NCBI RefSeq assembly: GCF_026210795.1
Contig: NC_089445.1
Span: 3,596,001-3,660,000, forward strand
Length of the DNA: 64,000 bases
Direction: 5' to 3'
From: Rhizophagus irregularis
Taxonomy: Eukaryota; Glomeromycota; Glomeromycetes; Glomerales; Glomeraceae
Below are positions 1 through 64,000 of this stretch, piece by piece. Position numbers and translations under genes: made by a program. The notes beneath the pieces are model-generated. The model was not told where the DNA came from, ran no database searches, and was given only the letters and a program-made list of their open reading frames with translations. The first letter of the stretch is position 1; the number at the start of each line of letters is the position of its first letter.

Positions 1-1109
1 GTATGCCATTCTTTGCGAAGGTTGTCTTTAAATGGTTTTTTATTTATTGAGACATCAAGAGGCTGGCAAATGCTGGTTAAACCACCAAGAAAAAAATTAC
101 TGCCAGATCGAACACACTCATAAAATTTTTTTTTTTACAGATCCTTCCAGATGACCTTTGAATAAATCATACACTAACATTTCTGGATTCCTTCGAGTGC
201 CATTTTTTGCCCTTATATCATTGAAGTAATCAATGTACTTTAACATTAAACTTGAGTCCATCCAACCGTTTTTTTGGAACCAAACTACAACACCAGGAGA
301 AACTTGTTCGTTGCGCGGCATTCGTTTTCCTTTGAAGATGTAGATTTGAGGTAGTTTAGTCCCATCTATGATATTGCAATTTAATAAATTTGATTTAAAG
401 TAGCAAATCGTTATACCAAAATGAAAGATGGTTTTAAAATAAAAGGAATATCTGCGGTACATGTCAAAACAACGGTGAACGGATTTTTTTCATTGCCCAT
501 TACGCGAATATGAACTGTTTTTTCACCCTTTGGATTTATGGTAAAGTTACCAGCCATATCAAACCAAACGGGCGTTTCGTCCATATTAAAAATATTTTCT
601 AATTCATAGAATTTTTTGATCCTAAGGTTAGTTACAAATTGATTGAATTTTTCCAACTGTTCTTGAGTTTTACTTGGGAGCTTTTAGGAGATTCTAGTGC
701 GTCGTCTCAACGCTAATTTGTATCTTTTCAAAAATCCTTTTTACCAACGATAAGAAGTCTTGAAATTTTCAGTAAGTTCTCCATAAAGTTCTAGAATTTC
801 CGCTTCTCTTAAAATTTCTAACATTTTACTTCGTAAAATTTATGATTATATGATACAGCTAGACCTTGCTTCCTTTGCTCAATTATCCAAACATACAGCC
901 TTTTTCGGCTTCGGGAAAAAACGCTTTTCGGCCAAACCAACTCGCTTACTTTTTCCATTAGTTTCAACATTCCAGGTAAAACTTGCTTTTATCCAACGTC
1001 CTACCATACTACGATGAATATCAAAGTGTTCTGCCGCTATATTATTCCCATATTCTTCCGCGTATTTAACAACCTCTATCTTGGAATATGAGGATCTTAC
1101 GTTTAACAA
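1..1109 (-). pseudogene. pogo/Tigger-like DDE transposase relic, cut by window edge
   Basis: Read on the minus strand, an N-terminal helix-turn-helix block (1109-879, with a VGRWIKASF-type recognition helix) is followed by a CENP-B/pogo-like middle part and then a DDE core. The core contains NMDETPVWFDMAG (about 590-550), VVLTCTAD (about 480) and the second acidic site in LVYDLFKGHL (about 170). The GGLTS..QPLDVSINK block that normally follows the second Asp lies at 1-117 and runs off the edge. Several in-frame stops and frame changes (about 480, 690 and 870) split the reading frame, so it cannot encode an active transposase. In the family this enzyme cuts and pastes elements with TA target duplications. 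The call comes from motif order; the element ends are not visible. Confidence 0.75.
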
Positions 1110-2125
1110 CTAACGATGAGAAACTTTTCTTAGCATTTTTTATTTGTTGCACTTGGCGTAGCAACTGGCGTAGTAAAACAGGTGTGTAAACTAGTTCGCG
1201 ACTTTTACGTAACGCACGTTAAAATGATTAGCAATCACGGGAGTCTTAAATAAATTGTATAAGTATATAGTAATAATAGTATCAGGTATGTTAAAAACTT
1301 TTTTTTTGAAATTATTTTTTTCTCCCAATATATTTATAGTGTATGGGATATCAGTTTATCACTATCACCTAGTTACTCACTTTAATGTTGACATTATTTT
1401 TTACTAAATATTGTTTTATACTACATTTCTTTAATACAATCGAAAGTATAACTTCCCCATGAATCCCCATATAGTTCTCTTGATATACGATTCCTCGAAT
1501 TATATAATATGTTGCAAGAGGTCTTGCTGTGGATTATTAATTAATCTTTAATGAAATGGGTATACTAAAAAAAAAAAATTTATGACATTTTATATATACC
1601 TTCATATTCGCTTATTCTTTTCCGTTTGGAAGATCTGCTCGCACAACGTAGAATTCGATACCTGTGTGAAATTCCTTTTTTTTATAGCTTATCCAAGATT
1701 CCAAGTATTAAATATTTATATTCTCTTTATTTTTTATTTTACTTAGAATTATTTAAATATTTTTATATTCCATGATCTTCCCGTGTAGCGGTGTAGGGAT
1801 TGGAATCGATTCTGCGATAGTCGAATTAATCGAAAATCGATTCTGAATCGATTAATCAAAAATCGCATTAAAAAATAGAATCTGACGCCTAAACAATTTT
1901 TTCATTCTTATGACCTTTTATGATCCTAGTCAATCGTTTCCATTGATATTAATATAAAAAATTTAAGTTCTTTCGCATATAAGTCGGACATCTTTCTAAT
2001 GAATATTATTCAACGAATTCTTCGTCATCCTCTAGATCGATAACTCAAGATTCAAGTTCATGTAAATTAAATTAAGTTGACCTAATAAAATAAATTGTAA
2101 TTAACGATCATTAACGTGTACTTTT
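1110..2125. other. AT-rich non-coding stretch
   Basis: No gene seen. Positions 1797-1868 contain repeated ATCGATT/AATCGAT words within a 'gattggaatcgatt' context. These resemble the ends of the hAT-type MITE at 7447-7671, so this may be a single degraded end of that family. Confidence 0.4.
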
Positions 2126-2335
2126 TTATTGAACGGTATAACTTTTGTTTACAAGGACAGTTATTTTGACGTTTAAGTAGAAATACTTTTTCGACGCACT
2201 CTCATGACCACAGGCTAATACGATAAATGCTTCGAATGAAGGAGTAAGGATGTCTTTATCACATTGCGGACATTTTTCAAGTTCAGTAAATTCAGCGTCC
2301 TTAACGTTATCGTCCCCTAATTTCTTTAGGATGCT
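2126..2335 (-). pseudogene. RING/zinc-finger-like relic
   Basis: A minus-strand frame without a visible ATG reads into an acidic stretch, then ELEKCPQCDKDIL (CxxC) and, after about 14 residues, VLACGHESASKKYF (CxH), and ends at a TAA at 2126-2128. The CxxC...CxH spacing resembles the first half of a RING-type finger. No further zinc ligands follow, and the upstream part is in another frame, so this looks like a remnant. The target and role are unknown. Confidence 0.35.
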
Positions 2336-2839
2336 GTACGCAAGTTACGAATGCTGGACAGAGACATCCCGTGTTGCCTGGGCTATGGACGAAAAAAAAT
2401 CGGTCATAAAGGTCGACCTCAGTTAATATAGCACCACATGAACAAACGATCAACTGGATCTTCTTTAGAAATTACGTACAGCATTTCGCCATTTCGCTAA
2501 TCCTCTTGCAAATCAATAAAGATGATTTCAGGATTGACATATACTTCTCCAAAACCCATATGCGAAATAATAATTGCCGGAAAAAATATCCATACCCGAA
2601 TATTGTTTTGTTAGTGTGATAGTAGCGTATCAGGAGTCATGACACGCAAAGAAAATCGAGTCTTAGAAAAAATTATGAGAAATATATGAGATTCGCACGT
2701 CGCACAGCCCCTATTCTTTATCGTACTGCGCATAGATCTGATCGATATGACGCAAATTGTGAGAATCATATGAATGACATAATCCTGCATCTTTTGTTTT
2801 GATGTCTGATGTCAATGAAACGCTCAAAATTTCCAAAAA

Positions 2840-3841
2840 ATGACATCTACAACCTTAACTTCTTCCTCAACTTTATCACAACGAACCTCAATGTCGAGTT
2901 TTGAATTGACTCAAGAGGTTCTTGAGGCGGCCAGGGATAGTTTACTTGAGCAAGAAACGCAAATTATTCTAGCTGAAAATATCTCTCTTGAGGGCTTTCT
3001 TAAAGTCTTTCTTGATTATATTGAAAACGAACAAGATCTTCCCGTAAAAATCCGTTTAGTCGATGGTAAAGTCACAGCTTATGAGGTAGCTTTAACACCT
3101 CATGCGGTGGTAGCAAGCTATATGTCTCATCTTGCCTGGAACAATCAATTAGCTGGTGGTTGTGAAGAGAATCTCATTGTGGACCGAATAGCTATTTCGT
3201 TGCTGATGCCACTATTCGACCATGGAATGTTCCTAATTCTCCACCTGTACGAGCTTGCAACTCATCGGGTTATGAATATCCAACCATGGTTGTGGAAGTC
3301 GGACTTATCCAATCAATCCGTAATTTACATGAATTAGCTCAAATTATTTTTCTCAACGAACAACAATTTTGATTTTTCTCGTTCTCAAAATATTTCCTGC
3401 TCGTCAGAATAATACGAGAACTTAGTCGCGAGATTTATTCAAACCACTGTAGGAGCTAATGTAACTGGTAAGGTTGGTTGCCGTAAGTAACGATTATTAT
3501 ATATCGAATTACAACCTTTAGCGGTTGTAATATTATAAACGTAAGCTGTAAATTGGCTGTAAATACTACACCATTGTGATTAGCTGAAAGATGGTAATTC
3601 TGATTTACAACCGTTATATTTACTTGAATTTTGGGCTTACAATTATTTACAGAGACCAACACTAGTAACTGGGAACGTAACCGGTTCACCACCCTGCATT
3701 GGACTGAACCTTCCGAATTATATTTTAAATATTCCTGCAAACGCCCTCTTCCACGGTGCTCCGGGTGGTGTTCCTAATGGGATGGCTGGTGGAATCAACA
3801 TAGATTTATGGCAAATACAAAATATAATTCTTCATCTTTAA
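2840..3841 (+). pseudogene. Uma2-like (PF05685-type) nuclease-fold protein, broken
   Basis: The reading frame opens at an ATG after a Ser/Thr-rich leader and runs for about 115 codons through AYEVALTPHAVVASYM and LAWNNQLAGG. A frame change near 3185 follows. The second frame then gives ADATIRPWNVPNSPPV, GYEYPTMVVEVG and SIRNLHELA. This is the core pattern of the Uma2/putative restriction endonuclease family, in which an Asp of the DxxIRP block and the ExG block are expected to be active-site elements. A 196-bp hAT-like MITE sits at 3469-3664. Beyond it the frame resumes with GLNLPNYILNIPA and INIDLWQIQ and ends at a TAA at 3839-3841. Uma2 proteins are mainly bacterial, so the ancestor was probably acquired and then amplified in the fungus; that is inference. 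The frameshift plus MITE make it non-functional. Confidence 0.65.
3461..3672. mobile_element. hAT-type MITE with 8-bp TSD GTAACTGG
   Basis: The element occupies 3469-3664 (196 bp). The identical 8-mers gtaactgg at 3461-3468 and 3665-3672 form the target duplication. Terminal inverted repeats start TAAGGTTGGTTGCCGTAA on the left and match TAGTGTTGGTCTCTGTAA read inward from the right. The 8-bp duplication fits hAT superfamily transposition. Removing the element plus one duplication rejoins the Uma2-like frame. It has no coding capacity. Confidence 0.8.
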
Positions 3842-5295
3842 TGTATACTTTTTACTTCTCTAATGCATATTTTTTACTTTATTTAATAATTTAGATTCAA
3901 ATATAATTAATTTTAAATAGATAGATTATTTTAAATAGATAGATGATAATGTATTATTCACCTAAATTTTTCTTAATTGCGGTTTCTGCTAATATATAAT
4001 TACATTGCTATTTGCTAAATTTTCGTTTATGTCATTTGATTTTAACACATGTAATATTACTATTAATTTTTTGCAAACAATTCCGTTTGAGATTTGTTGC
4101 CTAACATATTATAATAAATTAATAAAGGCAATTCGTTTTTTATCGCTGGTATGACCAAGTATTAAGAATTCGGCACGTAAAAAAATTCATTATCACGTCG
4201 AGTTGATTCTATTGTACACGTGATGATAGTTAAGAAAAGATCAAAATGCCTATATATAACCAGAAGAGTAATATGCTCGTTTTATTTTGGAGCATCTAAA
4301 GAGATGGGAAAATCGATTAACATCGTGATGACATGTTTCAAGAAGCTAGCCGAGCAATAAAACCAACATACCCTGTTATTACTTTGCGAACTATACTCGT
4401 TCGTTTGACATTGATGATGTAAATAATGGTAAGCTTGATTTTTTCGTATTTCGTTTTATTTTTGCTTTGCTTACGCAGATTCATAGGGGCATCACCTTTT
4501 TATATAATTTATGTGACGTTTACTGTATAATAATGTTATTGCCCATTTATTATCAAGTTCTGAATCGATGATCTCATCATTAAAAGAATATATTAGCATG
4601 CACGCTCGCTTCACTTCCCACAATCCCATAACCAACTTCATGATATATCTGAATTTGGTAAATTAATTGTGCATGCTTTATTGACCGTACGAGAAAAAAT
4701 ACATAAAAAAATATAATTGTATGCGAAAATCACAGTTTCCCAATATTGTACTGCGCATTTCAGGTGATCAGTCTCACATGACGAAATTTCCCATCTCGCT
4801 TTATGCTTTCACATTTACTATTGGGATTCCACCCTGAAGATCATTCCAGCATTTGAGAAGATAAAGTTCGTTCTCTGCAATATTCACCAGAACCCCATTC
4901 GCCCCGCCCGATATTTTACTACGTTCATGATCGGTGATAAGCAAACATTATTCAGAAAAAGAAACGAAGTAATATGTTTTCGTGATCTTCAGGTAAGATA
5001 GAAATCGGACGTCTGGGTTTGATAGAATTTTAGATAATTGAATTATAAACATTATTAAGTTATTAATTATAAAAGATTAATGTTTTGAGATTCCATTTTA
5101 TTGACAAACTCCTGAATTTTTTTGATTCTTCTAGGAATAATAATTTCTGGTTTTTCATCATACCATACTTCAAGAAAAAGATTCCATTATCTTGACATAT
5201 GCATCTTTTTTGCCGATCACGATTAACAATATCTTCGAGTTTTTTAATATCCTTATACCAGCTAGTGCTATGAAGCCGATGCTGAGCCCAGCCCC
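3842..5295. other. AT-rich intergenic region
   Basis: No supported gene. There are A/T homopolymers and many stops in all frames. Short coding-like patches exist around 4560-4900 but cannot be assigned to a family. Confidence 0.4.
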
Positions 5296-5797
5296 TTACA
5301 CCTCCAATGCGATTCGATATTTTTGAAAGAAGGTATCAAGCTCTGATCCATTCAAGAAGGGGGAACGATATTCGATCATAGGTTTCTCATTAAGAATTTC
5401 CTTAGCTATCTGGATGCATCTAGTCTGGAATTTGCGATTTTTCTTAGATTCTGATTCTTTTTTAAGTTCATCAATATCACGCCTTAATTTTGCTACTTCA
5501 TCTTTAAGCTCATAAATCTCAATATCACAATTAATATTTTCAGCATCAGTACCTCTCCTACCCTTCTCTAACTCCTCGATTCTACTCCCATGTTCCTCGT
5601 TGCACTTCCTGAGATTCACTACCTCGCGTTTAAGATCAAAATTCTCGGCCTCAAGCTCAGTGTTATGCTGTCTCTGCTGTCTCAATACCTCAAGCTCAGC
5701 AATCTTTGCCTCAAGCTCAGTATTGCGCTGTCTCAGCTCCTCAAGTTCGGACCTCGCGGTTGGGTTTGCTATTTCGCTTTCACAAGGACATGGTTAA
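5296..5797 (-). CDS. coiled-coil protein, 3' part
   Basis: The minus-strand frame is open from 5797 to a stop at 5296 but has no ATG at its upstream end, so it is probably a downstream exon or a truncated gene. The first half is a dense heptad coiled coil with repeated short units of the type LRQ.NTELEAK/ELE, which also show as a 27-45-bp DNA repeat at about 5640-5750. The second half is a short conserved-looking tail with IAKEILNEKPMIEYRSPF. Such repeat-built coiled-coil proteins are common in Glomeromycotina; the function is unknown. Frames on the opposite strand here are mirror images of the repeat. Confidence 0.45.
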
Positions 5798-5900
5798 TAT
5801 TGTATGTCACATGTACGAAATAATGTTCAATGTTTATGCGTTTAGAGTGACTGACCGGTCCAGGGGATTCGAGACTCCAGGTTCGACGTACTAATCGACT

Positions 5901-6131
5901 TCATCGGGATTCAGTCTCACCTTCTTCGGAGTCAGTTTCATCGTCTTCTTCGGAATCAGTCACAACCACTCGTTTCATTTCTGCTGCGTGCCTGGGCTTG
6001 TGCATGAAAACAAAAATCTCTCTCTTCAACTCGTCAATCACTTTCCCAAGCATTTCAACGCTTACTCCCAGTATATCGGCCTCAAGCTCTGATGGACCTT
6101 TTCTTGCTTCACAAACAGACCGAAAGGACAT
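5901..6131 (-). CDS. small hypothetical protein with acidic tail
   Basis: The ATG at 6131 gives about 76 residues: a short helical region beginning MSFRSVCEARKGPSELEAD, a basic patch (HKPRHAAEMKR) and a strongly acidic Ser/Glu/Asp tail (TDSEEDDETDSEEGE). A longer in-frame start at 6197 exists, but its extra residues look non-conserved. It could be an upstream exon of the coiled-coil gene at 5296-5797, since the two are on the same strand about 100 bp apart. No family was recognised. Confidence 0.35.
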   Translation of the reverse strand: MSFRSVCEARKGPSELEADILGVSVEMLGKVIDELKREIFVFMHKPRHAAEMKRVVVTDSEEDDETDSEEGETESR

Positions 6132-6197
6132 AGTTGTTAGTGCGGAAAAAATTTTCAAGGTTATATGCGTTTGGAGCTTGCGTACGCAAGAGAACAT

Positions 6198-6836
6198 CTA
6201 TTTAATAAAATGCATCGTGCCGGAATTCGGCTTACAGTACATAAAAATGCGAATATATTGCGTTACAATTGTACTATGTAAATAAATACGCCATTTTGTA
6301 CACCAACAAAACAATCAATATTGACACTACAGGAGAAAAAAAATACTTGAAAGTAAAAAAAACAAACCTGAAAGTAGGAGAAATTTACTACAGTAAGCAA
6401 AATATTATGCGTAAAAAATTAAAAGAAAAAAAAAAATTTTTTGTTTTATTACAATTCAATGACGAGTTCATATAATAATGTGTTTTGTGAAGTTTTTTTG
6501 AAATTGATAAAAAACAAAAAATTGTTTGAATACTTTATTTAATAATTTTTTTCTTTTTGAAAGTTTTCTTTTTTATGTGATATATATTTTTATATATATT
6601 AAAAAAAAAACTCACTTTGAAGAAAAAAACAATCTTTCACTTTCTTTATATCATACCATTTATCCTTTATTTTCACATATTTCTCTTTCTGATTCTTATT
6701 TTGATACACTTAAAAAGTGGGTTTGATTTAAAAAAATCAATTCGATTCGCTAAAACAATATTTTTTATTTACAAACACTTTTAAAAAACCTTGTACAAAA
6801 ATCTAATTCTTAAAAAAAAATAATAATAAAATTAAA
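6198..6836. other. AT-rich leader-like block shared by three loci
   Basis: This block of poly-A/poly-T runs and TATATATTTTTATATATAT words resembles the sequence before the small ORFs at 12080 and 43887. A shorter match to 6455-6487 (attacaattcaa...gagttcat...ataatgtgttttgtg) occurs at 41507-41545. It looks like the upstream part of a dispersed repeat that carries a small gene. Confidence 0.4.
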
Positions 6837-7016
6837 ATGAACTCACTATCAATCACTTATACTGCCGCTCCATATAAGGATGTTTGTGTCAATAACCGAA
6901 CAAACCTGTGGCCGAACGGAATAGTTCCATGTGGCAGTGAATTCGACAATAATGTGTCCTTGGAACTTGAACTCATTGTGTTATACGCATGCAATGAATA
7001 TGATCTCCGACGTTAA
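6837..7016 (+). CDS. small hypothetical ORF (59 aa)
   Basis: An ATG after an A-rich leader (attaaaATG) opens 59 codons ending at a TAA at 7014-7016. The product has two Cys in the first half, an acidic Leu-rich second half and no signal peptide. Codon use is less AT-biased than the flanks. The same type of AT-rich leader precedes the small ORF at 43887. No family was recognised; it could be an exon or a chance ORF. Confidence 0.3.
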   Translation: MNSLSITYTAAPYKDVCVNNRTNLWPNGIVPCGSEFDNNVSLELELIVLYACNEYDLRR

Positions 7017-7155
7017 TTCAGTAAAAATCGTGAAAAGAACGTATCAATCAGATTACGTAAGAACCGTTGACGAGTGTGAATATTTATTGGTAGGATAGGA
7101 GTTCAGGTAATTACTATATTCGTCTATAATTCAAACTTGCTATCTCTCTCTCATT

Positions 7156-7909
7156 TCATTTCACAATTATAAAGAAGTTGAGAGAGTCTATCACAACAGA
7201 AGTCTCTGGGGTAGTATAAACGCACGCAGTTGTTATCCAAATTTTGTCATCTTCACATCTTGGCCGGATTTCGTATTGGAATTCATCAGAGCTTCCACAT
7301 ATTGGTTGTTCAACTAGAATATGGACATGTTCAGAGGGTGGCGGAAAGTCTCTTGGAAATATTTTTGCGATTTCTTCTACAGGCTCTTTTTTTTGATAAT
7401 AATATTTTATAGTATATGGATTTGGGTCGTTGCTTAATGCCAGAAGTAGGGATTGGAATCGATTAATCGAAAATCGACAAAACATAGTAAAATCGATTCT
7501 CGAGAATCGATTCTCAGCAATTTTTTACATATAAGTTAACCTGACTCAAAGTAATTTTTCATGCCGGCCAAGTGCTGATTATTTTTGCTGAAATTAGAAA
7601 CTTATTCAAAGTCAGGATGGTCGTCTATAAGAAAAATCTTGAAAAGATTCGATTTTCGATTCCAATCCCTAGCCAGAAGTTCCTCACAAGAAATTTTAAC
7701 TAAACTAAGATTCCGTCTGCCGAAACATTTGTAAACGCAGTAGGATTTTTTTCATAAATAGTTTCTTTAAGGTGTTCGATGGATAAAAATTCGGAAATTT
7801 CTATTAATATAGTCAATCTGTTCGGAATTCTACGCCTCGGTATATTTTCTTGGGGAACAACCAAACACTGCAGGGTTACTATGTAATCTTTTAAATCGTT
7901 GGAGGCCAT
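7156..7909 (-). pseudogene. Crinkler (CRN)-type protein N-terminal domain, disrupted
   Basis: From the ATG at 7909 the frame reads MASNDLKDYIVTLQCLVV, then ISEFLSIEHLKETIYEKN..AFTNV, matching the start of the ubiquitin-like Crinkler header domain (VTLNCLV..., LK..IK.....F..VDA). A one-base frame change near 7727 follows. The next frame gives LVKISCEELL, is split by a 225-bp MITE, and resumes with LSNDPNPY, PVEEIAKIFPRDFPPPSEHVHILVEQP, the usual end of that header. The frame stops at 7156 without a recognisable C-terminal effector domain. Crinklers are modular proteins of oomycetes and some fungi, including Glomeromycotina. This copy is dead. Confidence 0.7.
7439..7679. mobile_element. hAT-type MITE with 8-bp TSD GCCAGAAG
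   Basis: The element occupies 7447-7671 (225 bp). It begins TAGGGATTGGAATCG and ends CGATTCCAATCCCTA, a near-perfect inverted repeat. The 8-mer gccagaag is duplicated at 7439-7446 and 7672-7679. The YAGGG start and 8-bp duplication are typical of hAT elements. It interrupts the Crinkler-like gene. Confidence 0.88.
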
Positions 7910-8215
7910 TATATTAGTGTGGGTATTTTCAGTCGGAGACTGGGCTACGCCCAAAATATAGATTGCTCTCCAAAGTGTACACTATATTCTATAAAGGATA
8001 GCTTTCTTTCTAAAATACAAAAAAAGATATACAGTTGTCTCACTCACTAGCTATGAGTTAACGTAAAGTAGAAACTACTCCAGATACAGGCATACAGCTC
8101 ACATCTATCATTGTTTAGTAAAGGTCACCATTTCAACTTTCAACTATCGAAATTAAATTATTAGATTTCGAAGGAAACGAACTACTCTAAACTTATAAAC
8201 TTAGACTCGGGTAAC

Positions 8216-8374
8216 TACCGTATTTTATCGAAATTAAGCACCCCATTTTGCAAGAGTTTTGGACGAAAATTTTGGGTGGTGCTTATTTTTGATATTATTT
8301 TTATTAGAAATATATATAACTTTTGCATGGGGGTGCTTATTTTCGAGGGTGCTTAATTTCAATAAAATACGGTA
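8216..8374. mobile_element. Tc1/mariner-type MITE (TA duplication)
   Basis: The element occupies 8218-8372. It starts CCGTATTTTATCGAAATTAA and ends with the inverted copy (AATTTCAATAAAATACGG), flanked by TA on both sides. A second inner inverted word, GGGTGCTTA / TAAGCACCC, extends the TIR to about 30 bp. It has no coding capacity. Confidence 0.75.
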
Positions 8375-9866
8375 CTGTAAAAGAATTCACAGTGGTTACT
8401 ATAAAATTTAGAGAAAGTTCGACAAAAAAAAAAGAAAAAATTCGTACAACATCGTACGATTTGAAAATCGAAATCGGCGACAAAAAGCAATTACACCGAA
8501 TGATGCCGTTTAAAGGAAAGGATCAAAGAATTTTTGTTTTTATGCAGATATTTAAAAATTATCATGTTATATCTTCATAGATATGATTTAAAAGTATAAA
8601 AGAGTTAGTTCATTGATGATTTAAAAATATAAAAAAAGTTAGATCTTAATTTATGCATAAGGATAATAAGGATAAATATGGTAATGTTGATAATGTGATG
8701 CAGGATTAGCATATACTATGTACTTTTAGTCGCATATGTTGCATATCGTGCAATAAACTTTTCAATTTTTTTTTATTAGTCAGTATTTCATATAATAATT
8801 TTTACGGTAATATTAAATATTTAAATTAACTTAATAATAATTTTTTTTTTAGATAATTACATATTTAAAAAAAATATATGAACAAATTTTAGTTAAAAAA
8901 ATTTTATTATATCAAATATAAATTTATTGGATTATAATTTATGCATGCAAATTAACATGTATCATTTCTAATTTAATCATTGTCAACGATTCTTTTGGTA
9001 ATAATATAAAGAAAGGCTAAAATTATGGCAGGCATAATAACATTGTAACGTAGGTACGACAGTTACAATGATTCTTTTGGTAGAAAGGCTATCTTGCAGA
9101 TCTTTTGCTGTAGCTGCAGCAGGTGATTATTACGCAAGCAAGATCAAAATTTTCCTTGTAATACTCGCTCGTCTTTTTTTATTTCTTTTTTGGTTGGATC
9201 TGCCTGCACGAATTTGGAATTTATTGATAATCTAAATTTAAATCTATAAGATTCGGAATTCCGTTTGGGTTCTATTCAGATGTCGAATACCATTTTGTTA
9301 TACGAATAATTTCTTATTCTGTAGTTGTAAAAGGGTTTTCATTTTTCTCATTTTCTAAATGGTTTTTAACGCATTCTTTTTTATTAGTAAATTAATATAA
9401 AGCCGGTCACCATTATTTGTACATGACATAATTATAACAAAGAAAATGCAAAATAATTAGTAATATCATTTGAAAGTTAGATACTGACTTTTTGGGCAGT
9501 ATAATGGTAATGTATTTTATATGTACAAAATGTACAATTGCTCAATCAAATCAATTACATGTATAAAACCCAGCAACTGCCTTATAAGTAGTATAAGTAC
9601 GACGGATGTATTTGCTCCTTTGAGGCCTTGGGGCAACTACATGAGAAAATGTTAATCATACAATACACCGTACAATACATGTTTTTGTAACACCCAATAG
9701 AACGACTCTTACATGAAGAAGGTAAACAAATAAACGACTGTTTTCTATAAAAGAGGTCTAATTCTCCCTAATCCTTGTGTAGTTTTTAACATTTTAAACT
9801 CCTTAAAATAATATATAAATACAAACAAATAATTATTTAAACATAAACCAATTAAATTAAATAAAT
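8375..9866. other. Intergenic region upstream of the GTPase gene
   Basis: No gene found. The sequence is mostly AT-rich with poly-A/T tracts. The last 100 bases before the ATG at 9867 are A-rich and probably contain the promoter and 5' UTR; no definite TATA box or start site can be assigned. Confidence 0.4.
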
Positions 9867-11171
9867 ATGACAGAACTCACAGAAGTAAGAAACATTCTAT
9901 TAATAGGTCGCACAGGTGGAGGAAAGTCAACATTAGGAAATGTGTTAATAAATAATAACGATTTTGAAGAAGTATTTAAAGAAAGTGACGGATCGGTTAG
10001 TGCCACTAAAAATATTGATGAGAAATTAGTAGAAATTGATGTAAGTAGAGATGGCGGCGAAAAAGTAGAATATCGAATTATTGATACTATCGGGATTGGT
10101 GATACTAAATTAACTGCCCAAGGAGTATTGACTAGGTTAGCGGAAATAGCAAACAGAGTTAAAAGTGAAGGTTTAAACCATATTCTTTTCGTTACAAAGG
10201 GAAGATTTACCAAAGAAGAAGTTGAAGCCTATGATTTGTTAAGTTCAATTATTTTTGATAGTGAAGTTCTTAGATATACTACGATTGTAAGAACAAATTT
10301 CAATGGGTTCGAAGACAGGGAAAAGTGCGATAATGATCGAGCAGCTTTAAGAATGGAAAACGGAGGGTTTCTTGATGCAGTCGATATTGTTTATGTAAAT
10401 AATCCTTCTATAGAAGTTTTTGGCGACATGGCGAAAAAAATACGAGAAAGTTCACGTAAACGATTGTTAACTTATTTAGCAGGTTGTCAAGGAAATTATC
10501 GACCAAGTAATATTGATGAATTGGAACAGAGGATTCAAGATTACAAAACTAACGAGGAAAAACTTGAAGATAAGATGAAAGAACTGGAAGCCGACAGGAA
10601 ACGCCAAGAGGAAGAATTTCGCAATAAATTGACTGACATGAAAGAAGAGTATACCAAAGTCTTACGGGAAAATAAGAGACAGTTTGAAAATTTTCATAAA
10701 ACTGTCGATAAAATTAGTGAAGCAATGTCGAAACCTTCTCTAAATCAATCTGAAACAACAAGTTCAGAATTGACAATGTCACAAAGAGAGCAGATACAAA
10801 AAGCGTTTGAAGATACTGGCCTCTCCTTGGTGTTTAAGACTGGCGTAGTTGATGTGATTGAAAAAGAATTTTTTTCCACTACCCTAGATAAAAAATATGC
10901 GACGTTTATGTATCATTCTAAGGCAACGGTTGGTCTTGGCTATGCTTTTGCTTTGATTGAATATAAATTGAGTCCCGGAAAAGTGGAAATAGTTACTAAC
11001 ACTAGATATCCTGATACCAATCCAGTTAACGTTTACATGTTTAAGAGCAAAGCTTATAAAGAAATGGCGAAGGTTATAGATGATGTTAAACGAAGAGATG
11101 CTGAAGTTACAAGAAGAGTCCAAGAAAGTGTTATTAAACAAATTCAAGTTTCTTCTAAAGGTCAGGATTAG
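9867..11171 (+). CDS. AIG1/GIMA-type GTPase with coiled coil
   Basis: The gene is intronless and encodes 434 aa. The AIG1-type G domain is at residues 8-200: the G1 P-loop GRTGGGKS is at residues 14-21, G3 DTIG at 73-76, and a G4-like VRTNF segment near residue 145 departs from the usual TKxD. Residues about 205-290 form a charged coiled coil (ELEQRI, EEKLEDKMKELEADRKRQEEEF). A C-terminal domain of about 120 residues is rich in beta-like segments (FMYHSKATVGLGYAFALIEYKL) and not assigned. AIG1 GTPases bind GTP and usually oligomerise at membranes or in immune and stress responses; the fungal role is unknown. The ATG is chosen because G1 follows after only 13 residues and upstream frames are closed. 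A short (TTAGGG)2 lies just after the stop, at 11182-11193. Confidence 0.85.
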   Translation: MTELTEVRNILLIGRTGGGKSTLGNVLINNNDFEEVFKESDGSVSATKNIDEKLVEIDVSRDGGEKVEYRIIDTIGIGDTKLTAQGVLTRLAEIANRVKSEGLNHILFVTKGRFTKEEVEAYDLLSSIIFDSEVLRYTTIVRTNFNGFEDREKCDNDRAALRMENGGFLDAVDIVYVNNPSIEVFGDMAKKIRESSRKRLLTYLAGCQGNYRPSNIDELEQRIQDYKTNEEKLEDKMKELEADRKRQEEEFRNKLTDMKEEYTKVLRENKRQFENFHKTVDKISEAMSKPSLNQSETTSSELTMSQREQIQKAFEDTGLSLVFKTGVVDVIEKEFFSTTLDKKYATFMYHSKATVGLGYAFALIEYKLSPGKVEIVTNTRYPDTNPVNVYMFKSKAYKEMAKVIDDVKRRDAEVTRRVQESVIKQIQVSSKGQD

Positions 11172-12079
11172 AGTTAGCCTGTTAGGGTTAGGGTGTTTAG
11201 ATAGCATCACATCCTTCAGTCTCTTTTTTTTCTAAGTGAAATATGATAATTTACAGTATAAATAGAACATTATTTAATTATATTCATTACTCTTTTTTTG
11301 TATTTGATAATAATTATGAATTATTTTAAATAAAATATATTTATTGCCCGTCTCAATAAATGATATCTGGCTGTTAAGATAAAAATTAATTATATCCCTA
11401 GAGATTACAGGAATAGTACAAATAAATTATTCCGATCATAAAATTCTAGTTATGAGAGGAATTAATTCGTAATCCGTAATTATCGGTCAGGATGTCACGT
11501 GTTTTCAGAATGTTCTAGTATTACTTTATTTTTTTCAGTTATCCAATTGTACGGAAATAAACGATATATCAATTTGTCATCATTTTATCTTATAAGCAAA
11601 AGATTATCCCATTAGACGCAGTAGTAATTGACAAACGCCAACCGGAAATTAGAATCATTTATCGTTACAGGCTAATTTCTAAATTTTAGCGGGGATCAGT
11701 TTAAGGATGTTGTTCTCTTTCGAGATATTAATGTAGTGTTATTGTTAATATTTTCAAATTTGGCCGCTTAAAAAATTATTTGTCTGTGTGCTTATTGAGT
11801 TGTCCTATTGCCATCCCGATCTCATGATCTCACGAATTTTGTGGCATCAAGATCTTGGCCAATCAAATTTTAAATTTAATCACGTGATCGAGAACGAAAA
11901 AATTGCAAAATTCATTCAGTATTTCTGTTATTTAACATTTCGAGTTTAGAAGATCGGCCTTTTAGATTAAAATTGGGAGTATACACAACTTCTAAGTTCT
12001 AATCATATGTGGAGATGGCAAAAAACATGGTTTAAAACAATTTTGGCATTTTAAAACATGAAAAAAAACAATTTTCACA
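11172..12079. other. Intergenic region
   Basis: No gene seen. It starts with a two-unit telomere-like TTAGGG repeat at 11182-11193 and ends in the A-rich leader of the small ORF at 12080. Confidence 0.4.
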
Positions 12080-12247
12080 ATGAATCAATCTGATTATGCT
12101 CATATATCCAATTTTACCGAAACTATTGAATGTACTCCTTCAAACGTTCCATTTTACGCTAGTCTTGTTATTCGAAGGCGGAATAATTGTCGAGAAAGAC
12201 ATAGAATTAGAATTGACCAACACAAAATACAAACAATCCATCTGTAA
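12080..12247 (+). pseudogene. small Arg-rich ORF family, copy 1 (truncated)
   Basis: The ATG starts 55 codons containing ETIECTPSNVPFYASL followed by the basic run VIRRRNNCRERHRIRI. The DNA stays similar to the 43887-44174 gene beyond the stop (AATCAATTTTTAACGGATC versus AATCAATTTTTTAATGGATC), so the TAA at 12245-12247 is premature compared with that copy. A third copy lies at 40852. The basic stretch could bind nucleic acid, but no family was recognised. Confidence 0.45.
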
Positions 12248-12683
12248 ATCAATTTTTAACGGATCTTTTTTCCTCTAAAATAAGGGCGACAATTTTAAGC
12301 ATTAATATATCTTGGACAATACAATAATATGATTAACAAAAAAAAAACTTTCGAAAAATAATTTATCAATAATAAGTTTTAATGTTTTTATGAAAAAATA
12401 GATCAACCAATATATATGAAAACTCCGACAATTGAATATCTTAAAGTTACGCAGGATTCAATACTTAATAATAAGATGCATTCATATTTCACATAATATA
12501 ATCATCATATATTAGGATTATTTTAAAAAATATTTATATAATTTATATATAAAAAAAAAATTTTTTTTTATTATATTTTTTTTTGTATAAATTAAATTTA
12601 GCGTGATCCGTTTATCCGATCCGGATAAATAACGGATATCCGATAATTAACCGGATAAATGGCAACTTTAAAAATAAGAAAAT

Positions 12684-12778
12684 AAACAAACAAACAAACA
12701 AACAAACAAACAAATAAATAAATAAAATAAATAAATAAATAAATAATAAATAAATAAAAATAAAATAAATAAATTTAT
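12684..12778. repeat. (AAAC)n/(AAAT)n microsatellite
   Basis: About eight AAAC units run into about twenty imperfect AAAT units. This is a simple sequence repeat with no other content. Confidence 0.9.
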
Positions 12779-13800
12779 ATATATTTTTACTATCCCAAAT
12801 ATTTTAAAAATTTTTATTTCATAATTTTGAAAATTTAGTAGGAGTTCTTACACTTCTCTCTTTCGATTTTTTTTTCTTTTAAAAAAAAACTCCTTTAGCA
12901 AAATTCCTTATGTGATTGATATATTTTTATATGTATCAAAAAAAAAACAATTTTCGAAACTTCTTTTTTAATGAATTTAATAATATTTTGGGAGAACAAA
13001 AATGAGATACTTTAAAAGGTGTCTTTGATTTAAAAAAATTTGATTTCGTGAAAAATAATAATTTTATAAAAAAAATTTTTTTTACCTAACGAACACTAAA
13101 AGAAAAATAAATTTCTTTTACAAAAATATATTACAACCGTCAGTCAATTAGTCAACTATACCGCAACTCAAGCTGTTTATTATCTCGGTCAAGCTCATAA
13201 ATGGACTTAGATTTGAGCTGATGGCAAAAAAAAACGGTATTTTCACTTATTTGTCAAAAATGCTTGTTTTCTTTATAATTCTAATGAAAGTTGAAATGAT
13301 TATTCTCTGGTAAAATCTTTTACTCGTATTACTTCGTCCTGGTTAATTCTTTAATTGATGCATTAATTGGAGAAAGGGCCGAAGAAAATAATTTATTAAA
13401 GATTCTTAGAGCTTAAAATTGACAATGATTTAGATCTTGTTGTAAATGTCTAATAAAGTTGATTTTATTATCAATTACGAATCAGTTTTTTAGTACTTTA
13501 AATTGAAACTAGTATATTTTTATTTAACTAGACTGCTTATCAAAAAATTCTTTAACTTGCATTATATTGAAGGAGTTCTTGATAAATTTGTCAGTCTTAT
13601 CCGAGACTCTAGTGGATTCGTTTTTGATTAGGATTTTGACAATTTTAAAAAGAAAGGATTCTAAGGTTTAAAATATTATTTAATAATTTTAAATTCAAAG
13701 CGCGACCATTTGATAAAATTAAAAAAATTTAAAGAAACTGCAGAAGGGTAAAAAAAACGTAGTTTATATTCAAAATAGTATTACATTATCGGTTTATTTT
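12779..13800. other. AT-rich non-coding stretch
   Basis: It contains a leader-like block (12890-13110) similar to 6580-6760 and 43720-43880, followed by AT-rich sequence without a supported gene. Confidence 0.35.
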
Positions 13801-13939
13801 TGAGGAATAAATTTTTAATTTTTATTCAGGCGTGAATGACATATCAAAACTTCCTACGAATCCGATTATCATCAGTGAAGATAAAGTTAAAGACGTTGAA
13901 TTAGTTCTTTTATATTTTTAATTAGTTGGTCGGGGTGTT

Positions 13940-15710
13940 TTTCCAAAGTTGTTGGTCTTCATTGGAAAGGGCAGGCTCAGTAAAGTCTGTGCTCATAATA
14001 TTGAAGAACTTCATCTACATAGTAGAAAGCGAGGACGTGGTGGAAGGAAACAATCTGGAACTGCCAAACGATCTAACGACCCTAATGTTTCATCAGAGTA
14101 AGTAACTTTTTATTATATACTAGTAAAGCGATAAAAAAAAATGTAGAAAGAAAATAAATTATGTATGGGATGATAAATTGACAAAAAGAAGAGATAGAAA
14201 GTTTGGATTATAGCGAAGATAAAGGTGATAGTGATAAATCGTCATCAGTAGATCCAGTTGACCAAAGTCAATTGGATCAGTTTAAAGATGAATATTATGG
14301 AGTACAAGATTTAGGTCAAGATGGCGATGAACTTGAAGAGGATGATTATAATGAAACAACACTTCAGCACTACTTCAGCCAGAGAGAATAGCGAATCTAG
14401 CATATTGTCATTTTTAAAAATATCACTAGACGGAAAGAATCCAGTATTAGCAGAAATGAAGGAACATTTAATTAAAAAAAAAAAATGTTGCAGCTAATAT
14501 TATTGCAGCTCATTTGTGATTTCGTCACGAGAAAACTTGTAGGATAAAAGACTGGAAGCTTTAAGAGTATCATATTATTAGTATGTTTATGTTTTGAATA
14601 AATTTTATATAGTTTTATCATTAGAAATAATTTTAACAAAAAGGAATTTAGTCAACTGTGAAACAATTTATGGAAATGTTATTGAAACGTATACTCACAC
14701 CAAAGACATTAGTTGATTTGCTACGTGATATTGTACAAGTTTTGTTTTTATCTAATAATATTTTCTTTTAGTTGTCAAATTGGTTAATTTCATTCAGGAG
14801 AAAAGTTAATTGTGGAAATTAACTTTTTTTAATTTGAATAGACTCGCTTACCTCTACTTGCTGGAATTTTAGACATTAGTGGTCATTTACTGCTGAAGAG
14901 AACAGAAATTATAGATATGTTTACTAGTCTCTTCAGGAACAATCTGTAAAGATATGAGAGTGTTCAGATAATAATGACTCATCTTGTTGTACGATTATCA
15001 GTGGTAATAAGTTGGAAAACTTTCTTTAATTGTTTCACACAAGAAAGTAAACCCATGATCATCAGAAATTTAATCGCGATATGGTATTGGGATTTAAAGT
15101 AAAGGTTGATAAAAACGAGCATATTTTACTAGAAGATTTGATAGTAAGTCATAATGTGAGTCTTTATTTTTTTGATTTATTAGATTTATTATTAATTAAT
15201 TATGTATGCCTTCTCTTTTATGGTTCACAAATTTATCAAAAACTTGTTTTGTTATTACAAAGATCCTTACTACAGCATGTGATACTTTTAGATCAGGTGC
15301 CATAGAATAATTAAGAGTATATGTTGCTTTAGGTAAAAATTCAATGTTGACGTGGATATGGAAAAGATGCTGCTGGGTTAGCAAAGGATTGCTACTAATA
15401 AATTGACTCTACGGTGGAGACATTTTGTTGCTGACCTATATTTTTACATTTTTGGCCAAAACAAACAAAAGCGGGACGTATGCAAGACAATGAACCAATC
15501 ATGCGAGTGTTAGCGAAAGTACGTTAGTACGTACCGATCTTAATATATATATATATTATGTGATCTTTTTGGGTTAACTAATTGAATTTATACTATTAGT
15601 TAATTTTATTGAATATTCTCAACAAAATTGTATTTGTCGGTGTAGCATTAGTTGGTAATGAAGTAGTTGATCGACTTACGAAATTTAATAAGCTTTGAAA
15701 GATTTTTCTA
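13940..15710 (+). pseudogene. unrecognised degenerate gene or LINE-like remains
   Basis: Several plus-strand patches look formerly coding. A basic patch (SRKRGRGGRKQSGTAKR, about 14020-14075) ends at a GTAAGT donor-like site near 14100. An acidic patch of about 60 codons follows (14193-14391, rich in Asp/Glu/Ser, with QLDQFKDEYYGVQDL). Further short patches at 14640-15310 include one around 15655 reading LVGNEVVDRLTKF, reminiscent of an RNase H-like tail. Stops and frame changes separate them. The patches could belong to more than one element; no confident family can be named. Confidence 0.25.
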
Positions 15711-15728
15711 GATTACGAATCCAAGACA

Positions 15729-16121
15729 TATGGGCGTGCGTCAGTTAAAAAGGGGGAAATCTACCTCAAAACCAAATTTGAGATTTTTGGCTTATATTGT
15801 GTAAACCATCAATGTACACTATTTTCACTTAATATTGTATGCCGATAAGCATAATAAATTATCGAAATAAAATCAAATAACTGAAATATGCTATAGGGAC
15901 GATCATTTGATTATTTGACGATCATTGACTTATTTAGCAATAGCATGACGTAAATGATTAAGGTGAAGTCACATGATATGGATAAAAGTTTAGCCACCAA
16001 ATTCCCCTCTTTTAACTGACGCACGAAAGCAAAATGTTTTTTCTTGCAAATAAGTTAATTTCATTTTTCTCAAAATGATGAAAACGTAGATTTCCCCCTT
16101 TTTAACTGACGCACGCCCATA
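15729..16121. mobile_element. MITE with 35-bp TIRs and TA duplication
   Basis: The element occupies 15731-16119, starting TGGGCGTGCGTCAGTTAAAA and ending with the exact inverted copy; TA flanks both sides. The inverted match continues through AGGGGGAAATCTAC. A third inverted copy of the AACTGACGCACG word lies inside at about 16004-16025, so the right end carries a partial duplication. There are no coding sequences. Confidence 0.75.
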
Positions 16122-18090
16122 TAGGTGGAATGATTTTAATGAAAATTGATACATTTGATGATAAGGTTTGGCGGGAATGATATTAAAAGTCTCCAATTTA
16201 ATATATGGTAATTATTTTGGCATTCCAACTCCACTTGATTAGGCTCTGTCATATAACTGATTGTTGATAATCTTTTTTTTAAAAAAAATGTTATGATAAT
16301 AAAAACTCTTAATAATAAGCAAATATATAGAACAGTTTTATCAATGACTTATATAACCGGACAAACGATCTTATTTGTTGGTTTGTGACCTGATAAACGT
16401 ACAGATTTTAAGAGCATGAATAGTTGGGCATATTATTCACTCCCTTCTTAAAGAATGAAGATTTGGAGATTCTGATTTAATGACGAACATGATAAACATA
16501 CTTTGAACAAAGTCAATAAATCACTAATATAAAATTTGGAAAACTGAGAAAAATCAAATGTATTTTATTTTACTTTATTGGCCATGATCAATTTAACACT
16601 ATTTCTGATCAAAATCGCTTTGGTCAAAATCAATGGTATTAATGATAGAGAAGACGTGTGATAGAGATAGTAAGGAGAATACGTGCGATAGACAGAATAC
16701 ATGTAGTAGAGAGAATACGTGTGATACTACTGATACGTGTGATAGATTATGTAAGCAAAAATAAAAAGTCACATCTAATCAAATTAAATCAAATCAAAGT
16801 AATTAGTGATCAAGGCTTTGATGTTTATATTTTTATTTGGCAAAAATTTTTGTCCATGTCTTTATTTTTACTTTACCTGTCAAAAGATGCGAGGTGAACA
16901 AACAGTAGTATTAGTGTAAAAAAATAAAAAGATAATCAAATAAAGTTATCATATTAACTCCTTATTTCAAGATTTGCTGTTACCTCTATTGACAATCATT
17001 AATACTCAGAAGCTGTATTTCTGATTTGACATTTAAATAAAATTTTTTTTTAAAGTGTGGGAGAGAAAAATTAACAAGTTTAAGAACAGGAAAGAAAAAT
17101 TGAATCAAGAATAAACAAACTTTAACAAACCATATTCAGCCAACTATGGTAGATAATCTGTTATCATTTCCTGTTTAACTAAAACGCGAGTGAATATGGT
17201 ATTTTGGATATTTTTGTGGTGAAAAAAAGTTTTTTTGAATATTTTTTTTTCGATTATGTAAAATAGCGCAAAAAAATATAATTATTATCATCATTATTGC
17301 GTAGTACGTACAGTACCTGAAAAATAATCGATCACGTGAGTTTGTCCTCACGTGACGTCATCCAATGAAATCGCGTTATATCTTTTTTCGCTCTGGTTTC
17401 CGTTTCCTAGTTATTTATTAGCACAAAAATAATAAATAAAATGAAAAAAGATATCTTTTTTTTTAATTAACATCTTTATTTACTGTGGAAATTATTTATT
17501 GTGGAAATTATCTTACTGTAAAAAAAAAGAGGAAATATTTACTGTAAAAAAAAAGAGGAAATATTTACTGTAAAAAAAAGGAAGAAAAAGAAGAAAAAGA
17601 AGAAATTAAATGAAATATATAAAAGGAAATTATACAAGATTGAATTACATAAACATACACATATATTTCTCTGCATGTATTTAAAATAATTATATATATA
17701 AAATAATAATATATATAATATTATATTATATTATAGTTATAATATTTTAATAGAATGATAGAATGGTTTAATAAAATCAACAAATCAAACAATGATCATA
17801 AAAAAAAAACAAACTAAAGTAAACTTCAAAAAAAAGACCCTTTATTACAATAATATATAAACTTTTTTCTATTATAATAATAAAAAAGCTTACTTTCTTT
17901 CTAAATTTCGCCACATACAAAGAAAAAAAATCTAGGTTTTTATTACAAGTAAAATGTTGTATTATTTTTTCGCCAAGATTTTTAAGATTTAAAGTTACGC
18001 CAAATTGGCTCTCACTCTCTTTTTTCTAAAGGATCAACAATGAATAATTACCGTATATTAATTTTTTCGGGCGCGAAAAAAAAATTAACG
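16122..18090. other. AT-rich non-coding region
   Basis: No gene was supported. It contains a short minisatellite at 16643-16750 (see separate entry), a three-copy 'ttactgtaaaaaaaaagaggaaata' type repeat at about 17514-17580, and TATA dinucleotide tracts near 17690-17740. Confidence 0.4.
16643..16750. repeat. minisatellite, GATA/ACGTG-rich
   Basis: There are four to five imperfect units of about 22-27 bp built on gataga..gaatacgtgtgata. No gene overlaps it. Confidence 0.6.
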
Positions 18091-18091
18091 G

Positions 18092-18203
18092 CAATAAGGG
18101 CAGTGACATTTATTACGTAATATCCTTTTATTACCCATGCAATATGTAAAAATCTTACGTTACACATATGTTATACAAATATTACGCAATAAATGTCACT
18201 GCA
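18092..18203. mobile_element. short MITE, inverted GCAGTGACATTTATTACG ends
   Basis: GCAGTGACATTTATTACGTA (from about 18099) is inverted at about 18180-18203 as TACGCAATAAATGTCACTGC-type sequence. The interior includes ttacacatatgt. The MITE at 39603-39790 has a related internal word (TTACACATAT..ACGTAAT), so the two may be kin. The target duplication is not clear. Confidence 0.55.
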
Positions 18204-18898
18204 ACCAGCAAAATGGTTTTCTTTTTTTAGATTTTTGTTCATTGATTGATTTGTCGAATGATTAAAAAAAAATATATAATAATAATAATAATAATTAATC
18301 ACAATATTAAAAGAAAAGGTAAGAAGGATGGAAAAAAAAGAAAAAAAAAACCTTTTTTTTAATTTATATGGCAAACACGGCAAAAATAATTTGTAATTAC
18401 CGCTTTGTGCATAGCATTAACATACATTATTGCATTACATACATTGAACTCAAATTGCCAAATAACATAAATTAAAAACTTTAATACATAAAGAAAAAAA
18501 AAGAAAAAAAGAACATTCTTTTTATAAAGCCAAAGTATAGATAATAAAAAAAAAATTAATGTGTACACGAGTTAAAAAATGATGTTGGGTCACTCAAAAA
18601 AAAATAAAAAATTTTTTTTAAAAAAAAGTTTCGATTTCCTTTAATAGACTGGACGGTTAAATCTGATAAAAAAGATGATGATGTATATGATGTATGTAAT
18701 GTATGTGTGTTATTGTATGTTTATGTTGTGTTTCGGACGAAATATGTTGCAAATAATATATATATATATATATAAACTTTAAAAAGTTTGGGATAACTTT
18801 AAAAAGGATCATTTTTTTTTTATTATTTTATTGTTTCAGAATTTTTTTTTTTTTTTGCTCAGTGGGGAAATAAGAAAGACTGACTGGAGTATATGACC

Positions 18899-19299
18899 GA
18901 CTGGGTTAAGGATGGCAACAGTCACGGTCATTAACCGGTTATGACCGGTCATGACCGTGACCGATATCGGTCAGTCAAAGACCTCTAACCGACCATTTAA
19001 CCGACCATTTAACCGATCCTGAAAATATTTGCAAAACGTAATTTAATAAAAAAATGTTTCGCAAACATTTTTTTAATTATTTTAATAGAAAACGTTGCGA
19101 AAACGTTTTTTATTAAGTATTTCAAACGTTTTTTTATTAAATTACGTTTTGCAAACATTTTCAGGATCGGTTAAACGGTCGGTTAAACGGTCGGTCAGAC
19201 CGGTCGGTCAAACGGTCGGTCAGTCGGTCAAAGGTTCTTGACCGGTTATGACCGACCGATGACCGACCATGACCGACCGTTGCCATCCTTAGACTGGGT
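18899..19299. mobile_element. hAT-type MITE with 8-bp TSD GACTGGGT
   Basis: The element occupies 18907-19291 (385 bp). It starts TAAGGATGGCAAC and ends GTTGCCATCCTTA, with gactgggt duplicated at 18899-18906 and 19292-19299. Both subterminal regions are packed with GACCGGT/ACCGACC words, and the centre contains a second inverted pair (ATTTAATAAAAAAA..GTTT). It has no coding capacity. Confidence 0.88.
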
Positions 19300-19635
19300 A
19301 TACAATTCAAACTTGTAACAAACATTTTTATTTTATGATAATACAATATTAAAAGAGAAAATTTTAGGAGTTTTTTTAATTGAGGAGTGTGAAAGGAAGA
19401 AGGAAGGAAAGAAGGGTAAAAGAGATAAAAGGGATAAAAGGGTAATAAAATAAGATAATAAATAAAATAAAAAATAAACAGATCAAGGCTTAAACTTAAA
19501 ATAAAATGTAGTCACCCCAAATAATTAGAATAGGCTTTTCTAATACTATTGTAATCAATGAAGCTAATTTCGCAAAAAAAATAATAAAATTTACACAAAG
19601 AAAATTACGCGGTGAATGGCGAACACCGGTTTTAT

Positions 19636-21450
19636 GTTAAATGATATGTTTAAAAAAAGTAAAAAATTGCCCGCGATAAAAATGTGACTCAGAAACTCAG
19701 GGGATCATATAAAATAAACATATAAATCATCTGAACATTATACACATCACCTGATTACAAATAAGAACTTTTGGATCAATAAATATGCAAGTCCTAATAA
19801 ACAAAAAAACAAAAAAAAATGAATGAATAAATCAATGTCAAAAAGAAATAAACGGTTAGTCTTTTTGTTTACTATATTTGGAGGTCGTCTAAAGCGGGGG
19901 CAAATCACGTGATTCGGTATAATTTTAATTAGATTAATTTTTTATAAAGAAAGATTAATAGAAACTTTAAAATCATAATATAAGCGTATTTTTATCTGCT
20001 TTGCAAGTTTACTTAAGGAAAAAAAGTGGATTATGAATATTGTTTTTGACTTTACATATGAATGAACGAAACTTTGCCAATCATATCCAAAAATGGATAA
20101 CGAAATTGAAAAAGTCAAATAAATCAAAAACAGCATTCAAAACCCTACTCTGCGCTCTAAGTAAACTTGCAGAGCAGGCAAAAATGCATTTAGAATGTGT
20201 GTTTAGAATGGTTGAATATATGGTAAAAAGTTTTATTTTATGAAAACAATTTTTTTCGAAGTCACGTGATTTGCCCTGCTTTAAACGACCTCTATATTTG
20301 GTAATGTTTTGGTCATCAAAATTTTTATCATTTATTATCAAAAAGAAAAAAAAGTCAGAAAAGATTTTTTTGTGTTCATTTTTTGTTGGTAATAATTTGT
20401 ATGTTCTATCTGAATTAAAAGAATCACTACTATTTATGGTTTAAATTTGTCCATCTTCTAGAAAATTAGAATATTTTTTTTTTTAATGGCGTATTTTAAT
20501 TATTTACTGTTTGTATATATTGTTATTAAGATGTCATTGTTATTCTATGTAAATAACAGCACGTTCAATCAAATATTTATTTCATTTTCATTTTTTACTT
20601 TATGTTTTCCATTTACGTTTCTATATTTCTTTCAGCCCCATAATTGAGTTTAGAAATTATATAGTACGTAATAACTAACTATTTATGGTTTATATAATTT
20701 TCTTTACTTTTAATATTTATATTTGTTCAATGTATTATTATAAAAAGCACCATCCAAATTTAGTATAGGCCAACGGTCCTGCTGGGAAAATGGATGTCGG
20801 AATTTTGTCCAACATCACTAAATGCACGCCCCAAGTATATATGACCTCTAATTATTTTACTCTCTATAAAATATAAATGCACACCCTTTGTAATTGCAGT
20901 CTCACGAACAGAAGATACTTAATCAACCAATTTCACAAATATTATAATTGGTAACAAATTTTTAGTAAATTGTTGACTTCCTTTTAATTATCAATCTAAA
21001 ATTGTTTTTATTTGTGATATTTCAAATAAAGCTGTATACATTAAAAAATCAATAAACCGGAAAAAAAATTCTTTTTTTTCATTTTTAAGCGCGTAAATAA
21101 ATAAATAAATATATTAATTAATGTTATAAGAAAACATTTCTTTATGCAAAATATCAAACCAATCACCATTTTCTTTGTTCCTATAATGGAAAGTTAATAG
21201 TTATAGTGGCAGGCTATAGTGCAAAAACGTAATTCGCTTGTCGATCCTAATTTCCTAATTTCCCATATAATTCTAATAAAAGCGTTTAATTTATACATCA
21301 AAATTTTTTTTTTATATTACATAAATAAAAATGCAAATTTCTCGTGTTAAACTAAATTATGCGTTTATTAAATATTAAATGTCACATAATAAAGCAAATT
21401 TTGTTGAAATAAGCGCAGATTTGTTTACTATAGCTTGCCATATAATTGTT
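19636..21450. repeat. dispersed non-coding repeat, copy A
   Basis: This block is colinear with 32168-33497 at high identity, with many small indels. Shared landmarks are gtgactcagaaactcag, ttttggatcaataaatatg, gtatatatgacctctaat, aaagctgtatacattaaa and aaaagcgtttaatttata. Copy A carries a 410-bp MITE at 19882-20291 that copy B lacks. The final third also matches copy C at 42910-43530. No protein is encoded. Confidence 0.8.
19872..20301. mobile_element. MULE-like MITE with 10-bp TSD CTATATTTGG
   Basis: The element occupies 19882-20291 (410 bp). Ends are AGGTCGTCTAAAGC and the inverted GCTTTAAACGACCT, with subterminal CACGTGATTTGCCC-type words also inverted. ctatatttgg is duplicated at 19872-19881 and 20292-20301. 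The related copy B has an uninterrupted 'actatatttggtaatg' at about 32439-32454, which serves as the empty site. A 9-11-bp duplication fits Mutator-like elements, but the TIRs are short. Confidence 0.85.
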
Positions 21451-22211
21451 ATAAATTGTTATATTAATAAACTGCGTGCAATCTCAAAGCATCCAAATGA
21501 TCTTATCGATAGTATTTATTTTTTTTTTCTTTCATGATGAAAAATTATATTTTTTAAAATGATATTATAAATAAAGTAATTTGATGTTCAAATAATAAAC
21601 CAATATTTGTCGCTTAGACGTGAAAAAAAATAATAAATTACTTTTCGTTATTTACGTCATTTTATAAAAAAAAAAAAATTTATTTTATTATTGTAAAAAG
21701 ATTTGGTTAAGTTTTTTGTTTACATCTTGCGCATATTTTCAATACCAGCTCATGCCGATGCCCTTAAACTAATTAAAATAATTAAAATAATTTTAGTATT
21801 ATATAATTAGAAACTTTTACCATTTTCTCCTCTCCTCTATGTTGAAAAGATAAAATGTTAAATAAAAACTTTATAGGAAATAATTATAAATCGTCACTCC
21901 AATTTTCTCGTACATTAGTTCATCTTGTACACAACAACAAAACAAATATCAAATATTGAACACAAAAAAAAACAAAGTAAAAATCAAAAAAATCTGATAA
22001 AAAAGGTTAAGGTTAATGAAAACAAATCTAATCGAATATGAAAGTGGGGAAAAAAATTTTTTTTTTTTTATTATAATTGTGTATTGCGCAAGTCATATGC
22101 AATTTACATTCTTATCAATCTTATGTAATAAAAGATTTCTAAACAGAAAGTTGCGATTATAATTGATTAAGGTATACCAAATAAGAGATGTAAACTAGAA
22201 AGATATGTATA
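21451..22211. other. AT-rich intergenic region
   Basis: No gene seen. Positions 21498-21650 match 43378-43530 (gatcttatcgatagtattt..., gatgttcaa.taataaaccaatattt), which extends the dispersed repeat family. Confidence 0.5.
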
Positions 22212-23698
22212 TGTTGTGCCTCAGATCGATTCTTGCCTCAGATCGCAACTCACGCACCTCAGATTGAAATCGTCATGTGAGGTGCGTGATGTGGATCATT
22301 GATAATCTGAGATGCCTCGGTTTTAATCTGAGGCAAATAAAAAATTTTTTTTAAAAAAAAAATATCGATCGTTTTCTGCTGGTTTCTACTATTTTATTAA
22401 TCTGAAATAGTGTTAGTTTAACCCATTAGTAACTACACTAAAATTTACCTTAATTATTATAAAGTTTTTAATAAGAACGGTTCTTTACGGTTAATTGACT
22501 CTTTGAGGTAAGTTCGGAAGCTTTTATTTTATTTTTTTTTTGTTTTTTCTTTTTCGGAACGGTACTAACCATTCCTTCCTTTTTCTTTTTTTGTTAAACA
22601 TTTTAAGTAGGTTCCGGAAGGTTTTTTTTTGTTTTTTTCTTTTTAGGAGCCGTATTTAACCCATTTCTTTTTCTTTTTTTAATAGGAACTGTTAAAATGT
22701 TTTAAGGTAGAATTCAATTTTTATTTTTATTTTTTCTTTTTTGAAAGGTACTAACCATTTTTTTTTCTTTTTTTTTTAGAATTTCAGCCTGGGCTCTCTC
22801 CCGGTAAATAGGTGTGCTATAATGTTTACTATAGTGTTAATTTCTTTCTCCTAGAACGGTACTAACCGTTCTTTTTTCTTTTTTTTTTTAGCAGTTCAGC
22901 CTGGACTCTCTCCCGGTAAAATAGGTGTTTTATAATATCTATAGTATTAGTTTCCTTTTCCTAGAATGGTACTGACTGTTCTTTTGCCTTCTTTTTTTGC
23001 ATTTCGGCCTGGATTCTCTTCTGGTAAATATGTGGTGCTATGATGTCTATGGTGTTAGTTTCTTTCTCCTAGAACGGTACTAACCGTTTTTTTTTCTTTT
23101 TTTTCGGCCTGGTCTCTCTCCCGGTAAATATTTGGTGCTATGGTGTCTATGGTGTTAGTTTCTTTCTCCTAGAACGGTACTAACCGTTCTTTTTTCTTTT
23201 TTTTTTAGCATTTCGGCCTGGACTTTCTTCCGGTAAATATTTGGTGCTATGGTGTCTATGGAGTTAGTTTCTTTCTCCTAGAACGGTACTGACCGTTCTT
23301 TTTTCTTTTTTTTTTAGCATTTTGGCCTGGACTCTCTCTTGGTAAATATGTGGTGCTATGGTATCTGCGGTGTTATTTTCTTTTCCTATGTTTAAATAAT
23401 CGGCGTATTTGTAAAGTAGAATGGTACTGACCATTCTTTGTCTTTTTTTTTAGCATTTCGACCTGGACTCTCTCCCGGTAAATAGGTGGTGCTATGGTGT
23501 CTATAATGTTGGTGTTTTCTTCTAGATATTAGCCATTCTCTTTTCTTTTTTTAATAGGAATAGATTAATGATTTTTTGAGAATAGGTAAATAAGATTTTA
23601 AGTAAGAAAACATAGGGATGTTAGAGAAATGAAAATTTATAATAAGAGGAACGAAAAAAAATTTAATGTAAAATCTGATATTAAATAATATAAAAATT
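22212..23698 (+). repeat. Left TIR of the Ginger-like element with 7 tandem units
   Basis: It matches the inverted right TIR over its whole length apart from tandem copy number. Six to seven imperfect units of about 100-134 bp, each containing 'cctggactctctcccggtaaata' and 'tctcctagaacggtact', occur with the conserved word at about 22788, 22900, 23008, 23108, 23216, 23326 and 23460. The outer 130 bp carry several CCTCAGATY words in both orientations, likely integrase-binding sites (inference). Confidence 0.8.
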
Positions 23699-23847
23699 GG
23701 GTATAATCTATTAACAAATAAAATCAATGATTTAAGCATATATGAAATTACTTTAAATTCAATTTCTTTATTATTTTTTCATATAAGACATCAGTAATAA
23801 TGCATTTTTTGACTAATTAATATATTTTACATATAACAAATGCCGCA

Positions 23848-25547
23848 TCATTTATTTTGACATGAATGTCCACTATGGCATCTACTGCTACAGTCTCCAC
23901 CTGCCTTCTTACAGCGACATTTATTACTATTGCATTCACCTTTACAATTACATATACCCCCTGATACTAAACCCGCACTCTGAAGATGTGCAGCCTCTCT
24001 AATTGATATTTTGTTTAAGAGAATGACTTCTAATTTAGGAAAAGTTTCTGTTCCAAGTGGTTCTAATTCACTAGCAGAATAATACACTCCAATTATTCCA
24101 AATTTTGATCCCAAACTATATTTATTATTTTCAGTTTTTTCCATAATTTTACATGGCAAAGTGGGTCGATCAACACTAAATCTATCAATTTTAGGAACAG
24201 CAACCCTTACCAGATCACTAATCTGATATTCTTTAATTCTTTTTCTTCCCTTGCTCATTTGATTGGCCATCTTATTTGTATAATTTTGAAGGTCTTGACG
24301 AGCCATATTTCTTAATATTTTGTGCTGTGTATTATTTGTAATATCTAAAAGGACCGGATCAATAAGTACTATATGTCTATTGTTTTCACTATCTTGATCT
24401 TGGACTACTGCTCTTTCAATATCTAATTATTGGACTGGAATATTTGATTCTAATTGTATTAGTATGATAAATAATAAAATTTGACAATTAGATTAAAAAA
24501 AACATTTTATTAAATTTAATAAATATTATTGAAATTAATAATTTTTTTAGTATTAAAAATCTTACCTTGCAAATCATCTATTATATCACTATCCAAATCT
24601 TCAATACTATCATATATTTGTATAGTATCAGGTATATCTTCTTCATTATAGATATTTTTTGCAAATAATTCATCAATTAAAGTACAATTTTCACGTGGTT
24701 TATCACTATATACGAGTTCATATAGTGTTTTTTTATGGGAACCTTTATTACTCCTGCACAAAACTCTTTCTCATTATTAGACTGTAAAATAGTTGGAGAA
24801 GAGCCTAAAAAATGGAAAAGTTCAAAAAGATATGCTGCTACTTCAATAGCTCTTTTTGAAGTAAGAGCTCTGGCCCAAGAGAATCTTGTAAAGTGATCTC
24901 TTACATGGCAAATATATTTATATTCGCCATCTGCATCAAATAATAAATCAATAAGATCCATCTAAAAAAAAATAGAAAATAAATTAAATATAATAATAAT
25001 AATAAAAAGAATATAAAATAAATTAAATATTTACTTACACACAAGATAGAAAATTCCTTGCAATGATAGGCTTTGCTGCTAAAGGGTGAAATAATAGTTT
25101 TCATACTACACATATTATACAATTATTAACAAATTGTTCTACAATATCTTGTTTAATCCAACCCCACCTTTCTATAATAGACTTCTATGTTTGTCTTTGC
25201 TCACTATGCTGTGTAATTTCTGCATGAGTTTGATATAAAACTTCATACATATTTTTTACAGCCAACACTGGGTTGTTGTTTACTGCAACAATTACCCTAT
25301 AGTCACCAGGTATTATTTCCTTAAGCTTAAACTTTTTCTTAATCCAGCTACGTGTATTTTTATTAGAAATAGTATTATTTTTAGGGTTTAACAATACTTC
25401 TTTAATTTTATTTAAAAAATTAAGATTTATCAAAGCCTTTTCTTGCTTTGACGTAGGAAGGTTGCCAATATAACATTCAATAATTCCATTAAATGTATCT
25501 CTGCTGATAAACGTATATTTCATGACAAAACATATAGCTATAAACAT
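23848..25547 (-). pseudogene. Ginger/KRBA2-like integrase (transposase), decayed
   Basis: On the minus strand, an N-terminal region (25547-25185, including IIPGDYRVIVAVNNNPVLAV) leads to a zinc-binding-like block with CIICSMKK-type spacing (about 25110). A 77-nt GT-AG intron follows (24962-25038), then an rve integrase core: MDLIDLLFDADGEYKYICHV, FTRFSWARAL and TILQSNNEKEFC. The second catalytic Asp of the usual QSDNG.EF motif is Asn here. The stretch with the catalytic Glu is missing, and the frame jumps to TLYELVYSDKPRENC. The C-terminal frame (24306-23848, open in frame from about 24426) ends in a Cys-rich module, CNCKGECNSNKCRCKKAG, typical of KRBA2-like integrases. An in-frame TAA precedes it at about 24426. 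Clearly dead. Confidence 0.75.
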
Positions 25548-25767
25548 GTGTTTTCAAGCTGTAACGATATAAAGCATGTGTCTTCAGACTGTAATGAGAT
25601 AAAACATGTGTTTTCAATCTGTTAACGCAATAAAACATGTTTTCCATAAAAAAAATTGTAATAAAAAAATGCTGTGTCTTTGTAAAGATTATCAATGATT
25701 TACATAACACATATCACCTGACAATAATCTCAATTTTTAAGTAAATTCATGTTGATTTTATTTATTA

Positions 25768-26694
25768 CACAATTTTTATATTATTTAATATCAGATTTAC
25801 ATTTAAAAATTTTTTTTCGTTTCTCTTATTATAAATTTTCATTTCTCTAACATCTCTATGTTTCTTTATTCAAAATCTTATTTACCTATTCTCAAAAAAC
25901 CATTAATCTATTCCTATTAAAAAAAGAAAAGAAAATGGCTAATATCTAGAAGAAAAACTAACATTATAGACACCATAGCACCACCTATTTACTGGGAGAG
26001 AGTCCAAGTTGAAATGCTAAAAAAAAAGACAAAAGAACGGTCAGTACTGTTCTAGGATAAAGAAACTAACACTATAGTAACATTATAGCACACCTATTTA
26101 CCGGGAGAGAGCCCAGGCTGAAATGCTAAAAAAAAAGAAAAAAAACGGTTAGTACCCTTCAAAAAAGAAAAAAATAAAAATAAAAATTGAATTCTACCTT
26201 AAAACATTTTAACTGTTCCTATTAAAAAAAAAAAAAAGAAATGGGTTAAATACAACTCATAAAAAGAAAAAAACAAAAAAAAACCTTCCAGAACCTACTT
26301 AAAATGTTTAACAAAAAAAGAAAAAGAAAGGAATGGTTAGTACCATTCTGAAAAAGAAAAAACAAAAAAAAAATAAAATAAAAGCTTCCGAACCTACCTC
26401 AAAGAGTCAATCAGTCGTAAAGAACCGTTTTTATTAAAAACTTTATAATAATTAAAGTAATTTTTAGTGTAGTTACTAATGGGTTAAACTAACACTATTT
26501 CAGATTAATAAAATAGTAGAAACCAGCAGAAAATGATCGATATTTTTTTTTTTAAAAAAAATTTTTATTTGCCTCAGATTAAAAACTGAGACACCTCAAA
26601 TTATTAATGATCCACATCACACATCTTACATGACGATTTCAATCTGAGGTGCGTGAGTTGCGATCTGAGGTAAGAATCGATCTGAGGTACAACA
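25768..26694 (-). repeat. Right TIR of the Ginger-like element with 2 tandem units
   Basis: It is the inverted counterpart of 22212-23698, with only two copies of the 'ccgggagagagtcc' tandem unit (about 25990 and 26105). The difference of five units accounts for the roughly 560-bp length difference from the left TIR. Confidence 0.8.
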
Positions 26695-26701
26695 TATATA
26701 T

Positions 26702-27120
26702 GAAGTTGAAATTAAAGCCCAAAAGTAGAAATATTTCAACTTGGGAAGGTCAAAAGTCAAAATTAAAGTCAAAATGGTCAAAATTACATCATAGTCATAT
26801 GATTTTTATAATTATAGTTTAATATAAAATTTTAAATGTGAATAACTCCGTCAATATTAATGCTACAGATATGAAATACATATCATTGGAATCCTCTCAA
26901 TGAGCTGAATTCAACTGTATAAAGATCATAAAAATCGAATTACTGGATGCGGAGTTCGTTAACTTTGAATTTTAATATTATTGTTTACTATAAAATCATA
27001 TGATTATGTCATAATTTTGACCATTTTGACTTTTGGAGGGGCTCAAGTCGAAATCATTTTGACCATTTTGACCATTTTGACCATTTCAAAGGTCAAAATT
27101 AACTAATTTCAGTTTCATGT
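26702..27120. mobile_element. imperfect inverted-repeat element with TTGACC/GGTCAA arrays
   Basis: The left arm (ggtcaaaagtcaaaatt..atggtcaaaatta..catatgatttt) is matched inverted by the right arm (aaaatcatatgatt..ataattttgaccattttgacttttgg). The right arm carries four tandem attttgacc words at 27055-27085. The element starts a few bases after the Ginger-like end. Its target duplication is not clear. Confidence 0.5.
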
Positions 27121-27355
27121 ATAAACCTGGCTATTAATTTCTGACTCATGATCATGCTTTAGCACCTCTAGCCATGTATTATTTGTTTGTGTCTCAGTAT
27201 CTGTAACGTAAAAATAGGCAATGTTATGGATGCCGGGCATTCAAGCCAACTTTGTAAACGTGATTTTTTTTGATTCATAGTTTTGTGACACTGGTTTAAT
27301 GATTTCTGGTAAATCTCTAATGTATGATGTAAATATTCCTTTATTCATTTAGAAA

Positions 27356-27517
27356 TATGGGGTCTTTGCAATAGAAAGGTACGAAACTCAAAAAAAATTT
27401 AAATTTTACTTTATATGCTAATTATGTTTTTTTTTACTGAAATAAATGCAAATTTAATATTAATTTAATTTTTGATATTTTTTGAGTTTTGTACCTTTCT
27501 ATTGCAAAGACCTCATA
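27356..27517. mobile_element. Tc1/mariner-type MITE (TA duplication)
   Basis: The element occupies 27358-27515 (158 bp). TGGGGTCTTTGCAATAGAAA and its inverted copy at the right end extend through GGTAC.AAACTCAAAAAA, about 38 bp of TIR. TA flanks both ends. Confidence 0.82.
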
Positions 27518-27696
27518 TATTTTGGAGAAATAGATCTGTATGAATGATGCAGGTATGCTCTATTTACTATGTTTATCAGGAGTTTATCAGTAATACATAC
27601 ATTTATAATCAGAATAGAACATTTGTGCGCAAAATTTTGCAAAAAAATTTGAAAAAAATCAATTTATTGTAGGAAATCACATGTCAATCTAATACA

Positions 27697-28359
27697 TACA
27701 GTAACACCTCTCTAAGTGCATCCCCTTTGGAACTATAGTAAAAAAATAGTAGAATGTGCACTTAGAAAGTGTGTGCTATATATAGACAGGGTTTCAGACT
27801 TTCAGTAATTTAATTATAATAAATTATTAAAAACTATCTAGAAATTCATCCAAAACTCCAAAGACTTTATATTATAATTTTGGCTGGATGTAGAGATTAA
27901 TTTTTATCATTTATTAACTTAATTTTAATTTAAAGACGTGGCCAAAAATCATGTGAAAAGGTTTCGGCTACAAGTATAGAGTATGCATTTATAGAGAGTA
28001 AAATATTAAGAGCTCCTATAAGTTAGGATCAGGTTCACCGTGCACTTAAAGAAAATTTATATAGTGTATGCACTTATAGAGAGTGCACTTAAAGTTGCTT
28101 GTCTAAACCTTTTCAAAATCCTACGATTAGTTTCGTCAAAATTTTACTATAGATTTATTATAGTTTCAGCAAAGTTTTGGCAGTTTAGGCATTTATAATA
28201 AGTTTTGGCAGTTTCGCCTTTCTCCAAAGTTTCGCCAGTTTTTTAATATAACTTTAATATAGTTTTGGCAGAATTTCGCTTTTTGGCAAAACGCCATCTT
28301 GCCTAAACCCCTAGGTTTCAGCAAGCAACCTTAGGTGCACTTATAGAGGTGTCACTGTA
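27697..28359. mobile_element. pogo/Tigger-like non-autonomous element
   Basis: The element occupies 27699-28357 (659 bp). Ends CAGTAACACCTCTCTAAGTG and CACTTATAGAGGTGTCACTG are inverted and flanked by TA. CAGT..ACTG ends with a TA duplication are typical of pogo/Tigger elements, and transposase relics of that family occur at both sides of this window. Internal 28140-28310 is rich in 'agttttggcagttt' words and may be a second insertion. It has no coding capacity. Confidence 0.75.
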
Positions 28360-29384
28360 ATATAATTAATTGATGGTGCAAATGATATTATCGTTACTTA
28401 TATTTATTAATAAGTTAATACAGGAAAAGCTTATCATAAGCATATATTATAATACTAATATAGTACTGTAAATTAGTACAACTAAAAGAAAAAAAAAATC
28501 CATTATATATATTTTAGGTAAAGTTACCACAGGTTAGGTAAGTATCTCAATTTGAGTAATTCTGCTTTCAGATATTCTGCATTACCTATAATTTCACTTA
28601 GTGCGAAATTAATCTACCAAACATAAGAATGACCTGTTAACCTATTTACCATTATATTATTTAATCTAATATTCCCATGTTTCCCTCTAATGCATGTATT
28701 TCTTGTAAGCCTTTTATGGCTAATCTTTTTTCTTCTTTTATGACAGAATTTCTATCTTTTACTTGCAAACAATTCTCCAGCAAATGATATGAGCATGAAG
28801 ACAAACGCCTTATGGAAAATTCCAGATTTTAGAAGCTTCAGTACGTAAATTCCTTGAATTTTTTTGAAAATTATGCAATAAATTTTTATTTCATTAAGCA
28901 TTTCCTTTAGCTTAATAATATCTTTATATAAGTCAACTATCTTTAGAGCACCTGATTTTCTGCAAAGTTTGCTTTACTAATAACTAAAGATGTAGTATGT
29001 AATTGATAATTACTACCTTGTGTTGTAATAATAAAGGTTGCAACCTATTATTACTTTTAAAGTTAAAATGTTGTAATATTACAACACTTATGATTATTTA
29101 AAAATTTTCTTTTTGAAAAATAAAAATTAAGTTTTTATAGAACAAATATCATCATAAAATGAAATGATTAATATATTATAATATATATTTGTATAATTGA
29201 AAATAATTACAATACTATATAATAATTATAATACTAGTAGTAATTGTAATACTATATAATAATTATAATATTGTGTTGTAATTACAACAAAAGTGTTGTA
29301 TGTATATTGTAATAATTGCAACTTTACAACCTTCTAAAAATAATTATTATATATCATATCTTTATTAACAACTGTTCCAGATCA
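28360..29384. other. AT-rich intergenic region
   Basis: No gene seen. Positions 29000-29340 are dense in TTGTAATAATTACAAC-type palindromic words, perhaps a degraded MITE. Confidence 0.35.
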
Positions 29385-29625
29385 ACCAAATCAGAATCCC
29401 GCTTACTTATAATAAATGTCACTGTAGAAAATTGGCCCTTTACTAATAGTTTTTACCTTACTTTTTTCTTAAATTCTATTGGTTAATTAGCTAAAAAGGA
29501 AAAAAATCATAACAATGTAATATAAAATTTCCTTTTATAGTAGGATCTGCAAAGAATTTTATATATGATTTTTACCTTAGGCCTGAGGGTGATCTATCTT
29601 ATAAGTAAGTGGGTCCTACCAAATC
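29385..29625. mobile_element. hAT-like MITE with TSD ACCAAATC
   Basis: The element occupies 29393-29617 (225 bp). Ends AGAATCCCGCTTACTTATAA and, inverted, AGGACCCACTTACTTATAA agree with one indel. accaaatc is duplicated at 29385-29392 and 29618-29625. Interior sequence next to both ends also agrees (AATAAATGTCACTG versus GATAGATCACCCTCAG). Confidence 0.65.
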
Positions 29626-30118
29626 CCAATGCTTCGTCAAAGTAGAATCGTTCACAATCATAATTTTTCATATCTACAAGAAACTTACCATCACTTGTGT
29701 ATTTGAAATTTTTTATATTAACTTTTTTTGCATTCTAAGTGGTTATCTTTGGACAAGTATTCAGAAGTTCTTTTTTTGACTCAGTCAGTTTTTTGACGTT
29801 TAGACTTTGGTGGCTTATATTCATTATCATTATTATCTGATTGGTCTGAATTGTTTGAATGGTCTGAATCTGGATGATTGTCATTATCATCATCATGATT
29901 AGATTTTGGTGGCGATAATGAAGAGTCAAACTTTGAGGCATTACTAAAAATATCTTCGAAGTAATGTATACATTTTAAAAACGAAGGTTGATATTCTGTG
30001 TATTGTTGATTTATAGGAATCATAGAGGATATATAGAGTTTATTTGTATTTGGTAAATCATCACGTTTTAGAAACTATGTTTTAGCATATGTTGTGATCA
30101 TGCCATATTGTAATTTAT

Positions 30119-30485
30119 TACTTTACTAAAAATGGCCAATTTTTTGAAATGATTTTGTAATAATTTTAAAATACTACAAAAATACATTTAATACATCAAA
30201 ATGTTTTTATTATATTTTTGCTATTATTTTGTAATTGTATTGTATCTAGGTCTATAAAAATAACTCAAAATAATATCACAATAATTTTTTAATATTTTTG
30301 TTATTATTTTATTATTATAATATAATTAACTTTGATATTATTTTAATATTTTAATCTCAAAAATATCTTAAATATATCTTGATATATTTTAAAAATTTTA
30401 CAAAATAATTGCACAATTGTTTTGAAAGCCATTGTATCTAGGTCTATAAAAATATTTCAAAAAATTGGCCATTTTTAGTAAAGTA
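30119..30485. repeat. inverted repeat bounded by TA, overlapping a coding relic
   Basis: CTTTACTAAAAATGGCCAAT at 30121-30140 is inverted at about 30464-30483, with TA next to each end, and the match spans about 30 bp. The right arm is also the coding block LLKMANFLKY on the minus strand. A 23-bp direct repeat (ttgtatctaggtctataaaaa) occurs at about 30240 and 30432. It could be a Tc1/mariner MITE that supplied codons, or an inverted duplication of the gene's own 3' part. Confidence 0.5.
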
Positions 30486-31265
30486 AGTACTATATATCCA
30501 AAAGCTTGACGAATTATTCTCTTTATTTTTTCATGTATAGAATAATCATTTGTACCATCTATTACATCAACTGCAGCATTATAAAGTTCATTAAGATTCT
30601 TTATATCATCTGTAAATTTTACTTGTCTGTCTTCGGTTATCTCAGTTCCTCCTACTAATTCAACCATAAGTTGTTCTAGATTTACTTCACCTGTAGTGAC
30701 TACTTCTGTGTCATTTAGAGATTCCAACTTCTTCACATTATCAGCACAAAAAAGTATAAAGTCTGGTTCACCAAAGATCACATGACAGTCATCTTGGGAA
30801 CCTCACCTTTCTGGCTTTGGTAGTTTTCTTAATCTTTGATTATTTATTTCAGTCATTACTCACAAAAAAGTATTGACTGTTTTTCTTTTAAACTTTACAT
30901 TCATTTGAATAATTTGAAGCTATTAATGCTTCATTAAGAAAAGTTTCCATTGTAATAATGGAATCTTAGGTAGTTTTTGTGAAGCTAATTCATGTGTGCT
31001 TTTAGTTGTCATTTTATAAGCCTTCAAGAAGGAGAAGATTTAATCGAAACAATTCTCTTTCTGTAAGAAGTTCTAGTGATGAATAAGGGAGTATTAAGAA
31101 AAAGTAATAAAGCGAAAGTCAGGATGTTTAGTAATAGAAAAATTTAAATATTAATAAATATGTAACAATTACAAGCCAGGATACGTTCATTCGTGTTGAC
31201 AATTTATTATGACTCACTTACCAGTGGCACTGGATTGCTCTGCGATAACGTGAATATATTTTTGG

Positions 31266-31293
31266 AACCCTAACCCTAACCTAACCCTAACCT
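31266..31293. repeat. short interstitial telomere-like repeat (CCCTAA)
   Basis: aaccctaaccctaacctaac.. comprises about four units, one of them shortened, in an otherwise non-telomeric context. A two-unit TTAGGG repeat is at 11182-11193. Confidence 0.8.
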
Positions 31294-31986
31294 GGGTTTG
31301 ATGATAATAAATAGGAAAGAAAGGCATAAGAAAAAGTAAGTATTCGGTATTATTGGCAAATATATAAAATCGTGGGAAAAAATAAAGCTTGCTTACCTCT
31401 TTTAATCTTACTAATCAGTTTTAAAATTTCTTTAGCTGTTCAAAGAGGTATATTGATACTTAAAAGGTCTTTTCGTGTTAATTTAAGGAAAAAGCTACCC
31501 TTTAAAACCTTCTGATTATAAATTTTATCGATATCTTCACCCTCAAGGTCTAAGTCTAATTCAGCTCTCCTCTCTTGCAAAAATTCCTTAACCCCATCTT
31601 GATTCCATCCATTAATTTCTTCAACCATCGGAAGACTAGCTATAGGAGCACTCGTAGAAGTACTTGTATTTGCAATGTTGTTGGACATGGTTATTTGCAA
31701 ATGTAGTAACAGTTGTACAAGTTCAGAAAAAGAAAAAATTTGCTATGAATAGAGGATATATTTATAAGAAATTGATTGTTGCACAGATTGATCTGACTCA
31801 TTACAGATACTAAGCTTTACATTACTTCATATAAAAAAAAGTGCTAAACTTTAAGATCGTGACTCACATCACAGTCTCAGAATTTCAGCGTTTTTACATA
31901 TCAGCTGATAGGTGAGAAGAATATTCACGGTACTTTATTAATACATGCAAAAATAAATACAAGCGTGAGAGTATATGATAAAGCTT

Positions 31987-32158
31987 CTATGTTACAATTG
32001 CGAACTTGAGTTTATTGCTTGAAGTGTTGCAGGTAAGACAATATTCCAACTTATCTTGGGATAGTAACTTTGCTAATTCAGAATTATAAGGGAACTGATT
32101 CCCATTTTCACAGTACCATGAGCCATGTAATCCATAATCCCCAAGTTTTCCATCACAA
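31987..32158 (-). pseudogene. unrecognised coding remnant cut by repeat copy B
   Basis: The minus-strand frame reads ICDGKLGDYGLHGSWYCENG and NQFPYNSELAKLLSQDKLEY, with two further Cys (CLTC) and a stop at 31987-31989. No start is visible because the dispersed repeat begins at about 32168. Its composition is protein-like and differs from the flanks. No family was recognised. Confidence 0.35.
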
Positions 32159-32167
32159 ATAGGGGCA

Positions 32168-33497
32168 TTAAATGATGTGTTTAAAAAAAGTAAAATTGCT
32201 CACGATAAAAATGTGACTCAGAAACTCAGAGAATCATTTAAAATAAACATATAAATCACCTGAACATTATACATATACATATCACCTGATTACAAATAAT
32301 AAGGCGATTACCTGGATAAGTTTACATTAAAAAGGAACTTTTGGATCAATAAATATGTAAGTCCTAATAACAAAAATAAAAAATGAATGAATGAATAAAC
32401 CAATGTCGAAAAGAAATAAATGGTTAGTCTTTTTGTTAACTATATTTGGTAATGTTTTGGTCATCAAAATTTTTATCATTTATTATCGTGTTCATTTTTG
32501 TTGGTAATAATTTGTATGTTCTATCTGGAATTAAAAGAATCACTTAAAGATTACTATTTATGGTTTAAATTTGTCCATCTTCTAGAAAATTAGAATATTT
32601 TTAATGGATTATTTACTATTTGTATATAATTTCATTGTTATGTAGATAACAGCATGTTCAAATCGTTCAATCGTATATTCATTTTTTACTTTTTGTTTTC
32701 CATTTACTTTCTATGTTCTTTCAGTAAACTACGTCCCCATAATTGAATTTAGAAATTATAATTTATTATATAATACGTAATAATTAACTATTTATGGTTT
32801 AAATAATTTTCTTTACTTTTAATATTTGTATTTGTTCAATTAGTATTATTATAAAAAGCACCATCCACCACCACTTATAAGTTATAAGTGCCCTTCTAAA
32901 TGCACACCCCAAGTATATATGACCTCTAATTATTTTACTCTATAAAATATAAATGCACGAACAGAAGATACTTATCAACCAATTTCACAAATATTATAAT
33001 TGGTAACAAATTTTTAGTAAATTGTTGACTTCCTTTTAATTATCAATCTAAAATTGTTTTTCTTTGTAATATTTCAAATAAAGCTGTATACATTAAAAAT
33101 TAATAAACCGGAAAAAAAAATTCTTTTTTTTTCATTTTTAAACATGTCAATAAATAAATAAATAAATTAATAATGTTATAAGAAAACATTTCTTTACGCG
33201 AAATATCAAACCAATCAACATTTTCTTTGTTCCTATAATGGAAAGTTAATAGTTATAGTGGCAGGCTACAGTGCAAAAACGTAATTCGCTTGTCCTAATT
33301 TCCCATATAATTCTAATAAAAGCGTTTAATTTATACATCAAAATTTTTTTTATATTACATAAATAAAAATGCAAATTTCTTGTGTTACACTAAATTATAC
33401 GTTTATTAAATGTTAAAGTGTCACATAATGATAAAGCGGCAAATTTTGTTGAAATAGGCGCAGATTTGTTTACTCTGACTTGCCATATAACAGTTAA
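32168..33497. repeat. dispersed non-coding repeat, copy B
   Basis: It is colinear with copy A (19636-21450), lacks the MITE of copy A and shows small indels, such as an extra 'aataaggcgattacctggataagtttacatt' type block near 32300. It truncates the coding remnant at 31987-32158. Confidence 0.8.
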
Positions 33498-33713
33498 TAT
33501 TCAACCACAGATATTAATAACAAGTATTCGAATACAAAGAAAATGCCATAGCGTATAGTTAAATGGCTAATAAGAATCCAGAAAAAATGTCTTCACGTTG
33601 TTTAGTAGCGTAGTATGATACTCGGGTAACAACAAGAAAATAATTCATTGCAAAATAAATAAATATGTGTAGAAGCCAACACGTCACCATATAATTCTTT
33701 ACAAGTGACATTT

Positions 33714-33798
33714 GAAAGGTGGAAAATGTGCGTATTGTAATAAAGATAATACGTACAAAACATGGTGTCAAGCTTGTGATCCCGATATTATTCAACTG
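33714..33798 (+). pseudogene. Cys-pair module fragment of kinase N-terminus
   Basis: The frame GGKCAYCNKDNTYKTWCQAC followed by DPD has CxxC...CxxC spacing matching residues 49-65 of the kinase at 35484 (CYECKQPNTGDYYCQAC). The frame then leaves the expected WTSGN continuation. It is a fragment of a related kinase gene, with no kinase domain near it. Confidence 0.5.
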
Positions 33799-33899
33799 CG
33801 GTTAATAATATTAGTGGTCAATAATTTTGTAATGGAATCACGTGATTTTTCTTACCCAGGGACCAGGGTAAACGAAATCTCGTGGGGAAAAATATTAGT

Positions 33900-34190
33900 G
33901 GACAACAGAAATTGACTATAGTGAATAATAATAGAAATGATGATATTGATAATGATGATGCCTCCAATTAGTTCTATTTAGACTCGTTTTAATAAACTTG
34001 GACATGTGGCTGGTTTTCGGCAAGCCCAGTAAATGTATTGCAAGATGGGAAAATATAGATAACGAAAATCAAATTCCAGGCGAAAATAGAGAGCGATTAT
34101 AAAGATGAGTATTTTTTAAGTAGTAGTAATGAAAATGAAGAAGAGAGTATTAATAATGATGAAACTGATGATTCTGATATATCCCATTAA
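33900..34190 (+). pseudogene. acidic coding-like remains
   Basis: A frame ending at a TAA at about 34188 reads YKDEYFLSSSNENEEESINN and continues with acidic residues to SDISH. Upstream, 33930-33960 also encodes Asn/Asp-rich residues in another frame. Such tails are common at the ends of transposase and hypothetical genes here. No family was assigned. Confidence 0.25.
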
Positions 34191-35483
34191 TTCAATGATT
34201 TAATCTTGTATAGATAATACCACGTATCATTGGGGTGATCGGTCAACTATGTAAATCAAAACTATATCAGGTAGCTTAATTAAACTATTATCAAAGTTTT
34301 TTTAAAATCATAACTACTTAATAGAGAGTCTCTTTTACATAGTAGACCACAATAATAAAAGAATAGTTCGCGAATTTTTAGATGTCTAGAGTGAACTTTC
34401 TTGTTATTTATTATAAATTATTTATTACTTTTTTTTTATAAGTATCCATTCTCATACATATCTCTGACAAAGTTACGTTGGTTATTTTTGTATTATTATT
34501 CAACTTTCAAATCAATGCCATGTAAAACCTCTCTCTATACTAATATTGAATAAAAAGAAGGTTATTTTTTCATTAATTGGTAAAATATTTCAAATTTAGC
34601 AACGTAACTCTGTTATTCTGGAATTAAAATTAACTTTAAAATGTTTTTGGTCGCAAAACGAGTTAGAATTAAGGCTAGACATCTAAATTTAGCATGGGTA
34701 TTTACAAATCATATAAACGAAAGTATCAAGCTCGGATAGCAGCCCAAAAGAGTCTAAAAAAATGACCATAATAATACTATCAAGGAAATAACAAGTCAAT
34801 TAATTACCCATGGCAGAAGTTATTGCGTCAAACCTTTTTAATTGTATCATATGATTATTATTACTTATTGTTACAATATTATTGTATTTATAAAATTGTA
34901 TAATGGAATTAACACGTGAAAAAATCTTCAATAGTAAATTTTTATATGATACCATATTCCATATATGATATATAGTTTTGATTTACATAATTGACACCGA
35001 CGCACGTAATCCGCATGATGCGCATTATAAATGAAATTTTCGCATTTTTGCCCATCCCTAGTTATATTAAGAGCCAATAAGAGGTGAGTTTTATCGTGTT
35101 AACAATATCATAGTAAACGTAAATGTTTTTTCTTTTATAAAAATATAAATTTTTATTTATTTTTAAAACGTTCGTGTTGGTTGGTATTTAGATATTCAAA
35201 GAATTTTTATCTTAAAAACGAAGTTATCTGCTCCACAAACCAAGAAATAAATTTTTTCATTTATGTATAGAAGTTGAACGATAAGTTTAGCGTGACGAGA
35301 CTTGTTGTGTTTCCTGTGTATTTTAACTAGTCTTCTTTTTAACAATTTCGTTGCCGATCATGAAATCATTGCAACATTTCTAACATAAATAACGTTTCAC
35401 CATTATTTTTTTTTCTTTTCTTTATTTTCATATTTTAAATACGAATTAATAACATATTCCTTATTCGACAAATAATTTACTAA
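34191..35483. other. Intergenic region upstream of the kinase gene
   Basis: No gene seen. The last 100 bases before 35484 are T-rich then A-rich (ttcatattttaaatacg.., aataatttactaaATG), as expected of a fungal promoter/leader. No exact start site can be given. Confidence 0.4.
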
Positions 35484-37110
35484 ATGGATGAAGTTAAACT
35501 AAGTGATGGTGTATTTGAGCAAATAAAAGATTTTAGACATGAATACTTGACTGAAGAACAAGAATCGTTAATTGATAAGCTGATATTAAATGAAGAATTA
35601 AAAAGTCGTTATAAAGAGAATGGTTTGTGTTATGAATGTAAACAGCCTAATACTGGTGATTATTATTGTCAAGCATGTAATTCTAAACGTTTTCAACAAA
35701 ATTTCAAAAATTGGACAAGTGGAAATCATGACGTTGATGAATTTATTCAAAAAGCACAATTAAAAGCTAAAAAAGAAAGTCAAGCTATAGAGTGGATTGA
35801 ATATGATAAATTTGAAGATGTTAAATATTTAGCAAAAGGAGGATTTGGGACTATTTTTAAAGCAATTTGGAATTACAGTTATGGCAATTATCAATGGCAA
35901 AAAGAAGTCGCTTTAAAATGTTTACATAACTCACAAGGCACTACAGTAGATTTGTTAGAAGAAGTATGATATTTTCTTATATATTTTAGTTTCATAAGTG
36001 CTTAACTAACTATATTTTCCTTTTAAGGTTAAGTCAAATATTATTATAGATAATGGTGGTTGGATAGTTCGTTGTTTTGGTATTACCAAAGATCCAAAAA
36101 CGAATAATTTTATGATGGTGATACAATTATTTGATGGTAGTTTAAGACAACATTTAGATAACAATTTCATTTCACTAGATTGGGAGAAAAAGTCTTATAG
36201 TTTACATAGTATTGCAGATGGTCTTAAAAATATTCATAGTAGTGGATTGGCTCATCGTGATTTTCATTGTGGAAATATATTAAGTACTTTTAGTGAAACA
36301 ACTTTTATTACTGATTTAGGATTATGTCAACCAGCAAATGTAAAAACTTCTCATGATGGTAATAAAAAAATATATGGAGTATTACCATATGTAGCTCCAG
36401 AAGTCCTAAGAGGAAAAGAATATACTCAAGCAAGTGATATTTATGCATTTGGAATTATTGCATATGAAGTTTGTACAGGATTACCTCCTTATCATGATGT
36501 CGCCCATGATGAATTCTTAGCTTTAAAAATTTGTCAGGGTTTGAGACCAAAATCTACCTATAAAATTCCTCAAGTTTTCCTTGATATAATTAACCAATGT
36601 TGGGATGCGGACCCTTTAAAACGACCTAAAGCAGATGAATTGCACGAGTCAATATGGAATGTACATTTGAGTATTCGTAATAAACATGATGAAGAAAATT
36701 TTGCAATCAACGAACAAATTAGAGAAGCTAATGAAATTAACGAAAAGTCATCTACAGCGGTTCAGACACTATTATCATCTACTGGTGCGCTTTCGTATAC
36801 AACACATCCTCAAGCAGTTTATACAAGTAGACTTTTAGATTTTAATAATCTTCCAGAACCAAAAAATGCAGACAATGATGAAACAGAATCTTTAGGTAAA
36901 CATATAATTTAATATAGTATGATTAGAAACTAATTTTACAATGCTAACAACGAACTAATATTTAATATAGAATCTTTAAGAATTGGTTTCACTAAACTTG
37001 ACGTTAATTCTAAAGGTAATTATTTTTGCATGTGATATTTTTGATCTATTAAATTTTAAGTTAACTAATTGATTATTTCATTATTTGTTATTATAGATGA
37101 AAGTAATTAA
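35484..37110 (+). CDS. TKL-like protein kinase with Cys-pair N-terminal module, four exons
   Basis: Exons are 35484-35963, 36028-36895, 36971-37015 and 37097-37110 (468 aa). Introns of 64, 75 and 81 nt are GT-AG, with branch-like ctaac (two) and ttaactaat words. Residues 49-65 form a CxxC..CxxC zinc-ribbon-like module followed by NWTSGN. The kinase domain covers about 105-360: glycine loop AKGGFG (117-122), VALK lysine 145, catalytic HRD (236-238) with N243, DLG (256-258, replacing DFG) and APE (283-285). The WDADPLKRPKADE segment ends the C-lobe. The tail, residues about 365-468, is low in structure and ends KLDVNSKDESN. The last two introns are inferred because splicing removes an otherwise early stop and yields a tail typical of these fungal kinases. 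It probably phosphorylates Ser/Thr or Tyr; the substrate is unknown. No defect is visible. Confidence 0.85.
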
Positions 37111-38321
37111 ACACAGATTATTTGAAATTGAAAATATTTAGAATATAATTTCATTCAATTTTTTATATTTTTTTTTTATTTTTATTTGAACTTTGTGAGA
37201 GATCAATTATAATGTTATAATTTTATGCTTAGACATTTGATACGTTTGAAGATTTACAACAATTGTAGTAAAAATTTTTTTCGAATATAAAATAATGCAT
37301 CAACTTTTTTATTATTTATTTATTATAGCAGTTATCTTGTTCCAACGAATAAAGCTACACCTTACTCATTTATCTGCGTGGAGGGGCTAAATTTATCATC
37401 AACGATTAGCAAGGGGGAGAATTAGCAAATGAGGAAATGCTATGCGTCATTATTGGTGAAGATCTGGGATAGCTTGTTTCTGAGGTATTTAAGCGTCGGT
37501 TAAAATATGAGAGTAAGAGAAATGAAAATTTTAATGTGATGGAGTAACGGCACAAAAATTTTGACTTTGTGAGTGAGAAATCAAAGATAATGTTATAATG
37601 TTATTCTTGGACATTTGAAGGAATATAATAACGCTGAAAAATTTAATATCTGATATACGTTTGATGATTTATAACTATTATAGAATTTTTTTAATAAATT
37701 TTCGTCTTTTTTATTTATTATTGTACTTACTCTTCAACGAATATATTTAATTCATAATAAAAAAAATGTTGTTTACGAATATTCTATTTCGTCATTGGAA
37801 TGCAAATCCGTCAAATTATTAATTATTACATAATAGAATTTTTTGACCTCACGACTAAAGGTTTCTTTTTTTGGTTAAGATTCTGATTTTGATTAACGGA
37901 ATCGTGGAAACTGAACCCAGTTCCCGTTTAATAAAAAAATTATCATAGGCACTGCCAGAAGTTCTCTTGACTTCCCGAACGCCCATCATTGTTAAGTATG
38001 CACTTTGTTGAAACAGGTAACAAAAATAGACGATAATAGCAGACTCTTGGTAAACATTATTAGTCTACCGTATCAAAGCGACTTTATCCATCGTTTTTCA
38101 AGTATATAGTGAACAGTTGAATTAAATAAATATTTATTATTACCGTAGTGAAAAATAAACTGCTTTGATCGAAACCCCTGTATAATTTCCTTCACTTCGT
38201 TCAAAAAATCATGAAGATTTTTCTGTAGACATGAATGATAGACAAATCGCATACAAGAAAATCATGATTTTCCGAGGAACGAGAAAAATTATGAAGGATG
38301 GAACCTCTTAACACATAAGTG
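37111..38321. other. 3' region with a partial duplication
   Basis: Positions 37185-37370 and 37560-37750 are diverged direct copies (shared actttgtgag..gatca.., aatgttataat..tta..cttagacatttga, atacgtttga.gattta.aac, ccaacgaata). This suggests an old duplication of the kinase gene's 3' UTR or loss of a second kinase copy. No gene found. Confidence 0.45.
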
Positions 38322-38585
38322 CTAAGTGAAGGAAATAACAGAATTATTATTCATAATTTTGTTGTTGATAATAGAATCAAAGTGCTGTTCAAAAAGTAGG
38401 ATTGACTGCTTTTCTGTTTTTATATTCTCAAACTTTTCGATTTCACTAGTTATATCACTAGCATCTACCTTGGAGAATTTGTTCTTTCCTTTCTCTTTGA
38501 TACTCTCTTTAAGATGAAAAAATTTTTTTTCTTTGTAAAATACTGATTTCGAAACCTTTTCTAGAGTTGTCCCATAACGAGACAA
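38322..38585 (-). pseudogene. Crinkler-like header fragment
   Basis: An 87-codon frame contains FHLKESIKEKGKNKFSKVDA followed by SDIT, which resembles the middle of the Crinkler header domain (LK..IKE..K..F..VDA.D). It lacks the starting VTLNCLV block and the LXLFLAK/HVHIIV end. The remainder (IEKFENIKTEKQSILLFEQH) does not match. It is probably a relic; a chance match cannot be excluded. Confidence 0.35.
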
Positions 38586-39602
38586 TTGAGTGAAATTTCG
38601 GATATATTCTCGTGTATAGACAAACCCACTGTGTTAGCATTGCATCTTTATATTCAATTTTCTCTCTAGTTTCTAAAAAGAGTCGAGCGGAAAATGTTTA
38701 TTCCAAAGAGTATTCAGTGAAATAAAAATCCGGGAAAGAAAACCCCAATACCATAAGAACAAGTGATGAATATTATCAAATGAATCGTGTAAATGTTACC
38801 CCGCACAAATGCACAATAGAAATAGTACAGATTAGTGTATTAATGCTAATAAAATAAGTAATAGAATAATAAAATAAAGTAATAAAAAAATAATATTAAA
38901 TTTCTTTTACTTTTACCTTTAAAATTAATTATCTTTATAGGTAAAAAAATTACAAAAGGAAAAAAGTTTTTAAAAAAAATAAAAAATATTGACTTTAACA
39001 ATTCATACAACTCAGAATATAACCTACTTTTAGTTAAATGGGTAACTATGTTAAATGGACTGGAACAAGTTTAGTTTTTTAATCAATCTGCAAATTCAAA
39101 TAAAAGAAAAAAAAAAATATTCGTTACATATAACAAAACTTCCCAGCGAACTTTCTAATTTATAAATAAATAACCAATGGAATAAAAAATAACTAGTCCA
39201 GCCGCACCGGAAATTTTGCACGGTCACGTGATCACTTTAATTCATCACATAGTCACACCCGTCCGAGTTTCACTGTTTATATTTATCTGAGGGGAACAAC
39301 AGTTTTTTTCGAGTAGTATAAACTTATTCGTCACCTTATTCGTCACTGATATTTTCACGTGCTAGTGCATAACGCCGTAATGCGGCCCTGTGTGCAAAAT
39401 TTTGTAAAAATGATAAATTGCGCCACACAAAAAAAAAAATATGATATTATTATTATTATGTATTTCTTACCAAGATTTTATAGATTTAAGTTACGACGAA
39501 TTGGCTCTTTTAATATTAATCCGGACACGCACTTTTTGTTGATATTTGTATGCTAGGTAATGATAAATAAAAAAGCAAAGGTTAAAAAAAAAAATCATCA
39601 TC
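38586..39602. other. AT-rich intergenic region
   Basis: No gene seen. The block 39460-39510 (accaagattttatagattta..ttacgacgaattggctc) resembles 17970-18015, indicating another dispersed repeat. Confidence 0.4.
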
Positions 39603-39790
39603 ATTAGGGGAGTTACACATATCACGTAATATTCATTTTATTATAAACCTTACCCCCCCCCCCCTGTTAGATTTTATAACCAATCAAATTATAATATTTA
39701 TAAATCATATGATTTAAATAAGTGTAACGTAAAATTTTAACTACCCCCCTCCCCCCCTATAATAATTACATAATATGTGTAAGCTCCCTT
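39603..39790. mobile_element. MITE with C-rich tracts
   Basis: TAGGGGAGTTACACATAT on the left is inverted on the right (ATATGTGTAAGCTCCCTTA), and ACGTAATAtt/aatTACATAAT extends the match. The interior has a 12-C run at 39653-39664 and a CCCCCCTCCCCCCC run near 39744, unusual in this AT-rich context. Confidence 0.6.
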
Positions 39791-40851
39791 ATAAAAAAGT
39801 CTATCAAAAAAAAAACCTTTTGTTATTTATTTATTGTTCAGCTGCTCAATTATTTATTCTTGAATTTTACCATATTTGGTAATGTTTGGGTTATCAACAT
39901 CTTTTTATTGATTTTTTATAATCAGTATAGCGCTTCACTTAATAACTTTTTTAACGACGCCAATTAACCAAAATAGTTGTAAGAGATTAAAAATTGTATT
40001 ACCAGTGATTGAAAACCTTAAAAAATAAGAAAATTCTTTTGATTGACATGTATATATATATATTAATATATATCTGTTGTGTTCATTTTTGTTGATAATA
40101 AAAGGATCACTCAAAGAGGATGTTTGTTGTAAAAAAAAATAATAATACGGTTTCCTATAAATAATAATGGTATCGGGGCCGAAAGCCATTTCGCCGAAAA
40201 ATAATTATTTCTTATTCTTATTTCCATTTTAGATTTTATTTTGGTAAATCTGAAATCCGTTGTTTAATAACATAGTTACATTCATTTTTTTTCATTTACG
40301 TTTCTATGAAATAAAAGTTCACCCATCTTCCCATATACGTACAAGTATATTATTTCTTCCCCTACAATGCATTTAAAATTAAAAGATGCATATATGAAAC
40401 CTATACCAATGGAGTTTAAAAATTACCTGTAATACTGATAAACAATAATCGACTTGACCTGTTATGGTTTAAATGATTTCTTAAAAATCTATACTTTATT
40501 TAAGATCATTTATTATTGTTATTGTATATTATATAATATTATATATATAAAAAAAAAATTTTTTCATTTACGTTTACAACTTTATATATTAAAAAAAAAA
40601 GTTATAATTAAAATTAGAAACTTTGTAAAATAAATAAATGAATAAATAAAAAAAAGTTTTTATAATATATATATATTTTTTACTACCTAGTTAAAAAAGT
40701 GAGAAACAGATCAGAAAAAAATAAAAATAAAAAAAAATTTTTTTTTTTATATTTTTTTAACAACGAAAAAAAGAATTTTTTATTTTCTACTTTGACGAAT
40801 TTTTTATTTCTCATTTTTTTTTTCACCTAGAAAAAAAAACCAATTTTCGCA

Positions 40852-41025
40852 ATGAATCAATTTAATTATACTTATAAATCCAATTTTACCGAAACTATTG
40901 AACGTACTCCTTCAAACGTTCCATCTTACGTGCATCTTACGTGCTAGTCTTATTTTCGAAGGCGGAATAATCGTCGAGCAAGACATAGAATTAGAACTAG
41001 TGGCGGAAATAATTGGAATTTACAT
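40852..41025 (+). pseudogene. small Arg-rich ORF family, copy 2 (frameshifted)
   Basis: The DNA is about 85 percent identical by eye to 12080-12240: atgaatcaatt..., tccaattttaccgaaactat and actccttcaaacgttcca. A tandem duplication of an 11-base word (catcttacgtg) plus a one-base loss shift the frame and create a stop at about 40948. The basic-run DNA (cgaaggcggaataatcgtcg) remains recognisable downstream. Confidence 0.5.
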
Positions 41026-41029
41026 TACT

Positions 41030-42909
41030 TAATTAAATTACAATTTTTCTCTTTTAGTTTGGCATGCATGTTGAAATATTGATTCATATTGAATATATTA
41101 CACTAAGTCATTATGAGTAATTTTAGACTATTGCAATTCACATGTCGCATAATTCAAATAATAATTTCATTTTAGCATTGTTTATATATAATAAATAATA
41201 ACATAAATCAATTAAAATAATGTATGTCATTTTATTATGAGGAGTCAAAAAATTAAACTGTACATTTATTATTTTAGTTAGTTTATCTTGGACATCTTTG
41301 TCATTCTAGTAAAATTTTAGTTAAAAATGTCAATGTCAATCAGGCATAATAAAGAAATCAAATTTAAATCGTTTCAGGTTAGGCTCTTAGGCAACCATCG
41401 GCATCGGGAATTGGGTGAGAAGATGTAAACAAAAAAACCTAACTAACTCTTTTACAGTAATAAAAATAAAAAAAAAAAAGATTTTTTTTATTTTTTATTA
41501 TATTTACAATTCAATTACGAAGCGAGTTCATAATAATGTGTTTTGTGTTAAATATGAATATAAATTATAAAAATGGTGAGACTTTTTAAATATACATTAT
41601 AAATCATTTTTTTTTTGCCACATTTACAGGTTAAAGAAATAAATATTTACTTGCGAATGGGCCACCTAAGCTAATCTTTAAATGAATATATATAAGGATT
41701 AATATGGTCATGATGGTCATGATGGGAGAAAAATGAAAATTTTTGATTTTATATATATCAAAAAGCATTTTCACAAATTAGGAAATTTAAATAGAGAACA
41801 ATTGCAAAGATCATGTATGACCATATGAGCATGTTTAAAAAGACTTTTATTATTAGTTTTGAACCAATTTTTTTTTTCATATTTTTTTTTATGTTTAGCC
41901 AATCAAAATATTTCGACAACTTACAACTGTATATAAACGACATACATATATACTATTTTGGTTAATTGGCGTTATTAAACCTTTTTTTGATTGACATTTC
42001 TTTAATGTTTCAACTTTTAACGGTTCCTTGCTTCTTTATTTATCATTACCTGCACCAATAAAAAGAGAGAAAAAAAAATATTATTCCATTTTCAGCTAAG
42101 CAAATTTTTTGCGCCTAATTGTATATTATTCTTCAATTCATTTGACCAATTTAATTTATTGAAATAAAATACAATTGTACATAAACCGGAAAAAAAAATT
42201 TTTTTAAGCGTGTCAAAAAAAAAAATTAATTTTACGACTCGCACATTATCTAATCTAGATTTCGATATTTCGATGAACTCGTCGTAAGTGGTAATCAGAA
42301 AGAAATAATTTTCTTTAATATACGCGAAACATCAAACAGTAAAACTTTTTTTTTTCGTTTTTTATAATAGGAACAAGGAACAAGGAAAAGTGAGAATTCT
42401 GCAGTTATAGTGGCTATAGCCGGCCGGGTACAAAACAAAAATGTGATTATACCAACGAAAACAGGTTTTAAAAACAGGGCAATTTTTAAATGTCGATCTA
42501 ATATTCTAATCCCCAAAAATATTTTCCAATAAAGGTAAATTGACGCCTATACCTATGTATTCTAGTCGAATTTAAGAAATGCGTTACTAATTTTTTTTAC
42601 ATAGCGTTCCCAATTAAAGCTGTAAAAAATCATTTCTTTTATTTGTAAAGTTTAAAAATCATTTCTTTTATAAAGTTTAAAATATATATATAAATATATA
42701 TATATATTTATTAAACATAATAATATTTAAACTAAATCGAAAAAAGTAAATTGTTCTTTATCCGGAATAAAAGAATCACTTAAATAGGATGTTTATATTT
42801 ATCAATTGATTAAGGACATTACCGAAGGATTCCGTAAAAAAAAAATATATATTCGTTGAACTTTTAAAAATATAACAGTACAAGTTATTATAAACTTTAA
42901 TACTAAAAA
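41030..42909. other. AT-rich region with partial repeat copies
   Basis: No gene was supported. Positions 42180-42430 share words with the dispersed repeat (aaaccggaaaaaaaaat, acgcgaaa.atcaaac, ttatagtggctata), so a degraded copy lies here. Confidence 0.4.
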
Positions 42910-43530
42910 AAGTTCGGAATTGCAGTCTCACGAACAGAAGATACTTTTTTTGGTTACCAACCAATATTATAATTGGTAATTATCAATATAAAATTGTTTT
43001 ATTTGTAACATTTCAAATTAAAGCTGTATACATTAAAAAATTAATAAACCGAAAAAAAGAATTCTTTTTTTTTTGAGCGCGATCAATAAATAAATAAATA
43101 TATTAATTAATGTTATAAGAACCATTTTTTTTTTCTTTACGCGAAATATCAAACCAATAAACATTTTCTTTGTTCCTTTAATAGTTATAGTGGCTATAAT
43201 CTACAGGACTACAGTGCAAGACCACACGTTTCAAAGTCGATCCTAATTTCACCAAAAAGGGAATGGTCAGAAATCGAAAAAGTTGGATTGTTATATTAAT
43301 TAGACTGCATGAAATCTCAAATCCCAATTAAAGAAATTGTATTGACTCAGAACTGACCTAGAATAAAATCATGATCTTATCGATAGTATTTTTTTTTTTC
43401 TTTCATGATGAAAAATTATATAATTATATTTTTTAAAATATCTATATATGGTATTATAAATAAAGTAATTTGATGTTCAAGTAATAAACCAATATTTGTG
43501 GCTAGACGCGAAAAAAAAATTACTTTTCGT
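42910..43530. repeat. dispersed non-coding repeat, copy C (3' part)
   Basis: It matches 20890-21650 of the copy A region: gcagtctcacgaacagaaga, aaagctgtatacattaaa, gcgaaatatcaaacca, ttatagtggc.., gatcttatcgatagtattt and gatgttcaa.taataaacc. It ends about 350 bp upstream of the small ORF at 43887. Confidence 0.7.
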
Positions 43531-43886
43531 GAGAATCATGAAAAAAATAATTTGATTTTTTTTATATAAATTAACCCTATTTGATGTTTTTTTCAACAGC
43601 GAAAAAAAAATTCTTTTTATTTTCCTGCTTTCACGAATTTTTTATTTATATATTTTTTATTTTCTTTGAAAGTCAAGTAGATGCACTTTTCTTTCCAATT
43701 TTTTTTTAAAAAGACTCTTTTTTTTTATATGATATATATTTATGTACTGTATAAATATATAAAAAAAAGAGACTGCAAGATTATTTTTGATTCAGTTTTC
43801 ACTTTGGAGAAAAAAAAAGAGAGAATTTAATAAACTATTTCGAGAGAACACTTCAAGAAATTTTAAAAATATATATAATTTTTATA

Positions 43887-44174
43887 ATGGATAATGAACA
43901 ACCAACAAATCGAACAATAGATGCAACTCAAATGGAACGTGCTCTTTCAAAAATTCCATGCGATAACTTAAACATTTCTTGCGACTTTTCAGATACAACA
44001 CCTTCCTACGTTAGTTTTGCTATTCGTAGACGCCGTAATCAACGACGTTTACGACGTTTAAGACATGAAATTACAATTAATATGTATATATGGAATCGCA
44101 TAAGAAGATTACCCATGCAAACCACCAACAATTTATTTACAAATCAATTTTTTAATGGATCCGCTTTCCCCTGA
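43887..44174 (+). CDS. small Arg-rich protein, intact copy (95 aa)
   Basis: The ATG follows an A/T leader (atataatttttataATG). Residues 1-50 are polar with ERALSKIPCDNLNISCDFSD, then SYVSFAIRRRRNQRRLRRLR forms a strongly basic helix-like run, followed by an aromatic segment (YIWNRIRRLPMQ) and a short tail. This is the longest of three related copies (12080 and 40852 are broken). The conserved leader and ORF suggest a real family or a shared mobile unit. A nucleic-acid-binding role is possible from charge only. No known family recognised. Confidence 0.45.
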   Translation: MDNEQPTNRTIDATQMERALSKIPCDNLNISCDFSDTTPSYVSFAIRRRRNQRRLRRLRHEITINMYIWNRIRRLPMQTTNNLFTNQFFNGSAFP

Positions 44175-46344
44175 AGAATGATCCAATCGCTAATTAGTTA
44201 TCTTCGCTTACGTTTAGTCGAAATCGCAAAATCTGTATATGGCAAGATTCGAATATCTCAAATATCGTTGGAAAACCTATTCACTTTCTAAGTTAATTTC
44301 TCGATCTAAAAATATTATTACCGGCAAAATTTATGGAAGATCATTTGATCAACATTTGTATTATTTCGCAACAAATATTATACATAAGTATACATTTTCT
44401 TTTCTTTTCTTTTTTTCAATTATTTACTCTTTCCCATTCAAACAAATACTTCAAATTTTACTAATTTCTATTTTGCTTTTGGAAAAAAATTTTTATACTA
44501 CTATTATAAATATGGATTGTTTCTATAAGTATACAGTATATATATTTAAAATTTTTTTTTTTTTTTTGAAATTATTTTTATTTCATTTTTTCTCCATGAA
44601 AAAACATCGACGACTACTATTAGTACAAAAAATAAGGTTTATAATATATTTATAGTGTATTAAATGATAAAAAAAAAATTTCTTTATCAGTTTATCACCA
44701 TCACTAATGTGCCATAAATTATGTCCTTTGCGATTTATTTGTAGAGCCACGTTATACTATAAAAAAAATAAAAAAAAAATTATTTATTTATGATTCATTC
44801 ATTTTAAAAAAAATAATATTTATTTATGAAAATTTTCTATAAAACTATTTATCATAAACTTTATTAAATTCATTAATTATTAAGAACTCTACTATTCTTA
44901 AACATAATAGTGAAGTTCTTATCTATTATCAGAACTCGAGAGTATAAAACACTTATGATAAAAATTTAAATAGATGAAGATATGTATAATCACCTTGTTG
45001 ATTGAGAATTTAAGGAAAAAATTGTTTTCTGGTATTGATAATGTAATAGGAGAAATCCAAGATGATGTTGTTGGTATCCGATCAAAATCTCGACGGCCAC
45101 TTGCATGACTAACAAAAGATCGACAACAAAGTCTAAAATCCTGACAAGTCATTATATCGACAATTTTGTGATGTGTGTTCTAATAAAATAATTTGTTGCA
45201 ATATGTAATATTTAGTTTAAATGTGTTATAATTTTGTCAGGATTTTGACTTGTCAAGATATTGGATCAGTTGTCGAGATTTTGTTGTCGGTCGCTCAAAT
45301 GATTTTCGAGATTTCGTACCAAAACCGATGTTGTTATAGTTGTTGGTAGTTAAAGACTTTTGATATTTTCCTGCAAAATAAATTTGTTAATACAGTACTA
45401 CCTTTGAATTGTGGATGGTTTTTCTTTATTCCTTTTTTTGTTTAAAACATGATCTATTATAATACTCTCTCTTATTTGCAACTAGGTTTTCTTGGTTTAG
45501 CTAAAAATTTTAAAGAAACTTCATTATTACTATTTTTGAATTTACTGATCCTTATTATTCCCATACAATTAGAGAATTAGTTAAATTAATTATAAATTCT
45601 TTTTAAATTAACTAGGGAAGAATCAGGAGTCAAGTTGGCACACTCTTCGATTAATTAAAATTTTTTAATGAATGGTTATTTATAGTTGCGGAGTTTTGTT
45701 TGTAAAAAGGTGCTTTTATGTGTTTATTTTATGTATTTTTAATTAAATAAAAATTAAAATTATTTTTTTATTTATTGAGTTAAAGTGAAATTACATTTAT
45801 TATCGAATTTTAATTTATATACATGTATATATATTTTTTTAAAAAAAAAAATATTTATTTATTGTTAATATTTATTTTGATAATATTTGAAGATTAGTTA
45901 ATTGATTAAATAAGAATAAAAAGATCATTTTTACAGAATTTCAGTATCATATAATAATTTTTTTTTCTTTTTTGATTAGTAAATGATTATTAGATAATTG
46001 GGTAAAAGTTTATTAAGATGCATATTATTTTTAATCAAATTACCGTCTAGCACTGCATATAGTATCCCCCTTTTCCATACCCCCACTTCATAAGACCCGG
46101 GTATAATTCAATTTTTATTAAGGAAGTTTTACATAAGACCCGGGTATTTTAATAGATTTAAATATTAATTATTGTAACATAATAAAATAATCAAATTTAA
46201 ATTGCAAAATTTAGAAAATATATTTATTTATATTATTGAATTATCATGTTTTTTATTTTTTTTATTAACGGGAGCATGAATTATCACGTTTTTTGTCTTA
46301 CCAATCTACTTTTAACACGTTTTCTCTCTAAATTTAAACATGAT
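44175..46344. other. AT-rich intergenic region
   Basis: No confident gene. A 138-codon frame at 44239-44655 is Phe/Ile-rich from poly-T sequence and is not supported. A 16-bp direct repeat cataagacccgggtat occurs at about 46089 and 46132. Short repeated words with cgagattt.gt occur at 45080-45320. Confidence 0.4.
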
Positions 46345-47640
46345 CGTCAATTTAATTCCAGTTTTGAACTATGTTGCGATCTTCATTTTCTTTGTAATAA
46401 TCATTTTCGCTCTCACTTTCATTACCTTCATCTTCTAATCCACTTTCATCACCTTCATCTTCTAATCCACTTTCATCATCACTTTTACTTTCCGATTCAC
46501 TTCCACTTTCTGATTCGCTTACTAATTTCATTTTCTTCAATACCTTTTCCTCTGTTATTTATCTCTTGCACTTTATTAAAATCAAAAATTAGGCTATCTT
46601 CTGACCCATCCAAAGAATTTGAAACACCGCAACACTTGAATGAACGCCTAATCATGTTGGTATCCACAGAATCCAGCTTTCTTTAATCCAATTTGCCACT
46701 AATGAATAGGAAGGCCTTTTGATTTTGCCGGATGGGGTGTAATCCTTGATGGCATCATTCATCCAATTATTATAAAGATGTCGCACCTATTATTATTTAC
46801 AAAATTAATTTAATTTATTAAAATAATAATAATAAAAGAATTATCATACTTTAGATTTAAAGGACTTGTTCAACGAAACATCAAGTGGTTGTAAACGGGA
46901 TGTTAAACCACCTGGAATAATGGCTATATCAGTATATTTTTCGTGAAATCAATTTTTTACAGCAGACGTTTTATGAGCAGTAAAAGAATCCAGTATTAAA
47001 AGAGATCTTGGATTTGCTCTGCGTCTTGCGTGTTGTGTCCAAACATTTTCAATCCACCAAATCATCTCACTTTCATTCATCCAACCTTCTTTATTAGCCT
47101 GGATAATCACTCCATCAGGAAACTCCTCACGTGAAACGTTTACAAGTTTGAAAATAATTACTGGTGGTAATTTTATTCCATTTGCTGTGCAGGCCAAAAC
47201 AACTGTAAAATTAGAGCGCTCATATCCAGTTGATAAAATTGAAATAGTTTTAGTACCACGTTATTCAACTGTTGTATTATTTGGTGAGTTAAAAGACATG
47301 GGTGTTTCATCCATGTTTGCAATTAAAGATAATGGATATTAATGTTCTCTTCGACGAAATAGAACATAGGACAAAAATTCACTTTGCAAACCAATATAAT
47401 TTTCTGGAAGTTTCTGAGATATTGTTGTTTTTTTTCTATTAACTAAATTATGCCGGCTCATAAAGCCATCAACCCATTTTTGCGAAAGTTTCACATTCTT
47501 TATGTCGGGATACTCTTCTTGATACACTTGCTTTTTAGATAAAGAACGTGCCTTTGCTTGAATCATATATTATGTGACAACTTTTAATTGACTCTGAGAC
47601 TCTCTAAACCATTCCATAAGTTCAACTTCAAGTTGTGGAT
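46345..47640 (-). pseudogene. pogo/jerky-like DDE transposase relic with acidic tail
   Basis: On the minus strand, the CENP-B-like part KNVKLSQKWVDGFMSRHNL (about 47500) is followed by IANMDETPMSFN (about 47315, first Asp), an in-frame TAA at about 47262, FTVVLACTANG, GWMNESEMI..W, and LLILDSFTAHKT (second Asp). An in-frame TGA after SAVKN at about 46946 follows, then GGLTSRLQPLDVSLNKSFK. A GT-AG intron of about 66 nt (roughly 46788-46854) joins to VRHLYNNWM and SYSLVANWIKESW. After a frame change comes MIRRSFKCCGVSNSLDG and finally a Ser/Glu/Asp-rich tail ending at about 46350. The architecture is complete but has at least three inactivating lesions. Confidence 0.75.
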
Positions 47641-47676
47641 ACTTTGGACATGCACCTGTAGTGAGTTTTTGAATAC

Positions 47677-48620
47677 AGTCAACTCCCTCTATAGTCACTC
47701 CCGTTATAGTCACATTCTACTATATAGTCACACCAGTTGAATGTTCAAAACACTTTATTATTAAAATCTATCCTATATAGTCACAATCTATCTATAGTCA
47801 CTATCACACCTATCCTCAAAAATCTTATATTAAAAAGAACCGTTTATAATCACAGTTACTATATAAAGAATATATTAAATAACTTGGCATCTAATAATCG
47901 TACAAAGATGTATCATAGCTTGTTAGAATTGTCTCACTGAGACGAATTGAATGGTGGTAGTTTTATCCTTTTCCGATCACTGGCTGACGAGTTGTTCAAC
48001 AAAATGTTAAACATCGGCATTATAATATTTCTTGATTTACGTTTACTACGCCATTTAACATTTTGCTAGATTTCTCGGTACCTAGTGATTGTAAAAAGAC
48101 GATTTATAGCTCGTTGGAATCGCCTCATCGAGACGAATCGAATGGTGGTAAGCTCATCTCTCTGTGATCAGATCAATATTGACGGAGTTATTACTTAAAA
48201 ACCATTTAATATTTTTTAATTTCGGAAATTGATCTAGTGATTGGATTTCGATGTATCTTATACCATTAGATTCGTCTCATCAAGGCAAATCGAATGGTAG
48301 TAAGATCGTCTTTCTAGGATCAATATTGACAGAGTTATTACACAAAAACCATTAAACTTTTTTAATTTCGGAAATTAATCTAGTGATTGGATTTCGACGT
48401 ATTTTATACCATTAGAACCGTCTCATCAAGACGAATCGAATGGCGGTATGATCATCTCTCTACGATTAATATTGGCCAAGTTACGATACAATAAAGTTTA
48501 AGTATAATTCTGGCTAAAATTATGTTAATTTTTGGCCAGAATTATGATATACAAATATAAGAAATTTTTTATATAGTCACATCTCTTTATAATCACCAAA
48601 TATTGAATTTTTGAAAATAC
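47677..48620. mobile_element. tandem-repeat non-autonomous DNA element, pogo-like left end
   Basis: The left end CAGTCAACTCCCTCTATAG follows a TA. TATAGTCAC words recur in the first 150 bp and again at about 48571 (tatatagtcacatctctttat). The interior has three to four tandem units of about 145-190 bp, each with gtctcatc.agacgaatcgaatggtggtaag-type sequence, at about 47925, 48117, 48273 and 48417. The right boundary is uncertain; the LINE begins shortly after. Confidence 0.5.
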
Positions 48621-48722
48621 TAATAGAAATTATTTTTGAAATTTTCGTTCGAAAATTTCTAAGTGCTCGTTCAAAATACTAATATTTCCACAGTTGCTTT
48701 CCTCTTTACTGAGCTTTATACT

Positions 48723-51116
48723 ATGACTTCACCTCCAGCTCCTTCTGTTATTAACCCGGATATTCCGCCACCACCGCGTCCTGTTACTTCTACTCCCTCT
48801 GGAGACCGACCTTTGTCTCCTACCAATACCGCTGGCGCTCCTAATAAACGTACACGTACTGTCTCGATGACGCGATGAATGTTGATATAACTTCGCCCTC
48901 AGCTCCTGCTCCCACCTTTACTTCTACCGTTCCTTCTGGTCTTCCTGTCAACAAAGTCCACGTGATTACTTCTCCTCAAAATATTACGCACTCCTGTTGA
49001 AACTGTTGACGCTTCTATCCATGCTCCCTCTAACACCAGTAATAAAGGCAAAGCTGTCATCTTTGATATCCCAGAACGACGACCATCTCTCGATGGCAAT
49101 GCTGCTGCTATCAAATCTGCACCCTCTCGTTATCATGCTGCGGCCTATCTACGCGACGCGCCTGACACGTTCAAAGCTAAATTCACCACCAATCGCTCTA
49201 TGTGTGACGAGGTGGATTGTTCACTCTCCCGTTATTCCTCTTATGGTGCTCGCGCACGATGCGATGGATCAGGCGATAACAAGAAAATCCTTGTCTTCTT
49301 TAATAATCATGATGATTATACCGATTGTATCACCTCTCCACGTGCCGATCTCCTCGATTTGGCCTTCAGTCATTACTTCCCTGCAGACGCCAAGCTCAGT
49401 GACGAGATGAAGTCCTTATTCGTCACTGATATCCCACTTTTCCTAACTGAGACTCAAGTCCGTCAGGCATTTTCCCGATATGGTACTGTAATCAAGTGCA
49501 AACTTACTTTTAGGAAACATTACTATAATGGACATATCCAGTTTTCCTCCGCGGATGCAGTTACCCAATTTAATGATATTTGGGCGATCATTTGCCTTGG
49601 TAATTCTTTACGTGTCTGCCCGGCATCTTTCTCGAAAACCCAACGCGACAGCCGTAGAGAACATGTCGCCATCCTTGCTGGCATCCCAAAGAATATTAAA
49701 GAAGCTGATCTGTTGGAAATTGCTACTCAAGTTAACGCTAAAGCCCTTAACGTTCCTCTATCTATCAGCTCCTACAAGCCTAAACCCTATGTATATTTGA
49801 ACTTCTCCTCGTTTGAATCTCTTGAAGCTGCCAAAAAAATGACCGTGGCTTTCCGCGGCAAAGGTTTAACTTGGCACCCTCCTAATGAAGCTCACACTTT
49901 ATGTCATATCTGTGGACGTTCGGGCTGCTCTCCTTCTGTATGTAGCCTTCGCCCCACACGAAAAGTGGACGATCGCCTTAACAAACTTTACTCTCGCTTC
50001 AATGCTGGCCCTAGACGTGGCCGTCAGGATTCACGACAATCACGTGACAATTCTAATTCCCGTTCAGGGACGATGATTTTTTGCGGCGGTATAAAGTAAA
50101 TTTTGTGTGTGATAAAAATAAATTTTGTGAAATTTTGTGATTTGGCCAGAATTATGCAAGGTTGGCCAACATTACTATTCGTAAATTCTGGTCAAATTTA
50201 GTGTCTGCCGGAATTATAATGATTTCAAATCCTAAATCAGGCCAAAAACTTGAAAATTATCAACATTTTTATAACCAAATTTTGTGATTTTCTGTGAAAT
50301 TCTGTGATCACAAAAAATCATCGTCCCTGTTCCCGTTCAAGATCACGTTCCAATTTTCGATCTCGCAATAATAATTCCTCTTCATCCCGCTCTAACAACA
50401 GCAATAATAAGTCTAACACTTTTCGTCCCAATACTCCTCGAAGTAGTAACCGGACTAACAATAATAATAATAATCCCAGGAACAATGGAAATTCTTCCGG
50501 ACCTACTCAACCTCTGCACAGACCTCATCCTATTATTTCTACAACACCTACTTTTTCATCTGACAATCCTGCCCCTACGCTTCCTCAACATATTATTGAT
50601 GAACTAAATGCACAGATTAAAGAGATCGCTAACACCCTCTATACTCTTGAGGAAACTGTCTCTTGGATGAATGATACTATCACGGCTCATGAGTATAGGC
50701 TATCTGAGCTGGAATCAATGATGAATTATGATGCCCCTGACGACTCTCAATTGTATTCGCCTCCAAATGATCATGACCAATATAATCATTCTTACAACAA
50801 TGGATGGGATGATGCTCCAACCCATGACATGAATTCTGGTTTCAATCTTCCTCCCCATACTTCCTCTTCTCTTATGGACGTTTCTCCTGATGCTTCCTTC
50901 TCAGCTTTGGATCCTAGCTCCATCCTATCAAAACGACATGTCCCCTTACCTGTTTCCCGACCTACTAATATCACCCCCGACGTTAACACTTTCCGTTTGC
51001 AATCAGAAATTTTTAATGTTACTACTACACAAAAGAATCTTTCTGCCCAACTTGGTTCGATTATGGAAAAATTGGACTCCTTCTCTCCTTCAAAACCCTC
51101 CCCTTCTAATGATTGA
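48723..51116 (+). pseudogene. LINE ORF1 (RRM-type nucleic-acid-binding protein), frameshifted and split by a MITE
   Basis: The ATG at 48723 starts a Pro/Ser-rich leader. Frame changes near 48875 and 48988 interrupt it, and the frame is then open from about 48990. Two RRM-like folds lie at about 49410-49830 (SLFVTDIPLFLTETQVRQAF, GHIQFSS, then HVAILAGIPKNIKEADLLE). A Cys/His knuckle (CHICGRSGCSPSVC) and an Arg/Ser/Asn-rich tail follow. The 265-bp hAT MITE at 50065-50329 splits the tail; MITE plus one duplication is 273 bp, so the frame resumes in phase and ends at 51116. In LINEs this protein binds the element RNA. GC content is higher than the flanking DNA. Confidence 0.75.
50057..50337. mobile_element. 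hAT MITE with 8-bp TSD TTCCCGTT inside LINE ORF1
   Basis: The element occupies 50065-50329 (265 bp), starting CAGGGACGATGATTTTTTG and ending with the perfect inverted copy (CAAAAAATCATCGTCCCTG). TTCCCGTT is duplicated at 50057-50064 and 50330-50337. CAGGG ends and an 8-bp duplication are textbook hAT. The interior has inverted TTTGTGATTT/AAATTTTGTG words and no coding capacity. Confidence 0.93.
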
Positions 51117-52200
51117 ACACCAATTTGTATCGGGTGTCTCACAGGGATTTCACCCCCCTGATAGTGCGATACCTAACTTTAATAGTCCTAATAATCCCCC
51201 TTCTCCTCCTTTTTCTTCTCCTCTTATTAACTTTGGACAAATTAATGTTAATGGATTATGTTCCCCTGTACGACAATTGCATTTGTTAAATTATTTCCTT
51301 CATTCTTCTTTTGGCGTTTTATCTTTAAATGATACTCGTCTTACTTCTTCTAGTGCTAAATTTATTTATCAAAATGAACATTCCCAACATAATTTTAAGT
51401 CCTATTGGGCTCCTTCCCCCTCTAATTCGCGACCACATGATGGTGTTGGTCTTTTACTTCGCCATCCTTTACACAAACATGTTCAGAAGATTGATCCCTG
51501 GAAAGGTCGTCTTTTAAAATTAGATCTTTTTTTTCATCAGACAAAAATTTCTATTATCTCTGTTTATATTCCTCCTTACCACTCTATTCATTATAAAGAA
51601 CGTGATGCTATTCTTGTTCAACTTAATTTATGGCTTGATAAAGCCCGTTCCAATAATTATCATGTAGTTATCCTTGGTGATTTTAATGCAGATGAAATTT
51701 CACATTCACATCTTCCTCAACATCATTTAAAAATTTTACGATCACTCTCTTCTCGATATTTTACGGATCACCAATCCCTTCTTTCCTCAATTTCAGGTCC
51801 TAGTCCTACCTTTTATCATCAAAATGGTTCTTCAAGACTTGATTATATCTGGTCATCCCCTGGATTTCCTGCTCCCGGTCTTTTCTCTCAAGTTGCAACT
51901 TGTCCTAAGCTGAATGATAATCAATTTACTGATCATTGTGTACTTATAACGGCCTTTGATTTTAGCTCATATTTCGCTATTTTATCCAAAGCTCGATTAA
52001 AGCAGAAAAGCGAACAACGCACCATCTTTCTTTACAAAAATTTGAAAGATGACACTTGGGACAAATTTTCCAATGAAGTAAACTCACGTCTTGATTTATA
52101 CTTGACCACACACCACCCTTCAGTATCTTCACTTTCAGCTCTTTCATTGGACAAACTTTGGCACGCTCTTAAACGTTCTATTCTTGGTGGTGCCATTGTC
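51109..52200 (+). pseudogene. LINE ORF2, AP-endonuclease part, 3' truncated
   Basis: The ATG at 51109 overlaps the ORF1 stop by 8 bases. The endonuclease/exonuclease/phosphatase domain shows GQINVNGLC, LSLNDTRL (Asp where Glu is usual), SVYIPPYHS, VILGDFNADE, SRLDYIW and FTDHCVL. The reverse transcriptase region, expected next, is missing. After LWHALKRSILGGA (about 52190) the frame runs into unrelated GC-rich sequence and stops at 52350. The endonuclease would nick target DNA; this copy lacks the polymerase and is dead. The break lies at or near the left border of the Polinton-type element. Confidence 0.75.
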
Positions 52201-52696
52201 GTCGGTCTGGATGTGGGTCTCGCTACCGCTCACCCACCTCGGACTCACGTCCTCGCAGTACCTACTTGGGCCTTAATGGCCCTGGAATCCCCATATATCC
52301 ACCACAATCTGGGACAACATCTGGAACAAATATATATACCAAATAACTAGAAAAAAATAGAAAAGGAAGCAATAACGGATATAGTGAGAGGGTTGTCCCG
52401 GATGTGGCAGATGTGGCAGATGTTTCAGAAAAATTATGAGAGGACATCCCCCCAGAAAAAGTTTTATTTTTACCCCCCAGATCCGCCACATCCGGAACAT
52501 CTGGAACAAGTCAGGATTCCGTCTAATAATCTGTTGGAGGCAGTGAGATAGCAAACCAGGTAAGTTAGCAGGTAAGCCCCTAGAAGGTCTATAGAGCCAG
52601 TAAGACCAACCCCGTCCTGCCCCCGTCAGAAAAAATAAGTAATTGAACAATGGGTATTGAGAATAGAGCATAACAAGATAAGTTTAGAAGGTAGTA
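52200..52696. other. probable left terminal region of the Polinton-type element
   Basis: Non-coding, GC-richer sequence lies between the LINE break and the first element gene. The word acatctggaacaa occurs at about 52316 and 52497, and ccggatgtggcagatgtggc (52397-52416) is inverted as gccacatccgg at about 52484-52494, so a hairpin with a loop of about 70 bp is possible. Polintons carry terminal inverted repeats of 0.1-1 kb, but the other end is outside the window, so the exact border cannot be shown. Confidence 0.4.
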
Positions 52697-53017
52697 CTAA
52701 TCCGTCTTCCTCTTTTTTGCCTCCTTAAGGCATTTATCAATACACTGTTTACACGCATCATCAGAATCTAAGATTTTCTGTCCAAGTTTTTTGCATTGCC
52801 GATTGTAAGCAGTCTGCTGTCTCTTAGCAGCGGTTTCTTTCTTTTTCTCCTTAGTCTTCTTCTTGATCATCCAGTCTATTCCAGTAAAAGTATTCTTATG
52901 CATACCACAAATTGTGCAGTCACCATGCAGCCGGTAACGCCCATTTGTAGTCATATCTTGTATTTCACTAGCCGTTTCAGTTTCCTTCTTGCACTTTAGG
53001 CAGTAAAAACGTGTCAT
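52697..53017 (-). CDS. zinc-ribbon protein (DUF5679-like)
   Basis: 106 aa. C6xxC9 and C34xxC37, with YCLKCKKETE and TTNGRYRLHGDCTICG, match the small zinc-ribbon family (DUF5679-like) common in large DNA viruses and their relatives. A basic Lys-rich tail with three more Cys (about 80-95) follows. It is transcribed divergently from the integrase with about 44 bp between start codons. The role is unknown; nucleic-acid binding is plausible. Confidence 0.6.
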   Translation of the reverse strand: MTRFYCLKCKKETETASEIQDMTTNGRYRLHGDCTICGMHKNTFTGIDWMIKKKTKEKKKETAAKRQQTAYNRQCKKLGQKILDSDDACKQCIDKCLKEAKKRKTD

Positions 53018-53061
53018 TTTAAGATTTGAAGTCTAAAACCATTCCTTTAATTTGTTGTAAT

Positions 53062-54153
53062 ATGTCACACTTAGAGAATTACTATAAGTACTACAATCTC
53101 TCCGGAGTACCAGCACGAATTCTAAAAGGTGAAGAGCACTACAACCTATACAAAAAGCCCCTAAAGGAAAAGTCAACAGAACGCCCAAAGGTAATTGTAT
53201 GGAAACCAAATGCAACACATCAGGCAGATCTTGCAGAAATGCCAGTTGACCCCAAAGGATTCCACTATTTTCTCGTAGTGGTGGAAGTTGCAGGAAAGAG
53301 AGTTGATGCAGAACCCCTAAAGGATAAGACTGCAAATAGAGTTCTAAACGGGTTTGTCAAAATCTACAGAAGAAATCGTATTAAGCCACCAACACACAGA
53401 CTGGAGACAGACTCCGGATCAGAATTCACTAACGACCAGGTACGTGATTTTTTCCTGAACAGCCTAGGGGTAATGATGAGGTTCGGAGAGCCAGGAAGGC
53501 ATAAACAGCAATCTTATGCTGAAAGAGCTATCCAAGCCATCCAAGAACCCCTTCTTAAACGAATGGTAGCACAGGAGTTGAAAACCGGGGTGACATCCGT
53601 GGAATGGTCAGAAGATTTCCATAATATAGTGAGTAAAGTAAATGAACTCTGGCAGAGAAATCCCCCAGACATTCCGACAGGATCACCCAAAGTGTCAAAA
53701 AAGACGGATCTCCTCTCTGAAGGAGCACGTGTCAGAGTCAAGTTAGATGAACCTATCTCAGTACTCGGTAATAAACTTCACGGAAAATTCCGTACAGGAG
53801 ACATAAGATGGAACCCAAACATTCGTGTAATCAAAAAAATGATACTCTCACCCGAACAGCCTCCTACATATCTCCTTAATGGACCACATGGTCGATTAGG
53901 TGTATCCAGATGTGCATATACCCGAAAGGAATTGCAAGTAGTTCCTATTAATGAAAAGCCTCCACCTGACTCTGTGATAAGAGGACAACCTGAAAGATTT
54001 ATTCCTGAGCAGATACTTCGGCATCGCATTAGAAAAGGTCAAGACCAGTATTTGGTTAAGTGGGAGCGCTATCCAGACACTGAGGCTACTTGGGAACCTG
54101 CTGACCGGTTGAAGGAGGATGTCCCTGACTTAATTCGCAAATTTTGGGAATAA
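53062..54153 (+). CDS. Polinton-type integrase with C-terminal chromodomain
   Basis: 363 aa from the ATG at 53062. An in-frame ATG at 53026 would leave only 8 bp to the divergent gene, so the later start is preferred. The rve fold has D56 (THQADLAEM), D117 (LETDSGSEFTN) and E154 (QQSYAERAIQ), i.e. an intact D,D-36-E triad. The C-terminal 50 residues are a chromodomain (RHRIRKGQDQYLVKWERYPD then TEATWEPADRL). Polinton integrases insert the element with 6-bp target duplications; the chromodomain is expected to read histone marks and bias target choice. It is complete and apparently functional. Closest look-alikes outside Polintons are Ty3/chromovirus integrases, but no reverse transcriptase is near. 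Confidence 0.85.
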   Translation: MSHLENYYKYYNLSGVPARILKGEEHYNLYKKPLKEKSTERPKVIVWKPNATHQADLAEMPVDPKGFHYFLVVVEVAGKRVDAEPLKDKTANRVLNGFVKIYRRNRIKPPTHRLETDSGSEFTNDQVRDFFLNSLGVMMRFGEPGRHKQQSYAERAIQAIQEPLLKRMVAQELKTGVTSVEWSEDFHNIVSKVNELWQRNPPDIPTGSPKVSKKTDLLSEGARVRVKLDEPISVLGNKLHGKFRTGDIRWNPNIRVIKKMILSPEQPPTYLLNGPHGRLGVSRCAYTRKELQVVPINEKPPPDSVIRGQPERFIPEQILRHRIRKGQDQYLVKWERYPDTEATWEPADRLKEDVPDLIRKFWE

Positions 54154-54179
54154 AAAAAAAATAGAAGAATTAAAGGGTC

Positions 54180-54920
54180 TTATTTTTTATCCCCTCGATT
54201 AGCATCAGGAACTATCGGGATAAAAACATTCTTCCCATCACAGGTAAAGGCTATATGTTCACGTGATTCATGGACATCATAATTGTAACGTTTCAGACAC
54301 GTTCGGCTTAACCCAATTTCCCTATGCTTGTAACCACTTAAGACTGCAAGGTCCTCAGTGATAGCATAATCAGGGGTAAGTTTGATTGTCACTCCCTTTA
54401 CCATGCCGAATGTCCTACCTGTTCCTGAAGCACCAGATATGTTATATGTAATACTCTTGTCAATATCCAACCCTAATTCCTCAGCAGCTTCTCTCTGAAT
54501 AAAAGACGCATTAGCACAAGTGTCTGCTAAACACTGAATTGCTATTCCATTAACCTCCCCATCCAGTGCTAAAAGATCTTTAGTATTCTCTAAACGAGCT
54601 ATGTCAATATCCATAGGATCATCTACCCTGATATCCTCTTCTTGTTCCTCCTCAACTAGGTCCTCCGGAATCTCTGTGACTTTTCTAGCAGACAATAACT
54701 CCTCCTGAAGAATCTCACGGAGTAATTTCCTAAAGTCTGCAGACCTTAACAGGCTTAATAAATCATTCTTAGTAACAGCTTTTGCAGGTGTAAACTTACT
54801 ACCAGTAACTTTCACAGGAATCTTAACAGGGGTTGCTTTGCCTTTCAATGGCACACTAGAAGAGCTAACTGCTGTCTTATTTGGGGACGACTTAAGAAGT
54901 TTTGAGATACTCGAACCTAC
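54180..54920 (-). CDS. retropepsin-like aspartic protease, read by -1 frameshift from Gag
   Basis: The frame is open from the slippery site at 54920-54926 to a stop at 54180 (about 246 codons) and has no good ATG before the domain. A linker rich in Lys/Ser/Pro is followed by the protease: GIAIQCLADTCANASFIQRE holds the catalytic Asp in a DTC context instead of DTG. A flap-like ISGASGTGRTFGMVKG and the LSRTCLKRYNYDVHE stretch resemble the closing hydrophobic-Gly part of retropepsins. A substitution at the Gly after D-T is unusual and could reduce activity. In retroelements this enzyme dimerises and cleaves Gag. It is on the strand opposite to the integrase, tail to tail with 26 bp between stops. 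Confidence 0.7.
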   Translation of the reverse strand, partial: VGSSISKLLKSSPNKTAVSSSSVPLKGKATPVKIPVKVTGSKFTPAKAVTKNDLLSLLRSADFRKLLREILQEELLSARKVTEIPEDLVEEEQEEDIRVDDPMDIDIARLENTKDLLALDGEVNGIAIQCLADTCANASFIQREAAEELGLDIDKSITYNISGASGTGRTFGMVKGVTIKLTPDYAITEDLAVLSGYKHREIGLSRTCLKRYNYDVHESREHIAFTCDGKNVFIPIVPDANRGDKK

Positions 54921-56346
54921 TTTTTTTTTGACCCAACACGAACCATATAGACATCACCATCTTTTTCTCTCAATTCTACCTTTTCACCAAAACTCGCAGT
55001 ATCAATGTCCATAGCATCATCATTAAGATCGAGGTTTCTCATTGCTCGGGCCAAATCCAGATCATCACGTCTATCTTTAGCCTTCTGAAGTTGTTTTGTA
55101 AGTATTTTAGACGTCCCACGTTTATATCCCATAATAAGATCAATAGCATTTTGATGATCATCCAAAGTCCACTCAGGAGCATCAGGGTCATCACCAACAT
55201 CATGATCTACATAACCATCATCCCAATCAGGATCCTGAGGATCCTGAACAACACGTCTCTGTGGTTTTGGTCGAACAGGTTTAATCTGCTGTCTATAGAC
55301 TGGTGGATTACGAACTGGCCGAGCCTGTAATTGTTTAAATTGCACCTGAAAATTCTTGGTAAGTTCGTCAGCTTGAGCCTTAAGTAACTCTTGTAATTGT
55401 TCTTGAGTAACCCCAGATGACTTTGATGTCAGTACGACAGGTTCCTGTTTTCCTAATGGAGGTTGAGTTACATCACTGTAATCTGCTTGAAGTCGTCGAT
55501 TTCTATCTTGTAACCCCAAGCGCATTTCAGCCCTTCTCCGTTCTAAATTTCTCAGATGTTTAACCAAGTCATCAGGATTAAGATTACTAAACCTTTCTGC
55601 TTCAAAAATATTATCAGCCGAAAGACCTCTAAAGAACTGGTCGATAATAAGATCATCAGTTAGTTTTAGTAATTTTCCAGCTCTCTTTACAGTTCTATAA
55701 AATGCATCGACTGGCTCATTTTCCTGATAAAGACTGTTAAAACGGATACGTTTCTTTTCATCTAAAATAGTTGGGAATTGTGTTCTAAGCCAATAAAGCG
55801 CCTGGTTAGGTTTAATACCTGGAAAAACTATAGGATGATTATTAGCAGCAGCAACACCAGCATCTGCAGTAGCTGGAGCAACTCTATCTGTCGGACGAGC
55901 ACCAGCTCTTCCCAAGCTTTATCTCCACCTATTAAATCATGGGTAGGAATAAATGTTGCTCTAATAGTTGCTAATGCATTATTTATATCTCTTGAATAGA
56001 TTTGTGCTTCAGACCCATTTACATAGGTACCTGCATTTGGTCCTCCTGCACCTTCTGGTATTACTAATGCTACAAAAGCAGCTAAATTAGCTCCACCAGC
56101 TGAATTAATACTAGAAAGTTCCCAATTTTTTCCTGTAATTTCTCGATCAAACCATTCAGCCGCTTCACCAGCCATGCAGCTTCTAAGTATACCCATAGCT
56201 CTTTTCCAAGACTCTGGTGGCCCTCCAGCAGCGTATGGGTTAAGATTGATAGTATCAAGATAACCCATATAAAGCCTAACAAATGTATCAATATCATCAG
56301 TAGCTTTACCCTCAAAAATTGGCAATCCTATCGCAGTGGTAGCCAT
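54917..56346 (-). CDS. retrotransposon-type Gag protein, with one internal frame break
   Basis: The ATG at 56346 opens the capsid-like N-terminal half: GLPIFEGKATDDIDTFVRLY, ERWKRAM-like PESWKRAMGILRSC and GEAAEWFDREITGKNW, the pattern of the retrotransposon Gag (PF03732-type) fold. The frame must shift by -1 near 55900 to continue as ARPTDRVAPATADAG, QALYWLRTQFPTILDEKKR and AFYRTVKRAGKLL..FFRGL. The latter is the rest of the Gag fold. A Pro/Arg/Gln-rich linker and an acidic region follow to the stop at 54917. No CCHC knuckle is visible. The unshifted frame instead runs 30 codons into Leu/Ile low complexity. No slippery heptamer is seen there, so this break is probably a mutation. Confidence 0.7.
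54920..54926 (-). promoter_or_regulatory. -1 ribosomal frameshift site A_AAA_AAG
   Basis: In the Gag frame the last codons are TCA AAA AAA AAG TAG. The heptamer A AAA AAG is directly followed by the Gag stop, and a -1 slip continues into the protease frame (AAA AAA GTA GGT). This is a canonical X_XXY_YYZ shift site. No strong downstream stem-loop or pseudoknot is obvious by eye. Loss of one A in the nine-A run would give the same frame effect, so a mutation or sequencing error must be considered. Confidence 0.6.
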
Positions 56347-57125
56347 ATCGTCTCTAGTGGATTGTTTAATATAGGTGGAGGAGGGTTCAATTGTCTAATT
56401 CGAAACCATTGTACCTGAATTCTAAGAGCAGCTATCTGTTGGAAAAGTCTATTCCTAAGTCTCCCTAATGTCTGAATCCCAAAACGCACCCTATTATTAG
56501 CATGTGCTAGCTGTACATTAACCTGTCCAAGTTGTGCATTAGCCAATACAAGTTGTCCTCCAGTCCGAGTAGCCCTCAGCCGCCAATGATTTAAAAGGAT
56601 ATTACCACGATTCACAGCATTTTGAGCCTCATTACGATCCCTTACTGCTTGAGTATAATCTGCTTGTAATACATTACGTTCATGTCGTGCCTGATTACGT
56701 TCACCTATAGCCCGTCGACGAAGCTCTACCATAGTATCATAATCTCTTTGCAGGTTATGGTTTTCTTCTATAAAATTATCATTGGCAGCACGTATAATAA
56801 CTAATTGACGTTCTAAATTAGTAAACGTTTCATCAAATGCATTTATCTTACCTTGTGCAAAAACTAACAAATCTTTTGTAATACCAAGTTCTTCATGTTT
56901 TGCTTTACAGCGATACATTAATATATTAATAATATGTTTGATTTGATTATTTGCCTCCTGTATCTCTGAATCAACAGTTAAACGACCCCTGGTAGTCAAT
57001 AAATTTGCATGAGCCTTTAGTATTCTAACTAATTCATCATCGTCTTCTTCATTAGCCAAGTGTGCAGGAGGCGGTCCAGTAGGTTCTGAAGGAGTATAAA
57101 CTGGAATTGGTGTTGATGTCGACAT
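56328..57125 (-). CDS. coiled-coil protein upstream of Gag
   Basis: 265 aa from the ATG at 57125. A short Pro/Thr leader is followed by about 200 residues of coiled coil (NLERQLVIIRAANDNFIEEN, RNQARHERNVLQADYTQAVR). The last 19 bases overlap the Gag ATG in another frame (ATATGG), so reinitiation or a -1 shift could couple the two proteins. The position immediately before Gag suggests a structural or assembly partner; this is inference. The start codon is 31 bp from the divergent ATPase start, implying a bidirectional promoter. Confidence 0.65.
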   Translation of the reverse strand: MSTSTPIPVYTPSEPTGPPPAHLANEEDDDELVRILKAHANLLTTRGRLTVDSEIQEANNQIKHIINILMYRCKAKHEELGITKDLLVFAQGKINAFDETFTNLERQLVIIRAANDNFIEENHNLQRDYDTMVELRRRAIGERNQARHERNVLQADYTQAVRDRNEAQNAVNRGNILLNHWRLRATRTGGQLVLANAQLGQVNVQLAHANNRVRFGIQTLGRLRNRLFQQIAALRIQVQWFRIRQLNPPPPILNNPLETIWLPLR

Positions 57126-57156
57126 AGTATTTAAACTAAGTTAGAATAAAATTCAA
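57126..57156. promoter_or_regulatory. 31-bp bidirectional promoter between coiled-coil and ATPase genes
   Basis: Only 31 bp of AT-rich sequence (agtatttaaactaagttag.. type) separate the two divergent ATGs, so both transcripts must start here or within the opposite gene. No defined promoter motif was identified. Confidence 0.4.
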
Positions 57157-58380
57157 ATGGATCTTTATGTATACAATTTGGATGAGTACACGACCGACTC
57201 AAGACAAGGCAATGAGTTTGCTCCATCATGGCCCTTTCGATTAGCCGTAGCAGGTAGCTCAGACTCAGGTAAGACAACTATGATTATTAACTTGTTAATG
57301 GGTGACAAGAAGGCAAAGGAGGATGGTAATCGGTATGTACTATGTGATGCAGTACTTTTAGTTGGCAGATATCTTAACGAGCCAAAGTGGGCAGTTGTAC
57401 ATGATTTTTTCGAAGAGGAGAAGATCCCATTCACTGCAGTAACCCATAGTGAGATTCCAGAGATTGACTCCTTCGACCCTACTCAAGCTACTGTGGTAAT
57501 CTTCGAGGATCTGATGGATGCACCTAAAAAAATCCAGGATCTTATCACTGGTTACTTTACACATGGACGACACAAAAATATTTCATGTATTTATGTAGCT
57601 CAAAGATTCTTTGCCATTCCTAAGGCTATTCGAGAAAATGTTAACTACATCTCACTGCATGGAGGTCATGGGAGCCTTACAGATACTAAGAGAATCATTC
57701 GCCTATATACAGAAGAATCAGAGTCATTAGCACCAGTAATTGATGATCTTACTTTGCAACGTGAATTTGTAGTGTTTGATCTTAGACGGTCTAAAAGTGA
57801 TCCACTGTCCATTCGAGTAAGATGGGATACTAGTCTCAGTTCGATCACAGAGCAATCTCAGTTCAATCCTAGTTCAATCTCAGTTCAATCTCAGTTTGAT
57901 CCAAGTTTGAACCCAGTTCGATCTCAGTCTGAACCCAGTTCAATCACAGTTCGATCCAAGTTTAGTCCCTATGGTCAGAAAGCTGTATCTGAAGCAAAAA
58001 AAGGTGGACACTTGATTGAATTTGCTCGGGTATTTCCATCCCCTAAAGAGCGTCAACATTTACTTGTACCTGGTGTCTTAGCCAAGAATACAGATACCTG
58101 GATTAAATTTGTCTTTCGGGAAGCTTATGGACTCTCTGGTAAGACCCTAGGAGCTGACTTTCAGGACTTCTTAGCAAAAGTACAGGGTAGGACTGCAAAG
58201 ACTGAAACTCTGAAAACTGAGAATGTGAAGGAGTTATTCTCCCGATATGAAGCCCTGAAGTCTAGTCGCCCTCTGGATAATAAAAAAATAATAGAAGGTA
58301 TTGAAGTCCTTCTACAGATCTTTTCTAAGAGCCACATGGACCGTCGAGCATTACAAGTAGGGATTAATAGTATCTTGTGA
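57157..58380 (+). CDS. A32-like genome-packaging ATPase (FtsK-HerA superfamily) with extra C-terminal domain
   Basis: 407 aa. Walker A is AGSSDSGKTT (residues 32-41), Walker B VVIFED (113-118), and GYFTHGRHKNISCIYVAQRF (132-151) followed by IRENVNY carries the conserved Arg/Gln motifs of poxvirus A32-like ATPases, used by Polintons and NCLDVs to pump DNA into capsids. Residues about 228-268 are an imperfect 4-residue repeat (SQFNPSS/SQFDPS) coded by 12-bp DNA units. Residues 275-407 form an additional domain (IEFARVFPSPKERQHLLVPG) not recognised. The start is fixed by the short divergent spacer. The 3' end overlaps the convergent gene by 17 bp. Confidence 0.85.
   Translation: MDLYVYNLDEYTTDSRQGNEFAPSWPFRLAVAGSSDSGKTTMIINLLMGDKKAKEDGNRYVLCDAVLLVGRYLNEPKWAVVHDFFEEEKIPFTAVTHSEIPEIDSFDPTQATVVIFEDLMDAPKKIQDLITGYFTHGRHKNISCIYVAQRFFAIPKAIRENVNYISLHGGHGSLTDTKRIIRLYTEESESLAPVIDDLTLQREFVVFDLRRSKSDPLSIRVRWDTSLSSITEQSQFNPSSISVQSQFDPSLNPVRSQSEPSSITVRSKFSPYGQKAVSEAKKGGHLIEFARVFPSPKERQHLLVPGVLAKNTDTWIKFVFREAYGLSGKTLGADFQDFLAKVQGRTAKTETLKTENVKELFSRYEALKSSRPLDNKKIIEGIEVLLQIFSKSHMDRRALQVGINSIL
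57838..57963 (+). repeat. 12-bp minisatellite inside the ATPase gene
   Basis: About ten imperfect cagttcaatcyn units keep the frame and encode the Ser/Gln/Phe-rich linker. Copy number may differ between copies of the element. Confidence 0.75.
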
Positions 58381-58735
58381 GAATATCAAGTAATTCGTCT
58401 GCAGAAGCTCTAAGAATCATAGCACTTTTTTTACGGCCTTCAAAGTCAATCCTTAACATCTTAGCCTTCAACCCTATTGCTCCTAAAGCACGAGAAGCAA
58501 AGTTCTTAGTCATTGGATTACTTATATGATTTACATAGTTCTCATAGAATGTAGTGAAAGGCTCGTCAATACCATCTGGATATGTATCTCTTAGAAATTG
58601 ATATAAAGCAATTTCTCCACTGTCACAACCTATGGCTATAAGCTGTTCGAGAAGCCACTTCCTAATATCTTCATATGGCTCTCCATCCATAATTTTCATA
58701 TCCAGTCTTTGTGTAAACAATTGTGTAAAGTCCAC
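58364..58735 (-). CDS. hypothetical protein of the Polinton-type element (123 aa)
   Basis: The start at 58735 lies 1 bp after the stop of the next upstream gene (58737-58925), so they probably share a transcript. The protein looks alpha-helical (DIRKWLLEQLIAIGCDSGEI, KNFASRALGAIGLKAKMLRI), without membrane segments or zinc motifs. The 3' end overlaps the ATPase 3' end. Function unknown. Confidence 0.55.
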   Translation of the reverse strand: MDFTQLFTQRLDMKIMDGEPYEDIRKWLLEQLIAIGCDSGEIALYQFLRDTYPDGIDEPFTTFYENYVNHISNPMTKNFASRALGAIGLKAKMLRIDFEGRKKSAMILRASADELLDILTRYY

Positions 58736-58736
58736 A

Positions 58737-58925
58737 TTACTTCCCCTGACGAATGATCTGAACTAACTTATTCCTAGCAAGTCCCAAGGCTTGTAGAGGG
58801 TCATTCTCATTACTAATCTTCTTTATAATCTGTCTGTATAACACGCTGGATAATCCTCTATGTGCTGTTTTTGGAGTGATTACTCCACAGTTTTGGCATT
58901 GGTTTATTACGATTGATGTTGACAT
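58737..58925 (-). CDS. small CxxC protein (62 aa), possibly RPB10-like
   Basis: C10xxC13 near the N-terminus (NQCQNCGVITPK) and a C-terminal helix with PLQALGLARNKLVQII. The layout recalls the small RNA polymerase subunit RPB10, in which an N-terminal CxxC pairs with a CC in a D.LGL.RYCC helix; the CC is absent here (NK). The similarity is weak and may be coincidental. It sits directly upstream of the 123-aa gene. Confidence 0.4.
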   Translation of the reverse strand: MSTSIVINQCQNCGVITPKTAHRGLSSVLYRQIIKKISNENDPLQALGLARNKLVQIIRQGK

Positions 58926-58970
58926 GGCTATCTTTCTTTATGTAAAAAAGAATTATTCAAAATTAAGTAA

Positions 58971-59552
58971 CTATTCGGAGCAGTCCTTGCACAACTTGTC
59001 CGTTAAGTCACTTGGGCTTACAGGCATGAGACATTCCCTACACAACTCAATATTAAGCTCTGCAAGTCTCGGGGTATGGTCCTCCAAAGTTCGTGGATGA
59101 CCGGAAGGACCAGAGGAAGGTGTTCCGTTAGTCGTATCTTGCTGTAAGATAAAATCATCATATTCATCTTGGTCAGCCTGAATAGCGGCCCTGATTTGTT
59201 GTATATCATTGAAAGTTAACCGCTGCCCATCAAGATTTTCCTCATTATAGCGTGTTTCATTGATGATTTCCTCTATAAGCGCCTCTTCTTCATAATGGAC
59301 AAGGTAGTAATCCTCAACTACCTCATAGTCACTCTCAATCAGTCTATAATATGTTCTAGTACCACGTCGAACATAACGTCCTGTATCTGTATTTAAATAT
59401 ACAGGTTGCTCTTCAGGTGGAGGTGCAGTTTGTCTACGGACAAGCCTTCCATCAATATAATCATGGGATTCCATAACTATTCGATTAAAGGTATCTCCAC
59501 CGATAATAATTGGACGTCCAGTTATAGGGTTAGCTATATAAGGGTAAGACAT
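58971..59552 (-). CDS. NPxTGR-motif protein with C-terminal zinc finger (193 aa)
   Basis: The N-terminus YIANPITGRPIIIGGDTFNR fits the NPxTGRxIxxGG motif seen in virion proteins of giant viruses (the '2-cysteine adaptor' type), but without the flanking Cys. A second partial copy, LNTDTGRYVRRGTRTYYRLI, follows near residue 55. An acidic helical middle and a C-terminal CRECLMPV...CKDC zinc-binding pair complete it. It is probably a structural or adaptor protein (inference). Confidence 0.5.
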   Translation of the reverse strand: MSYPYIANPITGRPIIIGGDTFNRIVMESHDYIDGRLVRRQTAPPPEEQPVYLNTDTGRYVRRGTRTYYRLIESDYEVVEDYYLVHYEEEALIEEIINETRYNEENLDGQRLTFNDIQQIRAAIQADQDEYDDFILQQDTTNGTPSSGPSGHPRTLEDHTPRLAELNIELCRECLMPVSPSDLTDKLCKDCSE

Positions 59553-59611
59553 GTCTTTTTTCTGTATGTGTCTACATACCTAATAGTTTTCTTCAATTTA
59601 CAATAACCAAG

Positions 59612-59822
59612 TGACATGGTCATCAGTCCTTGTCGAAAAAAAATGCAAGGATACCTGATGATAAAGTTACATGGTCATCAATCCTTGTCAAAAAAATGCA
59701 AGGATACCTGATGATAACGTTACATGGTCATCAATCCTTGTCGAAAAAATTCAAGGATACCTGATGATAAGGTTACATGGTCATCAGTCCTTGTCAAGAA
59801 ATATGAGGATACCCGATAAATA
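59612..59822. repeat. four tandem hairpin units between genes
   Basis: Units of about 58-62 bp contain tcatcagTCCTTG, a short A-rich loop and CAAGGAtacctgatga, so each unit can fold back on itself with a 13-bp stem and a 3-base bulge. The units start at about 59619, 59669, 59728 and 59781, and the fourth is diverged. The array fills the gap between two minus-strand genes. It could act in transcript termination, replication or packaging. Confidence 0.75.
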
Positions 59823-59824
59823 AG

Positions 59825-60112
59825 CTACTCCTGTTGAGTCCATTCATTCCACTTCCAGTCCAGTCTCCAAGGATCGCCTCCCCATCTTTGTTCACTTAAT
59901 GCATGCTCTATGGTTTCCCTCTCTTGGGGGTCCACGACCATCCCATTCCTAAGCATTTTCTCCATAATATAAAGCTGATCCTCGGTGAGGCGGTCTATCC
60001 ATCTTTTATAGAAGTCGTTTACATCTTCAAATGATATCCAGTCAATATTCCCTTTTTCAAACGGCTTTCCAAGAGCTTGGACATGCCCAATTGTAGTAGC
60101 GTAATTTTTCAT
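59825..60112 (-). CDS. hypothetical protein (95 aa)
   Basis: The ATG at 60112 overlaps the stop of the upstream F-box-like ORF (ATGA), indicating translational coupling or a split gene. The protein is rich in Trp (WISFEDVNDFYKRWIDRL, DPWRLDWKWNEW) and has an acidic helical centre. No family was recognised. Confidence 0.5.
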   Translation of the reverse strand: MKNYATTIGHVQALGKPFEKGNIDWISFEDVNDFYKRWIDRLTEDQLYIMEKMLRNGMVVDPQERETIEHALSEQRWGGDPWRLDWKWNEWTQQE

Positions 60113-60240
60113 CTCTTATATGCTTCTTGACGAACTTCCTGCCACCACACACTATCTACTTTACTCGCTGCAATAAGGTCAGTATCTGGGATCTTTGCAA
60201 CAATGCGTTCGACTATTTCTACTGGTAATCGGTCCAACAT
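60109..60240 (-). CDS. F-box-like mini ORF (43 aa)
   Basis: The ATG at 60240 gives LDRLPVEIVERIVAKIPDTD and LIAASKVDSVWWQEV, the LPxEI..I...I...DL..AS.V...W pattern of an F-box. It ends with TGA at 60109-60111, overlapping the next ATG by 4 bases. An F-box would link targets to SCF ubiquitin ligase through Skp1. With no substrate domain in the same frame, the partner may be the coupled 95-aa protein. Confidence 0.5.
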   Translation of the reverse strand: MLDRLPVEIVERIVAKIPDTDLIAASKVDSVWWQEVRQEAYKR

Positions 60241-60349
60241 GATGTTATGTTACTTATACTATAGCCATCTTCAATTACTGTATGCCTATTACACATGGAT
60301 AAAAAATATAGACTAAATTCGTACAGGATCGTAGGACCACAGGAGCCGC

Positions 60350-60820
60350 TTATGCAAGAAGTTCTGTTAAGGTTTTCTCAGCCTCGTTTTTAGTAATAGC
60401 TCGCTTTGGGGGACCGGTTGATGAGTCCTTAGTCGCATTATAATACAATTCGAAGAGGGCCTCAAGTTTGTCTAAAAGAGCTTGTTTATTCTTGTATGAT
60501 TCACGAATCTTTGCTATCTTAGCAGTATATGCTGCATTATCTGGGAAGAGTTTTCTGGCCACGAACTTCACATATGATACAGGAGAATTTGCCGTCTGGA
60601 TTCGCTTGATATACTTCACATGATCCTGGACAAGGTAGCTGGTTTTGCTAAACCCAGATACTAATGCGACTACTATAGTGTCTTTCAATGCACGGATAAT
60701 CTTGAGGACAGTTTCATCAGAGACAATGGTGAACTGATTGTGTGATGCATCATAAATAACTTTATCACTAATGCTGTCAGTGCTGTTAATAATGCTTGCT
60801 AATTCGGTATATGTTGACAT
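60350..60820 (-). CDS. hypothetical protein (156 aa)
   Basis: The ATG at 60820 lies after an AT-rich spacer. The N-terminal half is beta/alpha mixed (DKVIYDASHNQFTIVSDETV), and the C-terminal half is a basic helical segment (AKIAKIRESYKNKQALLDKL). No zinc, membrane or enzymatic motif. It lies between the F-box pair and the DNA polymerase on the same strand. Function unknown. Confidence 0.5.
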   Translation of the reverse strand: MSTYTELASIINSTDSISDKVIYDASHNQFTIVSDETVLKIIRALKDTIVVALVSGFSKTSYLVQDHVKYIKRIQTANSPVSYVKFVARKLFPDNAAYTAKIAKIRESYKNKQALLDKLEALFELYYNATKDSSTGPPKRAITKNEAEKTLTELLA

Positions 60821-60933
60821 GATTCCTTATACTTTTTTGTACTTTGTAATAAATAGGAATCTTCAAATTGACTTTACATTCAAGCAAGAAAAAATATATA
60901 TACCTACTGTAAATCCAACCGCATTCTTGGCAA

Positions 60934-62814
60934 TCATGTCCAGATAACCTTGTTTGCATTTTTCACATGGCAGTATCCTGCGGTTTCAAACTTGAGAGCT
61001 TTCAATGCTTTGGATGCATTTTCTGGACAAGTGATAAGTGTAGGACTACTCGGCTGTTCCTCTAGAATAAATCCATCTGTATGGATGCGTCGTACTTTAT
61101 CCTTATATGGTTCTAATAACTCTGAAGTCGTCTTTCGTCCATGTGCTAATAAGAATGGAGCGATCCTAGGATATTCCCCTTGAAGGGACTACCTGGGTTT
61201 GTGAACTGGAATCAGCCACTGGTCAGATCCTACTGGTACGATGGAGTCAAGTGTGTGGCCTTCTGGAAACTTGAATGGATCTGTTTGATCTGTGGTGAGT
61301 GTCTTGTAATTGCGTTTCCTCTGGCAGAGTGCTCCCCATAGTGTATTGAGAACTCTCTTTGCAACACGACCGGCCACGCCACCCTGGTTCTTTATATTGA
61401 AGAGAAAGTGGACATACTCACCAAATATTACAGTCCCAGGAATTCTTGCTTCTCTGTCATATATCAAGGCATTTGGCTTTCCATCCTGAATTAACTGTAT
61501 ATCGAGTCCAAGTTTCTTTGCTCGTTGTAAGTCAATGAATGTATAGACTCCCCTCTTATTCTGTCGGAAGAGAATGTCATTACCACTTACCTTGCCCTTG
61601 GGCGCTCCCTGGGAGCTAGCACGAAATAATCCATACAAGGCATAACCTCTATGGTCTACAAAGTCTTTGAGTATTTGAAACTTACCTTGTCGGATTGGAA
61701 AGTTTGCATTTGATTGCTGAATACTTGGATACAAACTTGTCACGTCGTATTGCCTTCCATAGCCCTTCCATTCATTGTCTGCCCAGATAAGACCTCCCAT
61801 CATTGCATCACTTATCCACTCTGCTTCGACTGGGTCAAGAGGATCATTGGCTGGAACCCCTACACTAAACCGTTCAAAAAGCCAGAGTGCAGTTCTCTTG
61901 TACGACCAGTTGTGGTAAGATAAGTCGATTCCTAGACCGAACTTCTTTGTAGCCTGTAGGAAGGAATCCCGCTCTTCATGGATCCTCTGGTATGTTTCCT
62001 CAAGTGTTTCATATATTCCAGTTTTACAATTCTTCTCGATAGGGATGAAGGAGTAACTATCAGAGTTCTTACCTTTCTGAAACTGTCCAACTGTAAGAGA
62101 CTTAACTGTCTTACCATTGTATATTGTTACTACATTATTAACCCCATCTTCACGATAAACAAAGGGAGACTTTTGTTTTCTATCTAATTTGCTAGGGTGG
62201 AGTCTTCCGGGATTCAGTGCAAGAGAGTAGTGGCCTTCAGACAGGATAAGTGTTGCACGTCTGTCAGATTTGCTCTTGGAAATTCGAGTGGAATCCCCTA
62301 CAATATTAAGTGCAAGGCTTCCTGCAAGTTGTTCAACCTTATCCATATATGAGACTGGAACTGGAGCATCACGATTGAGACCTAATGCCTTTTTGATATA
62401 CTCGGGCTTTTTGATTGACTTTGGCATTTTAGAGAATGTGCCGTAGATATATTTCAGGCATTCATACAGGCAATCATTTAGCTCCCCGTTGCAACCCCCT
62501 GCAACCGGTGGGGCATCTCTCACATAAATTATGAATCGTTCAAAATAATCAGGGTCTGCATCATCCGGTAGTTGTGCTTCGTCGTAGTGGTCCAAGAGTG
62601 AGAAGAGGCTGGCTGGTTGGTTTCCTGATGTCCATCCACCGGGTTTCCAGTTTTCATAGGGAAGCAGAATCTGAAATTTATGTGTCGGATACCGGGATTG
62701 GAGTTGCTGTCCAAGTCTGGCAATAGCTCCTCTAGAAAATCTTGCGCCTGAATACTGTAGTTCTTTGATATCTGGTCTTGTAGGCAAAGCACGTGCAATT
62801 TTTGAATAGGCCAT
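60934..62814 (-). CDS. polB: protein-primed-type family B DNA polymerase with in-frame TAG
   Basis: The ATG at 62814 starts 541 codons, then TAG at 61189-61191, and the same frame continues 84 codons to 60934. Motif A is DVTSLYPSI (357-365) and motif B KRVLNTLWG (486-494). Motif C appears only after the stop, as RRIHTDGFIL (HTDG where DTDS is usual), followed by AGYCHVKNANKVIW. Residues 105-200 hold NDCLYECLKY (C115) and SEGHYSLAL (H195), a Cys/His pair like a papain/OTU-type fold rather than a clear 3'-5' exonuclease. Without readthrough the enzyme lacks motif C and would be inactive. Polintons use this polymerase to copy themselves from protein-primed ends. Confidence 0.75.
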
Positions 62815-62897
62815 TTGATATAACTATGAATTGTATTCAATTGTAATATAGGTTTTTTATATAAAAAATATAAGATAACTAAGAGGCGCTTATCTTA

Positions 62898-64000
62898 TTA
62901 AAAGGAGTCAATCATATCACAGGCCTCATCAATATCCAGCTCGTCTACAAATCCATTAGCGGCTTCCCATTCACGTTCCATATCAGTTTTTGGACGTTCC
63001 TCTGGGATTTCTCGTGCCTTACCCTTATTCATCTTCATAGTTTCATAACCGGAGGTGGTAGGGATAATCTCGGCATCATGATCCTCCTTATATGCTCTTA
63101 TTAGATCTGCGAGTTCTTTACGGCTAGGTGTTTTAGGTAAGTACCCATTATATTCTATCCAGTCCTTGAAGCGGTCTACTACCTCCCTAAGGTAGTACTG
63201 GTACTCGTCCTCAATACGTGTTGTGGGACATTCCTCTACTTCAAACGCGAGTATTTCCCAGTCATAGTTGTCTGACACGTCTTGGTACTTAGCCCATAAA
63301 TCCTTACCTGTATTGTGGAGATCATTGAAGACCTGGTCCTTTGAATTCTTGACCCATGGCTTACGATCCCATCGGTGCCTTTCATGCCAAGCCCAGTGTG
63401 CTTGAGTACCTTCCTTTGGTTCAGGGTCCCAGTCAACTTCTAGTTCTGTGTCGGGTTCTGGGATAGGTTGCTCTTCAGGAGCCGGTTCTGGGTCAGGCTT
63501 AGTGACAGATGCAGAAAATTCTGCGGGAGACTCGGGTTGTTGCTCAGGAACTGGGTTCACAGTTGTAAAATCTGAGTCAGATAGCAAGTCATCTAAAATG
63601 TCGTAGTCATCATCAGCTTTAAATGCAGGTTCCTCAGCAGGCGGCTCATTTTCTTGATCAGGTTCCTCATCAGATAAATAACAGTCCGAGAAGCTATCTA
63701 TAGGTTCATCAGTATCTGATTCTATAGGAGCTGGAGATTCCTCAGGAATAGGATCCTCATTGATGACAGGTGCGGGTTTTACCTTCAAGCAATCGGGCTT
63801 AAGTGGTACTGGTGGTGGAGTCTTTTTGGAAACTGGTTTCTCTTCAGTAGGCTTCTTCTCAACAGGAGCGGGTTTTTCCTCAGCAGGTTTCTCAACAACT
63901 GGCTCCACTTCCTCTTGATCTACTTGCGATTTACTAGCTGGATTATATATATTTGCTAAGAACTTCACCAAGGCATTTGGATCAGATGTAGGCTTCTCAG
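62898..64000 (-). CDS. acidic Pro/Glu-rich protein, 5' end outside the window
   Basis: The frame is open to the right edge, so the start is missing. The first visible 190 residues are low-complexity repeats of EKPAPVEKKP and PEPAPEEQPIPEPD type with acidic clusters. The last 150 form a folded-looking domain rich in Trp/Tyr (GTQAHWAWHERHRWDRKPWV, DRFKDWIEYNGYLPKTPSRK). It could be the terminal protein or a structural protein, but no motif proves either. Confidence 0.5.
   Translation of the reverse strand, partial: EKPTSDPNALVKFLANIYNPASKSQVDQEEVEPVVEKPAEEKPAPVEKKPTEEKPVSKKTPPPVPLKPDCLKVKPAPVINEDPIPEESPAPIESDTDEPIDSFSDCYLSDEEPDQENEPPAEEPAFKADDDYDILDDLLSDSDFTTVNPVPEQQPESPAEFSASVTKPDPEPAPEEQPIPEPDTELEVDWDPEPKEGTQAHWAWHERHRWDRKPWVKNSKDQVFNDLHNTGKDLWAKYQDVSDNYDWEILAFEVEECPTTRIEDEYQYYLREVVDRFKDWIEYNGYLPKTPSRKELADLIRAYKEDHDAEIIPTTSGYETMKMNKGKAREIPEERPKTDMEREWEAANGFVDELDIDEACDMIDSF

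Follow-up and report, generated by a model that had tools for sequence, protein, structure and literature searches.

A Gag-retropepsin module between the integrase and ATPase genes of a Polinton-like element in Rhizophagus irregularis

Introduction

Has the capsid of Rhizophagus Polintons been lost, or has it been replaced by a capsid of another kind? Polintons of Rhizophagus irregularis, a root symbiont kept as a laboratory strain and with spores sold commercially (PMC10234402), are already in the literature. A 2021 paper counts the Polinton of Rhizophagus (Glomus intraradices) with those in which no capsid gene is detectable; by its account, missing capsid genes suggested that the capsid had been lost and that such elements live as transposons, and still none is found in the Rhizophagus Polinton (PMC7805220). 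Another paper reports no MCP, no A32 and no D5 gene in five R. irregularis genomes (PMC10640383). The A32- and D5-like matches described below conflict with the last two negatives, and the MCP negative is weak support since giant-virus markers may simply miss such elements. The window analysed here, a stretch of 64,000 nucleotides, contains most of an element with a Gag-retropepsin module in the morphogenesis position. This arrangement is a testable alternative and a candidate answer to the puzzle, namely that the capsid was replaced rather than lost.

Limits and gene content of the element

The R. irregularis element is 14.3 kb long and extends from window position 52198 to C17:3662520. The original prediction had drawn it too short, its right end lying 2,520 bp beyond the window end. 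The left terminal inverted repeat (TIR) of 460 bp (52198..52657) is a 99.8% identical inverted match to its right partner (C17:3662061-3662520, beyond the window), and the target-site duplication CCATT is found on both sides (52193..52197 and C17:3662521-3662525), giving the full-length copy with both TIRs that had been sought. The empty target site is an uninterrupted unit, GTGCCATTGATT, found elsewhere in the genome (L010). Duplications of 5 bp are present in the three copies checked (CCATT, ACACT and TCGCC; the one of the second C17 copy was read by eye).

The Polinton hallmark trio that had been predicted is present. An RVE (D,D,E) integrase with a carboxyl-terminal chromodomain is encoded in an open frame on the plus strand (53023-54153; rve E=5.5e-9, Chromo E=4.3e-17) and has 111 matches genome-wide. 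The A32-like ATPase of FtsK/HerA type, with a putative role in packaging, is also open on the plus strand (57145-58380, with a gene start placed at 57157); its Pox_A32 match (E=3.2e-9) passes the cut-off and it has 107 matches in the genome. PolB lies on the minus strand from approximately 60900 to 62814; the ORF at 61189-62823 matches DNA_pol_B_2 (E=1.2e-7). Its frame is broken in the window at ~61.19 kb, with a stop at 61189, and is open in other copies, reaching 617 aa in copy L017. Motifs suggest that its amino-terminal parts are TP-like and OTU-like, and its motif C reads HTD. Next after PolB is an SF3 helicase with an acidic tail, whose carboxyl-terminal part lies on the minus strand at 62898..64000 and which continues to ~C17:3661496, in two frames in this copy; in copy L017 this protein matches DUF5906 (1.3e-17) and Pox_D5 (9.1e-6) in Pfam. 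Sequence-based structure searches with the helicase and the ATPase matched nothing useful, and scans of viral contigs for relatives of Gag, ATPase and PolB found none.

Further ORFs lie on the minus strand. A small Cys-rich ORF with CxxC pairs (52697..53032) is present in the 7 element copies read. No family is assigned to the product of 58364..58930 (upper limit approximate), which is open over 132 aa in the window and 186 aa long in copy L022, nor to a 158-aa protein (60350..60826) kept in both subfamilies of the element. The protein encoded at 58971..59552 has a weak 2-cysteine-adaptor-like match under the Pfam cut-off. A repeat search also revealed short tandem repeats spaced by ~53 bp (59583..59801).

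The Gag, retropepsin and coiled-coil genes

The original prediction of a Gag, retropepsin and coiled-coil block between integrase and ATPase is confirmed for the presence of the block; the coiled coil is a reading of the sequence. The three genes are on the minus strand. Gag (54917..56346) has an open frame in other copies, 484 aa long in copy L023; in the window its frame is broken in two near 55.9 kb. The putative coiled-coil protein (56328..57125; 265 aa in copy L023) overlaps the Gag start. The retropepsin-like aspartic protease (54180-54953), as predicted, matches Asp_protease_2 (E=1.1e-8); its reading frame is shifted by -1 from that of Gag. The usual active-site motif of retropepsins is DTGA or DSGA; the motif here is DTCA, which makes catalysis uncertain.

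Homology of the element's Gag to retroelement Gag is supported by profile comparisons. The carboxyl-terminal half of the window Gag gives a weak Retrotrans_gag match under the cut-off (E=0.06) and the amino-terminal half has no Pfam match. Among 30 family members, 14 match Retrotrans_gag with E<=0.1 (best 2.6e-4), member 1 giving no match. A profile of the family aligned to Gags of presumed LTR elements in this genome, represented by 12 sequences from about two families only, scores 60.0 with an HHalign probability of 95%, against a best score of 18.4 in 60 column-shuffled controls. Both the amino-terminal part (score 51; shuffles <=18.5) and the carboxyl-terminal part (25.5; shuffles <=16.4) contribute, at 21-26% identity. 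PEG10 is the best PDB sequence match (E=0.071), which alone is not significant. The 27 Gag homologues examined, drawn from jgi/ena/lgn sources, all lack a zinc knuckle; 22 have a basic triplet within the last 9 residues, by a loose test, and in 19, as counted by eye, the sequence closes with KKK or KKR and at most 2 further Gln.

The overlap between Gag and protease holds an A-run of nine A followed by G (54920..54929, minus strand), a possible slippage site, with the Gag stop TAG next to it. This overlap with A-run and Gag stop is common to both subfamilies. At the 16 distinct loci read, the run is A9 in 13, A8 in 2 and A10 in 1, the A8 and A10 loci being incompatible with a -1 shift. For the stretch 3' of the A-run, the two sequences analysed, one per subfamily, gave no fold more stable than shuffling would produce. 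The assembly reads are Nanopore R9.4.1 (PMC10234402), with which homopolymer miscounts are possible, and this bears on the A-run lengths.

Conservation and selection

The genome contains 113 gag loci. Integrase and ATPase are both at most 5 kb away in 84 of them, one or both partners missing within this distance in the other 29. Conversely, Gag is found within 5 kb at 101/108 integrase loci and at 84 of the 85 loci where integrase and ATPase are at most 6 kb apart; the 85th, in C14, has a decayed Gag between the two genes. Copies with the same genes but without Gag, which would have spoken against the original proposal, were not found among these 85 pairs. Seven of 108 integrase loci and nine of 101 ATPase loci have no Gag inside 5 kb. 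When match lists were compared by eye, four of these seven integrase loci had a Gag 5-12 kb off, one was the 85th pair, and C14:3513078 and C5:5072248 had no Gag listed nearby; seven of the nine ATPase loci likewise had a Gag at 5-12 kb and one was the 85th pair. At the ninth ATPase locus, C24:2538678, another element has inserted into the gag of the copy. Of these exceptions, C14 and C24 were read. Two subfamilies, whose Gags are ~54% identical, hold the gene at the same place. The number of gag loci and their near-constant synteny exclude chance. An assembly chimera is ruled out by the more than 100 loci and by other records, several from R. irregularis with gene models for Gag-protease and a single Gag fragment from R. 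diaphanus.

Purifying selection is clear on the protease and weaker on Gag. Between subfamilies, dN/dS is 0.14 for the protease (bootstrap 0.09-0.21) and 0.45 (0.35-0.59) for Gag from about residue 85 on, with a near-neutral value of 0.78 in the Gag tail (residues 345-480). The corresponding values are 0.095 for the ATPase, 0.061 for the integrase and 0.072 for PolB.

Probable replacement of the morphogenesis module

No Pfam match to a double jelly-roll MCP or penton was obtained in the 10 + 10 ORFs scanned, which are part of the element's ORFs. The profiles DJR-like_dom and Capsid_NCLDV had no match in the genome, their positive controls giving no match either. An Ulp1/adenain-type cysteine protease is likewise without match in the ORFs scanned, the retropepsin being present instead. 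A jelly-roll gene past the window was considered and rejected: the remaining 2.5 kb, which end with the right TIR, otherwise contain the SF3 helicase and a small ORF that matches nothing in Pfam. A search for direct repeats of at least 20 nt around the 54180-57125 block gave none, the genes on either side adjoin it within ~30 bp by their coordinates, and the TIRs and 5-bp duplication belong to the element as a whole, which argues against a nested insertion. The absence of nested insertion, the synteny, the Gag homology, the frame at the A-run and selection together lead to the conclusion that, as originally proposed, the jelly-roll and cysteine protease module appears to have given way to a Gag-protease of retroelement origin, the putative packaging ATPase being retained.

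Possible working of the element and alternative explanations

Taken as a whole, the observations are probably best explained by a Gag-retropepsin module serving a DNA element. The block would be transcribed and Gag made, slippage at the A-run yielding some Gag-protease fusion as a minor product, in the manner of retroelements; the frame arrangement for this is observed. Gag, perhaps together with the coiled-coil protein, would build a shell matured by the retropepsin. PolB and the SF3 helicase, judging from their families, would replicate linear DNA from the inverted-repeat ends. The novel step would follow, in which the A32-type ATPase fills the Gag shell with DNA. The chromodomain integrase would finally insert the DNA with the 5-bp duplication that is seen at the target. 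Particles and DNA packaging by the element are what we infer from this gene set. If particles form, capsid modules can cross between eukaryotic virus-like elements of two widely different classes, an A32-type ATPase is able to serve a shell that is not jelly-roll, and virus screens by jelly-roll capsid genes overlook such groups. A bolder reading, which we put forward tentatively, is that a dsDNA virus-like lineage inhabiting arbuscular mycorrhizal fungi relies on Gag alone for its capsid, the ATPase pumping a protein-primed linear genome into the retropepsin-matured shell and capsid types being swapped between subfamilies by recombination. If true, Varidnaviria-type replication and packaging machinery would be joined to an Ortervirales capsid.

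The element could instead be a capsid-less transposon, as MCP-less Polintons were earlier interpreted (PMC7805220), in which Gag is a nucleoprotein, the product of a cargo gene, or a factor that silences or restricts the LTR retrotransposons sharing the genome, and the ATPase serves replication or segregation. Interference with LTR retrotransposons is possible because the genome is rich in Retrotrans_gag genes (at least 150 matches), and Gag homologues without zinc knuckle also agree with this explanation. We regard it as rather unlikely, since the -1-frame protease is retained behind Gag in both subfamilies under selection, which suits maturation better than restriction, and the ATPase is strongly constrained. 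Presumed LTR elements with a homologous Gag share the genome and might provide borrowed or mixed shells, these or other viral particles co-assembling with the Gag of a helper-dependent satellite. The low identity to those LTR Gags and the element's keeping of its own ATPase and protease make this improbable.

Two further explanations touch the nature of the module itself. Gag and retropepsin are retroelement genes and could derive from a retrotransposon fragment nested in a Polinton and amplified by chance. Such an origin is very improbable: there are no LTR-like direct repeats, no reverse transcriptase or RNase H match in the ORFs scanned, the position is the same in two subfamilies and selection acts on the genes. 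Equally slight is the chance that 'Gag' is a capsid or scaffold protein of some unrelated and so far unrecognised kind, with a fortuitous resemblance. The weak Pfam score of the single window sequence and the non-significant PDB match would allow it, but the similarity to LTR Gag profiles is found in two distinct regions and the protease is directly behind in the -1 frame.

Comparison with known systems

The element shares with Polintons/Mavericks the RVE integrase with chromodomain, a family B polymerase, an A32-type ATPase, long TIRs and a target duplication. It differs from them in its Gag and retropepsin, and none of the ORFs scanned matched a double jelly-roll MCP, a penton or the cysteine protease. 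The target duplication of Polintons is 6 bp. The label 'Polinton-type' has to be used with reserve in view of the short PolB (617 aa) with its HTD motif C, the separate SF3 helicase and the 5-bp duplication. Maverick integrases can carry chromodomains (PMC10799480). The integrase of the element may be of Polinton or of LTR (chromovirus) descent. Nine MCP-less Polintons are described as missing protease and ATPase as well (PMC4028283), whereas the R. irregularis element keeps its ATPase.

Mavirus-like virophages also have an RVE integrase (PMC4409740), an ATPase and a separate SF3 helicase. For mavirus, a TP-vOTU-palm PolB is described in which the exonuclease is reduced to a remnant and motif C lacks its first Asp, the SF3 helicase being separate (PMC11071308). 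By this description, the PolB of the element, with its 617 aa and HTD motif C, and the separate helicase look more mavirus-like. These virophages differ in that their capsid module is of the jelly-roll kind and their protease a cysteine protease, for both of which the element has no match in the ORFs scanned. With LTR retrotransposons and Ortervirales it has in common a Gag with amino- and carboxyl-terminal profile similarity, the retropepsin 3' of Gag, the Gag stop at the A-run and the protease in the -1 frame; it differs in that no RT, RNase H or LTRs were found and in having replication proteins of dsDNA-element type. Bidnaviridae provide a precedent for the union of a Polinton PolB with a foreign capsid module (PMC4061559), a parvoviral jelly-roll in their case, whereas the capsid candidate of the R. 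irregularis element is a retroelement Gag, of another capsid lineage.

Element Limits and Gene Content

The genome searched comprises 146.7 Mb in 32 contigs, the window being C17:3596001-3660000. Blastn comparison between copies delimits the element from window position 52198 to C17:3662520, with terminal inverted repeats (TIRs) of 460 bp that are 99.8% identical. The element covers the span of the original prediction, 52697..62814, and extends further. Two more near-identical copies were read, on contigs C17 and C24. Duplications of 5 bp (CCATT, ACACT and TCGCC) were found at all three copies whose ends were examined, of seven copies read. The window copy is inserted in a repeated sequence, LINE-like to judge from its ORFs, whose array spans window positions 48604-52198 and pieces L009-L014; in piece L010 the target repeat is found uninterrupted. 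On C24 (L015:1-3455, L016:7777-10000) one subfamily's element sits in the gag of a copy belonging to the other, flanked by the 5-bp duplication TCGCC.

From left to right, the element encodes a small Cys-rich ORF (-), a chromodomain integrase (+), a retropepsin (-), Gag (-), a putative coiled-coil protein (-), an A32-like ATPase (+), an unknown protein that is 186 aa long in another copy (-), a protein weakly matching the 2-cysteine adaptor domain (-), a small F-box-like ORF found in relatives, an unknown 158-aa protein (-), PolB (-) and an SF3 helicase with an acidic tail (-), followed by another small ORF and the right TIR. Of the set first proposed, ORF analysis and Pfam recover integrase, ATPase, PolB and retropepsin, with Gag as a weak match and the coiled-coil protein as a putative one. 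Two Pfam scans of 10 ORFs each, covering part of the small ORFs, gave no cysteine protease, reverse transcriptase or RNase H, nor the jelly-roll gene sought as evidence against the original prediction. By coordinates, integrase and ATPase each lie within about 30 bp of the Gag block. Frames of Gag, the 186-aa protein, PolB and the helicase are broken in the window copy and open in other copies. The adaptor match (window 58971-59552) has E=0.0019; this domain occurs in large DNA viruses. The F-box matches at L017:1777-2118 and L022:2108-2551 are weak and below cut-offs (E=0.005 and 0.13-0.14).

Gag Is a Resident Gene of the Element

A genome search, for which the Gag query was a C-terminal piece, gave at least 122 matches for Gag, 107 for the ATPase and 111 for the integrase, corresponding to 113, 101 and 108 loci after joining nearby pieces. 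Of the 113 Gag loci, 84 have both partners on the other strand no more than 5 kb away; the others have integrase only (17), ATPase only (8) or neither (4). The chance of a random point falling near an integrase locus is about 0.007. Where integrase and ATPase lie no more than 6 kb apart, no copy devoid of Gag emerged, which would have spoken against the original prediction: Gag is found within 5 kb at 84 of these 85 loci, and the 85th (C14, piece L027) carries a decayed, divergent coiled-coil/Gag/protease block in between. A second subfamily has the same gene order, with identities of 93% for integrase, 86% for ATPase, 80-87% for protease (two alignment methods), about 54% for Gag and 42-55% for the coiled-coil protein. 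Since Gag occupies the same place across loci and in a divergent subfamily, it is an old, resident gene of the element. The last 60 residues of the coiled-coil protein (210-269; protein at window 56328-57140) are mostly 80-85% identical between subfamilies, unlike its strongly divergent middle.

The window Gag alone matches Retrotrans_gag weakly (E=0.06). This family is hit at E<=0.1 by 14 of 30 aligned homologues, the best reaching 2.6e-4. The best PDB match of the alignment profile is PEG10, a Gag derived from a retrotransposon, with an E-value of 0.071 that alone is not significant. A comparison profile was built from 12 loci of this genome that match Retrotrans_gag (nine near-identical, three of a second type) and are taken to be LTR elements because their open frames are long. 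Aligned with this profile, the N-terminal part of Gag reaches a score of 51.3, its C-terminal part one of 25.5 and both joined one of 60.0, the roughly 85 residues in between being excluded; the maxima of 60 column-shuffled controls are 18.5, 16.4 and 18.4, respectively. No zinc knuckle was found in the 27 Gag homologues examined.

Gag/Protease Junction

An A-run, a G and the stop codon close the Gag frame. When the run has nine A, the protease is read in the -1 frame with respect to Gag, much as at the gag-pro slippage sites of retroelements. Transcriptional slippage at the A-run is equally possible; no stabilising fold was found downstream. The A-run and stop are kept between subfamilies while their flanks differ. 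Among 16 distinct loci, 13 have A9, two A8 and one A10, the latter two lengths changing the frame relation; these variants may be sequencing errors because the assembly derives from Nanopore R9.4.1 reads, as stated in excerpts of PMC10234402. A basic triplet lies in the final nine residues of 22 of 27 Gag homologues from jgi/ena/lgn sources, presumably metagenomic; 19, counted by eye, terminate in KKK or KKR plus no more than two Gln. The five lacking the triplet comprise four short proteins (228-391 aa) and one full-length homologue, P0110. The protease motif is DTCA in 102/102 proteins matching the search pattern, an unusual variant of the common DTGA/DSGA.

Selection and Probable Exchange of Modules

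Between subfamilies, with one pair of copies per gene, dN/dS is 0.061 for integrase, 0.095 for ATPase, 0.072 for PolB, 0.141 for protease (bootstrap 0.09-0.21), 0.453 for Gag from about residue 85 on (0.35-0.59) and 0.561 for the coiled-coil protein. Within Gag, residues 80-290 have dN/dS of 0.28-0.36 at a dS near saturation (1.5-2.0), and residues 345-480 have 0.78 at a dS of 0.25, values from which this tail appears to be under little constraint. In the Gag homologues P0151 and P0068 the C-terminal tails almost match those of P0026 and P0001, and the cores differ. This suggests recombination of capsid cores, which may be swapped as a module while the remaining sequence recombines. Helicase N-terminal parts are apparently of two kinds among copies with near-identical PolB (L022:2852-5215 versus L009:2-1496 and L017:5308-7743), as if this module were also exchanged.

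Interpretation and Relation to Known Systems

The chimera is real and fixed, and at least partly selected. The reading that Gag-protease replaced the morphogenesis module is strong. As a candidate mechanism, a Gag shell would enclose the element DNA; this is the best one at hand, and we hold the full packaging claim tentatively, at somewhat short of even chances. The explanation as a whole, combining replacement with DNA in a Gag shell, we consider reasonably probable.

Excerpts of earlier work report a Polinton of Glomus intraradices (R. irregularis) with no detectable MCP, and none found since (PMC7805220), nine MCP-less Polintons also devoid of protease and ATPase (PMC4028283), a PolB tree whose legend names R. 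irregularis (PMC4409740), and recently expanded Mavericks, many copies of which are lowly methylated (PMC8647823). R. irregularis genomes are likewise reported to have no MCP, A32 or D5 (PMC10640383); the latter two absences are at odds with the A32- and D5-type matches described here. The excerpts of these five papers do not mention Gag in Polintons. Among the open-licence papers listed, none was found to describe the Gag and Polinton combination, which may have been described elsewhere, for instance in subscription journals or on bioRxiv.

The PolB, 617 aa long where its frame is open, has motifs A (YDxTSLYPS) and C (HTDGF) and keeps Cys and His motifs, read here as an OTU-like domain. According to excerpts of PMC11071308, mavirus PolB is organised as TP-vOTU-palm with only a remnant of the exonuclease, does not have the first Asp of motif C, and is separate from the SF3 helicase. 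Gene set and PolB sequence fit a candidate place in the Polinton/mavirus neighbourhood. Capsid-module chimaeras with a Polinton PolB have a precedent in PMC4061559.
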